A stretch of 35,699 nucleotides of DNA from the NCBI GenBank assembly GCA_018817595.1, contig JAHITU010000014.1, forward strand, positions 1 through 35,699, read 5' to 3'. Position numbers and translations under genes: made by a program. The notes beneath the pieces were generated by a model. It did no database searches. It saw only the letters and a program-made list of their open reading frames with translations, and was not told the origin of the DNA. This DNA comes from Patescibacteria group bacterium (GTDB lineage: Bacteria > Patescibacteriota > Minisyncoccia > Phycocordibacterales > UBA12079). Shown one piece after another: positions 1-35,699 of this stretch. Every line of letters begins with the position of its first letter. Within the stretch, counting starts at the first letter, position 1.

Positions 1-2
1 AA

Positions 3-89
3 TACGCAGTTAAACAATATATAAAAAATCAATCACACCATCAGGTAGAACTTATACAAAAATCTCTTTTCCAACATATCGTGGGATAA
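3..89 (+). CDS. IS200/IS605-type TnpA transposase, C-terminal fragment
   Basis: An open frame entering from the left edge gives 28 residues and a TAA stop. It contains YIKNQ followed by a HH pair, which resembles the C-terminal end of Y1 HUH transposases of the IS200/IS605 family (often YI.NQ..HH). The hairpin at 112-136 lies where the right-end hairpin of such an element would be. The catalytic HUH and tyrosine motifs are outside the window, so the assignment rests on a short tail. A reasonable alternative is an unrelated gene end. Confidence 0.5.
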   Translation, partial: YAVKQYIKNQSHHQVELIQKSLFQHIVG

Positions 90-111
90 ATGCACGAAGT
101 GCATAGGATAG

Positions 112-136
112 AAACCACCAGCGTAGCTGGTGGTTT
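112..136. terminator. Perfect hairpin, IS right end or bidirectional terminator
   Basis: Arms AAACCACCAGC (112-122) and GCTGGTGGTTT (126-136) surround a GTA loop. A smaller hairpin, ATGCAC-GAA-GTGCAT, lies at about 90-104. The hairpin could be the right-end structure of the IS200-like remnant, and it could also terminate the small minus-strand gene that ends at 179. Confidence 0.55.
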
Positions 137-178
137 TCATTTTGAGGTAACATTCTTTATCAATTCCTCTTTTAAAGA

Positions 179-454
179 TTATAAAAGGATAATTCTTGAT
201 GGTTTTTCTTTTTGAACTTTTTTCATTATCTTTTCTTTTTTAAGATCCTCTGTAAACTGTGCTAGAGCCTCTTCGTCAAGAAAAGCAGAAAAACCTTCTA
301 CGGCTTCGGAAATCCCCATTAAAAGTTTCCGTAGCCTTTTTACTTCTTCAGGAAATCTCTCTTTGGAGTTATGAATATTCTCCTTTACTTCTTTTCCTTT
401 CATAAGCAAATTTCTTAGGATTTCAGTTGTTAATTGATCGGCGATTCCTTTCAT
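179..454 (-). CDS. Small hypothetical protein, 91 aa
   Basis: Not recognised. The protein is charged and mostly helical, with no cysteine and no membrane segment. The start is supported by a strong GGGAGG ribosome binding site a few bases before the ATG. A TTGACA box on the minus strand near 520 may be its -35, but the -10 is poor. It belongs to the class of small genes here with strong Shine-Dalgarno sites. It lies between the IS remnant and a repeat mosaic, so it could be accessory. Confidence 0.6.
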   Translation of the reverse strand: MKGIADQLTTEILRNLLMKGKEVKENIHNSKERFPEEVKRLRKLLMGISEAVEGFSAFLDEEALAQFTEDLKKEKIMKKVQKEKPSRIILL

Positions 455-599
455 AATTACCTCCCTATTAAAATAGTTTAGTTAAACTCTACATTAAGAG
501 TAACATTCTGATATAAACTGTCAATAAGACCTTGCTTATATCCTTAAAAAAGGTAGAATGTCTAGATTGATTATTAAATTAGATTTAAAATTTAAGAAT

Positions 600-861
600 T
601 CTGGACTGCTTTGTCTTTCCGCTACGCTTCATTTCTCGCAGAGACGATTCGCTTTTAGCGAATCGTTACGAAAAGCTAGAGCTTTTCGTCCCTGCCTGCC
701 GGCAGGTAGGTTTGCGAGGAGCTACGACAGCTTGCCCGCCCCTGCCTGCCGGCAGGCAGGGATGAGGAGGGAAGCAATTCAGAAATTAAGAAGAAAAATT
801 TACGAAGTAAATTTTTCTAAACTTTTAACTTTATGGACTTTAAGGACTTTCGACTAATTTT
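600..861. repeat. Mosaic of nested palindromic repeats upstream of bipA
   Basis: This 406-base gap (455-861) holds no credible gene. From about 600 it is a patchwork: inverted repeats around GATTCGCTTTTAGCGAATC and GAAAAGCTAGAGCTTTTC, a CCTGCCTGCCGGCAGGTAGG copy at 691-710, and a perfect copy of the 20-bp palindrome at 741-760. The last sits inside a GCGAGGAG...GGGAAGCAATTCAG repeat. A TTTCGACTA-type repeat ends just before the bipA ATG. The 99-aa open frame here is a by-product of the repeats. Confidence 0.8.
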
Positions 862-2649
862 ATGGATATAAGAAATATAGCAATTATAGCCCATGTAGAC
901 CATGGAAAAACAGCATTAACTGATGCGTTGCTTTCACAAACCAATATGGTAGCAGAAGGAGTTTCTATGGATTCCAATGATATAGAAAAAGAGAGAGGAA
1001 TTACTATTTACTCAAAGAATACTTCTGTTTTATATAAAGGTACTAAGGTTAACATTTTGGATACTCCTGGGCATGCCGATTTCGGATCAGAAGTAGAACG
1101 AGTTTTACGATCAGTAGACTCTGTTCTTTTGGTGGTAGATGCTGTTGAAGGTCCAATGCCTCAAACAAAGTTCGTATTAAAGAAATCTTTAGATTTAGGA
1201 TTGAAACCAATTTTAGTAATAAATAAAATAGATAAACCTGCTTCTGATGTAGAAAGGGTAAAGGAAGAAGTTTATGAATTATTCCTAGACTTGGGTGCGA
1301 CTGATGAACAATTAAATTTTGAAGTTATTTATACTGTTGGAAGAGATGGATTGGCTAAGCTAAAAATGGAGGACGAAATGAAGGATTTAATCCCTTTGTT
1401 AGATTTAATTATTGAAAAGGTGCCTCTAGCATCAAACGAAGAAGCAAATAAGCTAGCTTTAAAGGCTCAAGTGTTTAATCTTGCCTATGATAACTTTTTA
1501 GGAAGAATGGGAGTTTGCCGTATTTATCAAGGAACTATAAAGGATGGTCAAACTTTGATTGTTAAAGATGCCGAGGGTAATACTTTCACAGGAAAGATAA
1601 CAAAATTGTTTAATTTTGAAGGTTTAACTCGAAAGGAGATTAAAGAAGCTGTGGCTGGAGATATTGTTATGCTTTCAGGAATTCCAGAAATTTTCATCGG
1701 TCATACATTGGTTGATGATGAAGCAACGGAAGCTTTACCTAGAATCACTGTGGATGAACCTACCATTTCTTTGTTTATGTTTGTTAACAATTCTCCTTTT
1801 GCTGGAAGAGTAGGAAAATTATTAACTTCAAGACAAATTAGAGAGAGACTAGAAAAAGAATTGGAAATCAATGTTGGTTTAAAAGTTGATTTTAGCGGAG
1901 TTGATGGAAAATATAAAATTTATGGAAGAGGAGAATTACATTTAGCTGTTTTAATTGAAAATATGAGAAGAGAAGGTTTTGAATTAACAGTTTCTCAACC
2001 AGAAGTTATTATAAAAGAGGTAGATGGTAAAAAAATGGAACCTTTTGAAGAAACTACTATTTTAGTACCAGAAGAATTTTCTGGATCAGTTATGAAGAAA
2101 TTAGGAGAAAGAAAAGGTATTTTGACTAATATGCAAACTGAGAACGGAGAATCTAAAATGACTTTTGAAATCCCAACTCGTGGACTTTTAGGATATCGTA
2201 ACGAATTTATCGTGGATACAAAAGGAGCAGGAATTTTAACCTCTATTTTCTTAGAGTTTAGACCTTATGCAGGAGAAGTGGTTAAAACTAAATTGGGTTC
2301 GATGACATCAATGATGGGAGGTAAAGCTCTTGGTTTTGCTTTAGCTAACCTACAAGAAAGAGGAACACTGTATATAGAAACAAACACAGAGGTTTATGAA
2401 GGAATGGTTATTGGGAATGTTGCCAGTGGGGAAGAAATGGTTGTTAATCCTACTAAAGGAAAACAATTAACAAATATGAGAGCATCTGGTTCTGATGATG
2501 CTATCAAGGTGATTCCTCCTTTGAAAATCACCCTAGAAAAAGCTATCGGAATGATGCGAGAAGACGAATATTTAGAAGTTACACCTACTGATATTCGCCT
2601 AAGAAAGAAATATTTAACTGAAACAGAGAGAAAGAAACATAAAAGATAA
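862..2649 (+). CDS. typA: Ribosome-associated GTPase TypA/BipA
   Basis: Translational GTPase of the EF-G-like TypA/BipA family, which acts in ribosome assembly and stress or cold adaptation. At 595 aa it has near the usual length. The G domain shows AHVDHGKT (10-17), RGIT (45-48), DTPGH (67-71) and NKID (121-124). Domain II, the EF-G-like domains III and V, and the BipA-specific C-terminal part with the LGYRNEF and [14 protein letters not shown] stretches follow. There is no ribosome binding site: the ATG follows directly on a dispersed GACTTTCGACTAATTTT repeat. A strong terminator starts two bases after the stop. Confidence 0.97.
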
Positions 2650-2650
2650 C

Positions 2651-2684
2651 AAATTTGGCACCCCGGGTGCCAAATTTTTTGTTT
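2651..2684 (+). terminator. Intrinsic terminator of bipA
   Basis: A 13-bp perfect stem, AAATTTGGCACCC (2651-2663) with GGGTGCCAAATTT (2665-2677), is followed by a T run. It directly follows the bipA stop codon. Confidence 0.9.
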
Positions 2685-2712
2685 ATTATAGATTCTCTCT
2701 TTATAAAAAGAT

Positions 2713-2755
2713 AAAATTAAAAAAGTAGGGGTGCTACCCCTACTTTTTTAATTTT
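2713..2755. terminator. 20-bp perfect AT-flanked hairpin
   Basis: Arms 2713-2732 and 2736-2755 are perfect complements around a GCT loop, with a GTAGGGGT core and A/T tails that give U tracts on both strands. It lies just before the promoter of the next gene and probably works as a bidirectional terminator or insulator. Confidence 0.75.
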
Positions 2756-2766
2756 GTAAAATATCG

Positions 2767-2795
2767 TTGACTTTAGATAATTTTTATTATATTGT
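2767..2795 (+). promoter_or_regulatory. Promoter of the two-gene unit 2842-3685
   Basis: TTGACT (2767-2772), a 17-base spacer and TATTGT (2790-2795). The predicted leader is about 40 nt and ends in an AGGAGG site before the TTG start at 2842. The TTG at 2767, which would extend the frame by 25 codons, is the -35 box itself. Confidence 0.6.
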
Positions 2796-2841
2796 CAATT
2801 CAGAAGTTATCTTAAAACTAAAGAAAATGAAGGAGGTCGCT

Positions 2842-3291
2842 TTGATTAATTTAGAAAAAAGTTTTTTGAGAAAGTTTTGGAAAGAAATTGTTTATTGGAT
2901 TTCCAAAAATGAAATTTGGAGAGAGACTCCACCAGAAGAAGGTTTTGAATATAAAAAACCTGAAGAAAAGGCTTTAGGAGAAAGAAATTTCTTCTTTATC
3001 CCTGAACATTGGAGAAAAGAATTTTTTATTCTTAAAGATTTCATGGAAATCAAAGTTTATTTCTGGAGAAATAAAGAACCTGTGACTCTTTTTATCCCTA
3101 AAAAAGAATTTTCTTCAAAAATAAGTCTTAGGGGGACACAAAGAAAAATAATTGTAACAGTTACAGATTTTGCCATTGCTGAGTTCTATAAATTTTTTCA
3201 GAAAAAACATTTTAAAATCCACTCAGACAGATTGTTTGAGTATGATTTTGAGAAAAGGGAATTTGTTCCTAAACAACTTAGAAAATGTTAA
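2842..3291 (+). CDS. Hypothetical protein, 149 aa, TTG start
   Basis: Not recognised. I chose the TTG at 2842 because a perfect AGGAGG lies five bases upstream. The longer TTG start at 2767 overlaps the probable -35 box, and the ATG at 2827 has no ribosome binding site. The protein is basic and rich in aromatic residues (runs such as KKEFFSSK-like lysine/phenylalanine stretches), with no transmembrane segment or known motif. The next gene starts 13 bases after the stop with its own AAAGGAG site, so the two form an operon. Confidence 0.65.
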   Translation: MINLEKSFLRKFWKEIVYWISKNEIWRETPPEEGFEYKKPEEKALGERNFFFIPEHWRKEFFILKDFMEIKVYFWRNKEPVTLFIPKKEFSSKISLRGTQRKIIVTVTDFAIAEFYKFFQKKHFKIHSDRLFEYDFEKREFVPKQLRKC

Positions 3292-3304
3292 AAAGGAGAG
3301 AAAA

Positions 3305-3685
3305 ATGGATACTATTATAAAAGCAGAGAGTGGATTTACACAGGTTGGTGAACATCAAGATCCATGGTTCGGATTAAACAGAGTTGAAGCTTATTACTTT
3401 CTCGATTTGGAATTAGATAACCCAAGATACTATCGAGCAGTGGACATTGTCCATTTTAAAAAATTTATAAGAGTTTTTCTGGTCAATGAAAAAGGAGCTT
3501 TGCCAGGAAATGAAAAACTCCCTACAAGTTTTCACCCCAATATTTTCACGGACTATTTGGTTCATCAGTTGAGAATCAATGAGGTGAGGTCCTCTTTTGC
3601 TGTCTTCGATGTTGATGAAAAAAAGATTATTTATTGGGGGGATTCCTCCTATCAGGTTCGAAAACTATGTCGCCGTCGCCGTTAG
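3305..3685 (+). CDS. Hypothetical protein, 126 aa
   Basis: Not recognised. The AAAAGGAG site before the ATG at 3305 fixes this start over an upstream in-frame ATG at 3170 that lies inside the previous gene. The protein is soluble and mixed alpha/beta, and ends in a very basic CRRRR tail encoded by CGCCGTCGCCGT, which is GC-rich for this genome. The tail could bind nucleic acid, but that is only inference. A terminator follows at 3701. Confidence 0.65.
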   Translation: MDTIIKAESGFTQVGEHQDPWFGLNRVEAYYFLDLELDNPRYYRAVDIVHFKKFIRVFLVNEKGALPGNEKLPTSFHPNIFTDYLVHQLRINEVRSSFAVFDVDEKKIIYWGDSSYQVRKLCRRRR

Positions 3686-3700
3686 AAGAACCAAACGGCT

Positions 3701-3735
3701 ACAGGCTGAGGAAATTATTCCTCAGCCTGTTTTAT
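3701..3735 (+). terminator. Terminator of the 2842-3685 operon
   Basis: Arms ACAGGCTGAGGAA (3701-3713) and TTCCTCAGCCTGT (3718-3730) around an ATTA loop, followed by TTTTATATTT. Confidence 0.88.
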
Positions 3736-3823
3736 ATTTATCAAAAAAATTACATAAATCTCTATTTAAAGCTATTTTTTCATTTTTAGTAGATCATTTT
3801 TGCTTAAAATTCATTTTTTAATC

Positions 3824-3866
3824 ATTACACTAAACTCACGACCGCGAGTTTAGTGTAATATTTTTT
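3824..3866. terminator. Hairpin with T run between operons
   Basis: Arms ATTACACTAAACTC (3824-3837) and GAGTTTAGTGTAAT (3846-3859) are perfect complements and are followed by a long T run on the plus strand. The minus-strand RNHCP gene ends at 3904, so the hairpin may serve both sides. Confidence 0.7.
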
Positions 3867-3903
3867 TCTAAAAACTAACCTCAAAAGCTAACTTACTAAA
3901 CTA

Positions 3904-4197
3904 CTAACCAATTATTTCTAAAATTTCATCAAAGTCATCACTCATTGATGACTTATTTTTTTTCTTGTAACCGCATTTTACACAACGATGAGTAATGATA
4001 TTTTCTTCTCCTATTTTTTCCACTTCAAAAGGTTCCATCAACCCCTTGCATTCAGAAGCTCTATCACCAGGGTTAATATCAACATGTTTGGACCAAAGAC
4101 AAACAGGGCAATGGTTTGTATATCCATCGCCTTTAACTTCAGCTCCGCAGTTTTCGCAGATAAAGTCTTCTATTTTTCTTTTAAATAATTTATTCAT
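3904..4197 (-). CDS. RNHCP-domain zinc-ribbon protein
   Basis: A 97-aa protein of the RNHCP family. It has CENC (C14, C17), the family signature TNHCPVCLWSKHVD with C30 and C33, the following PGDRA and CKGLMEP segments, and HRCVKC (C72, C75). The cysteine pairs suggest two zinc sites. The molecular role of the family is not established; RNA binding is often assumed. I chose the inner ATG at 4197, since the longer frame would run through the argS promoter. It is divergent from argS, and the two starts are 28 bp apart, so their promoters overlap. Confidence 0.85.
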   Translation of the reverse strand: MNKLFKRKIEDFICENCGAEVKGDGYTNHCPVCLWSKHVDINPGDRASECKGLMEPFEVEKIGEENIITHRCVKCGYKKKNKSSMSDDFDEILEIIG

Positions 4198-4211
4198 ATA
4201 TATAATTATGG

Positions 4212-4217
4212 TATAAT
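4212..4217 (+). promoter_or_regulatory. argS -10 box, leaderless start
   Basis: A perfect TATAAT ends seven bases before the ATG at 4225 and overlaps the alternative ATG at 4216. Transcription would begin at about the start codon. There is no clear -35 box and no Shine-Dalgarno sequence. Confidence 0.7.
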
Positions 4218-4224
4218 GATAAGA

Positions 4225-5964
4225 ATGAAAATACAAGACATATTAAAAAAAGAAAACATTTCTGATGATCCTATCAAAGAATTATTACATCAGGAAATAT
4301 CAAAAATCATTGATAGTGAAATTGATTTTGTAGTTGAAAGACCAGCGGAAGAATCACATGGGGATTATGCTACTAATGTCGCTATGGCTTTGGCTGGAGT
4401 TTTAAAACAAAATCCTTTAGAAATTGCTCAGGATATTGCTAAAAAAATTGATTTACCGAATTTTATAGAACATTCAGAAGCGGTGGCTCCCGGATTTATA
4501 AACTTTAAAATAAAAAAAGACTATTATATCTCTGAGTTAAAGAACATTTTAGACCAATCTACAGATTACGGAAAATTTGAACTACCACAAAAGAAAAAGA
4601 TAATGGTTGAATTTGGACAGCCAAATACTCATAAGGCTTTCACTGTGGGTCATATTAAGGGAGTTATTTCAGGTCTCGCTGTTTGTGAATTATTGGAAAA
4701 TTTTGGGTATGAAGTAATAAAAACAAATTATTATGGTGATATTGGAATGCATACAGCTAAAAGTACTTGGGGAGTAATGCAAAAAGGTTTACCAGAAGAC
4801 TTTGAAGATTGGGATAAACATAAAAGAATGGAATTCATCGCCGATGCTTATGTTTATGCAACAGAAAATTATGAAGCTAACGAGGAAGCTATCCGAAAAA
4901 TAAATATAGATATTTATAAAAAGAACAAAACAAAAGCTACTGAATTGTATGAAAAGATAAAGCAGTGGTCTTTGGAACATCAAAAAGCCTTATTCGCTGA
5001 ATTAGGTGTAGTTTATGATAAACAATATCCAGAATCTCAGGTTTATGAAAGAGCCAAAAAAATAGTAGAAGAAAATAAGAACAATATTTTTGTAAAATCA
5101 CAAGGAGCTGTTATTTATGATGGAGAGAAAGACGGTTTAACTACCTGGGTAGTTTTAACTAGTGAAAATAATCCAACCTATTTAGCCAAGGATTTGGCCT
5201 TAGGTTTCCAAAAATTTGAAGACTACCCTAATTTAGATTTAAATTTGACCTTAACAGGAGTAGAGCAAGATGATCACTTTAAGGCTGTCATAAAAATATT
5301 AGAAACATTAGATGATAAATTTAAAGATAAGTATCATCACATTTCTTTTGGTTGGTTGTTAATGGACGGGAAGAAAACTAGTTCTCGTTCTGGAAAAAAT
5401 ATAAAAGGGACAGACATCATTGAAGAATCTTTTAAAGTAGCTCAAACCAAAATTGCAGAATTAAAAGATTATGATGAAGAAAAGAAAAAGGAAATTTCAC
5501 GAGTGGTGGCTTTGGCTGGTTTAAAGTTTTTGATTTTGTCTCATGACTTTAACAAAGATGTAAATTATGACCCTGAAAAATTTGTAGACTTTGAAGGTTA
5601 CTCTGGACCTTATGTTTTGTATGCTTATGTGCGAGCCCAAGCAATTCTAAAAAAGGCAGGAGAAAGTGAAATCAAAGAAGTTGAAATTTCTCAAAATATG
5701 AACGAATGGGAATTAAGTCTATTAAAATGGTTGGCTCGTTATCCTCAATATACTTACAAAGCGGGGACAGAAATTTCCCCTCATACCATTTGTAATTATT
5801 TATATGAGTTAGCTCAGAGGTTTAATTCTTTTTACGCTCATTGCCCTGTGATTAATGCATCTGATGAAGAGAAATCATTAAGACTTTCTCTTTCAAAGAC
5901 TACAGCCCAAGTTCTAAAAAACGGATTAGGTCTATTAGGGATTGAAACAATTGAAGAAATGTGA
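4225..5964 (+). CDS. argS: Arginyl-tRNA synthetase
   Basis: Class Ia synthetase charging tRNA-Arg, 579 aa. The N-terminal additional domain ends around residue 100 (EESHGDYATNVA, GFINFKI). The HIGH-like motif is in NTHKAFTVGHIKG, the catalytic domain includes YYGDIGMHTAKS, and the KMSK-equivalent is the degenerate GKKTSSRSGKN. An anticodon-binding DALR helical domain ends the protein (YLYELAQRFNSFYAHCPV). The TATAAT at 4212-4217 overlaps the first ATG at 4216, so I place the start at 4225 and expect a leaderless message. It ends in TGA used as a stop. Confidence 0.97.
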   Translation: MKIQDILKKENISDDPIKELLHQEISKIIDSEIDFVVERPAEESHGDYATNVAMALAGVLKQNPLEIAQDIAKKIDLPNFIEHSEAVAPGFINFKIKKDYYISELKNILDQSTDYGKFELPQKKKIMVEFGQPNTHKAFTVGHIKGVISGLAVCELLENFGYEVIKTNYYGDIGMHTAKSTWGVMQKGLPEDFEDWDKHKRMEFIADAYVYATENYEANEEAIRKINIDIYKKNKTKATELYEKIKQWSLEHQKALFAELGVVYDKQYPESQVYERAKKIVEENKNNIFVKSQGAVIYDGEKDGLTTWVVLTSENNPTYLAKDLALGFQKFEDYPNLDLNLTLTGVEQDDHFKAVIKILETLDDKFKDKYHHISFGWLLMDGKKTSSRSGKNIKGTDIIEESFKVAQTKIAELKDYDEEKKKEISRVVALAGLKFLILSHDFNKDVNYDPEKFVDFEGYSGPYVLYAYVRAQAILKKAGESEIKEVEISQNMNEWELSLLKWLARYPQYTYKAGTEISPHTICNYLYELAQRFNSFYAHCPVINASDEEKSLRLSLSKTTAQVLKNGLGLLGIETIEEM

Positions 5965-6003
5965 TTATTTTAAAGGAGCGAAGCGACTATTGAAATAATC
6001 ATC

Positions 6004-6035
6004 CAGCCCTATTTTTTAGTTAAAAAATAGGGCTG
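6004..6035. terminator. 15-bp hairpin after argS
   Basis: CAGCCCTATTTTTTA (6004-6018) pairs with TAAAAAATAGGGCTG (6021-6035). No T run follows on the plus strand. A looser inverted repeat, GATTATTT...AAATAATC, lies at 5963-6000 around the argS stop. It may be a palindromic repeat rather than a true terminator. Confidence 0.5.
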
Positions 6036-6079
6036 TGGCAAGAGAGAGTCAAAAGTTTATAAAGTTATACAAATAAAAA

Positions 6080-6108
6080 CAGGTGAACTAAAAAGTTCAC
6101 CTGATTTT
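6080..6108 (-). terminator. Hairpin terminator of the 6135-6383 gene
   Basis: CAGGTGAACT (6080-6089) and AGTTCACCTG (6094-6103) form a 10-bp stem. The minus strand continues into TTTTTATTTG, as expected for termination of the minus-strand gene; the plus strand also has ATTTTTG. Confidence 0.8.
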
Positions 6109-6134
6109 TGACTGAGATTCTCTCAATCAATGAT

Positions 6135-6383
6135 TTAAACAGGATCTGGTCCTTTATCATAGGCATAGGAAATAGAAAATCCATTAGGGATTTTTTCCGG
6201 AAGTTTGTGACCTTTCTTTTTTTCTCTAAAATGGAGTATTATTGCTACTCCGATAACTTTTCCGTTAAGTCCTTCTTCTTTTATAACATAGCATAAGATA
6301 ACATCAATTCCTTGTTTTTCTAATGTTTCAGTTACTGAAACTACTTGTTCTTTACATTCTTTTTCTAACGGACTTATATTCAT
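6135..6383 (-). CDS. Small hypothetical protein, 82 aa
   Basis: Not recognised. The ATG at 6383 is preceded by AAGGAGAAATTG. The upstream ATG at 6407 lacks such a site, so the shorter form is preferred. An N-terminal helix is followed by alternating hydrophobic strands (VILCYVIKEE, KVIGVAIILHF) and an acidic GPDPV end, suggesting a small alpha/beta fold. It has its own promoter and terminator, so it is a single-gene unit. Confidence 0.65.
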   Translation of the reverse strand: MNISPLEKECKEQVVSVTETLEKQGIDVILCYVIKEEGLNGKVIGVAIILHFREKKKGHKLPEKIPNGFSISYAYDKGPDPV

Positions 6384-6422
6384 CAATTTCTCCTTATTTA
6401 CGAACATTAATATCTAAAATAG

Positions 6423-6451
6423 ATATTACATTATTAGGTTATAAAAAACAA
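6423..6451 (-). promoter_or_regulatory. Promoter of the 6135-6383 gene
   Basis: On the minus strand: TTGTTT (6451-6446), a 17-base spacer and TAATAT (6428-6423). The leader would be about 33 nt and contains a small AATATCTATTTTAGATATT inverted repeat before the AAGGAG site. Confidence 0.5.
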
Positions 6452-6543
6452 TTAAAATCTCTATATTTTATTAACGACAGTCAATAAAGTGAAGAGATTT
6501 TAATTTGAATAACTCATCGGGTTGAGTTATTCTTAATTCTTCA

Positions 6544-6572
6544 TTGATATTTTTTTGATAAAAGAGTAACAT
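6544..6572 (+). promoter_or_regulatory. Putative promoter of the 6626-6814 gene
   Basis: TTGATA (6544-6549), 17 bases, TAACAT (6567-6572). The -10 is only moderately good. The leader would be about 48 nt. Confidence 0.4.
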
Positions 6573-6625
6573 ATCATAAGAAGTATTAACATAGACCGTT
6601 CAAGAAACGGAAAGGAAGGTGGTAC

Positions 6626-6814
6626 ATGCCAACCCCAGCAACCAGTTGCAGAGTCTGTGGTAGGGAATTGGGTCTGAACAATACAAAGTGTTTGATTTGC
6701 GGGTCAAAACAAACAATGGAATTTCTCGAGGATTATCCGCCAAAAGAAAATTTTGGTGAATGGACAAAAGAGATGTTCGGTAACAAAACCCCCTCTTATA
6801 AAAAAGAAGCTTAA
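6626..6814 (+). CDS. Small zinc-knuckle-like protein, 62 aa
   Basis: Not assigned to a family. The N-terminal half has CRVC (C8, C11) and CLIC (C22, C25) with about ten residues between the pairs, which is a treble-clef or zinc-ribbon pattern. The rest is acidic and then basic, with no further motif. A purine-rich GGAAAGGAAGG site lies upstream of the ATG. A rho-independent terminator follows closely. It is monocistronic and could be a small regulator or RNA-binding protein, but this is inference. Confidence 0.6.
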   Translation: MPTPATSCRVCGRELGLNNTKCLICGSKQTMEFLEDYPPKENFGEWTKEMFGNKTPSYKKEA

Positions 6815-6831
6815 AGCTTCTTAAAACAGAC

Positions 6832-6862
6832 AAAGAACCCAGTTTTACCGGGTTCTTTTTTT
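6832..6862 (+). terminator. Intrinsic terminator
   Basis: AAAGAACCC (6832-6840) and GGGTTCTTT (6850-6858) form the stem, followed by further T residues. Confidence 0.88.
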
Positions 6863-6906
6863 ATTTAAAAAAATTTATAAAAAAATATATTAAAAATATT
6901 TTGTGA

Positions 6907-6912
6907 TATAAT
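6907..6912 (+). promoter_or_regulatory. -10 box of the NYN gene, leaderless start
   Basis: A perfect TATAAT ends six bases before the ATG at 6919, with no Shine-Dalgarno sequence. The predicted 5' end falls at the start codon. Confidence 0.65.
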
Positions 6913-6918
6913 TTATGT

Positions 6919-7416
6919 ATGAGTAATTTAGGTAAAAGTATTATTTATATAGATGGAGCAAATTTACATAAAGGGTCTTTGGAATTAAATAAAAAAATAG
7001 ACTATAAAAAATTAAGAGGTTGGTTGAGACAAAAGTATGAAGCAGAAAAGATCTATCTTTTTATTGGCTTGGTTCCAAAATATTCAAAACTTTATCTAAA
7101 ACTTCAAGAATATGGTTATATTTTAATTTTTAAAGAAACAGTGATGAATGGGATCGGGGAAGTTAAAGGAAATTGTGATGCCGAACTAGTTTTAAAGGTT
7201 ACCTCTGATTTTTATGAGAATCGAACAAATAATTTTGTGATTGTTTCTGGAGATGGAGATTTTGGTTGTTTGATTGAATTTTTAATAGAAAAGAGTAAAA
7301 ATGTTTTAATATTACCGCCCAATAAAGATAAATGTTCTTTTCTTTTAAGAAGAACAAAAGCTAAAATATCTCCTTTAGATAATCATTATCATAAATTTTT
7401 TATTAATGATAAATAA
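6919..7416 (+). CDS. NYN-domain (LabA/DUF88-like) putative ribonuclease
   Basis: A 165-aa PIN-like NYN domain. The family has a metal-binding acidic centre, seen here as YIDGANL near the N terminus, GNCDAELVLKVTSDFY in the middle and VSGDGDF towards the C terminus. The fold is expected to cleave RNA, and the biological substrate is unknown. The length matches a stand-alone domain. It has its own TATAAT box and a terminator-like hairpin after it, so the following Pif1-like helicase is probably a separate unit. Confidence 0.85.
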   Translation: MSNLGKSIIYIDGANLHKGSLELNKKIDYKKLRGWLRQKYEAEKIYLFIGLVPKYSKLYLKLQEYGYILIFKETVMNGIGEVKGNCDAELVLKVTSDFYENRTNNFVIVSGDGDFGCLIEFLIEKSKNVLILPPNKDKCSFLLRRTKAKISPLDNHYHKFFINDK

Positions 7417-7418
7417 AA

Positions 7419-7461
7419 GAAAAACCCCCGACAGGGACGAATCCATGTAAGGGTTTTTTCC
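7419..7461 (+). terminator. Terminator of the NYN gene
   Basis: GAAAAACCC (7419-7427) pairs with GGGTTTTTTC (7451-7460) across a 23-base loop, giving a U-rich 3' arm. Confidence 0.7.
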
Positions 7462-7525
7462 ATAATGATATCTTTATAATATCAAGGTGAAAAATAAAGT
7501 CAAGTAATATAAAATTAATAACATC

Positions 7526-9145
7526 ATGAAACAATCAGAAGCATTAGAAATTTTAAAAATGGGTAAAAATGTTTTTCTAACTGGACCTGCTGGGTCTGGT
7601 AAAACTTATTTATTGAACCAATATATTAATTTCCTTAAATCCAAATCCATTCCAGTAGGCGTAACTGCCTCAACTGGGATAGCAGCTACTCATATGAATG
7701 GTGTGACTATTCATTCATGGTCAGGCTTGGGAATAAAAGACAGACTTTCTGCTCTGGATGTAGAATCTCTTTTAGAAAAAGCTTACTTAAAGAGAAGGTT
7801 TAAATATGCTCAAGTTCTAATTATTGATGAAATTTCAATGCTTCATTCTTTTCAACTAGATGCTATTGATATAATTTGTCGAGCTTTCAAACACAATGAT
7901 GAACCCTTTGGTGGTATGCAAATTATTTTATGTGGAGATTTCTTCCAATTACCTCCAATTAATAGAATGGGTGGGGAAACTAATTTTGCCTATAAATCAA
8001 ATATTTGGACTAATATGAATTTGAATATTTGTTATCTAGAAGAACAATATCGTCAGGAAGAAGGAAATTCTTTATTAAAGATATTAAATGAAATAAGGGA
8101 TAATGGAGTAGGGGAGCAGACTTGGGAATTATTAAAAACAAGACAGCAATATGAAGAATTCAAATTTACTCCTACAAAATTGTATACTCATAACAGAGAT
8201 GTGGACTCTTTGAACTTCCAAGAGTTATCAAAAATTGATTCTCACCCTAGTATTTATAGAATGAAAGACACAGGCGCTAGAAAACTGGTAGATTCATTAA
8301 AAAAATCTTGTTTGGCTCATGAAGAACTGCATTTAAAAATTGGGGCTGTGGTGATGTTCATAAAAAATAATTTCGAAAAAGGTTATGTTAACGGAACCCT
8401 AGGAACTGTAATTGATTTTAACGAAGGAAAGCCAGTGGTGGAAACTTATTCAGGAAAAGAAATTTTAGTCGAAGATGAATCTTGGCATATTGAAGAAGAG
8501 GGAAAACAGAAAGCTAGGATTACCCAAATTCCGTTAAGATTAGCTTGGGCTATTACTATTCACAAGAGCCAAGGAATGAGCCTCGACATGGCTGAAATTG
8601 ACCTCTCCAAGTCTTTTGTGGCCGGAATGGGTTATGTGGCATTGTCACGGGTTAGGTCTTTAGAAGGTCTTTATTTGAAAGGAATAAACAACACTGCTTT
8701 GATGGTAAATGATGAGATTCTTGAGTTTGATTTAGAATTAAAAAAAGAATCAGAAAGAGCAGTTTTCAGGCTAAAATCTGAGCCTCGAACAGAAGAAATC
8801 CAAGAAGAATTTATTGAGACTTCTACTGTAGAGGACTATATAGAAGAGAAAATTTCTACTTATGATATTACAAAAGAAATGATTGCCAAGAAAATGATGT
8901 TGGAGGATATTGCTTTGGAAAGAAATTTGACCGTGTCTACTATTGTGAATCATTTAGAAAAATTGGCTGAAGAAAAAGGGGAGGGGCGAGTGAATTTTGA
9001 TTATATAAAAGACGATGTAGAAAATTTTGATATTATTTTGAAAGCCTGGAAAAAAGTCGGAGGTAATAAGTTAGCTCCAATCAAAAAAGCTTTGCCTGAT
9101 GAAATTTCTTGGGAAGAAATTAAGTTGGTGAAGTTGTTTGTTTAA
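7526..9145 (+). CDS. Pif1-like superfamily 1 DNA helicase
   Basis: A 539-aa SF1B helicase of the Pif1/RecD-like group that unwinds DNA 5' to 3'. Walker A GPAGSGKT is at 20-27. Motif Ia (ASTGIAATHMNG), Walker B IIDEISML, motif III CGDFFQLPP and the C-terminal helicase half (ITIHKSQGMSLDMAEIDLS and YVALSRVRSLEGLYL) follow. After about residue 430 an extra domain begins with the look of the helix-turn-helix domain found at the C terminus of some Pif1 and RecQ proteins (IALERNLTVSTIVNHLEKLAEEKG). No Shine-Dalgarno site is seen. Such helicases are common in CPR genomes. Confidence 0.93.
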   Translation: MKQSEALEILKMGKNVFLTGPAGSGKTYLLNQYINFLKSKSIPVGVTASTGIAATHMNGVTIHSWSGLGIKDRLSALDVESLLEKAYLKRRFKYAQVLIIDEISMLHSFQLDAIDIICRAFKHNDEPFGGMQIILCGDFFQLPPINRMGGETNFAYKSNIWTNMNLNICYLEEQYRQEEGNSLLKILNEIRDNGVGEQTWELLKTRQQYEEFKFTPTKLYTHNRDVDSLNFQELSKIDSHPSIYRMKDTGARKLVDSLKKSCLAHEELHLKIGAVVMFIKNNFEKGYVNGTLGTVIDFNEGKPVVETYSGKEILVEDESWHIEEEGKQKARITQIPLRLAWAITIHKSQGMSLDMAEIDLSKSFVAGMGYVALSRVRSLEGLYLKGINNTALMVNDEILEFDLELKKESERAVFRLKSEPRTEEIQEEFIETSTVEDYIEEKISTYDITKEMIAKKMMLEDIALERNLTVSTIVNHLEKLAEEKGEGRVNFDYIKDDVENFDIILKAWKKVGGNKLAPIKKALPDEISWEEIKLVKLFV

Positions 9146-9148
9146 GAT

Positions 9149-9300
9149 GATTCCACGAGGACTCGGTCTCCAGTTCTAAATAAAATCTTTCGCTAACGCT
9201 TAGATTTTATTAAGAACTCGCGACCCCGCTCACTCAAATTTTTTTTCCGCTAAACGCTACAGAAAAATATATTTCGTTCGTTTCAAGTCCTCGTGGACCC
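9149..9300 (+). repeat. tRNA-tailed palindromic unit T1 (Trp array)
   Basis: The left end, GATTCCACGAGGACTCGG, is a slightly decayed reverse complement of the tRNA-Trp 3' end. The right end, TTCAAGTCCTCGTGGACCC, reproduces the T-loop, T-stem and acceptor. The interior holds the family core: CCAGTTCTAA, an AT stem, TTCGCTAACGCT, the return stem, TTAAGAACTCGCG, ACCCCGCTCA, then a second hairpin and TTCGTTTC. It lies downstream of tRNA-Trp in inverted orientation. Confidence 0.8.
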
Positions 9301-9301
9301 G

Positions 9302-9345
9302 TAAAATACTAAAACCAAAGCTGACGCTTTGGTTTTAGTATTTTA
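9302..9345. terminator. 20-bp hairpin linking units T1 and T2
   Basis: TAAAATACTAAAACCAAAGC (9302-9321) and its perfect complement (9326-9345) around TGAC. Similar AATACT...GCTTT hairpins link the other units of the Trp and Lys arrays. Confidence 0.7.
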
Positions 9346-9349
9346 TTGC

Positions 9350-9475
9350 GGGTCCACGAGGACTCGGTCACAAATATTTTGCTTCGCAAAATTTCGCGAC
9401 CCCGACTCGGCTTCAATTTGTTCGCAAGCTCACAAATTGGCTTCGCGCCTCCGTCTTTCGAGTCCTCGTGGACCC
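9350..9475 (+). repeat. tRNA-tailed palindromic unit T2 (Trp array)
   Basis: Bounded by a 17-bp perfect inverted repeat: GGGTCCACGAGGACTCG (9350-9366) and CGAGTCCTCGTGGACCC (9459-9475). This is exactly the tRNA-Trp T-loop-to-acceptor sequence. Inside are two hairpins (GGTCAC...GCGACC and CAATTTGTTCGCAAGC...) separated by a short ACCCCGACTCGG element. An RNA of either strand would form a three-way junction closed by a tRNA-like acceptor stem. Confidence 0.8.
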
Positions 9476-9476
9476 T

Positions 9477-9522
9477 AGAATACTAAAAGCCCAAAGCATT
9501 CGCTTTGGACTTAAAGTATTCT
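9477..9522 (-). terminator. Hairpin directly downstream of tRNA-Trp
   Basis: AGAATACT and AGTATTCT form the outer stem, with CCAAAGC-ATTC-GCTTTGG inside. It lies immediately 3' of tRNA-Trp on the minus strand and probably ends its transcript. Confidence 0.65.
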
Positions 9523-9524
9523 CG

Positions 9525-9596
9525 CGGGTCCACGAGGACTCGAACCTCGGACGACGGTTTTGGAGACCGTTGTTTTACCAACTAAACTATAGACCC
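9525..9596 (-). tRNA. trnW: tRNA-Trp (CCA)
   Basis: 72 nt on the minus strand. Acceptor GGGTCTA pairs with TGGACCC, and the discriminator is G73 as usual for Trp. The D arm is GTTTAGTTGGTAAAAC. The anticodon stem ACGGT/ACCGT encloses loop CTCCAAA with anticodon CCA. The T arm is CGAGG-TTCGAGT-CCTCG. The 3' CCA is not encoded. It follows rpmG, a common neighbour, after that gene's terminator. Its 3' end is copied in units T1 and T2. Confidence 0.95.
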
Positions 9597-9620
9597 TTTT
9601 TTAACCTCTCTTATTCTACC

Positions 9621-9658
9621 AAAAAAATCTTACTTTATAAAGAAAGTAAGATTTTTTT
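9621..9658 (-). terminator. Terminator of rpmG
   Basis: A 16-bp perfect stem, AAAAAAATCTTACTTT (9621-9636) with AAAGTAAGATTTTTTT (9643-9658). On the minus strand it ends in a T run just before tRNA-Trp. Confidence 0.85.
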
Positions 9659-9683
9659 AAAAGCGAATTTAAATTTGCAAAGG

Positions 9684-9842
9684 TTATTTCTTTACTTCTT
9701 TATGAGGAGTATGAGCTTTACACCATTTACAATACTTGTTGATTTCAATTTTATCAACAACTAATTTTTTATTTTTACTTGACCAATAATTGATTCTTTT
9801 ACATTTTTGGCAAGCTAATTTAATTAATCTATCTTGTGACAT
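9684..9842 (-). CDS. rpmG: 50S ribosomal protein L33
   Basis: A 52-aa L33, starting MSQDRLIKLACQKC and ending in KYCKWCKAHTPHKEVKK. It is the zinc-binding form, with two CxxC pairs (CQKC and CKWC). I place the start at the ATG at 9842, because the 20 extra residues of the longer frame are not part of L33. It lies upstream of tRNA-Trp on the same strand with a terminator between. The segment 9843-9907 before it shows no clear promoter to me. Confidence 0.95.
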   Translation of the reverse strand: MSQDRLIKLACQKCKRINYWSSKNKKLVVDKIEINKYCKWCKAHTPHKEVKK

Positions 9843-9907
9843 AATATTATTTTTATAGGTGTGATTATATACGATTTTCGGCTCATAAGCAAGGAAATAC
9901 ATAAATT

Positions 9908-9951
9908 TAGTCAGCCAGTAGGAATCGAACCTATGGCTATGACTATAGCCA
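9908..9951 (-). pseudogene. tRNA-like 3' fragment
   Basis: The minus strand reads a complete T arm and acceptor 3' strand like that of tRNA-Lys (GGTTCGATTCCTACTGGC). It is preceded by GGCTATAGTCATAGCC, which forms an anticodon-like hairpin but gives no sensible 7-base loop. The 5' half is absent. The break CAATGGCT is the same junction as in the interrupted tRNA-Lys copy at 10501. It is most likely a decayed member of the tRNA-Lys repeat series. Confidence 0.6.
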
Positions 9952-9970
9952 TTGAATATTAAGTAGAAAG

Positions 9971-10042
9971 TATTATGTTATTATGCATAATAACATAATG
10001 GATTATAAGGTTTAAATACTCCAATCGATTAGAGTATTTAAA
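9971..10042. repeat. Two further palindromes
   Basis: A perfect 28-bp palindrome, ATTATGTTATTATG joined to its own reverse complement, lies at 9973-10000. A second one is at 10011-10042, TTTAAATACTCcAATC with one mismatched pair. Its core, ACTCCAATCGATT, matches the centre of the 60-bp palindromes at 17468 and 33830. No gene is seen between 9843 and 10614. Confidence 0.7.
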
Positions 10043-10098
10043 AATATTAAAAAATTGTTTCTATTTTTTAATGTTCTAGTGTTTTAATGATTCTGATT

Positions 10099-10248
10099 GT
10101 CCGCCCAGAAGGAATCGGTTTCCAGTTCTAAGTTCAGACTTCGCCCTACGGGACTCGTTTTCACTAAGAACTCGCGACCCCGCTCAGTCGTATTTTCCTC
10201 CACTTCGTTACGGAAAATATACTCCTTCGTTTCGATCCCTACTGGTCA
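10099..10248 (+). repeat. tRNA-tailed palindromic unit K1 (Lys array)
   Basis: The left end, GTCCGCCCAGAAGGAATCG, is the reverse complement of the tRNA-Lys 3' end with one change. The right end, TTCGATCCCTACTGG, is a decayed copy of its T arm. The interior carries the shared core: CCAGTTCTAAG, a hairpin, CTAAGAACTCGCG, ACCCCGCTCAG, a second hairpin ATTTTCC...GGAAAATAT, and TTCGTTTCGA. Confidence 0.8.
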
Positions 10249-10249
10249 G

Positions 10250-10295
10250 AAAAATACTAAAACCCTAAAGCTAACGCTTTAGGGTTAAGTATTTT
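10250..10295. terminator. Hairpin linking units K1 and K2
   Basis: AAAATACT plus AACCCTAAAGC pairs with GCTTTAGGGTT plus AGTATTTT around TAAC. It has the same design as the linker at 9302-9345. Confidence 0.7.
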
Positions 10296-10297
10296 GT

Positions 10298-10466
10298 GTC
10301 CGCCCAGTAGTTCGTCCTGACGGTCTCTAAATAAAATTCTTCGCTATCGCTCGAATTTGTATTAAGAGCCGCGGGACACGGCTCATAGTTGTTCGCTATC
10401 GCTCTCAACATATTCCGCCGTTCGATTCCAAACGAAAGTAAAGAAATTTACTTTCTCTGGGCGGAC
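10298..10466 (+). repeat. tRNA-tailed palindromic unit K2 with extra hairpin
   Basis: Starts GTCCGCCCAGTAG and ends TTCGATTCC...GGGCGGAC, the tRNA-Lys 3' end. The T-arm/acceptor copy is interrupted at 10430-10458 by GAAAGTAAA-GAAA-TTTACTTTC. Interior hairpins carry TTCGCTATCGCTC loops. The first stem is CTCTAA/TTAAGAG instead of GTTCTAA/TTAAGAAC, a paired change that keeps the helix. Confidence 0.78.
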
Positions 10467-10500
10467 AAAATTAAAAAACCCTAAAAGGGTTTTTTATTTT
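10467..10500. terminator. Hairpin between K2 and the interrupted tRNA copy
   Basis: AAAATTAAAAAACCCT and AGGGTTTTTTATTTT form a near-perfect stem with T runs on both strands. Confidence 0.75.
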
Positions 10501-10592
10501 GTCCGCCCAGTAGGAATCGAACCTACGACCTACCGGTTAAGAGCCATTGAGACTTGCGAATCTCGTCTCAATCTCCACCAGCTTGGACTAAT
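10501..10592 (-). pseudogene. Interrupted tRNA-Lys copy, 3' half intact
   Basis: On the minus strand the sequence from GGCTCTTAACCGG through the T arm to GGGCGGAC is identical to the functional tRNA-Lys. In place of the 3' end of the D arm and start of the anticodon stem sits a hairpin: ATTGAGAC (10546-10553), loop TTGCGAATCTC (10554-10564), GTCTCAAT (10565-10572), as read on the plus strand. The 5' part (AGCTGGTGGAG, TAGTCC) is only partly tRNA-like and cannot pair as an acceptor. Not a functional tRNA as it stands. Confidence 0.75.
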
Positions 10593-10614
10593 TTATTTAT
10601 TTAGAGTTTAATTG

Positions 10615-10687
10615 TCCGCCCAGTAGGAATCGAACCTACGACCTACCGGTTAAGAGCCGGTTGCTCTACCAGCTGAGCTATAGGCGG
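10615..10687 (-). tRNA. trnK: tRNA-Lys (CTT)
   Basis: 73 nt. Acceptor CCGCCTA pairs with TGGGCGG, and the discriminator is A. The D arm is GCTCAGCTGGTAGAGC, the anticodon stem ACCGG/CCGGT has loop CTCTTAA, and the T arm is GTAGG-TTCGATT-CCTAC. C at position 1 is unusual for an elongator. It is flanked on both sides by interrupted copies of itself and followed downstream by units K2 and K1. No CCA is encoded. Confidence 0.92.
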
Positions 10688-10743
10688 ATTTTGGTATATT
10701 TACTATTTTATTCTCAATCTATTCTCATCTGACCGACTCTTTT

Positions 10744-10804
10744 GTTAAGAGCCATTAATCCTTGCGAATCTCGGATTAATCTCTACCAGCTGAGCTATAG
10801 GCGG
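10744..10804 (-). pseudogene. Interrupted tRNA-Lys copy, 5' half intact
   Basis: On the minus strand the first 24 bases (acceptor 5' strand and D arm, CCGCCTATAGCTCAGC...) are identical to the functional tRNA-Lys. A hairpin then follows, with plus-strand arms ATTAATCC (10754-10761) and GGATTAAT (10773-10780) and the same TTGCGAATCTC loop as the copy at 10501. After GGCTCTTAAC the tRNA similarity stops. There is no anticodon 3' strand or T arm. Confidence 0.75.
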
Positions 10805-10844
10805 ATGATTAAAAAAAGAACATTCTAAAAATTCTTTTTTATTG

Positions 10845-10927
10845 TGCCCAGGGCGGGAGTCGAACCCGCATCCAAATAATGGACAGCATTTTAAGTGCTG
10901 CGTGTATACCAATTCCACCACCTGGGC
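10845..10927 (-). tRNA. trnL: tRNA-Leu (TAA)
   Basis: A class II tRNA of 83 nt. Acceptor GCCCAGG pairs with CCTGGGC with discriminator A73. The anticodon stem CAGCA/TGCTG encloses CTTAAAA, anticodon TAA. The long variable arm includes TCCATTATTTGGA. The T arm is GCGGG-TTCGACT-CCCGC. It lies 3' of the HNH endonuclease gene on the same strand. Confidence 0.95.
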
Positions 10928-10931
10928 ATTT

Positions 10932-11414
10932 TTATTTTTTTCTATTTTGATTTAAACCTCTATGAGTTGATTTCAAACTATGACAATTAGGACAAAGAAT
11001 TCTTAAATTTTTTAAACGGTTATCTTTTCCATCTCCATTAATATGGTCTAATTCTACAGGGATTCTACCATCAATCGACTTTTTTTTCCAGCCACATTCT
11101 TCACATTCTTGTTTCTTTACACCTTTTTTGAATAAACGTTTTTTTAATTTAAAACTTTGATAATTACTATCTCTCACTAAAATATCTTTTAAAGGGATTA
11201 TAGATTTTCCTAAACCTCTCATTCCTTTGTTCCAGCCTTTTCCTTTAAAATGCTTTGTGTCTATATTATAAAAAATCAAATATTTTTTGATTTGATTATA
11301 ATTTCCACCTGCTTCAATTAATCCTATTTTTTGTAGAACTTGACGAATACTTGTTGAGTTCTTTGCCGCATCTCTCAAATTTTTTTCAGTCCATTTTTTC
11401 TTTTTTATTATCAT
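10932..11414 (-). CDS. HNH endonuclease in a tRNA cluster
   Basis: A 160-aa free-standing HNH nuclease. A CEEC pair leads into ELDHINGDGKDNRLKNLRIL, followed by CPNCHSLKSTHRG, the zinc-stabilised HNH motif typical of phage-like homing nucleases. The N-terminal 60-70 residues (WTEKNLRDAAKNSTSIRQVL) look like a helix-turn-helix. I prefer the ATG at 11414, just after an AT-rich -10-like stretch. It ends four bases before tRNA-Leu and starts 87 bases after tRNA-Cys, so it is likely an insertion into a tRNA operon. Confidence 0.88.
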   Translation of the reverse strand: MIIKKKKWTEKNLRDAAKNSTSIRQVLQKIGLIEAGGNYNQIKKYLIFYNIDTKHFKGKGWNKGMRGLGKSIIPLKDILVRDSNYQSFKLKKRLFKKGVKKQECEECGWKKKSIDGRIPVELDHINGDGKDNRLKNLRILCPNCHSLKSTHRGLNQNRKK

Positions 11415-11500
11415 TACTATAATAATAACATATTTTGGTATACACAATAAAATACACATGTGTATATGTATACCTTTATTATCAAGATACTAGAATATTG

Positions 11501-11572
11501 AGGCCTAGGTCGGAATCGAACCGACTCATGGTAGTTTTGCAGACCACAGCGTTCCCACTTCGCCACTAGGCC
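11501..11572 (-). tRNA. trnC: tRNA-Cys (GCA)
   Basis: 72 nt. Acceptor GGCCTAG pairs with CTAGGCC, and discriminator U73 is a Cys identity element. The anticodon loop is CTGCAAA in stem GTGGT/ACTAC, and the T loop is TTCGATT. It follows rbfA by 28 bases and is probably cotranscribed with infB and rbfA. Confidence 0.94.
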
Positions 11573-11600
11573 CTCATTGTCACTTTAAAACACATACAGT

Positions 11601-11924
11601 TTACGATTCTTGAGACAATTCGTCAATTCTTTGTCGGTTTTTCTCTCCATAATCAATCTCAAAATCAATAAAAGGAATTGATCGCATACTTAATTTTTTA
11701 CGAAGATAATCTCTAGCATCTTTTCTTCTTCTCTTTAAAAAGTTTAAAGCGGACTCTTCTCCAGATTCTGGGAGAACAGAGACAAAAATTGTGGCTTTTT
11801 TAAGATCACTAGAAACATCAACTCTAGTGACTGTTATTAACGAAAGACGATTAGACTCAGATCTTAAAAATTGAGCTATTATATTTCGAATATTTTCTTT
11901 TACTTTATCTTGTCTTAAAGTCAT
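11601..11924 (-). CDS. rbfA: Ribosome-binding factor A
   Basis: RbfA binds the 30S subunit and helps 16S 5'-end maturation. At 107 aa it has the usual length. Features are the N-terminal helix with VKENIRNIIAQFL, the KH-like core with SLITVTRVDVSSDLKKATIFVSVL, and the closing segment LRKKLSMRSIPFIDFEIDYG. It lies downstream of infB, the classical gene order, separated by a 117-base spacer with a GAGAAAAATCAC hairpin. tRNA-Cys follows. Confidence 0.95.
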   Translation of the reverse strand: MTLRQDKVKENIRNIIAQFLRSESNRLSLITVTRVDVSSDLKKATIFVSVLPESGEESALNFLKRRRKDARDYLRKKLSMRSIPFIDFEIDYGEKNRQRIDELSQES

Positions 11925-11961
11925 TTTATTAGGTATTAGCTTATAGCTTTTAGGTTGTTAG

Positions 11962-12048
11962 GAGAAAAATCACGAAGTGATTTTTCTCTAATTTAAAATC
12001 TAAAATCTAAAATTTTTAATTCAAGTAATTTTTGTTAAAAATTACTTG
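11962..12048 (-). terminator. Two hairpins between infB and rbfA
   Basis: CAAGTAATTTTT (12022-12033) and AAAAATTACTTG (12037-12048) form a stem that includes the infB stop codon. A second stem, GAGAAAAATCAC-GAA-GTGATTTTTCTC, lies at 11962-11988. They may attenuate read-through into rbfA or protect the infB 3' end. Confidence 0.55.
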
Positions 12049-13556
12049 GTTACCATTTCAAAAGCCTCAATATAATCTCCTATAGCTATATCCTTTTTGG
12101 CTTTAATTCCAACTCCGAATTCTGTTCCTTCCACAACCTCATTAGTTTGAACTTTTTGACTTTGTAGATTAGTGATTACTCCTTTACCAATTTCAAAATC
12201 TCTCCTCATAATTCTTACCTGTGATCCTAATTTTATTTTACCTTCTTTAACTTTTCCTCCAACTATTTGTTCATCTTTGTCTTTATTAAAGATTGCTAAA
12301 ACTTTAGCTTTTCCAGTTTGTTCTTCAACTTCTATTTTAGGAATCATTGATAAAATACTTTCTTCAACCCATTCTGTTAACTTATAGATTATATCAAAGG
12401 AAGCTAATTTTACACCCATCTGTTCAGCTAAGTTAATCATTGCTTGGTTAATTTTTACATTGAAACCAACCAATAAAGTATTAGGATTGTGACTGGCTGT
12501 TTTTATATCATTTTCAACTATATCACCCACACCTTCTGAAATTACTTTTATAATTACTCTGTCGGTGTCAATTTTAGCAATTTCTTTTTTAATAGCTTCT
12601 ATTGTTCCAAAAACATCAGCCTTGATACTAATAAAAATATTAACTGCTTCTGAACAATTCTCTGCATTGTTCACGATTACATTATCGCTGACAGTTGCAC
12701 ATTTTTCTTCTAAATTACTTTCCGCTTCTTTTTTAGTTGCATAAGTTTTGAAAAATAATCCCGCATCAGGTACATCACAACAACCAACAATTCTAACAGG
12801 ACTAGAAAAAATTGCTTCTTTTATTTGATTCCCTTGAAAATCTTCAATGCGACGAATAGGACTAACTTGATTATTAACTACCATAAAGGTCCCTACTTTT
12901 AATGTCCCATTTTTTATTATTACCATTGTATCTACTCCTTTTTTAGCATCAAGTTTAGATTCAAGAATTATTCCTTCAGCCAATAGGGAAGTATCACCTT
13001 TGTATTCTTCCATCTCTGTTATCAATAACATCATATCCAAAAGCTCAGGAATCCCTTCACCTGTTTTTGAAGAAATAGGTACGTAAGGAATGTCTCCACC
13101 GTAACCTTCTAGATAAATTCCATTTTCAATTAATTCATTTTTTACCTTTTCTACATTAGCATTAGGTTTATCAATTTTGTTTATCGCTACAATGAAAGGA
13201 ATCTTTGCCTCTATTATACTGTTATAAGCTTCCATTGTTTGAGGTTTAACTCCGTCTTCAGCAGAAATTATCAGGATAGCAATATCGGCAATATTAGCTC
13301 CTCTAGCTCTCATAGCAGAAAAAGCTGCATGCCCAGGAGTGTCAATAAAAGTAATTCTCTTGTCTTTTCCTTTCGCATCTTTATGGATAACTTCATAGGC
13401 TGAAACATGTTGAGTAATGGCTCCAGCTTCTCCAGCTACTACATTTGATTCACGAATATAATCCAAAAGAGTTGATTTTCCATGGTCAATATGGCCCATA
13501 ACTACAATTACAGGAGATCTTTCGATTATATTTTCTTTTGTCTCTTTTTTTGCCAT
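12042..13556 (-). CDS. infB: Translation initiation factor IF-2, short form
   Basis: GTPase that brings initiator tRNA to the 30S subunit. At 504 aa it lacks the long N-terminal extension and starts almost at the G domain: GHIDHGKS (21-28), DTPGH (72-76) and NKID (126-129). Domain II, domain III (IKADVFGTIEAIKKEI) and the C-terminal fMet-tRNA-binding domain (VGGKVKEGKIKLGSQVRI to IGDYIEAFEMV) follow. Short IF-2 forms are typical of reduced CPR genomes. It starts 25 bases after the DUF4446 gene, with no clear ribosome binding site. Confidence 0.97.
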   Translation of the reverse strand: MAKKETKENIIERSPVIVVMGHIDHGKSTLLDYIRESNVVAGEAGAITQHVSAYEVIHKDAKGKDKRITFIDTPGHAAFSAMRARGANIADIAILIISAEDGVKPQTMEAYNSIIEAKIPFIVAINKIDKPNANVEKVKNELIENGIYLEGYGGDIPYVPISSKTGEGIPELLDMMLLITEMEEYKGDTSLLAEGIILESKLDAKKGVDTMVIIKNGTLKVGTFMVVNNQVSPIRRIEDFQGNQIKEAIFSSPVRIVGCCDVPDAGLFFKTYATKKEAESNLEEKCATVSDNVIVNNAENCSEAVNIFISIKADVFGTIEAIKKEIAKIDTDRVIIKVISEGVGDIVENDIKTASHNPNTLLVGFNVKINQAMINLAEQMGVKLASFDIIYKLTEWVEESILSMIPKIEVEEQTGKAKVLAIFNKDKDEQIVGGKVKEGKIKLGSQVRIMRRDFEIGKGVITNLQSQKVQTNEVVEGTEFGVGIKAKKDIAIGDYIEAFEMVTK

Positions 13557-13581
13557 ATTTTCATTTTAGATTAATTAATAA

Positions 13582-14049
13582 TTATTTTATTGATTTTTTT
13601 GCTCTATTTAACACTTCACTTTCTTCTGCTGAAAGTTCATATTTAGATTGCCATTCAATTATTGGTTTAGTAAAGACTGAAACTTTTTCTCTCGAATAAA
13701 GACTGGAAACTATTACTCCTGTTCCTTTCTTGTTTAAAAGAGTAAAAGCAAAGCTTTGGTCTCCTCCCATTCCTTCGTGTTTAAAAGGGTTGAACCTCAA
13801 GATTTCAATATTCTGGATATTATCTTTAAGTTTTTCCTCTATTACCGTAAAATTTTCTTTTGCTTGTTTTTCAAAATCCCAACAATCATTAAATCTCTTT
13901 TCAATATTTTGAAATTTTTTTATTAGAGGTTCTCTGTCTTTTAAAACCTTAATATCTCTAGTTCTTCTCTCGATGCTGATTATCCACAACACCAACAAAA
14001 GATTTACTCCTAATAGAGCATATATAACAAATTCTTCTGTAAATAACAT
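13582..14049 (-). CDS. DUF4446 family membrane-anchored protein
   Basis: 155 aa. One N-terminal transmembrane helix (about residues 8-25) is followed by a coiled-coil region and then the DUF4446 signature: LRFNPFKHEGMGGDQSFAF, GTGVIVSSLYSRE and VFTKPIIEWQSKY, ending in LSAEESEVLNRA. The function of the family is unknown. It is the first gene of the infB-rbfA operon; a TATAAT box lies about 35-40 bases upstream on the minus strand. Confidence 0.88.
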   Translation of the reverse strand: MLFTEEFVIYALLGVNLLLVLWIISIERRTRDIKVLKDREPLIKKFQNIEKRFNDCWDFEKQAKENFTVIEEKLKDNIQNIEILRFNPFKHEGMGGDQSFAFTLLNKKGTGVIVSSLYSREKVSVFTKPIIEWQSKYELSAEESEVLNRAKKSIK

Positions 14050-14153
14050 ATTTAAAAGTAGGTTGATTAAAATTACTATGTATAGGATTATACATTAGAT
14101 AAGGCTTTTTGCAATTTGATAAAATCACTATTTTAAAAAAAATTATAAAGTGA

Positions 14154-14159
14154 TAGAAT
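14154..14159 (+). promoter_or_regulatory. -10 box of the desulfurase gene, leaderless start
   Basis: TAGAAT ends six bases before the ATG at 14166. There is no Shine-Dalgarno sequence in the A-rich gap. Confidence 0.55.
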
Positions 14160-14165
14160 TAAAAA

Positions 14166-15347
14166 ATGTTCAACAAAAAACCAAGACGAATATATATGGA
14201 TTATGCAGCAGCTACCCCTTTAGAAAAGAAGGTTAAAAAAGCTATGGATAAATACTGGGACAAGGACTTCGGAAATGCTGGAGCTATTCATACAGAAGGA
14301 ACCATCGCCAGCAGAGCCATAGAAGAATCTAGAAAAACCATTGCTGATATTTTAAATGCTCGACCAGAAGAAATAATTTTCAATTCAGGAGGAACAGAAT
14401 CAAATAATGCTGCTATTTTTGGTGTGCTAGATAATTTGGTAGAAAAAGGAATGAAAATAGAAGATATGCATTTGATTACTTCAAAAATGGAACACCCTTC
14501 CGTTTTGAACTATTTTGAATATTTTCAAAGAAGGGGAGCTTCTCTCGATTTAGTTGATATTACAGAAGAGGGAATTATTGATTTAAAACATTTTAGAGAA
14601 TTATTGAAACCTAATACTGTTTTGGTTTCCATAATGTTTGTTAATAATGAAATTGGAACTATTCAACCCATGGAAGAAATCGTTAGAATCATTCGAAATT
14701 TCAAAAAGAAAATCCTTAAGAATCATCAATCTGTTACCCCAGTTCTTCATTCTGACTCAGCTCAGGCTCTACTTTATGTTCCTTTAAATACCTTAAAACT
14801 AGGCATTGACTTAATCAGTCTTGATGCCCAAAAAATTTACGGACCTAAGGGAGCCGGTGCGTTATATGTCAGAAAAGGTTTAGAAATAAATCCTCTGATT
14901 GTTGGAGGAAGTCAAGAAAATGGAAAACGCCCCGGAACTCCGAACACACCTTTAGTGGTTGGATTTGCCAAGGCTTTAGAATTATCTACTCAAGAACAGA
15001 AAAAGGAAACTGAGAGACTAACAGAACTAAGAAATTATTTTATTAAAGAAGTTTTCAAAAAAATCCCAAAGGCTGATTTAAACGGCTCTCTTGAAAATCG
15101 TTTACCTAATAATATTAATATTTCGGTGCCTGCCACTAATAATGATTTTTCAGTTATCCAATTAGACCAAAAGGGAATTGCTTGCTCCACAAAATCAGCC
15201 TGCTCAACCCAAAAATATTCTTATGTCATTAGAGCTTTAGGAAAAACAGAGCAACAAATCGCCAATTCGCTTAGATTCACTCTAGGAAAATTCACCACCA
15301 AAAAAGATATAGATTATACTGTTAAGTGTTTGACACAATTAAAATAA
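14166..15347 (+). CDS. Cysteine desulfurase (NifS/IscS family)
   Basis: A PLP enzyme that takes sulfur from cysteine for tRNA thiolation or Fe-S clusters, 393 aa. Visible are YMDYAAATP at the N terminus, NSGGTESNN, His110 in KMEHPS, HSDSAQ (Asp197, Gln200), the PLP lysine K223 in DAQKIYGPKG, and RPGTPN. The active-site loop IACSTKSACST has the catalytic Cys at about 346. No iscU or mnmA lies beside it, so its partner is unknown. It has its own -10 box and probably a leaderless message. Confidence 0.93.
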   Translation: MFNKKPRRIYMDYAAATPLEKKVKKAMDKYWDKDFGNAGAIHTEGTIASRAIEESRKTIADILNARPEEIIFNSGGTESNNAAIFGVLDNLVEKGMKIEDMHLITSKMEHPSVLNYFEYFQRRGASLDLVDITEEGIIDLKHFRELLKPNTVLVSIMFVNNEIGTIQPMEEIVRIIRNFKKKILKNHQSVTPVLHSDSAQALLYVPLNTLKLGIDLISLDAQKIYGPKGAGALYVRKGLEINPLIVGGSQENGKRPGTPNTPLVVGFAKALELSTQEQKKETERLTELRNYFIKEVFKKIPKADLNGSLENRLPNNINISVPATNNDFSVIQLDQKGIACSTKSACSTQKYSYVIRALGKTEQQIANSLRFTLGKFTTKKDIDYTVKCLTQLK

Positions 15348-15373
15348 TTTCATCCTTGTTTCCGTCTTTGCGA

Positions 15374-15468
15374 CCCAGCACTTTGAATTAAATTACCTAC
15401 TTTTATTTTAAAAATTATTATTTATTTTTTGGTAAATTTTATTTATATAGTTGCAACAAAGTGCTGGG
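15374..15468. mobile_element. MITE-like element, copy 1
   Basis: Terminal inverted repeats CCCAGCACTTTG (15374-15385) and CAAAGTGCTGGG (15457-15468) enclose a very AT-rich 70-base interior. The interior's edges (AATTAAATTAC, TTGCAA) are shared with the copy at 34949. The element sits between TCTTTGCGA and GAAGCAATCCAG, the two halves of the dispersed GCGAG/GCAATCC repeat. The rest of the gap 15348-15656 holds repeats and no gene. Confidence 0.75.
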
Positions 15469-15606
15469 GAAGCAATCCAGAATTCTCTTCAACCATCCCC
15501 ACCAAAATTTGTCTAAAATAATTTAGTGTTATATAATCAAAGAGTAAAAAGTTCATAAAGTTAAAAGTCAAAAATTTATGAAGTAAATTTTTCAGACTTT
15601 ACGACT

Positions 15607-15626
15607 CCTGCCTGCCGGCAGGCAGG
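15607..15626. repeat. CCTGCCTGCCGGCAGGCAGG palindrome
   Basis: A perfect copy of the 20-bp palindrome, placed inside a TTTCGACTA-type repeat that runs to the start codon of the next gene. Other copies are at 691, 741, 31118 and 31420. Confidence 0.85.
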
Positions 15627-15656
15627 TTCGACTTTACAGACTTTCGAATAATTTTT

Positions 15657-16535
15657 ATGAATCTAAACGAATTAAACCCAACACAAATAATTTTACTGAC
15701 ACTTCTAGTGTCTTTTGTGACTTCAATTGCTACAGGAATTGTAACAGTTTCTTTAGTCAATCAAGCTCCTCCAGTCGTAACTGACACCATTCACAAAGTT
15801 TACGAAAAAACTATTGAAACAATTGTCCCAGGGGAACAGACAGCCACTGTTATTGAAAATAACAAAACAGTTATCATCAGTGAAGAAGACTTCGTAATAG
15901 ACGCAGTGAAGAAAAATTCAAAATCATTAGCTAGAATTTATTCTTATTCAGAAAATAAAAACAAAGAAAAAGTTAAGGAATTTGTTTCTGTTGGGCTATT
16001 CATTTCCAAAGTCGGTGACATTGTAGCTCAAAAATCTGACTTTATAAAAGAGGAAAAATTAATTGAAAAAGATTTGTTTATTTCTGTTGCCAGTCAAGAA
16101 TTAAAATTAAATTTAAATAAAGATTTGATAGAAAATGATTTTGTATTTTTGAAAACTGAAAAACTAGAAAAGCCTATAGCTTTCAATAGTATAGAAATAG
16201 AAAATTCTGATGATATTAAGTTAGGACAATCAATTATAGTTTTAGGAGGGGATGAATCAGATATGTTGTTAACAGGAGTGGTTTCTAATTTAACCAGAAA
16301 TAAAATAATAATAGCAGAAGCCACAGAAGAAAAAGAAGCCGAAACTAAAATCATAGTAGAAAAAATAGAAACAAACCTAAACCCAACTAATTTAATGACA
16401 GCCTTAATCAATTTAGATGGTAAAGTAATAGGAATTCGACTAGACAATAACCACTTCACACCAATAAACTCTGTTCAAAATGCTTTTAATTCCACTACTA
16501 ATTCTCTAGCAGTGACAGAAGAAAAAAATAAATAA
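15657..16535 (+). CDS. Membrane-anchored degenerate trypsin-like protease
   Basis: 292 aa with one N-terminal transmembrane helix (about 10-34), a stalk, and a domain that follows the DegP/HtrA protease layout. VSVGLFISKVGDIVAQKSDF (110-129) corresponds to the strand carrying the catalytic His but has lysine there. ENDFVFLKTE (159-168) keeps the Asp. LGQSIIVLGGDESDMLLTGVVSNL (189-212) matches the usual IGN...GIVS segment. The GNSGGP oxyanion/serine motif is replaced by NPTNLMTA (242-249). It is probably a catalytically dead protease homologue at the cell surface. Confidence 0.7.
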   Translation: MNLNELNPTQIILLTLLVSFVTSIATGIVTVSLVNQAPPVVTDTIHKVYEKTIETIVPGEQTATVIENNKTVIISEEDFVIDAVKKNSKSLARIYSYSENKNKEKVKEFVSVGLFISKVGDIVAQKSDFIKEEKLIEKDLFISVASQELKLNLNKDLIENDFVFLKTEKLEKPIAFNSIEIENSDDIKLGQSIIVLGGDESDMLLTGVVSNLTRNKIIIAEATEEKEAETKIIVEKIETNLNPTNLMTALINLDGKVIGIRLDNNHFTPINSVQNAFNSTTNSLAVTEEKNK

Positions 16536-16544
16536 AAAAATCTG

Positions 16545-16564
16545 CTACTGAATTAATTCAGTAG
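16545..16564. repeat. 20-bp palindrome after the protease-like gene
   Basis: CTACTGAATTAATTCAGTAG is perfectly self-complementary and lies ten bases after the stop codon. It may act as a terminator. Confidence 0.6.
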
Positions 16565-16583
16565 TAAATAAATTAAAAACAAA

Positions 16584-16620
16584 AACCCCTGATTATTCCA
16601 AACTGGAACTATCAGGGGTT
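16584..16620 (-). terminator. Terminator of the 16647-17264 gene
   Basis: AACCCCTGAT (16584-16593) and ATCAGGGGTT (16611-16620), with an inner TTCCA/TGGAA pairing. On the minus strand TTTTTGTTTTT follows. Confidence 0.88.
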
Positions 16621-16646
16621 AAATGGTTAAAGAGTTAAAATTCAAA

Positions 16647-17264
16647 TTAGTCTTTATCATAGTTTGGATAAAAAACACGACTACCCAAATTCCAACGGAA
16701 GCCAATCAAAGGGTAAGTATTCACATGCCACTCTGGAATACACAGATCTAGAACTCTCCAATCAACAGCCACTAAAAAGACTCTGTCGTTTTTACCATAA
16801 ACGAAGTGAATGTTTGCTTTTCCATTTATAAGAAACTCTCCTTCTTCTCTATAGGGTTGTTGTCTGATTTTATCTATAAGATATAGACAAAATTCATCTG
16901 CTCTAAAAACGTGGTTTTTAGGAGGATTGGCACGAACCTCTGTATCAGCCATTGGTTTTTTAAGATCAATAAATGAGGTAGAAATTGTTTTATTTTTTTC
17001 TATTGGTTCTGCAACCAACAGAATACGTTCCTTGAAATCACTTGAAACCCAAAGACCTTTTCTATTCTGAAAAGCTTTATTTGGAATAAACAAATCTTTT
17101 TCAAATCTTTTTTCTAAAAGATAATTTCTTTCATCTTTCGAAAGATTATTAAACCATTCCAAGTGCTTAAAAGTTATCTGATTACTTCGTAACTTTGAAA
17201 GTTGGTCAATTTGTAAACCAGCTAATTTTTTAGCCGCATCTACTTCGATGTCTTTATTAGTCAT
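16647..17264 (-). CDS. Hypothetical protein, 205 aa
   Basis: Not recognised. An acidic-basic helical N-terminal part (about 1-55) is followed by a soluble alpha/beta domain with many aromatic residues (HFVYGKNDRVFLVAVDWRV, IPEWHVNTYPLIGFRWNLG). No membrane segment or catalytic motif is seen. The start is supported by AGGAG before the ATG. Its message would have a long leader of about 124 nt with an 18-bp hairpin (17295-17350), which is unusual for this window and suggests post-transcriptional control. Confidence 0.65.
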   Translation of the reverse strand: MTNKDIEVDAAKKLAGLQIDQLSKLRSNQITFKHLEWFNNLSKDERNYLLEKRFEKDLFIPNKAFQNRKGLWVSSDFKERILLVAEPIEKNKTISTSFIDLKKPMADTEVRANPPKNHVFRADEFCLYLIDKIRQQPYREEGEFLINGKANIHFVYGKNDRVFLVAVDWRVLDLCIPEWHVNTYPLIGFRWNLGSRVFYPNYDKD

Positions 17265-17294
17265 CGTTTTTCTCCTATTTAAATTAGCTACACC

Positions 17295-17350
17295 TTATGG
17301 TCATAGCCAAAAAACTTCATATCACTAAAATCTTTTGGCTATAACCATAA
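17295..17350 (-). promoter_or_regulatory. Long 5'-leader hairpin
   Basis: TTATGGTCATAGCCAAAA (17295-17312) and TTTTGGCTATAACCATAA (17333-17350) form an 18-bp stem with one mismatch. AGCTAATT lies on both sides as a direct repeat on the minus strand. It falls between the promoter and the ribosome binding site of the 16647-17264 gene. Confidence 0.6.
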
Positions 17351-17394
17351 TTAGCTTAAACTCTTTAATATTTAAAAGAACTAATTACACAATC

Positions 17395-17423
17395 ACTATA
17401 TATTATAGTCAAACAGAAATCAA
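17395..17423 (-). promoter_or_regulatory. Promoter of the 16647-17264 gene
   Basis: On the minus strand: TTGATT (17423-17418), 17 bases, TATAGT (17400-17395). A TATAAT-like alternative lies inside the spacer. Confidence 0.5.
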
Positions 17424-17453
17424 GTGGTTTTATAACGATTGACTTTAGTTAAT

Positions 17454-17545
17454 CGTCTCTGCGAGGAGAGAAAATTTAAAAGGAAAATAGTCCAATCGAT
17501 TGGACTATTTTCCTTTTAAATTTTCTCGACAAAGCAGTCTAGAAC
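17454..17545. repeat. Dispersed repeat carrying a 60-bp perfect palindrome
   Basis: CGTCTCTGCGAGGA is followed by a 60-bp perfect palindrome (17468-17527, centre TAGTCCAATCGATTGGACTA) and then GACAAAGCAGTCTAGAAC. The repeat at 33816 has a different 60-bp palindrome at exactly the same point. The remainder of 17265-17708 holds the leader hairpin, a promoter and tandem TACATAATACATA motifs before clpC. No gene is seen. Confidence 0.85.
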
Positions 17546-17708
17546 ATCTAAATATCCAAAAAACATTGATTTCACTTCAATTTTATGTTTAAATATTAAA
17601 CACATACAGGTATTAGTTTAATTTTTATCAAAAGATATAAACGAATTTTTGCGAAGCAAAAAATCGTATACATAATACATAATACTTACTACATAATACA
17701 TATTCATT

Positions 17709-20396
17709 ATGCCCCCATTTCAAAACTTCACTACAAAAGCAAAAGAAATAATTCGCCGCTCACACGAGTTGGCTATTGAACGTGGTCAAAATCACGTTAG
17801 CCATATGCATTTATTTACAGCCATTCTTCTACAAGAAGAAAATATGGTTATTTCTATTTTAGAAAAATTAGATGTAGATATTATTTTACTTGCCGATTCA
17901 CTTTTAGATTTAATCGAAATGCCCAGTCAAGGAGGAACCATGGCGCCTTCTTATCAGATATTTTTTACACAGGAATTAACTGATGTCCTAAATAATGCCA
18001 CAGGAATTGCTCATTCGATGAATGATTCCTTTATTTCAGTAGAGCATTTATTTGTCGCTCTTTTAGATATCCCTGGAGATGTTAATGAAATATTAAACCG
18101 TTTTAAAATCAATAAAGAGGATGTCTTTAAAATCCTTAAAGAAATCAAAAATGGAAAAGTTACCGATGTAGAAAAAAAACCAAAATACAGAGCTTTGGCA
18201 AAATTTACTCGTAACTTAACTCAATTAGCCAATGAAAATAAATTAGATCCAGTAATCGGAAGAGAAGAAGAAATCCGTAGAATCGTGCAAATCCTTTCGC
18301 GAAGAACTAAAAACAACCCAATCTTAATCGGTGATGCCGGTGTAGGAAAAACTGCCGTGGCAGAAGGACTAGCCTTGAAAATCGTTCAAGGAGATACTCC
18401 TATTTCTCTAAGAGATAAAGAACTAGTTTCTCTTGATTTAGGTTTGCTTGTAGCAGGAACAAAATACCGCGGGGAATTCGAAGAAAGACTAAAAGCTATA
18501 ATGAAAGAAATTAAAGAAACTGAAGGAAAAGTTATTTTATTCATTGATGAAATTCATACTCTGGTAGGAGCAGGAGCCTCAGAAGGTTCAATGGATGCTT
18601 CTAATATGTTAAAACCTGCTTTAGCAAGAGGAGAATTACAAGCCATCGGAGCCACAACTTTGAAAGAATATCAAAAATATATTGAAAAGGATCCAGCCTT
18701 AACCAGAAGATTCCAACCTGTGCATATAAATGAACCTTCTATTGAGGACGCTGTTTCTATCCTAAGAGGATTAAAAGAAAAATACGAACTTTATCACGGG
18801 GTTAAGATTACCGATGAAGCCATTGTTTCTGCTGTGACTTTATCCAGTCGCTATATTACCGATAGATATTTACCTGACAAGGCTATTGATTTAATCGATG
18901 AATCAGCAGCTTCCTTGAAAATCTCTTTAGAGAATAAACCTCCAGTATTAGAAAAGGCAGATAGAAATATTACTCGATTAGAAATAGAAAAAGAAGCTCT
19001 TAAAAATGAAGCAGGAGCAAAAAGCAAAAACAGAATTCTAGAAATAGAAAAGGAAATCGCTAATTTAAAAGAAAAAACATCTGAATTGTCTATTAAATGG
19101 AATAATGAAAAAACTATTCTATCTGAAATAAAGAAGCATAAAAAAGAATTAGAGTTGTTGAGAATAGAATCAGAACAAAGAGAATCCGATACTGATTTAT
19201 CAAAAGCAGCTGAGATTCGTTATGGAAAAATTCCTCAAGTAGAGAAAGAATTAGCTTCAAAAGTTAATCGCTTAAAGCGATTAAAAAAGTCTGGTAGAAT
19301 TCTAAATGAAGAAATAACCAATAATGAAATTGCCGAAATCGTTAGTCGTTGGACTGGTATTCCAATTACTCAAATGCTTGAAGAAGAAACCAAAAAATTA
19401 AGCAGAATGGAAGAAGACTTAAAGACTAAAGTAATCGGACAAGATGATGTCATCACAAAGGTTTCTAATGCCATAAAACGCTCTCGTGTGGGGATTTCTG
19501 ACCCTAATAGACCTATTGGTTCATTCCTATTTTTAGGACCAACAGGAGTAGGGAAGACGGAATTAACTAAAAAATTAGCTGAATTAATGTTTGATAATGA
19601 AAAATCATTGGTTAGAGTAGATATGTCTGAATTTATGGAAAAACATTCAGTTTCTAAATTAGTAGGAGCTCCCCCTGGATATGTTGGTCACGAAGAAGGA
19701 GGGTCTTTAACAGAAACTATTCGTCACAAGCCTTATTCAATCGTTCTTTTCGATGAAATAGAAAAAGCTCACCCAGAAGTTTTCAATATACTATTACAAG
19801 TCTTAGATGATGGTATTTTAACTGATGCTAAAGGAAAAGTGGCCAATTTCAAAAATACTATTATTATAATGACTTCAAATATTGGTTCAAAATTTATTGA
19901 TAAAATGGAAACCATTGGATTTGGGAATAATTCTGATGAAGAAAAATACAACGATGCTAAAGAAAAAATAATGACTTCTCTTAAGGATCATTTTAAACCA
20001 GAATTTTTGAATCGTTTAGATGACATTATTATTTTTGATACTCTAAAAGAAGAATCTATTGCCAAGATAGTAGATATCCAAATTGAAATTGTTAAGGAAA
20101 GACTTAAGGATAGAGATATAACATTAAACATACCTAAAACCGTTTTAGAATATTTATCAAAGAAAGGATATAATCCACAATACGGAGCAAGACCTTTAAA
20201 AAGATTAATTCAAAATGAAATATTAACTCCTGTCGCTTCTATGATGATAACAGAGGGAATGATTAGTGGGGGAATAGTTGCGGTTAGCGAAAAAAATGGT
20301 AAACTTGTCTTTGTTATCAAAAAGAGAAAAGGAAGGGAAATTATTAAAACTTCTAATCCATTAGTTTCTACAAAGAAGCAGAGTGTAACGAAGTAA
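17709..20396 (+). CDS. Clp ATPase with ClpB-like middle domain and ClpC-like loop
   Basis: An 895-aa AAA+ unfoldase with two ATPase rings. The N-terminal Clp_N double repeat spans about 1-145. D1 has Walker A GDAGVGKT (208-215) and [12 protein letters not shown]. The coiled-coil middle domain spans about 410-530, which is ClpB length. D2 has GPTGVGKTE (from 610) and [12 protein letters not shown]. After the MTSNIGS sensor comes METIGFGN, with I736-G737-F738 where ClpA/ClpC carry the [LIV]GF ClpP-docking loop that ClpB lacks. It may combine disaggregase and protease-partner features. No clpP is in the window. An AT-rich -10-like CATAAT lies ten bases before the ATG. Confidence 0.92.
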
Positions 20397-20439
20397 TAAA
20401 ATAATTTAGAAATTGAAAAAGTAATAATTTAGTCAAAAG

Positions 20440-20515
20440 TTAAATGTCCATAAAGTCCATAAAGTCAAAAAATTTGCAAAGCAAATTTTTTACTTTAGAC
20501 TTTCGACTATTTTAC
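20440..20515 (+). repeat. TTTCGACTA-type inverted repeat abutting tRNA-Tyr
   Basis: TAGTCAAAAGT and ACTTTCGACTA form the outer arms, with AAATTTGC-AAA-GCAAATTT in the centre. It ends four bases before the tRNA-Tyr 5' end. Related copies precede bipA, the protease-like gene and corA. Confidence 0.7.
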
Positions 20516-20598
20516 GCGTCGGTGGTAGAGCGGTCAAATACTCGAGTCTGTAAAACTCGCGCCTTCGGGCTACGCAGGTTCGAATCCTGCCCGGCGCA
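20516..20598 (+). tRNA. trnY: tRNA-Tyr (GTA)
   Basis: An 83-nt class II tRNA. Acceptor GCGTCGG pairs with CCGGCGC, with discriminator A73. The anticodon stem CGAGT/ACTCG encloses CTGTAAA. A variable arm is built on GCCTTCGGGC, and the T arm is GCAGG-TTCGAAT-CCTGC. A perfect terminator hairpin begins two bases later, and its stem can extend into the acceptor sequence because an inverted copy of the tRNA 3' end follows. Confidence 0.96.
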
Positions 20599-20600
20599 CA

Positions 20601-20640
20601 TAATAGAAAAAACCAGCAATTTTGCTGGTTTTTTCTATTA
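20601..20640. terminator. tRNA-Tyr terminator, 19-bp perfect stem
   Basis: TAATAGAAAAAACCAGCAA (20601-20619) and its complement (20622-20640). With the flanking GGCGCACA and TGTGCGCC, the palindrome extends to about 30 bp per arm and takes in the tRNA acceptor strand. Confidence 0.85.
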
Positions 20641-20813
20641 TGTGCGCCGGGAGAAAGCCAAGGTATTGGCTTTCGGCAGGATTCGAAAGGCGGAGCATGT
20701 CGCACGGAGCGAAGCGAGTACGACAGCGAGCCGGGGTCGAAGGTTCTTAATGAAATATGAGCGATAGCGAAATATTTCATTTAGAAACCTGTGACCGAAC
20801 CTGCCCGGCGCAC
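20641..20813 (-). repeat. tRNA-tailed palindromic unit Y1 (Tyr array)
   Basis: The ends are inverted copies of the tRNA-Tyr 3' end (TGTGCGCCGGG...GGCAGGATTCGAA at left, CCGAACCTGCCCGGCGCAC at right). The left copy is interrupted by GAAAGCCAA-GGTA-TTGGCTTTC (20653-20674). The minus strand carries the family core: GGTCACAGGTTTCTAA, a hairpin with loop TTCGCTATCGCTC, TTAAGAACC, CGACCCCGGCTCG, a second hairpin and CTTTCGAA. Confidence 0.8.
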
Positions 20814-20867
20814 TATACAAAATTAAAACAGCACCAAAGTGCTGTTTTAATTTTGTATCATAGTGCC
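20814..20867. terminator. Hairpin linking units Y1 and Y2
   Basis: AAATTAAAACAGCAC and GTGCTGTTTTAATTT form a perfect stem around CAAA (20819-20852). The flanks CACTATA and TATCATAGTG extend the inverted repeat. Confidence 0.75.
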
Positions 20868-21160
20868 CCGGGCAGGATTCGAAACGAAGAAGTTTTAAAA
20901 AACTTCTGAGCGAGGTCACGAGTTCTTAGTGAAATTAAGTTCGCAGAACGAAAATTTCACTTAGAACTGGGGTGAGATGCGACCTCTGGGAGCATTGCAA
21001 GATCCTTTTGAGATATTATAGAGAGAGTTTATGAACGAAAATAATATCCAAAAGGTGTACAGCTCCTGTAAGGAGAGAATCCTGCCCAAATCACTAGGCT
21101 CATCAGAGGCTTCTTTATAGTACTATTTAGAACTGGGGACCGAACCTGCCCAGTTCACAG
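20868..21160 (-). repeat. tRNA-tailed palindromic unit Y2, interrupted by an insert
   Basis: Starts CCCCGGGCAGGATTCGAA and ends ACCGAACCTGCCCAGTTCAC, the second being a decayed tRNA-Tyr acceptor copy. The minus strand has TAAGAACTCGTGACCTCGC and CCCCAGTTCTAAG, matching T1 and K1 closely. Within the second motif lies a 154-bp insert flanked by TTAGAACTGGGG direct repeats. Confidence 0.78.
20961..21138. mobile_element. 154-bp structured insert between 12-bp direct repeats
   Basis: TTAGAACTGGGG occurs at 20961-20972 and 21127-21138. The insert between them can fold: CCTTTTG-A-GATATTAT pairs with ATAATATC-CAAAAGG, flanked by GGAGC/GCTCC and, outside, CCTCTG/CAGAGG. It has no terminal inverted repeats and no reading frame. 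It could be a small mobile element with target duplication, or an RNA gene that arrived by recombination. Confidence 0.6.
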
Positions 21161-21183
21161 CTTCTAAAAAACTACATATTTGA

Positions 21184-21189
21184 TACAAT
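21184..21189 (+). promoter_or_regulatory. -10 box of the Nudix gene, leaderless start
   Basis: TACAAT ends seven bases before the ATG at 21197, with no Shine-Dalgarno sequence. Confidence 0.5.
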
Positions 21190-21196
21190 ATAAAAT

Positions 21197-21670
21197 ATGA
21201 ATAAAAATACTCAAGCTAAAATAACAGTTCTTATTACCAATAAAAAAAATGAAGTTCTGTTAATAAAAGAATACATTAACAATAAATATAATTGGAATAT
21301 AATAAAAGGAACCTACGATAAATTAAATGAGAATATTTTTGAAACAGCAAAAAGAGAATGTTTTGAAGAGATTTCAGTTAATGTAGAATTAATTAATTCA
21401 TTAGGTGTATTTTTTTCAAAAACTGATGAAAAAATAAGAATTCAATTTAATTTTTTAGCAAAAATAATAGAAGGGGAACCCAAATTACCCACTAAAGAAA
21501 TTCAAACAAATAATAATGAAAGTATTATAGAATATAAATGGTTCACACAAGAAGAATTAAAAAAAATGAAATCTAATGAATTTGTATCCAATAGAACCTA
21601 TTCTGTCATAAATAATTGGCTAAAAAATAAAATCTATCCATTGGGTATAATTCAAGACATCGAAATGTAA
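21197..21670 (+). CDS. Nudix hydrolase
   Basis: A 157-aa Nudix domain, which hydrolyses nucleoside diphosphates linked to a second group; the substrate is not predictable. The Nudix box runs from GTYDKLNE to KRECFEEISV, with the REcFEE core intact and one extra residue between the first Gly and Glu compared with the consensus. Strand ITVLITNKKNEVLLIKE precedes it and the EYKWFTQEEL helix follows. It is very AT-rich with many isoleucine/asparagine AAT and ATA codons, and it follows directly on the tRNA-Tyr array, so recent acquisition is possible. Confidence 0.85.
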   Translation: MNKNTQAKITVLITNKKNEVLLIKEYINNKYNWNIIKGTYDKLNENIFETAKRECFEEISVNVELINSLGVFFSKTDEKIRIQFNFLAKIIEGEPKLPTKEIQTNNNESIIEYKWFTQEELKKMKSNEFVSNRTYSVINNWLKNKIYPLGIIQDIEM

Positions 21671-21742
21671 CAATAAATTGATATACAAAACAAAAATTTT
21701 AAATTATAGTTTAAGGTCTATATTAAACCATATTTTAAAATT

Positions 21743-21782
21743 CAATTACTTGGGAATTGGATTCCCAAGTAATTGGGCGACA
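21743..21782. repeat. Hairpin with GCGACATG tail
   Basis: CAATTACTTGGGAAT (21743-21757) and ATTCCCAAGTAATTG (21761-21775) around TGG, then GGCGACATG. A second hairpin with an AATTGAGCGACATGG tail is at 22978-23020. The sequence 21671-21742 shows nothing else. Confidence 0.55.
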
Positions 21783-21797
21783 TGTTAAACAAAAATA

Positions 21798-21834
21798 AAC
21801 CTGCCGCAGTGCTTAAACACATACGACAGGTTGT
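21798..21834 (-). terminator. Terminator of the 21910-22422 gene
   Basis: On the minus strand AACCTGTCG and CGGCAGGTT pair with one G-T, followed by TTATTTTTG. Confidence 0.7.
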
Positions 21835-21909
21835 TGATGTTTCAAAATTAAGAATCAACAGTGATAATCCTTTTCATTAATTTTTTCCTTCAAATCTTCG
21901 TTTGATATC

Positions 21910-22422
21910 TTATTCATCATTCCTCTCTTCCATATCTTTAATAAGAATCAAAATCTTCCCACAAAAACTTTTTGCTGCTATATTTTCTTCAGGGGAAGAT
22001 CTATGCATATCTAACAGATAATTTCTCCAACCTGCATTTATAAAAAGTTTTTTGAAAGCTTTAAGCTCCTCAACCGTAAACTTCACAGCATTTTTAGGTT
22101 TACTCGAAATCAACTTTTCAACATCAAACTCAGCATCCTGAGCCAATTTCAAAAAATTCCGATGAATAGGAGAAAAAGGAGTAAGTTCTGAGGGATTTCG
22201 GCCAAAATAAATGGTCAGGCACCGAAGTTCTTCATCTATTAGCTCAATTAACATCTCACGATTAAAGATTTTTCTATAAATTTTAGCTATGATTTCGTAT
22301 CCTTTTACTATTCTAATTCCACATATTTCAGCGAACTTTTTCTCAGGAATATTTTCAACAGCTCTTTTAAATTGCTCTTTTTGAGATTGATTCTCAAAAA
22401 CAAGTGTAAAAGTTTTTTTCAT
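21910..22422 (-). CDS. Hypothetical protein, 170 aa
   Basis: Not recognised. It is soluble and helical, with the repeated pattern of charged and hydrophobic residues expected of a helical bundle. No motif is visible. The ATG follows AAGGAGGAAAG, the strongest ribosome binding site in the window. It is the last gene of a minus-strand pair with 22536-22871, and its site overlaps the stop of a possible 24-codon frame, which suggests translational coupling. Confidence 0.65.
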   Translation of the reverse strand: MKKTFTLVFENQSQKEQFKRAVENIPEKKFAEICGIRIVKGYEIIAKIYRKIFNREMLIELIDEELRCLTIYFGRNPSELTPFSPIHRNFLKLAQDAEFDVEKLISSKPKNAVKFTVEELKAFKKLFINAGWRNYLLDMHRSSPEENIAAKSFCGKILILIKDMEERNDE

Positions 22423-22431
22423 CTTTCCTCC

Positions 22432-22506
22432 TTAAATATCAAGTGACCAATTATTATTAATCATTTTTTGTAATTGATTTTTAGATTCTTCTTGGCTCTT
22501 TTTCAT
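22432..22506 (-). CDS. Possible 24-aa leader peptide
   Basis: An ATG at 22506 opens a frame encoding MKKSQEESKNQLQKM and nine more residues. Its TAA is the first half of TAAGGAGG, the ribosome binding site of the next gene. No good ribosome binding site of its own is seen. It could be chance, a coupling peptide, or the displaced end of the upstream gene. Confidence 0.3.
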   Translation of the reverse strand: MKKSQEESKNQLQKMINNNWSLDI

Positions 22507-22535
22507 ATTCTTCAATTAAATTTGAGCTTTTTTAC

Positions 22536-22871
22536 CTATTTCAGAAAGAAAATTTCAGAGCCCTGGTCTAGAGAATTATCTTTTTCAAAAACAAAATCTT
22601 TAAACCCTTTCAATGGAAATAAATTCCCATATCCATGATTATTTAAAAAATTAAATAATGAAAAAATCTCTTTACTTGTAAAGAAGATTGATAATTCATC
22701 TTCATTTGTAAGTTTAGAAATAACAACGGAAATTATATTTTTACTTTCTTCTTCTCTAAATCCACTTTCTTTCCGAAATTCTTTCTCATCAATATAGCTT
22801 ATTATAAAAGCCAAAAGAATCTTTTCAATTTCGTTAAAAAAAGAAATAAGTTTACCTTCTCCAATAGCCAT
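22536..22871 (-). CDS. Hypothetical protein, 111 aa
   Basis: Not recognised. It is acidic and helical with a hydrophobic N-terminal part (FNEIEKILLAFIISYI) that is too polar for a clear transmembrane segment. GGAGG precedes the ATG by five bases. Upstream on the minus strand is a 17-spaced promoter. It is probably cotranscribed with 21910-22422. Confidence 0.62.
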   Translation of the reverse strand: MAIGEGKLISFFNEIEKILLAFIISYIDEKEFRKESGFREEESKNIISVVISKLTNEDELSIFFTSKEIFSLFNFLNNHGYGNLFPLKGFKDFVFEKDNSLDQGSEIFFLK

Positions 22872-22917
22872 TTTTCCTCCAAAATAAAAGTTAAATTTTA
22901 ACCAACTATCTAAAAAA

Positions 22918-22946
22918 ACTATACCCTAAACACCCATAAATTACAA
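22918..22946 (-). promoter_or_regulatory. Promoter of the 22871-21910 unit
   Basis: On the minus strand: TTGTAA (22946-22941), 17 bases, TATAGT (22923-22918). The leader is about 40 nt. Confidence 0.5.
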
Positions 22947-22977
22947 TAAATTTAACACCTCAAGTCGTTGAGTTGTT

Positions 22978-23020
22978 AAATTAAGTGGACGTAGCACGTT
23001 CACTTAATTGAGCGACATGG
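22978..23020. repeat. Hairpin with GGACGT core
   Basis: AAATTAAGTGGACGT and ACGTTCACTTAATT pair around AGC. The GTGGACGT core with complementary ACGT(C/T)CAC arm recurs in the hairpin after the sunset gene at 34820. AATTGAGCGACATGG follows. Confidence 0.6.
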
Positions 23021-23110
23021 TTTTTAAGATTAAAAACTAGCAAAAATATCAAAAAAATGTTAAAAATTCAAAAGAACAGTTGATTTAAATTATAAACAAA
23101 GGAGTAAACC

Positions 23111-23317
23111 ATGAAAAAAATTGGGGAAATGACAGAACAAGAAATCATTACGGAACTTAAAAGTCGCCATCCTAAGAGAGTGAATCATTTACAAACTTTA
23201 GAAAGAACAGCTATAATTTGTTTTGAAGGAAGTCGAAAAGACAACGATATTTACAAAAGAATTTTTGAACTCAAAAATGCTTTGAGAAACCTTCATCCGG
23301 AGTTAATCGGGTGTTAA
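23111..23317 (+). CDS. Small hypothetical protein, 68 aa
   Basis: Not recognised. It is basic and helical (EQEIITELKSRH, RIFELKNALRNLH). AAAGGAG lies before the ATG. A second small gene starts 16 bases after its stop. Both gene products end in a helix of the type FELKNALRNL / FCELKHIL, so they may be distant duplicates, though this is only a visual impression. Confidence 0.6.
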   Translation: MKKIGEMTEQEIITELKSRHPKRVNHLQTLERTAIICFEGSRKDNDIYKRIFELKNALRNLHPELIGC

Positions 23318-23332
23318 TTTGGAGGGGTAATA

Positions 23333-23509
23333 ATGGGAAAAACAGCACAACAAGAAGCAATCCTTCGTTTGAGTGCTCTTCATATCACTCAATCAAGAGA
23401 TAAAGATGTTTTATATCGTTCTTCAATGCTTCAATTTGATATGCGTAAATTAAGTTTTGAAGAGTTTTGTGAACTCAAACACATATTGAGTCCATCAAAT
23501 CACCAATAG
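23333..23509 (+). CDS. Small hypothetical protein, 58 aa
   Basis: A 58-codon frame starting MGKTAQQEAILRLSALHITQ and ending HILSPSNHQ. GGAGGGG lies eight bases before the ATG, and a strong terminator starts 22 bases after the stop, which together support it as a real gene despite its size. Second gene of a pair with 23111-23317. No family is recognised. Confidence 0.62.
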   Translation: MGKTAQQEAILRLSALHITQSRDKDVLYRSSMLQFDMRKLSFEEFCELKHILSPSNHQ

Positions 23510-23530
23510 AAAATTTTTTTTCTAAACCAG

Positions 23531-23577
23531 CCCTGTATTTTGAAATGATATTTCAAAATACAGGGTTTTCTTTTTTA
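23531..23577 (+). terminator. Terminator of the 23111-23509 operon
   Basis: CCCTGTATTTTGAAAT and ATTTCAAAATACAGGG form a 16-bp perfect stem, followed by TTTTCTTTTTT. Confidence 0.92.
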
Positions 23578-23587
23578 TAAAAAACTA

Positions 23588-23593
23588 TATAAT
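23588..23593 (+). promoter_or_regulatory. -10 box of the YbaK gene, leaderless start
   Basis: A perfect TATAAT ends seven bases before the ATG at 23601, with no Shine-Dalgarno sequence. Confidence 0.65.
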
Positions 23594-23600
23594 AGCCTCT

Positions 23601-24077
23601 ATGAACATATATGAAACATTAAAAAATTTAAATATAGATTATGAAAAATACGAACATAAAGCAGTTATCAACGTAATGGAAGCCGATGAAGTTTATGATA
23701 ATTTAGGTTTTAATTTTCAAAGATGTAAAAACTTATTTTTAAGAAATGTTAAAGGTAAAAAACATTTTCTTTTTGTAACCGATGCTCATAAAGAAATGAG
23801 TCTACAAGAATTAGGAGATTTTTTAGAAGAAAAGCTAAGTTTTGCTTCTCCAGATAGGTTGAAAAAGTATTTAGATAGCGAGAGAGGACGAGTTTCTTTA
23901 CTTAATTTGATTAATGATAAAGACACGCAAGTTATTTTAATATTAGATAAATCTATTGTTGAAGCTGAAAAAGTTGGCTTTCATCCTGATTCTAATGAAG
24001 TAACTTTAGTACTAAACAAAGAGGGAATTCAGAAATTTATAGAAAGTATGGGTAATGAGGTTATTATTTATGAGTAA
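23601..24077 (+). CDS. YbaK/ProX-type aminoacyl-tRNA deacylase
   Basis: A 158-aa free-standing editing domain of the YbaK/ProRS INS family that hydrolyses mischarged aminoacyl-tRNA in trans. It resembles the PrdX/ProXp branch: N-terminal LKNLNIDYEKYEHKAV, central RCKNLFLRNVKGKKHFLFVTDAHKEM, then the LSFASPDRLKKYL segment, the VSLLNLINDK loop and the VGFHPDSNEVTLVLN strands. The likely substrate is Ala-tRNA-Pro or similar, which I cannot decide from sequence alone. Confidence 0.88.
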   Translation: MNIYETLKNLNIDYEKYEHKAVINVMEADEVYDNLGFNFQRCKNLFLRNVKGKKHFLFVTDAHKEMSLQELGDFLEEKLSFASPDRLKKYLDSERGRVSLLNLINDKDTQVILILDKSIVEAEKVGFHPDSNEVTLVLNKEGIQKFIESMGNEVIIYE

Positions 24078-24081
24078 ATAG

Positions 24082-24109
24082 TTGATTTTAATTTCAAATA
24101 GTGTAATAT
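24082..24109 (+). promoter_or_regulatory. Promoter of the candidate RNA
   Basis: TTGATT (24082-24087), 16 bases, TAATAT (24104-24109). The expected start, 24116-24120, coincides with the first base of the closing stem. Confidence 0.6.
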
Positions 24110-24116
24110 ATATGAA

Positions 24117-24228
24117 TATCTAAGCGGAGGGTGTAGTGTTTAAAAATACTGGGACCCATTGAGAAAGTTCGGGTCTGGCTTGGTTTTCACCCAAGTAACT
24201 ATAACCTAACCCTCTCGCTTAGTTTTTT
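24117..24228 (+). ncRNA. Candidate structured RNA upstream of rplU
   Basis: CTAAGCGGAGGGT (24120-24132) pairs with ACCCTCTCGCTTAG (24209-24222), apart from one bulge, and TTTTTT follows at once. Inside are three hairpins: AGTGTTT/AAATACT, GACCC/GGGTC and CTTGG/CCAAG. So about 110 nt folds into a multibranched structure with its own promoter and terminator. It ends 18 bases before rplU, so it could be an independent RNA or an attenuating L21 leader. It lacks the SRP domain IV GGAA loop motif and known riboswitch cores that I can check by eye. Confidence 0.65.
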
Positions 24229-24246
24229 AAATAAAAAATAAATATT

Positions 24247-24567
24247 ATGAAATTCGCAGTAATAGAAACAGGAGCTAAACAATTTAAAATAACAGAAGGA
24301 ACTGTTATTACAGTTGAAAAGCTTTCTAAAACAGAAGAATATAAAGCAGGAGACAAAATCACTTTTGACAAAGTGCTTTGTGTTGATGATGAAAAAACTA
24401 CAAAATTAGGAGCACCTTATATTACAGGAGCAAAAGTTGAAGCTAAATTCATTGAACAATTCAGAGGAACTAAAATAAATATAATGCAGTTCAAATCAAA
24501 ATCCAACTATTTAAAAAGAAAAGGACATAGACAAACCCTTCAAAAAGTTGAAATCACAAAAATATAA
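24247..24567 (+). CDS. rplU: 50S ribosomal protein L21
   Basis: 106 aa, normal length for L21. It starts MKFAVIETGAKQFKI and ends with the conserved KSKSNYLKRKGHRQTLQKVEI. In most bacteria rpmA (L27) follows in the same operon; here rplU is alone and rpmA lies at 33977 on the other strand. A structured region with a terminator-like end lies just upstream. No ribosome binding site is evident. Confidence 0.96.
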   Translation: MKFAVIETGAKQFKITEGTVITVEKLSKTEEYKAGDKITFDKVLCVDDEKTTKLGAPYITGAKVEAKFIEQFRGTKINIMQFKSKSNYLKRKGHRQTLQKVEITKI

Positions 24568-24614
24568 AATAAAAACAGTTTGCTAAAGCAAACTGTTTTT
24601 ATTTTATATTTTTG
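24560..24614. terminator. Long perfect hairpin at the rplU stop
   Basis: Arms of about 26 bp, built on ATAAAATAAAAACAGTTTGC and its complement, enclose the rplU stop codon. U-rich on both strands. Confidence 0.85.
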
Positions 24615-24760
24615 TAGATTTAAGAATTACGATTTAGGATTTAAGAACGGATTTTGCTTCGCAAAATCCATAACGATTAGTTTTAACTAATTGTCTTTGC
24701 GAGGAGGCACAACAGCTTGCCCGTCGGTAGGAGGGAAGCAATCTCTTCCGTCTATAATAA
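24615..24760. repeat. Composite dispersed repeat
   Basis: GGATTTAAGAACGG, then GATTTTGC-TTC-GCAAAATC, then GTCTTTGCGAGGAGG, ACAGCTTGCCCG and GAGGGAAGCAATC. The same order of blocks occurs at 31247-31400 and 33739-33830. Nothing else is seen up to 24820. Confidence 0.75.
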
Positions 24761-24824
24761 GTTAAATACACCCGATGTCTGTATAATTTAAAATTTAAAA
24801 TTTATAATTTTTAATCCTAAAATG

Positions 24825-24863
24825 TATTTAAAAATAGAAGCTATTAGCTTCTATTTTTAAATG
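24825..24863 (-). terminator. Terminator of recR
   Basis: ATTTAAAAATAGAAGCTA pairs with TAGCTTCTATTTTTAAAT. The recR stop codon lies inside the stem. Confidence 0.65.
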
Positions 24864-25461
24864 CATTTTGGAAGGTGTTATCATCCAAATACTCCAATTC
24901 TGCTCCAGTGGAAAGCCCACGACCCAAAGTTGTTATCTTGATTTTTTTGTCGGCTAGGAGCGGTTTTAGGCTTTCAGAAATGTAATCAATAGTGTTTTCT
25001 CCGTCAGGGTTTAAACTTAAAGCCAAGATAATTTCTTTCAAATCTTTATCTTTTATTTTCTTTTCTAATAAATCAATTAATTTATTAATTCGGATTCTTT
25101 GTTCAGGAGCTTTTTCTAAAACAGACACAAAACCACCCAAAACAAAATACATTCCATTATAATTTCCCACTCTTTCAATATTAGTTAAATCAGCATCTTT
25201 AGCTACAATCATTAAAACATCACTCTCTCTGTTTTTATCATTACAAATATCACAAAGATTTGAATTATATTTTTTAGAATAAAAGCGAGAACATGATTCA
25301 CAAATTCTAGAATCAGCTTTCAGATTTTTTATCGCATTAGATAATTCGATTAAAAAATAATTATCTCGAGTCAATAAAAAATAAACAAACCTTTTAGCTT
25401 GCCTGGGTCCAATTCCAGGGAATTTAGTAAATAATTCAGTTAATTTATCGATTGAGTTCAT
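24844..25461 (-). CDS. recR: Recombination protein RecR
   Basis: 205 aa, normal length. N-terminal helix-hairpin-helix (FPGIGPRQAKRFVYFLL), a C4 zinc finger with C54, C57, C70 and C73, a Toprim domain starting DVLMIVAKDADLTNIE, and the C-terminal ITTLGRGLSTGAELEYLD. It acts with RecF or RecO in single-strand gap repair by loading RecA. It is not next to dnaX here. A perfect inverted repeat covers its -10 box. Confidence 0.96.
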   Translation of the reverse strand: MNSIDKLTELFTKFPGIGPRQAKRFVYFLLTRDNYFLIELSNAIKNLKADSRICESCSRFYSKKYNSNLCDICNDKNRESDVLMIVAKDADLTNIERVGNYNGMYFVLGGFVSVLEKAPEQRIRINKLIDLLEKKIKDKDLKEIILALSLNPDGENTIDYISESLKPLLADKKIKITTLGRGLSTGAELEYLDDNTFQNAFKNRS

Positions 25462-25484
25462 AGAATATGATTATATCATATTCT
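25462..25484 (-). promoter_or_regulatory. recR -10 box inside a perfect inverted repeat
   Basis: AGAATATGAT (25462-25471) and ATCATATTCT (25475-25484) flank TAT. The minus strand reads TATAAT (25475-25470) eight bases before the ATG, so the promoter and the first bases of a leaderless message lie within one dyad. Confidence 0.6.
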
Positions 25485-25487
25485 AAC

Positions 25488-25552
25488 CCGTCTCTGCGAG
25501 CCTGCTAAGCAGTCTAAAAAAACGGGCGAAGCCTTAGCTTCGCCCGTTTTCT
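25488..25552 (-). terminator. dnaB terminator and short GCGAG repeat
   Basis: ACGGGCGAAGC and GCTTCGCCCGT form an 11-bp stem around CTTA, with TTTTTTT on the minus strand. Next to it, GTCTCTGCGAG joins CCTGCTAAGCAGTCTA, a version of the repeat at 17454 without the 60-bp palindrome. Confidence 0.8.
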
Positions 25553-25592
25553 GCATTTTATCCGCGTTCAATCCGCATTGATTCCGCGTTCT

Positions 25593-27002
25593 TTAAAAAT
25601 CATCGTCTGCTTCAGCAATGGCTGGTTCTAAATCAAAATCATCAAAATCATTTTTATCAATAGATTGGAAGGTTGCTTTCTTATCATTGAAATTCAATTC
25701 GACCTTACCAGTAGGACCATTTCTATGTTTTTCAATTAAAATTTCAGCTAAATTGGCTTTTCCCGAGCCATCTTCTTTATTCTCACGGTGAATAAACATA
25801 ACTACATCGGCATCTTGTTCAATAGAACCTGAATCTCTCAAGTCAGACAAACGGGGACGACCCCCACGACTCTCCACTGCACGAGACAACTGAGAAAGAG
25901 CAATTACCGGAATATCTAATTCACGAGCTAAATGTTTAAGAGAACGAGAAATCTCGGTTACTTGTTGCACCATAGAATCGGATTTTTGAGTCTGAGAAGG
26001 AGCCATCAATTGTAAATAATCCACAACAATCAAAGACAAATTATGTTGTCTTTTTAATTTACGGGCCACAGAACGCATATTTAAAATATTATTAGAAGCT
26101 TGGTCATCTATGAAAATAGGAGCTTTAGAAAGATTATCTAAAGATTGTCGAATTAAATTCCAGTCTTCTTCCTTGTCTAATTTGCCAGTTCTCAATTTCC
26201 AAGCATCCACCTGAGAATCAGCCGCTAACATTCTGTCTACTAATTGTTGAGAACTCATTTCTAAGGAAAATATAAGCACAGCTTTTTGGTCTTTTGTAGC
26301 AATTTTTCGAGCAATATCCAAAGCCAAAGAAGTCTTACCCATAGAAGGACGAGCCGCCAAAATAATTAAGTCCGAGTTTTGAAAACCAGCTAATTTATTA
26401 TCCAATTCCTTGAATCCTGTTGGAACACCTCTTAACTCACCTCGAGTTTCGTGTAATCGATTTAATCTTTCAAAGGCCTCTCCTAGAGAATCTTTTAACT
26501 TTACATAAGAACGAGACATCAATGAACTGGTTACATCAAAAATAGATTTTTCGGCTTTATCCAATGTGTGTTCAAGTGAATCTTTTTCAGAATAACCCAA
26601 CTCAGAAATTTGTTCTGATACGCCAATCAAACGACGCATCATATATTTCTTGTGAACTATTTTGGCATAATGTTTAGCATTAGCAGAGGAGGGAACCATA
26701 TTGGCCAATTCTGAAAGGAAATCATTTCCTCCGATTTGATCTAATTGATTATGTTCTTTTAGTTTAGTAGCAATAGTTAATAAATCAATAGGTTCCTTTT
26801 TAGAGAACAAATCCATCATAGCTCTAAAAATCAATCTATGTTTTTCAGAATAAAAACAATCATCAGATATTAAATCAATAATATCAAAGATAACATCTGA
26901 CCTTAGCATAATAGAACCTAACAAAGCTCTTTCGGAATCACCGTTTTGAGGAGGAACTCTTAACCCAGAGTTAGTAGTATAATCATCTGTAATTATTTGC
27001 AT
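25593..27002 (-). CDS. dnaB: Replicative DNA helicase DnaB
   Basis: Hexameric replication-fork helicase, 469 aa. The N-terminal DnaB domain (SERALLGSIML to about 120) is followed by a linker, then a RecA-like domain with Walker A ARPSMGKT (217-224), SLEMSSQQL, Walker B LIVVDYLQLM and RDSGSIEQDADVVMFIHR. There is no intein. The C terminus is acidic (DFDDFDLEP...ADDDF). TAGAAT ends six bases before the ATG, so the message is probably leaderless. Confidence 0.97.
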   Translation of the reverse strand: MQIITDDYTTNSGLRVPPQNGDSERALLGSIMLRSDVIFDIIDLISDDCFYSEKHRLIFRAMMDLFSKKEPIDLLTIATKLKEHNQLDQIGGNDFLSELANMVPSSANAKHYAKIVHKKYMMRRLIGVSEQISELGYSEKDSLEHTLDKAEKSIFDVTSSLMSRSYVKLKDSLGEAFERLNRLHETRGELRGVPTGFKELDNKLAGFQNSDLIILAARPSMGKTSLALDIARKIATKDQKAVLIFSLEMSSQQLVDRMLAADSQVDAWKLRTGKLDKEEDWNLIRQSLDNLSKAPIFIDDQASNNILNMRSVARKLKRQHNLSLIVVDYLQLMAPSQTQKSDSMVQQVTEISRSLKHLARELDIPVIALSQLSRAVESRGGRPRLSDLRDSGSIEQDADVVMFIHRENKEDGSGKANLAEILIEKHRNGPTGKVELNFNDKKATFQSIDKNDFDDFDLEPAIAEADDDF

Positions 27003-27208
27003 GTTCCTATTCTAACATAAATAAAAAACTCAAAAGTTTTGCTTTTGAGTTTAATAAGTGGATAAAGAGGGGACAACGAAAATCTATAATTTTCGTCTTT
27101 GCGAAGTATAAAACATTTTTTGTTGTTCCGTCCTTACGAGGAGGTCACGACAGCTTGCCCGCCGGTGAGGAAGGAAGCAATCCAGGAATCCATAATTTCC
27201 CAAAAACC
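27003..27208. repeat. Repeats upstream of dnaB
   Basis: Holds the dnaB -10 box (27009-27014), a hairpin AAACTCAAAAG/CTTTTGAGTTT, and a degraded GCGAGG repeat with GACAGCTTGCCCGCCGG and GGAAGGAAGCAATCCAGG. No gene seen. Confidence 0.65.
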
Positions 27209-27237
27209 TTTACTTTTTCAAATACATAATGTATAAA
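27209..27237 (+). promoter_or_regulatory. Promoter of the 27297-27485 gene
   Basis: TTTACT (27209-27214), 17 bases, TATAAA (27232-27237). The leader is about 53 nt and ends with AAAGGAGAG. Confidence 0.45.
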
Positions 27238-27296
27238 TATTTTAGTTTGTAGGTTTAAAAATAAAAGATAACAATAATCAAAAGGAGAGAGAAAAA

Positions 27297-27485
27297 ATGG
27301 ATATGCCAGACGGAAGAAAAAAACCATGGGAGTTAATTAGTGTAGATCTTGACCTAGGTCTTGTAACTGACAGGCTTAAAATACCCCAAGGATGGATTGT
27401 AAGGTCAAGAATAAACCATAAATCTTCTTCAATCCATCAGATCATTGTCATAGATCTCAACCACGAATGGAAAATTGATGATTAA
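27297..27485 (+). CDS. Small hypothetical protein, 62 aa
   Basis: Not recognised. It starts MDMPDGRKKPWELISVDLD, then a strand-rich part with RSRINHKSSSIHQIIVIDLNHEWKIDD. AAAGGAGAG before the ATG and a clean terminator after the stop support it. It is monocistronic and in the strong-Shine-Dalgarno class. Confidence 0.62.
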   Translation: MDMPDGRKKPWELISVDLDLGLVTDRLKIPQGWIVRSRINHKSSSIHQIIVIDLNHEWKIDD

Positions 27486-27510
27486 TTCTAATCCCGATTC
27501 TCCAAAGAAC

Positions 27511-27546
27511 ACAGCCCATGCAATTGCTACATGGGCTGTTTTTATT
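27511..27546 (+). terminator. Terminator of the 27297-27485 gene
   Basis: ACAGCCCATG and CATGGGCTGT form a 10-bp stem, followed by TTTTTATT. The stretch 27547-27696 shows nothing I can support. Confidence 0.9.
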
Positions 27547-27696
27547 ATCTAATATTTTTATATAATCCGAATGATAGAATTATATGCTTGCTTCATATAT
27601 TTATTTTTAATATTGATAATGTTTTATTAATAAATTTTTTTATTTATTATATCAAATAAATAAATTAAATGTATTATTTTTTCTTAGATTAACGCT

Positions 27697-28704
27697 TTAT
27701 TTACATTTATTTTTTATTTCACCAATACTCTTTTCAAAATCTGAATCTATTTTTTGAGTTTTGTTAAATTCATCATATTCAGAAATTGCTTTGTTTTCAG
27801 CTTTTTCTCTTGAAATTTTCCCAGATCCTTCAAGAATTCTATATTCATTGAAACTTAAAAATTTATCTACACTTTCTGCTAAATCTTCCATTTTTAATAT
27901 ATTTCTATTTTCAACTATATTTTCTATATAATCAAAAAAACTTGAAACAGTTCTTTCTAATTTTTTTATTTCTTTTTCAACTAAATAATTTTTAGCAATT
28001 TTTACATCTAATTTTAAAATCCTACCTTTAGGTGAATTTTTCCAAGTTTCCAATCCCATATTCTTCTTATTTTTATCAGATTTACTATAAATAATTTCAG
28101 GTGCAGTTTTCCCAGTGATAGCATAATGAAATTTGTTTTGAACCATAGCAAAAAAGTTTTTAGTTATATCTGATTTAGAATCATAATCGATACTACATTC
28201 TGCAAAAATATCTGTTATTTTTAAATATATTCTTCTTTCACTAGCTCGTATTGAACGAACACGTTCTAGTAACTCTTCAAAATAATCTTTACCTAATCTT
28301 GTTCCATTTTTCAATAAATCATCATCTAAAACAAAACCTTTTATAATATAATCTCTCAAAACACTAGTTGCCCATCTTCTAAAATAAGTAGCTTGTTTTG
28401 AGTTCACACGATAACCAACGGCAATAATAACATCAAGATTATAAAAATTAGTTAAGTATTTCTTGTTATCTTCAGCAGTTATTAGGAATTTCCCAATAAC
28501 TGTTTTTTTAGACAATTCTTTTGTTTCAAAAATGTTTTTTAAATGTTCATTTATTGTTGAGATACTAACATCAAATAATTCCGCCATTCTTTTTTGTGAT
28601 AACCAAACTGTTTCATTTTTAATTAAAACATCAACTTTCACTCCTCCTTCAGATGATTTATATAATAAAAATTCAATATCTTTTTCTATGATTTCTTTTT
28701 TCAT
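27697..28704 (-). CDS. RhuM family protein
   Basis: 335 aa of the virulence RhuM family. The N-terminal helix-turn-helix-like part has TVWLSQKRMAELFDVSISTINEHLKNIFE, then FYNLDVIIAVGYRVNSKQATYFRRWATSVLRDYIIKG, the conserved family block, and a helical C-terminal half. The function is unknown. In other genomes members are associated with mobile DNA or defence loci and carry a KilA-like DNA-binding arrangement. Here it sits alone, upstream of recR and dnaB and downstream of cysS. No clear ribosome binding site. Confidence 0.88.
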   Translation of the reverse strand: MKKEIIEKDIEFLLYKSSEGGVKVDVLIKNETVWLSQKRMAELFDVSISTINEHLKNIFETKELSKKTVIGKFLITAEDNKKYLTNFYNLDVIIAVGYRVNSKQATYFRRWATSVLRDYIIKGFVLDDDLLKNGTRLGKDYFEELLERVRSIRASERRIYLKITDIFAECSIDYDSKSDITKNFFAMVQNKFHYAITGKTAPEIIYSKSDKNKKNMGLETWKNSPKGRILKLDVKIAKNYLVEKEIKKLERTVSSFFDYIENIVENRNILKMEDLAESVDKFLSFNEYRILEGSGKISREKAENKAISEYDEFNKTQKIDSDFEKSIGEIKNKCK

Positions 28705-28757
28705 TTTTTAATAATTTCAATTTATCATTTAACATTTTTAACCCAAAGGAATTAAGA

Positions 28758-30176
28758 TTATTTAATAAAAACCTGAATTCCTTTATCAGTATCTTTAACC
28801 ACATAACCCTCCGCTTCTATTTCATCTCGTATTCTATCTGATTCACTCCAATTTTGAGCTTCTCGAGCTAGATTTCTTTCTAAAATTAAGTCCTGAATAT
28901 CTTGTGGTAACTCTTTTATTTCTAAACTAGATTGCTTCGCACCTTGTAAAGACATAAAATTTTTTTCTAAATCTAATCCTAGAACTTTATCAAAATCCAA
29001 AATAGTCGCTAGTTTGTCTTCGTTAGCTAAATCTGACTTTAGAACTTCTGATATTAAGGCTAGAGCTTGAGGCAAACCAAAATCGTCAGACAATTTTTCT
29101 TTAAATTGATTCATAAAATCTTCTGAAACATTTCCTTTTTTTTCTCCTAGACCTGATAGGGAATTAAGCAGTCTCTCATAACCTGTTTGAGCTGATTCTA
29201 AAGCCTTCCATGTGAAATTTTGTTTAGAGCGATAATGAGCCTGCATAAAAAAATACCTTAAGGATAAAGGATTAAAACCTTTTTTAATAACATCATCGAC
29301 ATAAACCACATTCCCTAAAGATTTACTCATTTTGGTTCCATCAATTCCTAAATGTTCATTATGTATCCAATAATTTGTAAATTTAACCCCATTGGCAGAT
29401 TCACTTTGAGCAATTTCATTTGTATGGTGTGTAGGTATATGTTCAATTCCACCCATATGAATATCAATAGCATCTCCTAAATGCTTTTTAGACATAGCAG
29501 AACATTCAATATGCCACCCAGGAAAACCTTCTCCCCAGGGAGATTCCCAACTTTGTAAGGCATTTTTGTGTTTCCCAGCTTTAAAAAACCAAACAGCAAA
29601 ATCACTATTATTTTTCTTTTGAGGATCGGCTACATCTCCAGCCCCAGACCCTGATTGTAAATCTTCTAAATTTTGTCCTGATAATTGAGTATAATTTTTA
29701 GCTTTAGAAATATCAAAATAAATAGCTAAGTCTGTCTGGTATGCAAAACCTTTATCCATCAATATCTGAATCATATCAATCATTTCCTGAATATAGTCAG
29801 TAGCACGACAACGAGTGGTTGGAGGTAGAATATTTAATTCCTGCGTATCTTTTTCATAAATATCAATGTATTTTTTTGTAATTTCAGCAGGGGAAAGACC
29901 TTCTTTTTTTGCTCCTTTTTCTATTTTATCTTCTCCTTCATCCTCATCTGAAACAAGATGACCTACATCAGTGAAATTAGAAACAAAATTTACATTATAA
30001 CCTAAATAATCCAGAGAACGATGAACAGAATCAGCACAAAAAGATCCTCTCAAATTTCCAATATGTTGCTGGGAATAAACCGTTGGTCCACAATAATAAA
30101 AAGAAACTAAGCCCTCTTTTAAGGGTTTAAATTCCTGCTTTTCTCGTCCTAATGTATTGTATATTTTTAAAACCAT
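28758..30176 (-). CDS. cysS: Cysteinyl-tRNA synthetase
   Basis: Class Ia synthetase, 472 aa. The zinc-site cysteine is in YYCGPTVYS (C29), the HIGH motif is HIGN (38-41), the second zinc-ligand region is WHIECSAM with IEHIPTHHTNE, and KMSKS is in GTKMSKSLGN. A DALR-like helical domain ends the protein. Its ATG overlaps the last 10 bases of corA, so the two are translationally coupled. Confidence 0.96.
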   Translation of the reverse strand: MVLKIYNTLGREKQEFKPLKEGLVSFYYCGPTVYSQQHIGNLRGSFCADSVHRSLDYLGYNVNFVSNFTDVGHLVSDEDEGEDKIEKGAKKEGLSPAEITKKYIDIYEKDTQELNILPPTTRCRATDYIQEMIDMIQILMDKGFAYQTDLAIYFDISKAKNYTQLSGQNLEDLQSGSGAGDVADPQKKNNSDFAVWFFKAGKHKNALQSWESPWGEGFPGWHIECSAMSKKHLGDAIDIHMGGIEHIPTHHTNEIAQSESANGVKFTNYWIHNEHLGIDGTKMSKSLGNVVYVDDVIKKGFNPLSLRYFFMQAHYRSKQNFTWKALESAQTGYERLLNSLSGLGEKKGNVSEDFMNQFKEKLSDDFGLPQALALISEVLKSDLANEDKLATILDFDKVLGLDLEKNFMSLQGAKQSSLEIKELPQDIQDLILERNLAREAQNWSESDRIRDEIEAEGYVVKDTDKGIQVFIK

Positions 30177-31090
30177 TTTTTATATTTGAAGAAACTAAAC
30201 ATTACAGTTGTTGATAAAATCATTCCTCCCACAATCCACCAGAAATCCTGGTTCCAACCAACAACAGGTGTATGTATTGTATTCATTCCAAAAATAGATG
30301 CAAGTAAAGAAAGCGGGAAGGTAACGAAAGCCAAAATGGTAAAAATCTTCATTGTTTCGTTTTGCTTAGTAGTCAAAAGAGAGTCATTGGTTTCTCTTAA
30401 TTCCTTTAAATTTTCTTGGCTAGTTTTAACCAAATGATAAACTTTTCTATATTTATCATTCACAGATCTTAGATAATGTATAAAATCCTTTCCAAAAAAA
30501 CTTTCTCCTACTAATTCGAGAGAGTCTAAAACTTCTTTATGATGCATAGTAGCTTGTTTAAAATCTAGCAGATTATGACCCATTCTAGAAATCTCTCTTA
30601 CCATTATTTTTTCCTTACCTGAAAAAATATATTTTTCCATTTCTCTTTGTTCTTGCTCTACATGATCCAGCTCATCAAGAAGTGCTTCGTATAATTTTTG
30701 AGTGATGTAGTAAAATAAATAACCAGCATGTAGTTGTTGATTTTCTTCAGAATTTAAGATAGATTCAACCTCAAAAATTTTACTAAATGTTTCTAAAGGG
30801 CTTATTTCATCATAGCGAATAGTGATGATAAAATCTTTTCCTATAATAAAATCAATTTCTTTACTTATAAATTCAGACCTTGAACCATTTCTCTTTAAAA
30901 AAGGGAAATGGAGTATTAGATAAATATAATTTTCATGTAAATCGACCTTTGGTTTGAAAGTCGGTAATAGTAATTCTTCAGCTACTAGAGGGTGTAACTT
31001 ATATTGAAGCATTAAATTACGCACTTCGTCTTGAGTAGGTTTAATGACATCAATCCAAGTTATATTTTGTGAGGTATATTTTTTTAACAT
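30167..31090 (-). CDS. corA: CorA-type magnesium/cobalt transporter
   Basis: 307 aa. A cytoplasmic N-terminal alpha/beta domain, a long helical stalk (about 150-250), and two C-terminal transmembrane helices. The signature GMN ends the first (LLASIFGMNTIHTP). The last residues KYKKWF follow the second helix in the cytoplasm, as usual for the family. It acts as a pentameric channel. Its start is preceded by a TTTCGACTATTTTTATT repeat with the 20-bp palindrome, so promoter and repeat overlap. cysS overlaps its 3' end. Confidence 0.92.
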   Translation of the reverse strand: MLKKYTSQNITWIDVIKPTQDEVRNLMLQYKLHPLVAEELLLPTFKPKVDLHENYIYLILHFPFLKRNGSRSEFISKEIDFIIGKDFIITIRYDEISPLETFSKIFEVESILNSEENQQLHAGYLFYYITQKLYEALLDELDHVEQEQREMEKYIFSGKEKIMVREISRMGHNLLDFKQATMHHKEVLDSLELVGESFFGKDFIHYLRSVNDKYRKVYHLVKTSQENLKELRETNDSLLTTKQNETMKIFTILAFVTFPLSLLASIFGMNTIHTPVVGWNQDFWWIVGGMILSTTVMFSFFKYKKWF

Positions 31091-31554
31091 AATAAAAATA
31101 GTCGAAAGCCTATAAAGCTTGCCTGCCGGCAGGCAGGTCTATAAAGTCAAAAGTATTTTTCGCCTTTTATTTTATAATTTAATAAGTACAACAATTTTAA
31201 CATAATAAAACAGAAGAAAATAGAAACGATGTGGAAAGATGAAAAAATCAAAGATTTTAAGATTTATGATTTAAGTCGCCTCATTGGCGACCCGCCGATG
31301 AGGCAGGATTTAAGAACGGATTTTGTTCCGCAAAATCCATAATGAAAATTTTCGATTTTCTACGAATGAAGCGAAGCCTCGTTCGTCTTCGCGAGGAGAA
31401 TAGGTTTTTTAGTTTTTTGCCTGCCTGCCGGTAGGCAGGTTAAAAAACTAAAAATCCTGTTCAACGACGCGATCCAGAAACTTTAAAAACCTTATAAACT
31501 TTTAGCTCACTTTCCATTTGATAAGTCACTCATAATTTGAGATAATATGAATCA
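31091..31554. repeat. Repeat-filled gap between corA and ctpA
   Basis: No gene. From left: a TTTCGACTA-type repeat with a near-perfect 20-bp palindrome (31118-31137); GATTTAAG interrupted by a GCCTCATTGGCG/CGCCGATGAGGC hairpin; GGATTTTG-TTC-CGCAAAATCC; TCTTCGCGAGGAG; and a nested palindrome, AGGTTTTTTAGTTTTTTG around CCTGCCTGCCGGTAGGCAGG (31420-31439). A ctpA -10 box ends the gap. Confidence 0.8.
31541..31548 (+). promoter_or_regulatory. ctpA -10 box, leaderless start
   Basis: GATAATAT ends six bases before the ATG at 31555. TTGATA at 31518 could be a -35 with a 17-base spacer to GATAAT. No Shine-Dalgarno sequence. Confidence 0.6.
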
Positions 31555-32799
31555 ATGAAAAACAAAATCAAAAAACAAACAAAAAAATTTTTGAAAATTA
31601 CTTTACCCAAATTACCGTTAATTTTAACTGGTACTATTTTAATAGCTGTAGGTTTCTTCTTAGGGTCAAATTATGAAAAAAATCAATCTGATTTATCTGA
31701 TATTCTAAATAAAGATTTAGGACAACCCAAAGAAGTAAGTTTCGATACTTTTTGGAAATCATGGGAAACTCTGGATGAAAAATTTGTCAGTGATAGTGAA
31801 GAAAAAGTAAATTCACAAGAAAAAATATGGGGAGCCATTCAAGGCTTGGCTGATTCTTTTGGAGACCCTTATACAGTCTTTATGCCTCCAGCAGATTCTG
31901 CTATTTTTGAATCTGATATTGCGGGTAACTTTGAAGGGGTTGGAATGGAAATAGGAATTAGAGATAATGTTTTAATTGTAGTAGCCCCACTAAAAGGAAC
32001 ACCAGCCGAAAGATCAGGAATAATGCCTCAAGATAAAATTATTGAAATTGATGGAAATTCAACTTTAAATATGAGTACTGATGAGGCAGTCAAAATAATC
32101 CGAGGGGAAAGAGGAACTGATGTTGTTCTATTGGTTAGAAGAGAGGGAACAGAAAAAGATTTTGAAATTTCAATTACTCGCGATGTAATCGAAATACCAA
32201 ATATAAAAACAGAAATAATCGACGGGGTTTTTGTAATTCGACTTTATAGCTTTACCGCTGCTTCACCTAACTTATTCCGAGAAGCCCTAAGAGAATTTAT
32301 AGAATTTAACAGTGATAAATTAATTATTGACTTAAGAGGGAATCCAGGAGGGTATTTAGAAGTAGCCAATGACATCGCCAGTTGGTTCTTGCCTATGGGG
32401 AAGGTGGTGGTAACAGAAGATTATGGAGAAAATCAAGCTGCCAAAGTTCATTCTAGTCGCGGCTATAACATTTTTAATGACAATTTAAAGCTGGCTATTT
32501 TGATTAACGGAGGCTCAGCATCAGCGTCAGAAATTTTAGCCGGAGCTTTGAGCGAATATGACAAAGCAACTTTAATCGGCACACAATCATTTGGTAAAGG
32601 TTCAGTTCAAGAATTGGTTAAAATTACTCCCGAGACTTCACTAAAAGTGACAGTAGCTCGTTGGTTAACTCCATTAGGAAATTCAATTTCCAAAAATGGC
32701 TTAACTCCTGACATTGAAGTTGAAATTACTTTAGATGATGTCAAAGAAGAAAAAGACCCCCAAACAGATAAGGCTATAGAATATTTGAAATCATTGTAA
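31555..32799 (+). CDS. ctpA: C-terminal processing protease (S41 family)
   Basis: A 414-aa membrane-anchored serine protease. After a basic N terminus there is one transmembrane helix (about 20-38), then the S41 cap with DPYTVFMPP, a PDZ domain (about 121-205), and the protease core with RGNPGGYLEVAND, the nucleophile motif NGGSASASEILAGAL (about 318-332) and the general-base lysine K348 in SFGKGS. It cleaves proteins at the C terminus outside the membrane. The catalytic pair is intact, unlike the protease-like protein at 15657. Confidence 0.95.
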   Translation: MKNKIKKQTKKFLKITLPKLPLILTGTILIAVGFFLGSNYEKNQSDLSDILNKDLGQPKEVSFDTFWKSWETLDEKFVSDSEEKVNSQEKIWGAIQGLADSFGDPYTVFMPPADSAIFESDIAGNFEGVGMEIGIRDNVLIVVAPLKGTPAERSGIMPQDKIIEIDGNSTLNMSTDEAVKIIRGERGTDVVLLVRREGTEKDFEISITRDVIEIPNIKTEIIDGVFVIRLYSFTAASPNLFREALREFIEFNSDKLIIDLRGNPGGYLEVANDIASWFLPMGKVVVTEDYGENQAAKVHSSRGYNIFNDNLKLAILINGGSASASEILAGALSEYDKATLIGTQSFGKGSVQELVKITPETSLKVTVARWLTPLGNSISKNGLTPDIEVEITLDDVKEEKDPQTDKAIEYLKSL

Positions 32800-32822
32800 A
32801 AATCAAAATAATCAAATTTTAG

Positions 32823-32860
32823 AGGTCCAACAAACTCTTAGTTGTTGGGCTTCTTTTTTA
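32823..32860 (+). terminator. ctpA terminator
   Basis: AGGTCCAACAA and TTGTTGGGCTT pair with wobble positions, then CTTTTTT. Confidence 0.85.
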
Positions 32861-32960
32861 TAAATAAAAAAATATAGTGGAGAGAAGGATCAATTCTTTT
32901 GTTTTTTTATTTATCCCGTTAAAAGTAAGGAATTGTATATTCTTGTAAGTTTTAACTGGA

Positions 32961-32989
32961 TTGACAAAATAAATAAAAAAGACTAATAT
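32961..32989 (+). promoter_or_regulatory. Consensus promoter TTGACA-17-TAATAT
   Basis: TTGACA (32961-32966), exactly 17 bases, TAATAT (32984-32989). It is the best sigma70-type promoter I find in the window. No open reading frame follows, but a structured region with a terminator does. Confidence 0.8.
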
Positions 32990-32996
32990 GGTGATA

Positions 32997-33126
32997 GTTA
33001 GTTATGGGGTTGGTTGAATTTCCCACCATTTCGAAATACTTTTATTATATCTCTTAAGCCACCATCTTTTGGATATATTTAATTTCAACCAACCCCTCCA
33101 CCCCCTTACATTCTGTAAGGGGTTTT
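32997..33126 (+). ncRNA. Candidate abundant small RNA
   Basis: About 130 nt from the predicted start to a terminator (CCCCTTACA, 33102-33110, with TGTAAGGGG, 33114-33122, then TTTT). The main body is closed by a 13-bp perfect stem, GGGGTTGGTTGAA (33006-33018) with TTCAACCAACCCC (33084-33096). Inside, CCACCAT occurs twice (near 33023 and 33061) in AU-rich, probably unpaired sequence. It could be a 6S-like or regulatory RNA. I cannot assign it to a known family. The flanks 32861-32960 and 33127-33288 hold only repeats. Confidence 0.7.
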
Positions 33127-33288
33127 ATATTGCAATATAAGCTTATTTATAATAAACTATTGGAATCAAACAGAAATTAAAAATTAATCAATGGAAAGTA
33201 GAGAGTAGGGAGTAGAAAATGGAAAAATTTTCACGCAATGAAAGTTTTTCTTACAACATTCTACATTCTTCATTCCACATACTAATAT

Positions 33289-33735
33289 ATGAAAGTAATA
33301 TTACTACAAGACGTTGCTAAAATCGGAAAAAAATTTGATGTTAAAAATGTATCTGACGGATATGCTCTTAATTTTTTGATTCCACAAAAAAAAGCTCAAA
33401 TGGCAACAGCTAAAGCTATTCAAGAAATCGAAGCAGACAAACAAAAACATTTAGAATTAACGAAAGCTGAAAATGAAAAATTAATGGAAGTAATCGAAAA
33501 GATAAAAGATTCTAAAATTGAAATAACTGCTAATGCTAACGAAGAGGGAAAATTGTTTGCTAGTGTAGGAGAAAAAGAAATTTCAGAAGCTTTCTCAGAC
33601 CAATCAGGCCAATCAGTAAAACCAGAAATTATAGAACTAGAAAAACCAATTAAGGAAATAGGGGAACATGAGGTAGGTATTAAAATAGAAGACAAGATTG
33701 TTAAATTAATGATTGAAGTAAAAGCCGAAAAGTAA
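33289..33735 (+). CDS. rplI: 50S ribosomal protein L9
   Basis: 148 aa. MKVILLQDVAKIGKKFDVKNVSDGYALNFLIPQ is the L9 N-terminal domain, followed by the long connecting helix (about 40-75) and the C-terminal domain. Some CPR groups are reported to have lost L9, so its presence is a weak taxonomic hint. No ribosome binding site is seen; the sequence just upstream is a loose inverted repeat (GGAAAGTAGAGAG / CATTCTTCATTCC). Confidence 0.95.
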   Translation: MKVILLQDVAKIGKKFDVKNVSDGYALNFLIPQKKAQMATAKAIQEIEADKQKHLELTKAENEKLMEVIEKIKDSKIEITANANEEGKLFASVGEKEISEAFSDQSGQSVKPEIIELEKPIKEIGEHEVGIKIEDKIVKLMIEVKAEK

Positions 33736-33738
33736 AAA

Positions 33739-33915
33739 AGATTTAGGATTTAAGAATTAAGATTTAAGAACGGATTTTGCTCTGCAAAATCCTCAACGAA
33801 AAACTTTTATTTTTTCGTCTCTGCGAGGAAAAATATTTTAAAAAAGAAATACTCCAATTAATTGGAGTATTTCTTTTTTAAAATATTTTGACGCGGCAGT
33901 CTAGAAAAATTTCTT
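33739..33915. repeat. Composite repeat with second 60-bp perfect palindrome
   Basis: GATTTAGGATTTAAG blocks, GGATTTTGC-TCT-GCAAAATCC, CGTCTCTGCGAGGA, then a perfect 60-bp palindrome (33830-33889, centre TACTCCAATTAATTGGAGTA), then GACGCGGCAGTCTAGAA. The palindrome differs in sequence from that at 17468 but has the same length and insertion point. TTAAATCTTAAATCTTA follows as the inverted end. Confidence 0.85.
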
Positions 33916-33943
33916 AAATCTTAAATCTTATCTCTTAAATCTA

Positions 33944-33973
33944 TAAAAAAACGAGCTTAAGCTCGTTTTTTGA
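33944..33973 (-). terminator. rpmA terminator
   Basis: AAAAAACGAGCTTAAGCTCG continues as TTTTTT: a 26-bp perfect palindrome with U runs on both strands, four bases from the rpmA stop codon. Confidence 0.85.
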
Positions 33974-33976
33974 TTT

Positions 33977-34249
33977 TTATATAATGTTAGCCATTTTTCT
34001 TTTCATAAAAGTTCCATGGAAATTTACCTTTCTTTTTTCAGTAAATTTAACTGTCCCTTCTGCCATTGCGAATAAAGTATGATCTTTTCCGACAGCTACA
34101 TTTTTACCAGCTAATATCTTAGTTCCTCTTTGTCGAACTATAATAGAACCAACTTTCGCAGGTTGTCCATCATATAATTTTGTTCCTAAATATTGAGGTC
34201 CTGAATCTCTCAGGTTTCTTGTTGAACCTCCAGCTTTTTTATGTGACAT
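33977..34249 (-). CDS. rpmA: 50S ribosomal protein L27
   Basis: 90 aa. It starts [22 protein letters not shown], with the [23 protein letters not shown] core. The start is taken at 34249, because the 12 extra residues of the longer frame are not part of L27. The N terminus begins directly with the conserved sequence, so there is no Firmicutes-type cleaved leader. It is separated from rplU by about 9.4 kb, whereas the two are usually adjacent. Confidence 0.95.
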
Positions 34250-34367
34250 ATTTTTAAGGAGTGTAACGACTATAAAAATAGTCATCCGCCTAAGGCGGAT
34301 ATATTAAAAATAACCGTTAACTTATTATATTTTTAAAATTTAAATTTAAAAATTAAAAAATAAATGA

Positions 34368-34373
34368 TATAAT
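34368..34373 (+). promoter_or_regulatory. -10 box of the sunset-domain gene
   Basis: A perfect TATAAT overlaps the upstream ATG at 34372, which excludes that codon as the start. The next in-frame ATG is at 34396, 22 bases after the box, giving a short leader without a good Shine-Dalgarno sequence. Confidence 0.6.
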
Positions 34374-34395
34374 GGTATCAATATTTTTTAACTTG

Positions 34396-34818
34396 ATGCA
34401 AAGTATAAAAGAAAAACTAAATAAAATCAAGGAGGTAGGGGATAATGTTGTTAAAAACAACTCCTATTTTAATTTAATACTCATTATATTAGTGGCTTTT
34501 TCGTCTTTTGGACTAGGAAGACTGTCTTTTTTGGAAGAAAATCAATCTTCTATTAATATAATTCCTACCTCACAGGCAGGCAGGAACCAGAACCTAACAG
34601 AACAAAATACAGCCTCAATATCCTCTTCTCAGAAATTTAGTAACTCAATTACTAAACCAATAGGGATGTATGTCGCGTCTCAAAATAGTGATAAATATCA
34701 TGCTCCTTGGTGTTCTGGAGCCCAAAGAATTAAAGAGGAAAATAAAATTTGGTTCCAAACCAAAGAAGAAGCTGAATCCAGTGGAAGAACCCCAGCCTCA
34801 AATTGTAAAGGAATATAA
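34396..34818 (+). CDS. Membrane-anchored sunset-domain (Ada-like zinc) protein
   Basis: 140 aa. An amphipathic N terminus, one transmembrane helix (about 22-42), a low-complexity Ser/Thr/Gln linker, then the C-terminal domain YVASQNSDKYHAPWCSGAQR...NKIWFQTKEEAESSGRTPASNC. This matches the sunset domain, related to the Ada metal-binding fold; His, Cys and the terminal Cys are candidate metal ligands. The linker SQAGRN is encoded by GGCAGGCAGG, a half of the 20-bp palindromic repeat, so a repeat may have entered the gene. Confidence 0.8.
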   Translation: MQSIKEKLNKIKEVGDNVVKNNSYFNLILIILVAFSSFGLGRLSFLEENQSSINIIPTSQAGRNQNLTEQNTASISSSQKFSNSITKPIGMYVASQNSDKYHAPWCSGAQRIKEENKIWFQTKEEAESSGRTPASNCKGI

Positions 34819-34880
34819 AAATTAAAAAATGAAAAATCGTGGACGTGCTACGTCCACGATTTTTCATTTTTTAATTTTTA
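34817..34880. terminator. Long perfect hairpin after the sunset gene
   Basis: About 28 bp per arm: AAATTAAAAAATG, AAAAATCGTGGACGT, loop GCT, and the complement. It overlaps the stop codon. The GTGGACGT core recurs at 22985. Next to it are tandem TATTATGTATTAAGTA motifs related to those before clpC. Confidence 0.8.
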
Positions 34881-34948
34881 GTATTATGTATTAAGTAGCA
34901 TGTATTATGTAGGCGAATTTTGGCTTTAGCCAAAATCCGTCTTTGCGA

Positions 34949-35044
34949 CCCAGTACTTTGAATTAAATTACTTATTTTTCATTTCCTGAATAATTATTTA
35001 CTTTAAATAAAATTAATTTATATTAATTGCAACAAAGTGCCGGG
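34949..35044. mobile_element. MITE-like element, copy 2
   Basis: CCCAGTACTTTG (34949-34960) and CAAAGTGCCGGG (35033-35044) enclose an AT-rich interior. It matches copy 1 (15374) at both edges (AATTAAATTAC and TTGCAA) but differs in the middle. It is again embedded in TCTTTGCGA...GTAATCC. No gene is seen in 34819-35134. Confidence 0.72.
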
Positions 35045-35085
35045 GGAGTAATCCCTTCGACTCGCTCAATAAAACAAATATAAAA

Positions 35086-35122
35086 ACCGCATAAATTTGA
35101 TTGTCGTCAAATTTATGCGATT
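35086..35122 (-). terminator. Terminator of the response regulator gene
   Basis: CGCATAAATTTGA and TCAAATTTATGCG form a 13-bp stem around TTGTCG. On the minus strand GGTTTTTATATTT follows. Confidence 0.88.
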
Positions 35123-35134
35123 ATATGTCTACAC

Positions 35135-35476
35135 TCATAGAGCATGCTTATTTACAAGAGCAATTAACTCATGCCAATAATAAGGTTTTTTCAAAACTGA
35201 GTCAGCTTCATTTTCTGGAATTTCTAATGCTCCAGTTTGTAAAATACAAGGAACATTAGGAAATCTTTTCTTGACTTCTTTTATGAGGAATATCCCGTTC
35301 CCGTCGGGCATATGTAAATCTATAAAAACCAAATCAACAACAACACCGGATTCTAAAACTAATAAAGCCTCGTTTCCACTTTCACATAAAACAGTTTCAA
35401 AACCTTTATCCTTCAAAATCTTTTCATTCATTCTCATTACGTGCGGTTCGTCATCAACTATCATTATTTTTTTCAT
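35135..35476 (-). CDS. Single-domain response regulator
   Basis: A 113-aa stand-alone receiver domain. Acidic pair D8/D9 in VDDEP, phospho-acceptor D53 in VFIDLHMPDGNG, T81 in LQTGA, and K97 followed by proline in VLKKPYY. All catalytic residues are present. There is no output domain and no histidine kinase in the window, so it is an orphan CheY/Spo0F-like protein. AAGGGG lies before the ATG. Its -35 box overlaps the stop codon of the adjacent transposase fragment. Confidence 0.92.
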   Translation of the reverse strand: MKKIMIVDDEPHVMRMNEKILKDKGFETVLCESGNEALLVLESGVVVDLVFIDLHMPDGNGIFLIKEVKKRFPNVPCILQTGALEIPENEADSVLKKPYYWHELIALVNKHAL

Positions 35477-35528
35477 GATTTTTCCCCTTTTTTATGATTT
35501 TGTAAAATACAAATGTTTATCTGTTTAA

Positions 35529-35556
35529 ATAATAATATAAATATAAAATATGTCAA
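35529..35556 (-). promoter_or_regulatory. Promoter of the response regulator gene
   Basis: On the minus strand: TTGACA (35556-35551), 16 bases, TATTAT (35534-35529). The leader is about 46 nt. The TGA stop of the transposase lies within TTGACA. Confidence 0.6.
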
Positions 35557-35699
35557 TAGTTGTAGCATTGCAGCGTCAAGTTTACAGTTGTCAGTTCTTG
35601 TAGTCTTTCGACAGGAGTTTTTCCATCCATTCCTAAACCTCGATGTTTCTTTCTGTGATTATAGTAATAAAGAAACAAATTAAGTTGGTATTGCATTTC
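35553..35699 (-). CDS. IS transposase (rve integrase core), C-terminal fragment
   Basis: 48 residues enter from the right edge and end in TGA. LNLFLYYYNHRKKHRGLG followed by GKTPVERLQ is the C-terminal end of an rve-type integrase core, as in IS481- and IS3-family transposases (YN..R.H.GL....P...). The DDE residues lie outside the window. The inverted repeat of the element cannot be located with confidence. Confidence 0.85.
   Translation of the reverse strand, partial: EMQYQLNLFLYYYNHRKKHRGLGMDGKTPVERLQELTTVNLTLQCYNY

Follow-up and report, generated by a model that had tools for sequence, protein, structure and literature searches.

The window, that is the whole stretch of 35,699 nucleotides that was analysed, belongs to an 815-kb source genome of 34 contigs. 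A tRNA-Trp gene in the window is followed on its 3' side by an array of two structured units, T2 and T1, with hairpins linking the gene to T2 and T2 to T1:

9524..9596, minus strand: tRNA-Trp(CCA), host gene of the array (ARAGORN and Rfam RF00005)
9476..9523, minus strand: hairpin H1 (AGAATACT...AGTATTCT), terminator-like, from the tRNA-Trp 3' end to the first unit (sequence; modal gap between tRNA and unit in relatives 45-50 nt)
9350..9476, minus strand: unit T2 (subtype A), a three-way junction (covariance model R1, E = 9.9e-18)
9459..9475, minus strand: left (inverted) arm of T2, CGAGTCCTCGTGGACCC (16 of 17 scored positions; pairs perfectly with the right arm)
9350..9366, minus strand: right (direct) arm of T2, GGGTCCACGAGGACTCG, a copy of tRNA-Trp 57-73 (17 of 17)
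9301..9349, minus strand: hairpin H2, from T2 to T1 (sequence)
9149..9301, minus strand: unit T1 (subtype B), distal, with a right arm decayed at its outer end (covariance model, E = 2.6e-36)

The T2 ends GGGTCCACGAGGACTCG and CGAGTCCTCGTGGACCC form a perfect 17-bp inverted pair with the same sequence as the T-loop-to-acceptor strand of tRNA-Trp, and the three-way junction (predicted fold -64.6 kcal/mol, z -8.7) is closed by the resulting helix of tRNA-Trp 57-73 and its inverse. The distal arm of T1 lacks the final CCC. An initial annotation, made from the sequence alone, had described these two units, their tRNA-derived inverted ends and the linking hairpins, and all of them were recovered. 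It had also pointed to related units beside tRNA-Lys (K1, K2) and tRNA-Tyr (Y1, Y2), and the covariance model matched at all four:

10614..10687, minus strand: tRNA-Lys(CTT) (ARAGORN)
10688..10804, minus strand: incomplete copy of the 5' half of tRNA-Lys that contains a hairpin insert, upstream of the gene; a 5'-side counterpart (sequence)
10506..10595, minus strand: partial tRNA-Lys copy with intact 3' half, between tRNA-Lys and K2 (sequence)
10310..10433, minus strand: unit K2, divergent subtype with a GTCC:GGAC junction and a 23-nt hairpin in the left arm (covariance model, E = 1.6e-7; sequence)
10101..10250, minus strand: unit K1 (subtype B) of the Lys array (covariance model, E = 7.7e-30)
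20516..20599, plus strand: tRNA-Tyr(GTA) (ARAGORN)
20600..20667, plus strand: hairpin H, outer left arm and part of a 23-nt hairpin insert, ahead of unit Y1 (sequence)
20668..20811, plus strand: unit Y1 (subtype A) (covariance model, E = 4.7e-23)
20864..21160 (end approximate), plus strand: unit Y2 (subtype B), including a nested insert after TTAGAACTGGGG (covariance model at 20864-20990, E = 7e-13)

The partial copy at 10506-10595 shares a direct repeat of 32/32 nt with the 3' part of tRNA-Lys. In the partial copies that flank this gene on both sides, a 27-nt hairpin (ATTNANNCGAGATTCGCAAGNNTNAAT) substitutes for the 5' strand of the anticodon stem. The nested insert of unit Y2 (TGAGATGCGACCTCTGGGAGCATTGCAAGATCC..., approximately 20970-21135 of the window) has the repeated TTAGAACTGGGG at both bounds, and an insert related to it is found at the end of a Ser array at another locus (L015).

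A covariance model of 152 positions (R1), built from 17 units, identified 38 matches in the source genome, with E-values reaching 1e-36. Of the 128 units with flanking DNA, 111 have an upstream tRNA or tmRNA gene on the same strand. Together the two results rule out chance. Many of the remaining 17, inspected singly, lie behind tRNA-like or tmRNA ends that were missed by ARAGORN, at contig starts or behind one unknown RNA. A blastn search against the source genome revealed related stretches at about 12 further places, and each one inspected was on the 3' side of a tRNA or tmRNA gene. The core, which might have turned out to occur mostly elsewhere, is found almost only beside tRNA genes; the host tRNAs cover most amino-acid types. 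The gap between tRNA and first unit is usually 45-50 nt and is occupied by a terminator-like hairpin, referred to here as H.

The covariance-model search of Patescibacteria that the initial annotation had proposed showed matches in 41 of 61 genomes sampled from the order of the source (none in the other 20), among them all 11 genomes of its own family, and in 15 of 287 genomes of a phylum-wide sample, the source genome counted. The same B-type core is present in Yonathbacteria, in other Paceibacterota and in Candidatus Campbellbacteria GW2011_OD1_34_28; as the latter is a complete chromosome (CP011215, 752,630 bp), an assembly artefact does not account for the pattern. The core measures approximately 95-140 bp and the unit approximately 125-190 bp, or up to about 200 bp; the units contain no gene and are too short and too structured to encode one. 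Searches of the units against Rfam gave no match at the gathering threshold and no credible one at a relaxed threshold, only the tRNAs themselves being matched. By-eye comparison with hammerhead-like ribozymes found the CUGAUGA core to be absent, and an exact match to the B-core pattern was not found in viral contigs. In the open-access literature searched, no description of such elements was found, nor of such behaviour in any known mobile element.

Read on the tRNA strand, a unit follows the order tRNA 57-74, hairpin H, inverted tRNA 57-73 (left arm), GAAA, helix P2, GGGGTC, hairpin P3, GACC and direct tRNA 57-73 (right arm). Subtypes A and B are common, and in others the junction helix GGTC:GACC is swapped for GACC:GGTC or GTCC:GGAC, showing that the junction is truly paired. 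Among 119 distinct aligned units, 92% of the cells are paired, and the covariation score, on an alignment fitted to the model, is 0.491 vs 0.169 for shuffled units and 0.05-0.12 when the pairing partners are slid, so the fold is constrained. Conservation of the inner arms is biased, because the units were chosen on those very positions. For 127 of 128 units the tRNA strand gives the more stable fold of the interior, and for none does the opposite strand; the mean advantage (-9.9 kcal/mol, vs -6.3 in shuffles) is partly due to the purine-rich composition of that strand. Wobble pairs counted inside each hairpin are 16 G.U vs 1 A.C for P3 and 16 vs 2 for H on the tRNA strand, and acceptor stems of tRNAs in these genomes show 32 G.U vs 2 A.C. 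A count on alignment columns (A2) instead gave 42 G.U vs 53 A.C, a result that is probably distorted by register differences among subtypes; we trust the hairpin count of P3 over it because the helices of subtypes A and B seem to be one base out of register in A2. This preference for G.U on the tRNA strand suggests that selection acts on an RNA or on one specific single strand, which counts against the mobile reading proposed below. The initial annotation had placed the units 3' of the tRNA and in opposite orientation to it: the position holds, whereas the orientation does not, given the better folding and wobble bias of the tRNA strand. Since the arms are inverted repeats, the opposite orientation was a mere choice of reading strand.

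Positions 57-73 of the tRNA are copied directly in the right arm and, imperfectly, in inverse in the left arm. In proximal units, the right arm matches the adjacent tRNA at a mean of 14.0 of 17 positions vs 8.9 for other tRNAs, and in 34 of 109 units it is identical to the adjacent tRNA at 17/17. The corresponding values for the left arm are 11.7 and 8.8, a weaker match that is partly explained by a 23-nt hairpin which many left arms hold at the boundary of acceptor and T-stem. Fifteen pairs of cores at different tRNAs are 80-98% identical, and every core among them has arms that match the tRNA beside it; in a Trp/Gln pair (core identity 0.88), the left arms match their own tRNAs at 16 and 15 positions vs 8 and 8 in the cross comparison. 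Therefore the core is common to the sites without its ends. The initial annotation had likewise seen a shared interior with locally matched ends, and had considered that the ends might prove unrelated to the adjacent tRNA, which they match. On both sides the unit boundaries fall at the universal T-loop sequence TTCGA. Outside the core all sequence is local: to the right lies a direct copy of tRNA 57-74, and to the left the target end, the hairpin and the inverted end, which make up one long palindrome. The tRNA gene stays intact beside the units, and arrays of several units occur at one tRNA. The three-way junction that had been predicted for the RNA stands when taken on the tRNA strand; its supposed tRNA-like acceptor stem is duplicated target sequence. 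The alternative of a tRNA-mimic RNA was not confirmed.

In three arrays, the freshest ones, the entire local palindrome is duplicated almost exactly. At tRNA-Thr of G006 a single core lies between two exact copies (81/81 bp) of the segment composed of tRNA end, H and inverted arm, and the second copy continues into unrelated DNA. Duplicates of the same kind lie between two different cores at a tRNA-Trp (L050, 87/88 bp) and a tRNA-Arg (L051, 85/86 bp). As judged from their sequences, these palindrome duplicates look like target-site duplications. At tRNA-Phe of the source genome, a repeat of 50/50 bp extends from C56 through H; its first copy runs on into the inverse of its own sequence before the hairpin (TATTTTG) and the second into other DNA. 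From this we infer that fold-back at H is the likeliest origin of the inverted arm. Despite the exact 50-bp duplicate, the left arm at Phe is already imperfect and carries the 23-nt hairpin, which speaks against the simplest fold-back model, with a perfect copy at birth. Most single-unit sites have H without visible duplication (median identity 0.51 vs 0.49 between arrays), and the idea that hairpin H is part of every target duplication was rejected, being supported in a few arrays but not in most. The units also turn over: tRNA-Lys(CTT) of G007 is without a unit and is a candidate empty site, the same gene in G006 has one, and the start of the downstream gene is the same; sister species have different core types at the same tRNA; and degenerate remnants occur at tRNA-Ser of G007.

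A 5'-side counterpart was also observed. Of 113 tRNA genes in three genomes, 22 are preceded by a copy of their own 5' part (17 nt or more, with at least 14 matches), arranged in most cases as 5' copy, structured insert and intact tRNA. tRNA loops therefore look like general insertion sites at which local duplication keeps one good copy of the gene. Several 5'-side inserts have a hairpin, AAGCAAAYTKCTTTGCTT, in common with left-arm hairpins of the 3' units. Cases of the 5' arrangement include L011:1091-1278 (plus strand) and stretches upstream of tRNAs in L156, L162, L168, L176, L180, L184, L185, L200 and L210.

Other RNA-like stretches accompany units at some loci. A conserved stretch of about 100 nt (AAAGGTGCACGAGGATCC...GGTTCCAGNCCGAGGTTGCCCGC) without an Rfam match precedes units in L032 (approximately 1699-1800, minus strand), L052, L100 and L109 and, in more divergent form, is seen in L130, L141 and L072; several of the units concerned have tRNA-Ser-like arms. 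In L013 (1-150, plus strand) a tRNA-Ile(GAT)-like gene, missed by ARAGORN, has its D-arm and anticodon arm separated by a hairpin (ATGAACAGTGTAAAGACACTGTTCAT) and is followed by a unit with matching arms.

Protein families that could move the units were compared with their occurrence across the 61 genomes. Genomes with both units and Y1_Tnp numbered 35, those with only one of the two 6 and 6, and those with neither 14 (OR 13.6, p = 3e-5, with kinship ignored and three protein families tried); across 50 other families, the association gave OR 9.3 and p = 9e-4. No relation between units and genome size was detectable. The Y1_Tnp matches are mostly RAYT-like ORFs of more than 200 aa. Nearly all of 14 inspected Y1 genes have palindromes of their own alongside that are unrelated to the units, and in none of them is a full-length unit the flanking repeat of the gene; full-length units lie near Y1 genes only at the tRNA-Leu array of contig C32. 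Because the Y1 genes carry other palindromes, we treat the Y1 transposase as a hypothetical enzyme for the units. Short, perfect, gene-specific palindromes (e.g., AAAAGTAGGGGTGCTACCCCTACTTTT) were seen alongside the Y1/RAYT-like genes L239:877-1635, L011:261-944 and L240-L255. Copying by a reverse transcriptase was considered and rejected: RVT_1 shows no association with units (OR 0.7), and searches of the unit-bearing genomes G000 (the source genome), G001, G003 and G007 did not find it. Phage_integrase, present in 57 of 61 genomes and mostly in one copy, is uninformative on units.

We consider it likely that the units are small non-coding mobile elements which insert into the T-loop (positions 56/57) of tRNA and tmRNA genes and which obtain their ends from the local target, thereby preserving the tRNA. 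One of the two readings offered initially was a mobile unit that acquires or copies the end of its target tRNA, and shared cores with local ends, target duplications and turnover between sister species argue for it. Insertion would start with a nick at the T-loop of the folded, single-stranded tRNA gene, and repair synthesis would re-copy positions 57-74 together with the terminator hairpin. An existing palindrome might then be re-copied, giving the duplications of 81-88 bp; at a naive site, the strand might instead fold back at the hairpin and copy the tRNA end in inverse, giving the left arm. The core would be joined at the point of fold-back or re-copying, and repeated insertion at one tRNA would build arrays. 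The likeliest enzyme, to judge from the correlation across genomes, would be a Y1 (HUH) single-strand transposase of RAYT or TIRYT type acting in trans. The units perhaps also have a role as RNA, possibly inside this mobility mechanism.

The strong covariation, the spread through the order and a G.U bias resembling that of acceptor stems would be expected of a functional RNA linked to the tRNA, produced by read-through past the hairpin and acting in tRNA 3'-end processing, in protection or as a decoy for enzymes of the acceptor/T-arm, with ends that match by functional demand. We regard this as unlikely, as units are patchy across sister species and tRNAs and missing from 20 genomes of the order sample, the core type differs at the same tRNA, near-exact duplications, nested inserts and degenerate remnants occur, and a terminator-like hairpin stands between tRNA and unit.

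Rather improbable in our view is a self-retargeting, RNA-dependent element, in which RNA of the tRNA strand, whose left arm complements tRNA 57-73, would guide the Y1 transposase and the guide would be rewritten by copying each new target, with a mirror-image family at the 5' side. If this were true, the rewriting after each insertion would allow one core to colonise every tRNA gene. A passive by-product, in which template switching during replication at tRNA terminator hairpins and TTCGA microhomology in the T-loop spread the cores with no dedicated enzyme, appears quite improbable: although both boundaries lie at the universal T-loop sequence, the fold-back signature occurs at Phe and the unit has no gene, the core has a conserved structure that covaries, comes in several subtypes across an order and is associated with Y1_Tnp. 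Classical integration by a tyrosine recombinase, with the arms as attL and attR, would explain why the tRNA 3' end is directly duplicated, since the att sites of integrative elements produce such repeats, but is extremely improbable given one core type at many tRNAs, the inverted arm and palindrome, the missing cargo, and Phage_integrase, which is near-universal but was not detected in two genomes with units, G007 (one contig) and G002.

If the units are mobile elements with target-derived ends, they depart from known mobile elements, whose ends are constant and which select where to insert; the ends of the units are apparently remade from the site, and therefore a single core can reuse essential, often single-copy tRNA genes as safe harbours. 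Such elements offer a testable case of target-templated transposition. They account for repeated, confusing tRNA fragments in Patescibacteria genomes and matter for annotating tRNAs in this large, uncultured group of ultra-small bacteria; with the covariance model, the family can be searched for.

Among known systems, tRNA-directed integrative elements with attB in the T-arm target the 3' part of a tRNA and restore it by duplication; they bring their own integrase, and an attP identical to one tRNA ties them to that tRNA. The units share the targeting and the duplication, but have neither integrase nor cargo, use one core for many tRNAs and possess an inverted arm. Dictyostelium TRE retrotransposons insert at a preferred distance from tRNA genes, a preference that the units appear to share; TREs are autonomous retroelements, whereas RVT_1 was not found in the source genome. 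The units are also unlike group I or II introns and retrons, since they show no Rfam ribozyme core and RVT_1 was not found in the four genomes named above, and unlike known tRNA-like or tmRNA-like RNA families, as only the tRNAs themselves match Rfam. With Rickettsia palindromic elements they share small size, palindromic form and an apparently functional host gene, and we know of no such element with target-copied ends. Those elements lie within ORFs, have CGTC ends and are small palindromes in genes that are still apparently functional (PMC3733652). MITEs (70-300 bp) resemble the units in size, in lacking coding capacity and in having inverted repeats at both ends; the terminal inverted repeats of MITEs are part of the element (PMC3733652), whereas those of the units change with the target tRNA, similar cores having different arms. 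REPs are 20-40 bp long, carry GTAG (or CGTC) as a tag at one end and are often found flanking RAYT genes, and the Y1 genes seen here with their own palindromes resemble TIR-flanked tyrosine transposases (PMC3733652). Like REP, BIME and REPIN sequences, which are presumably mobilised in trans by Y1 transposases, the units are short, palindromic, non-coding and multi-copy, and their presence correlates with Y1_Tnp when kinship is ignored; they differ as larger three-way junctions tied to tRNA 3' ends, with target-derived ends, and in not being flanking repeats of the Y1 genes examined. No tested definition fits the units and no family can be named for them; they behave like a non-autonomous, structure-dependent element at tRNA loops.
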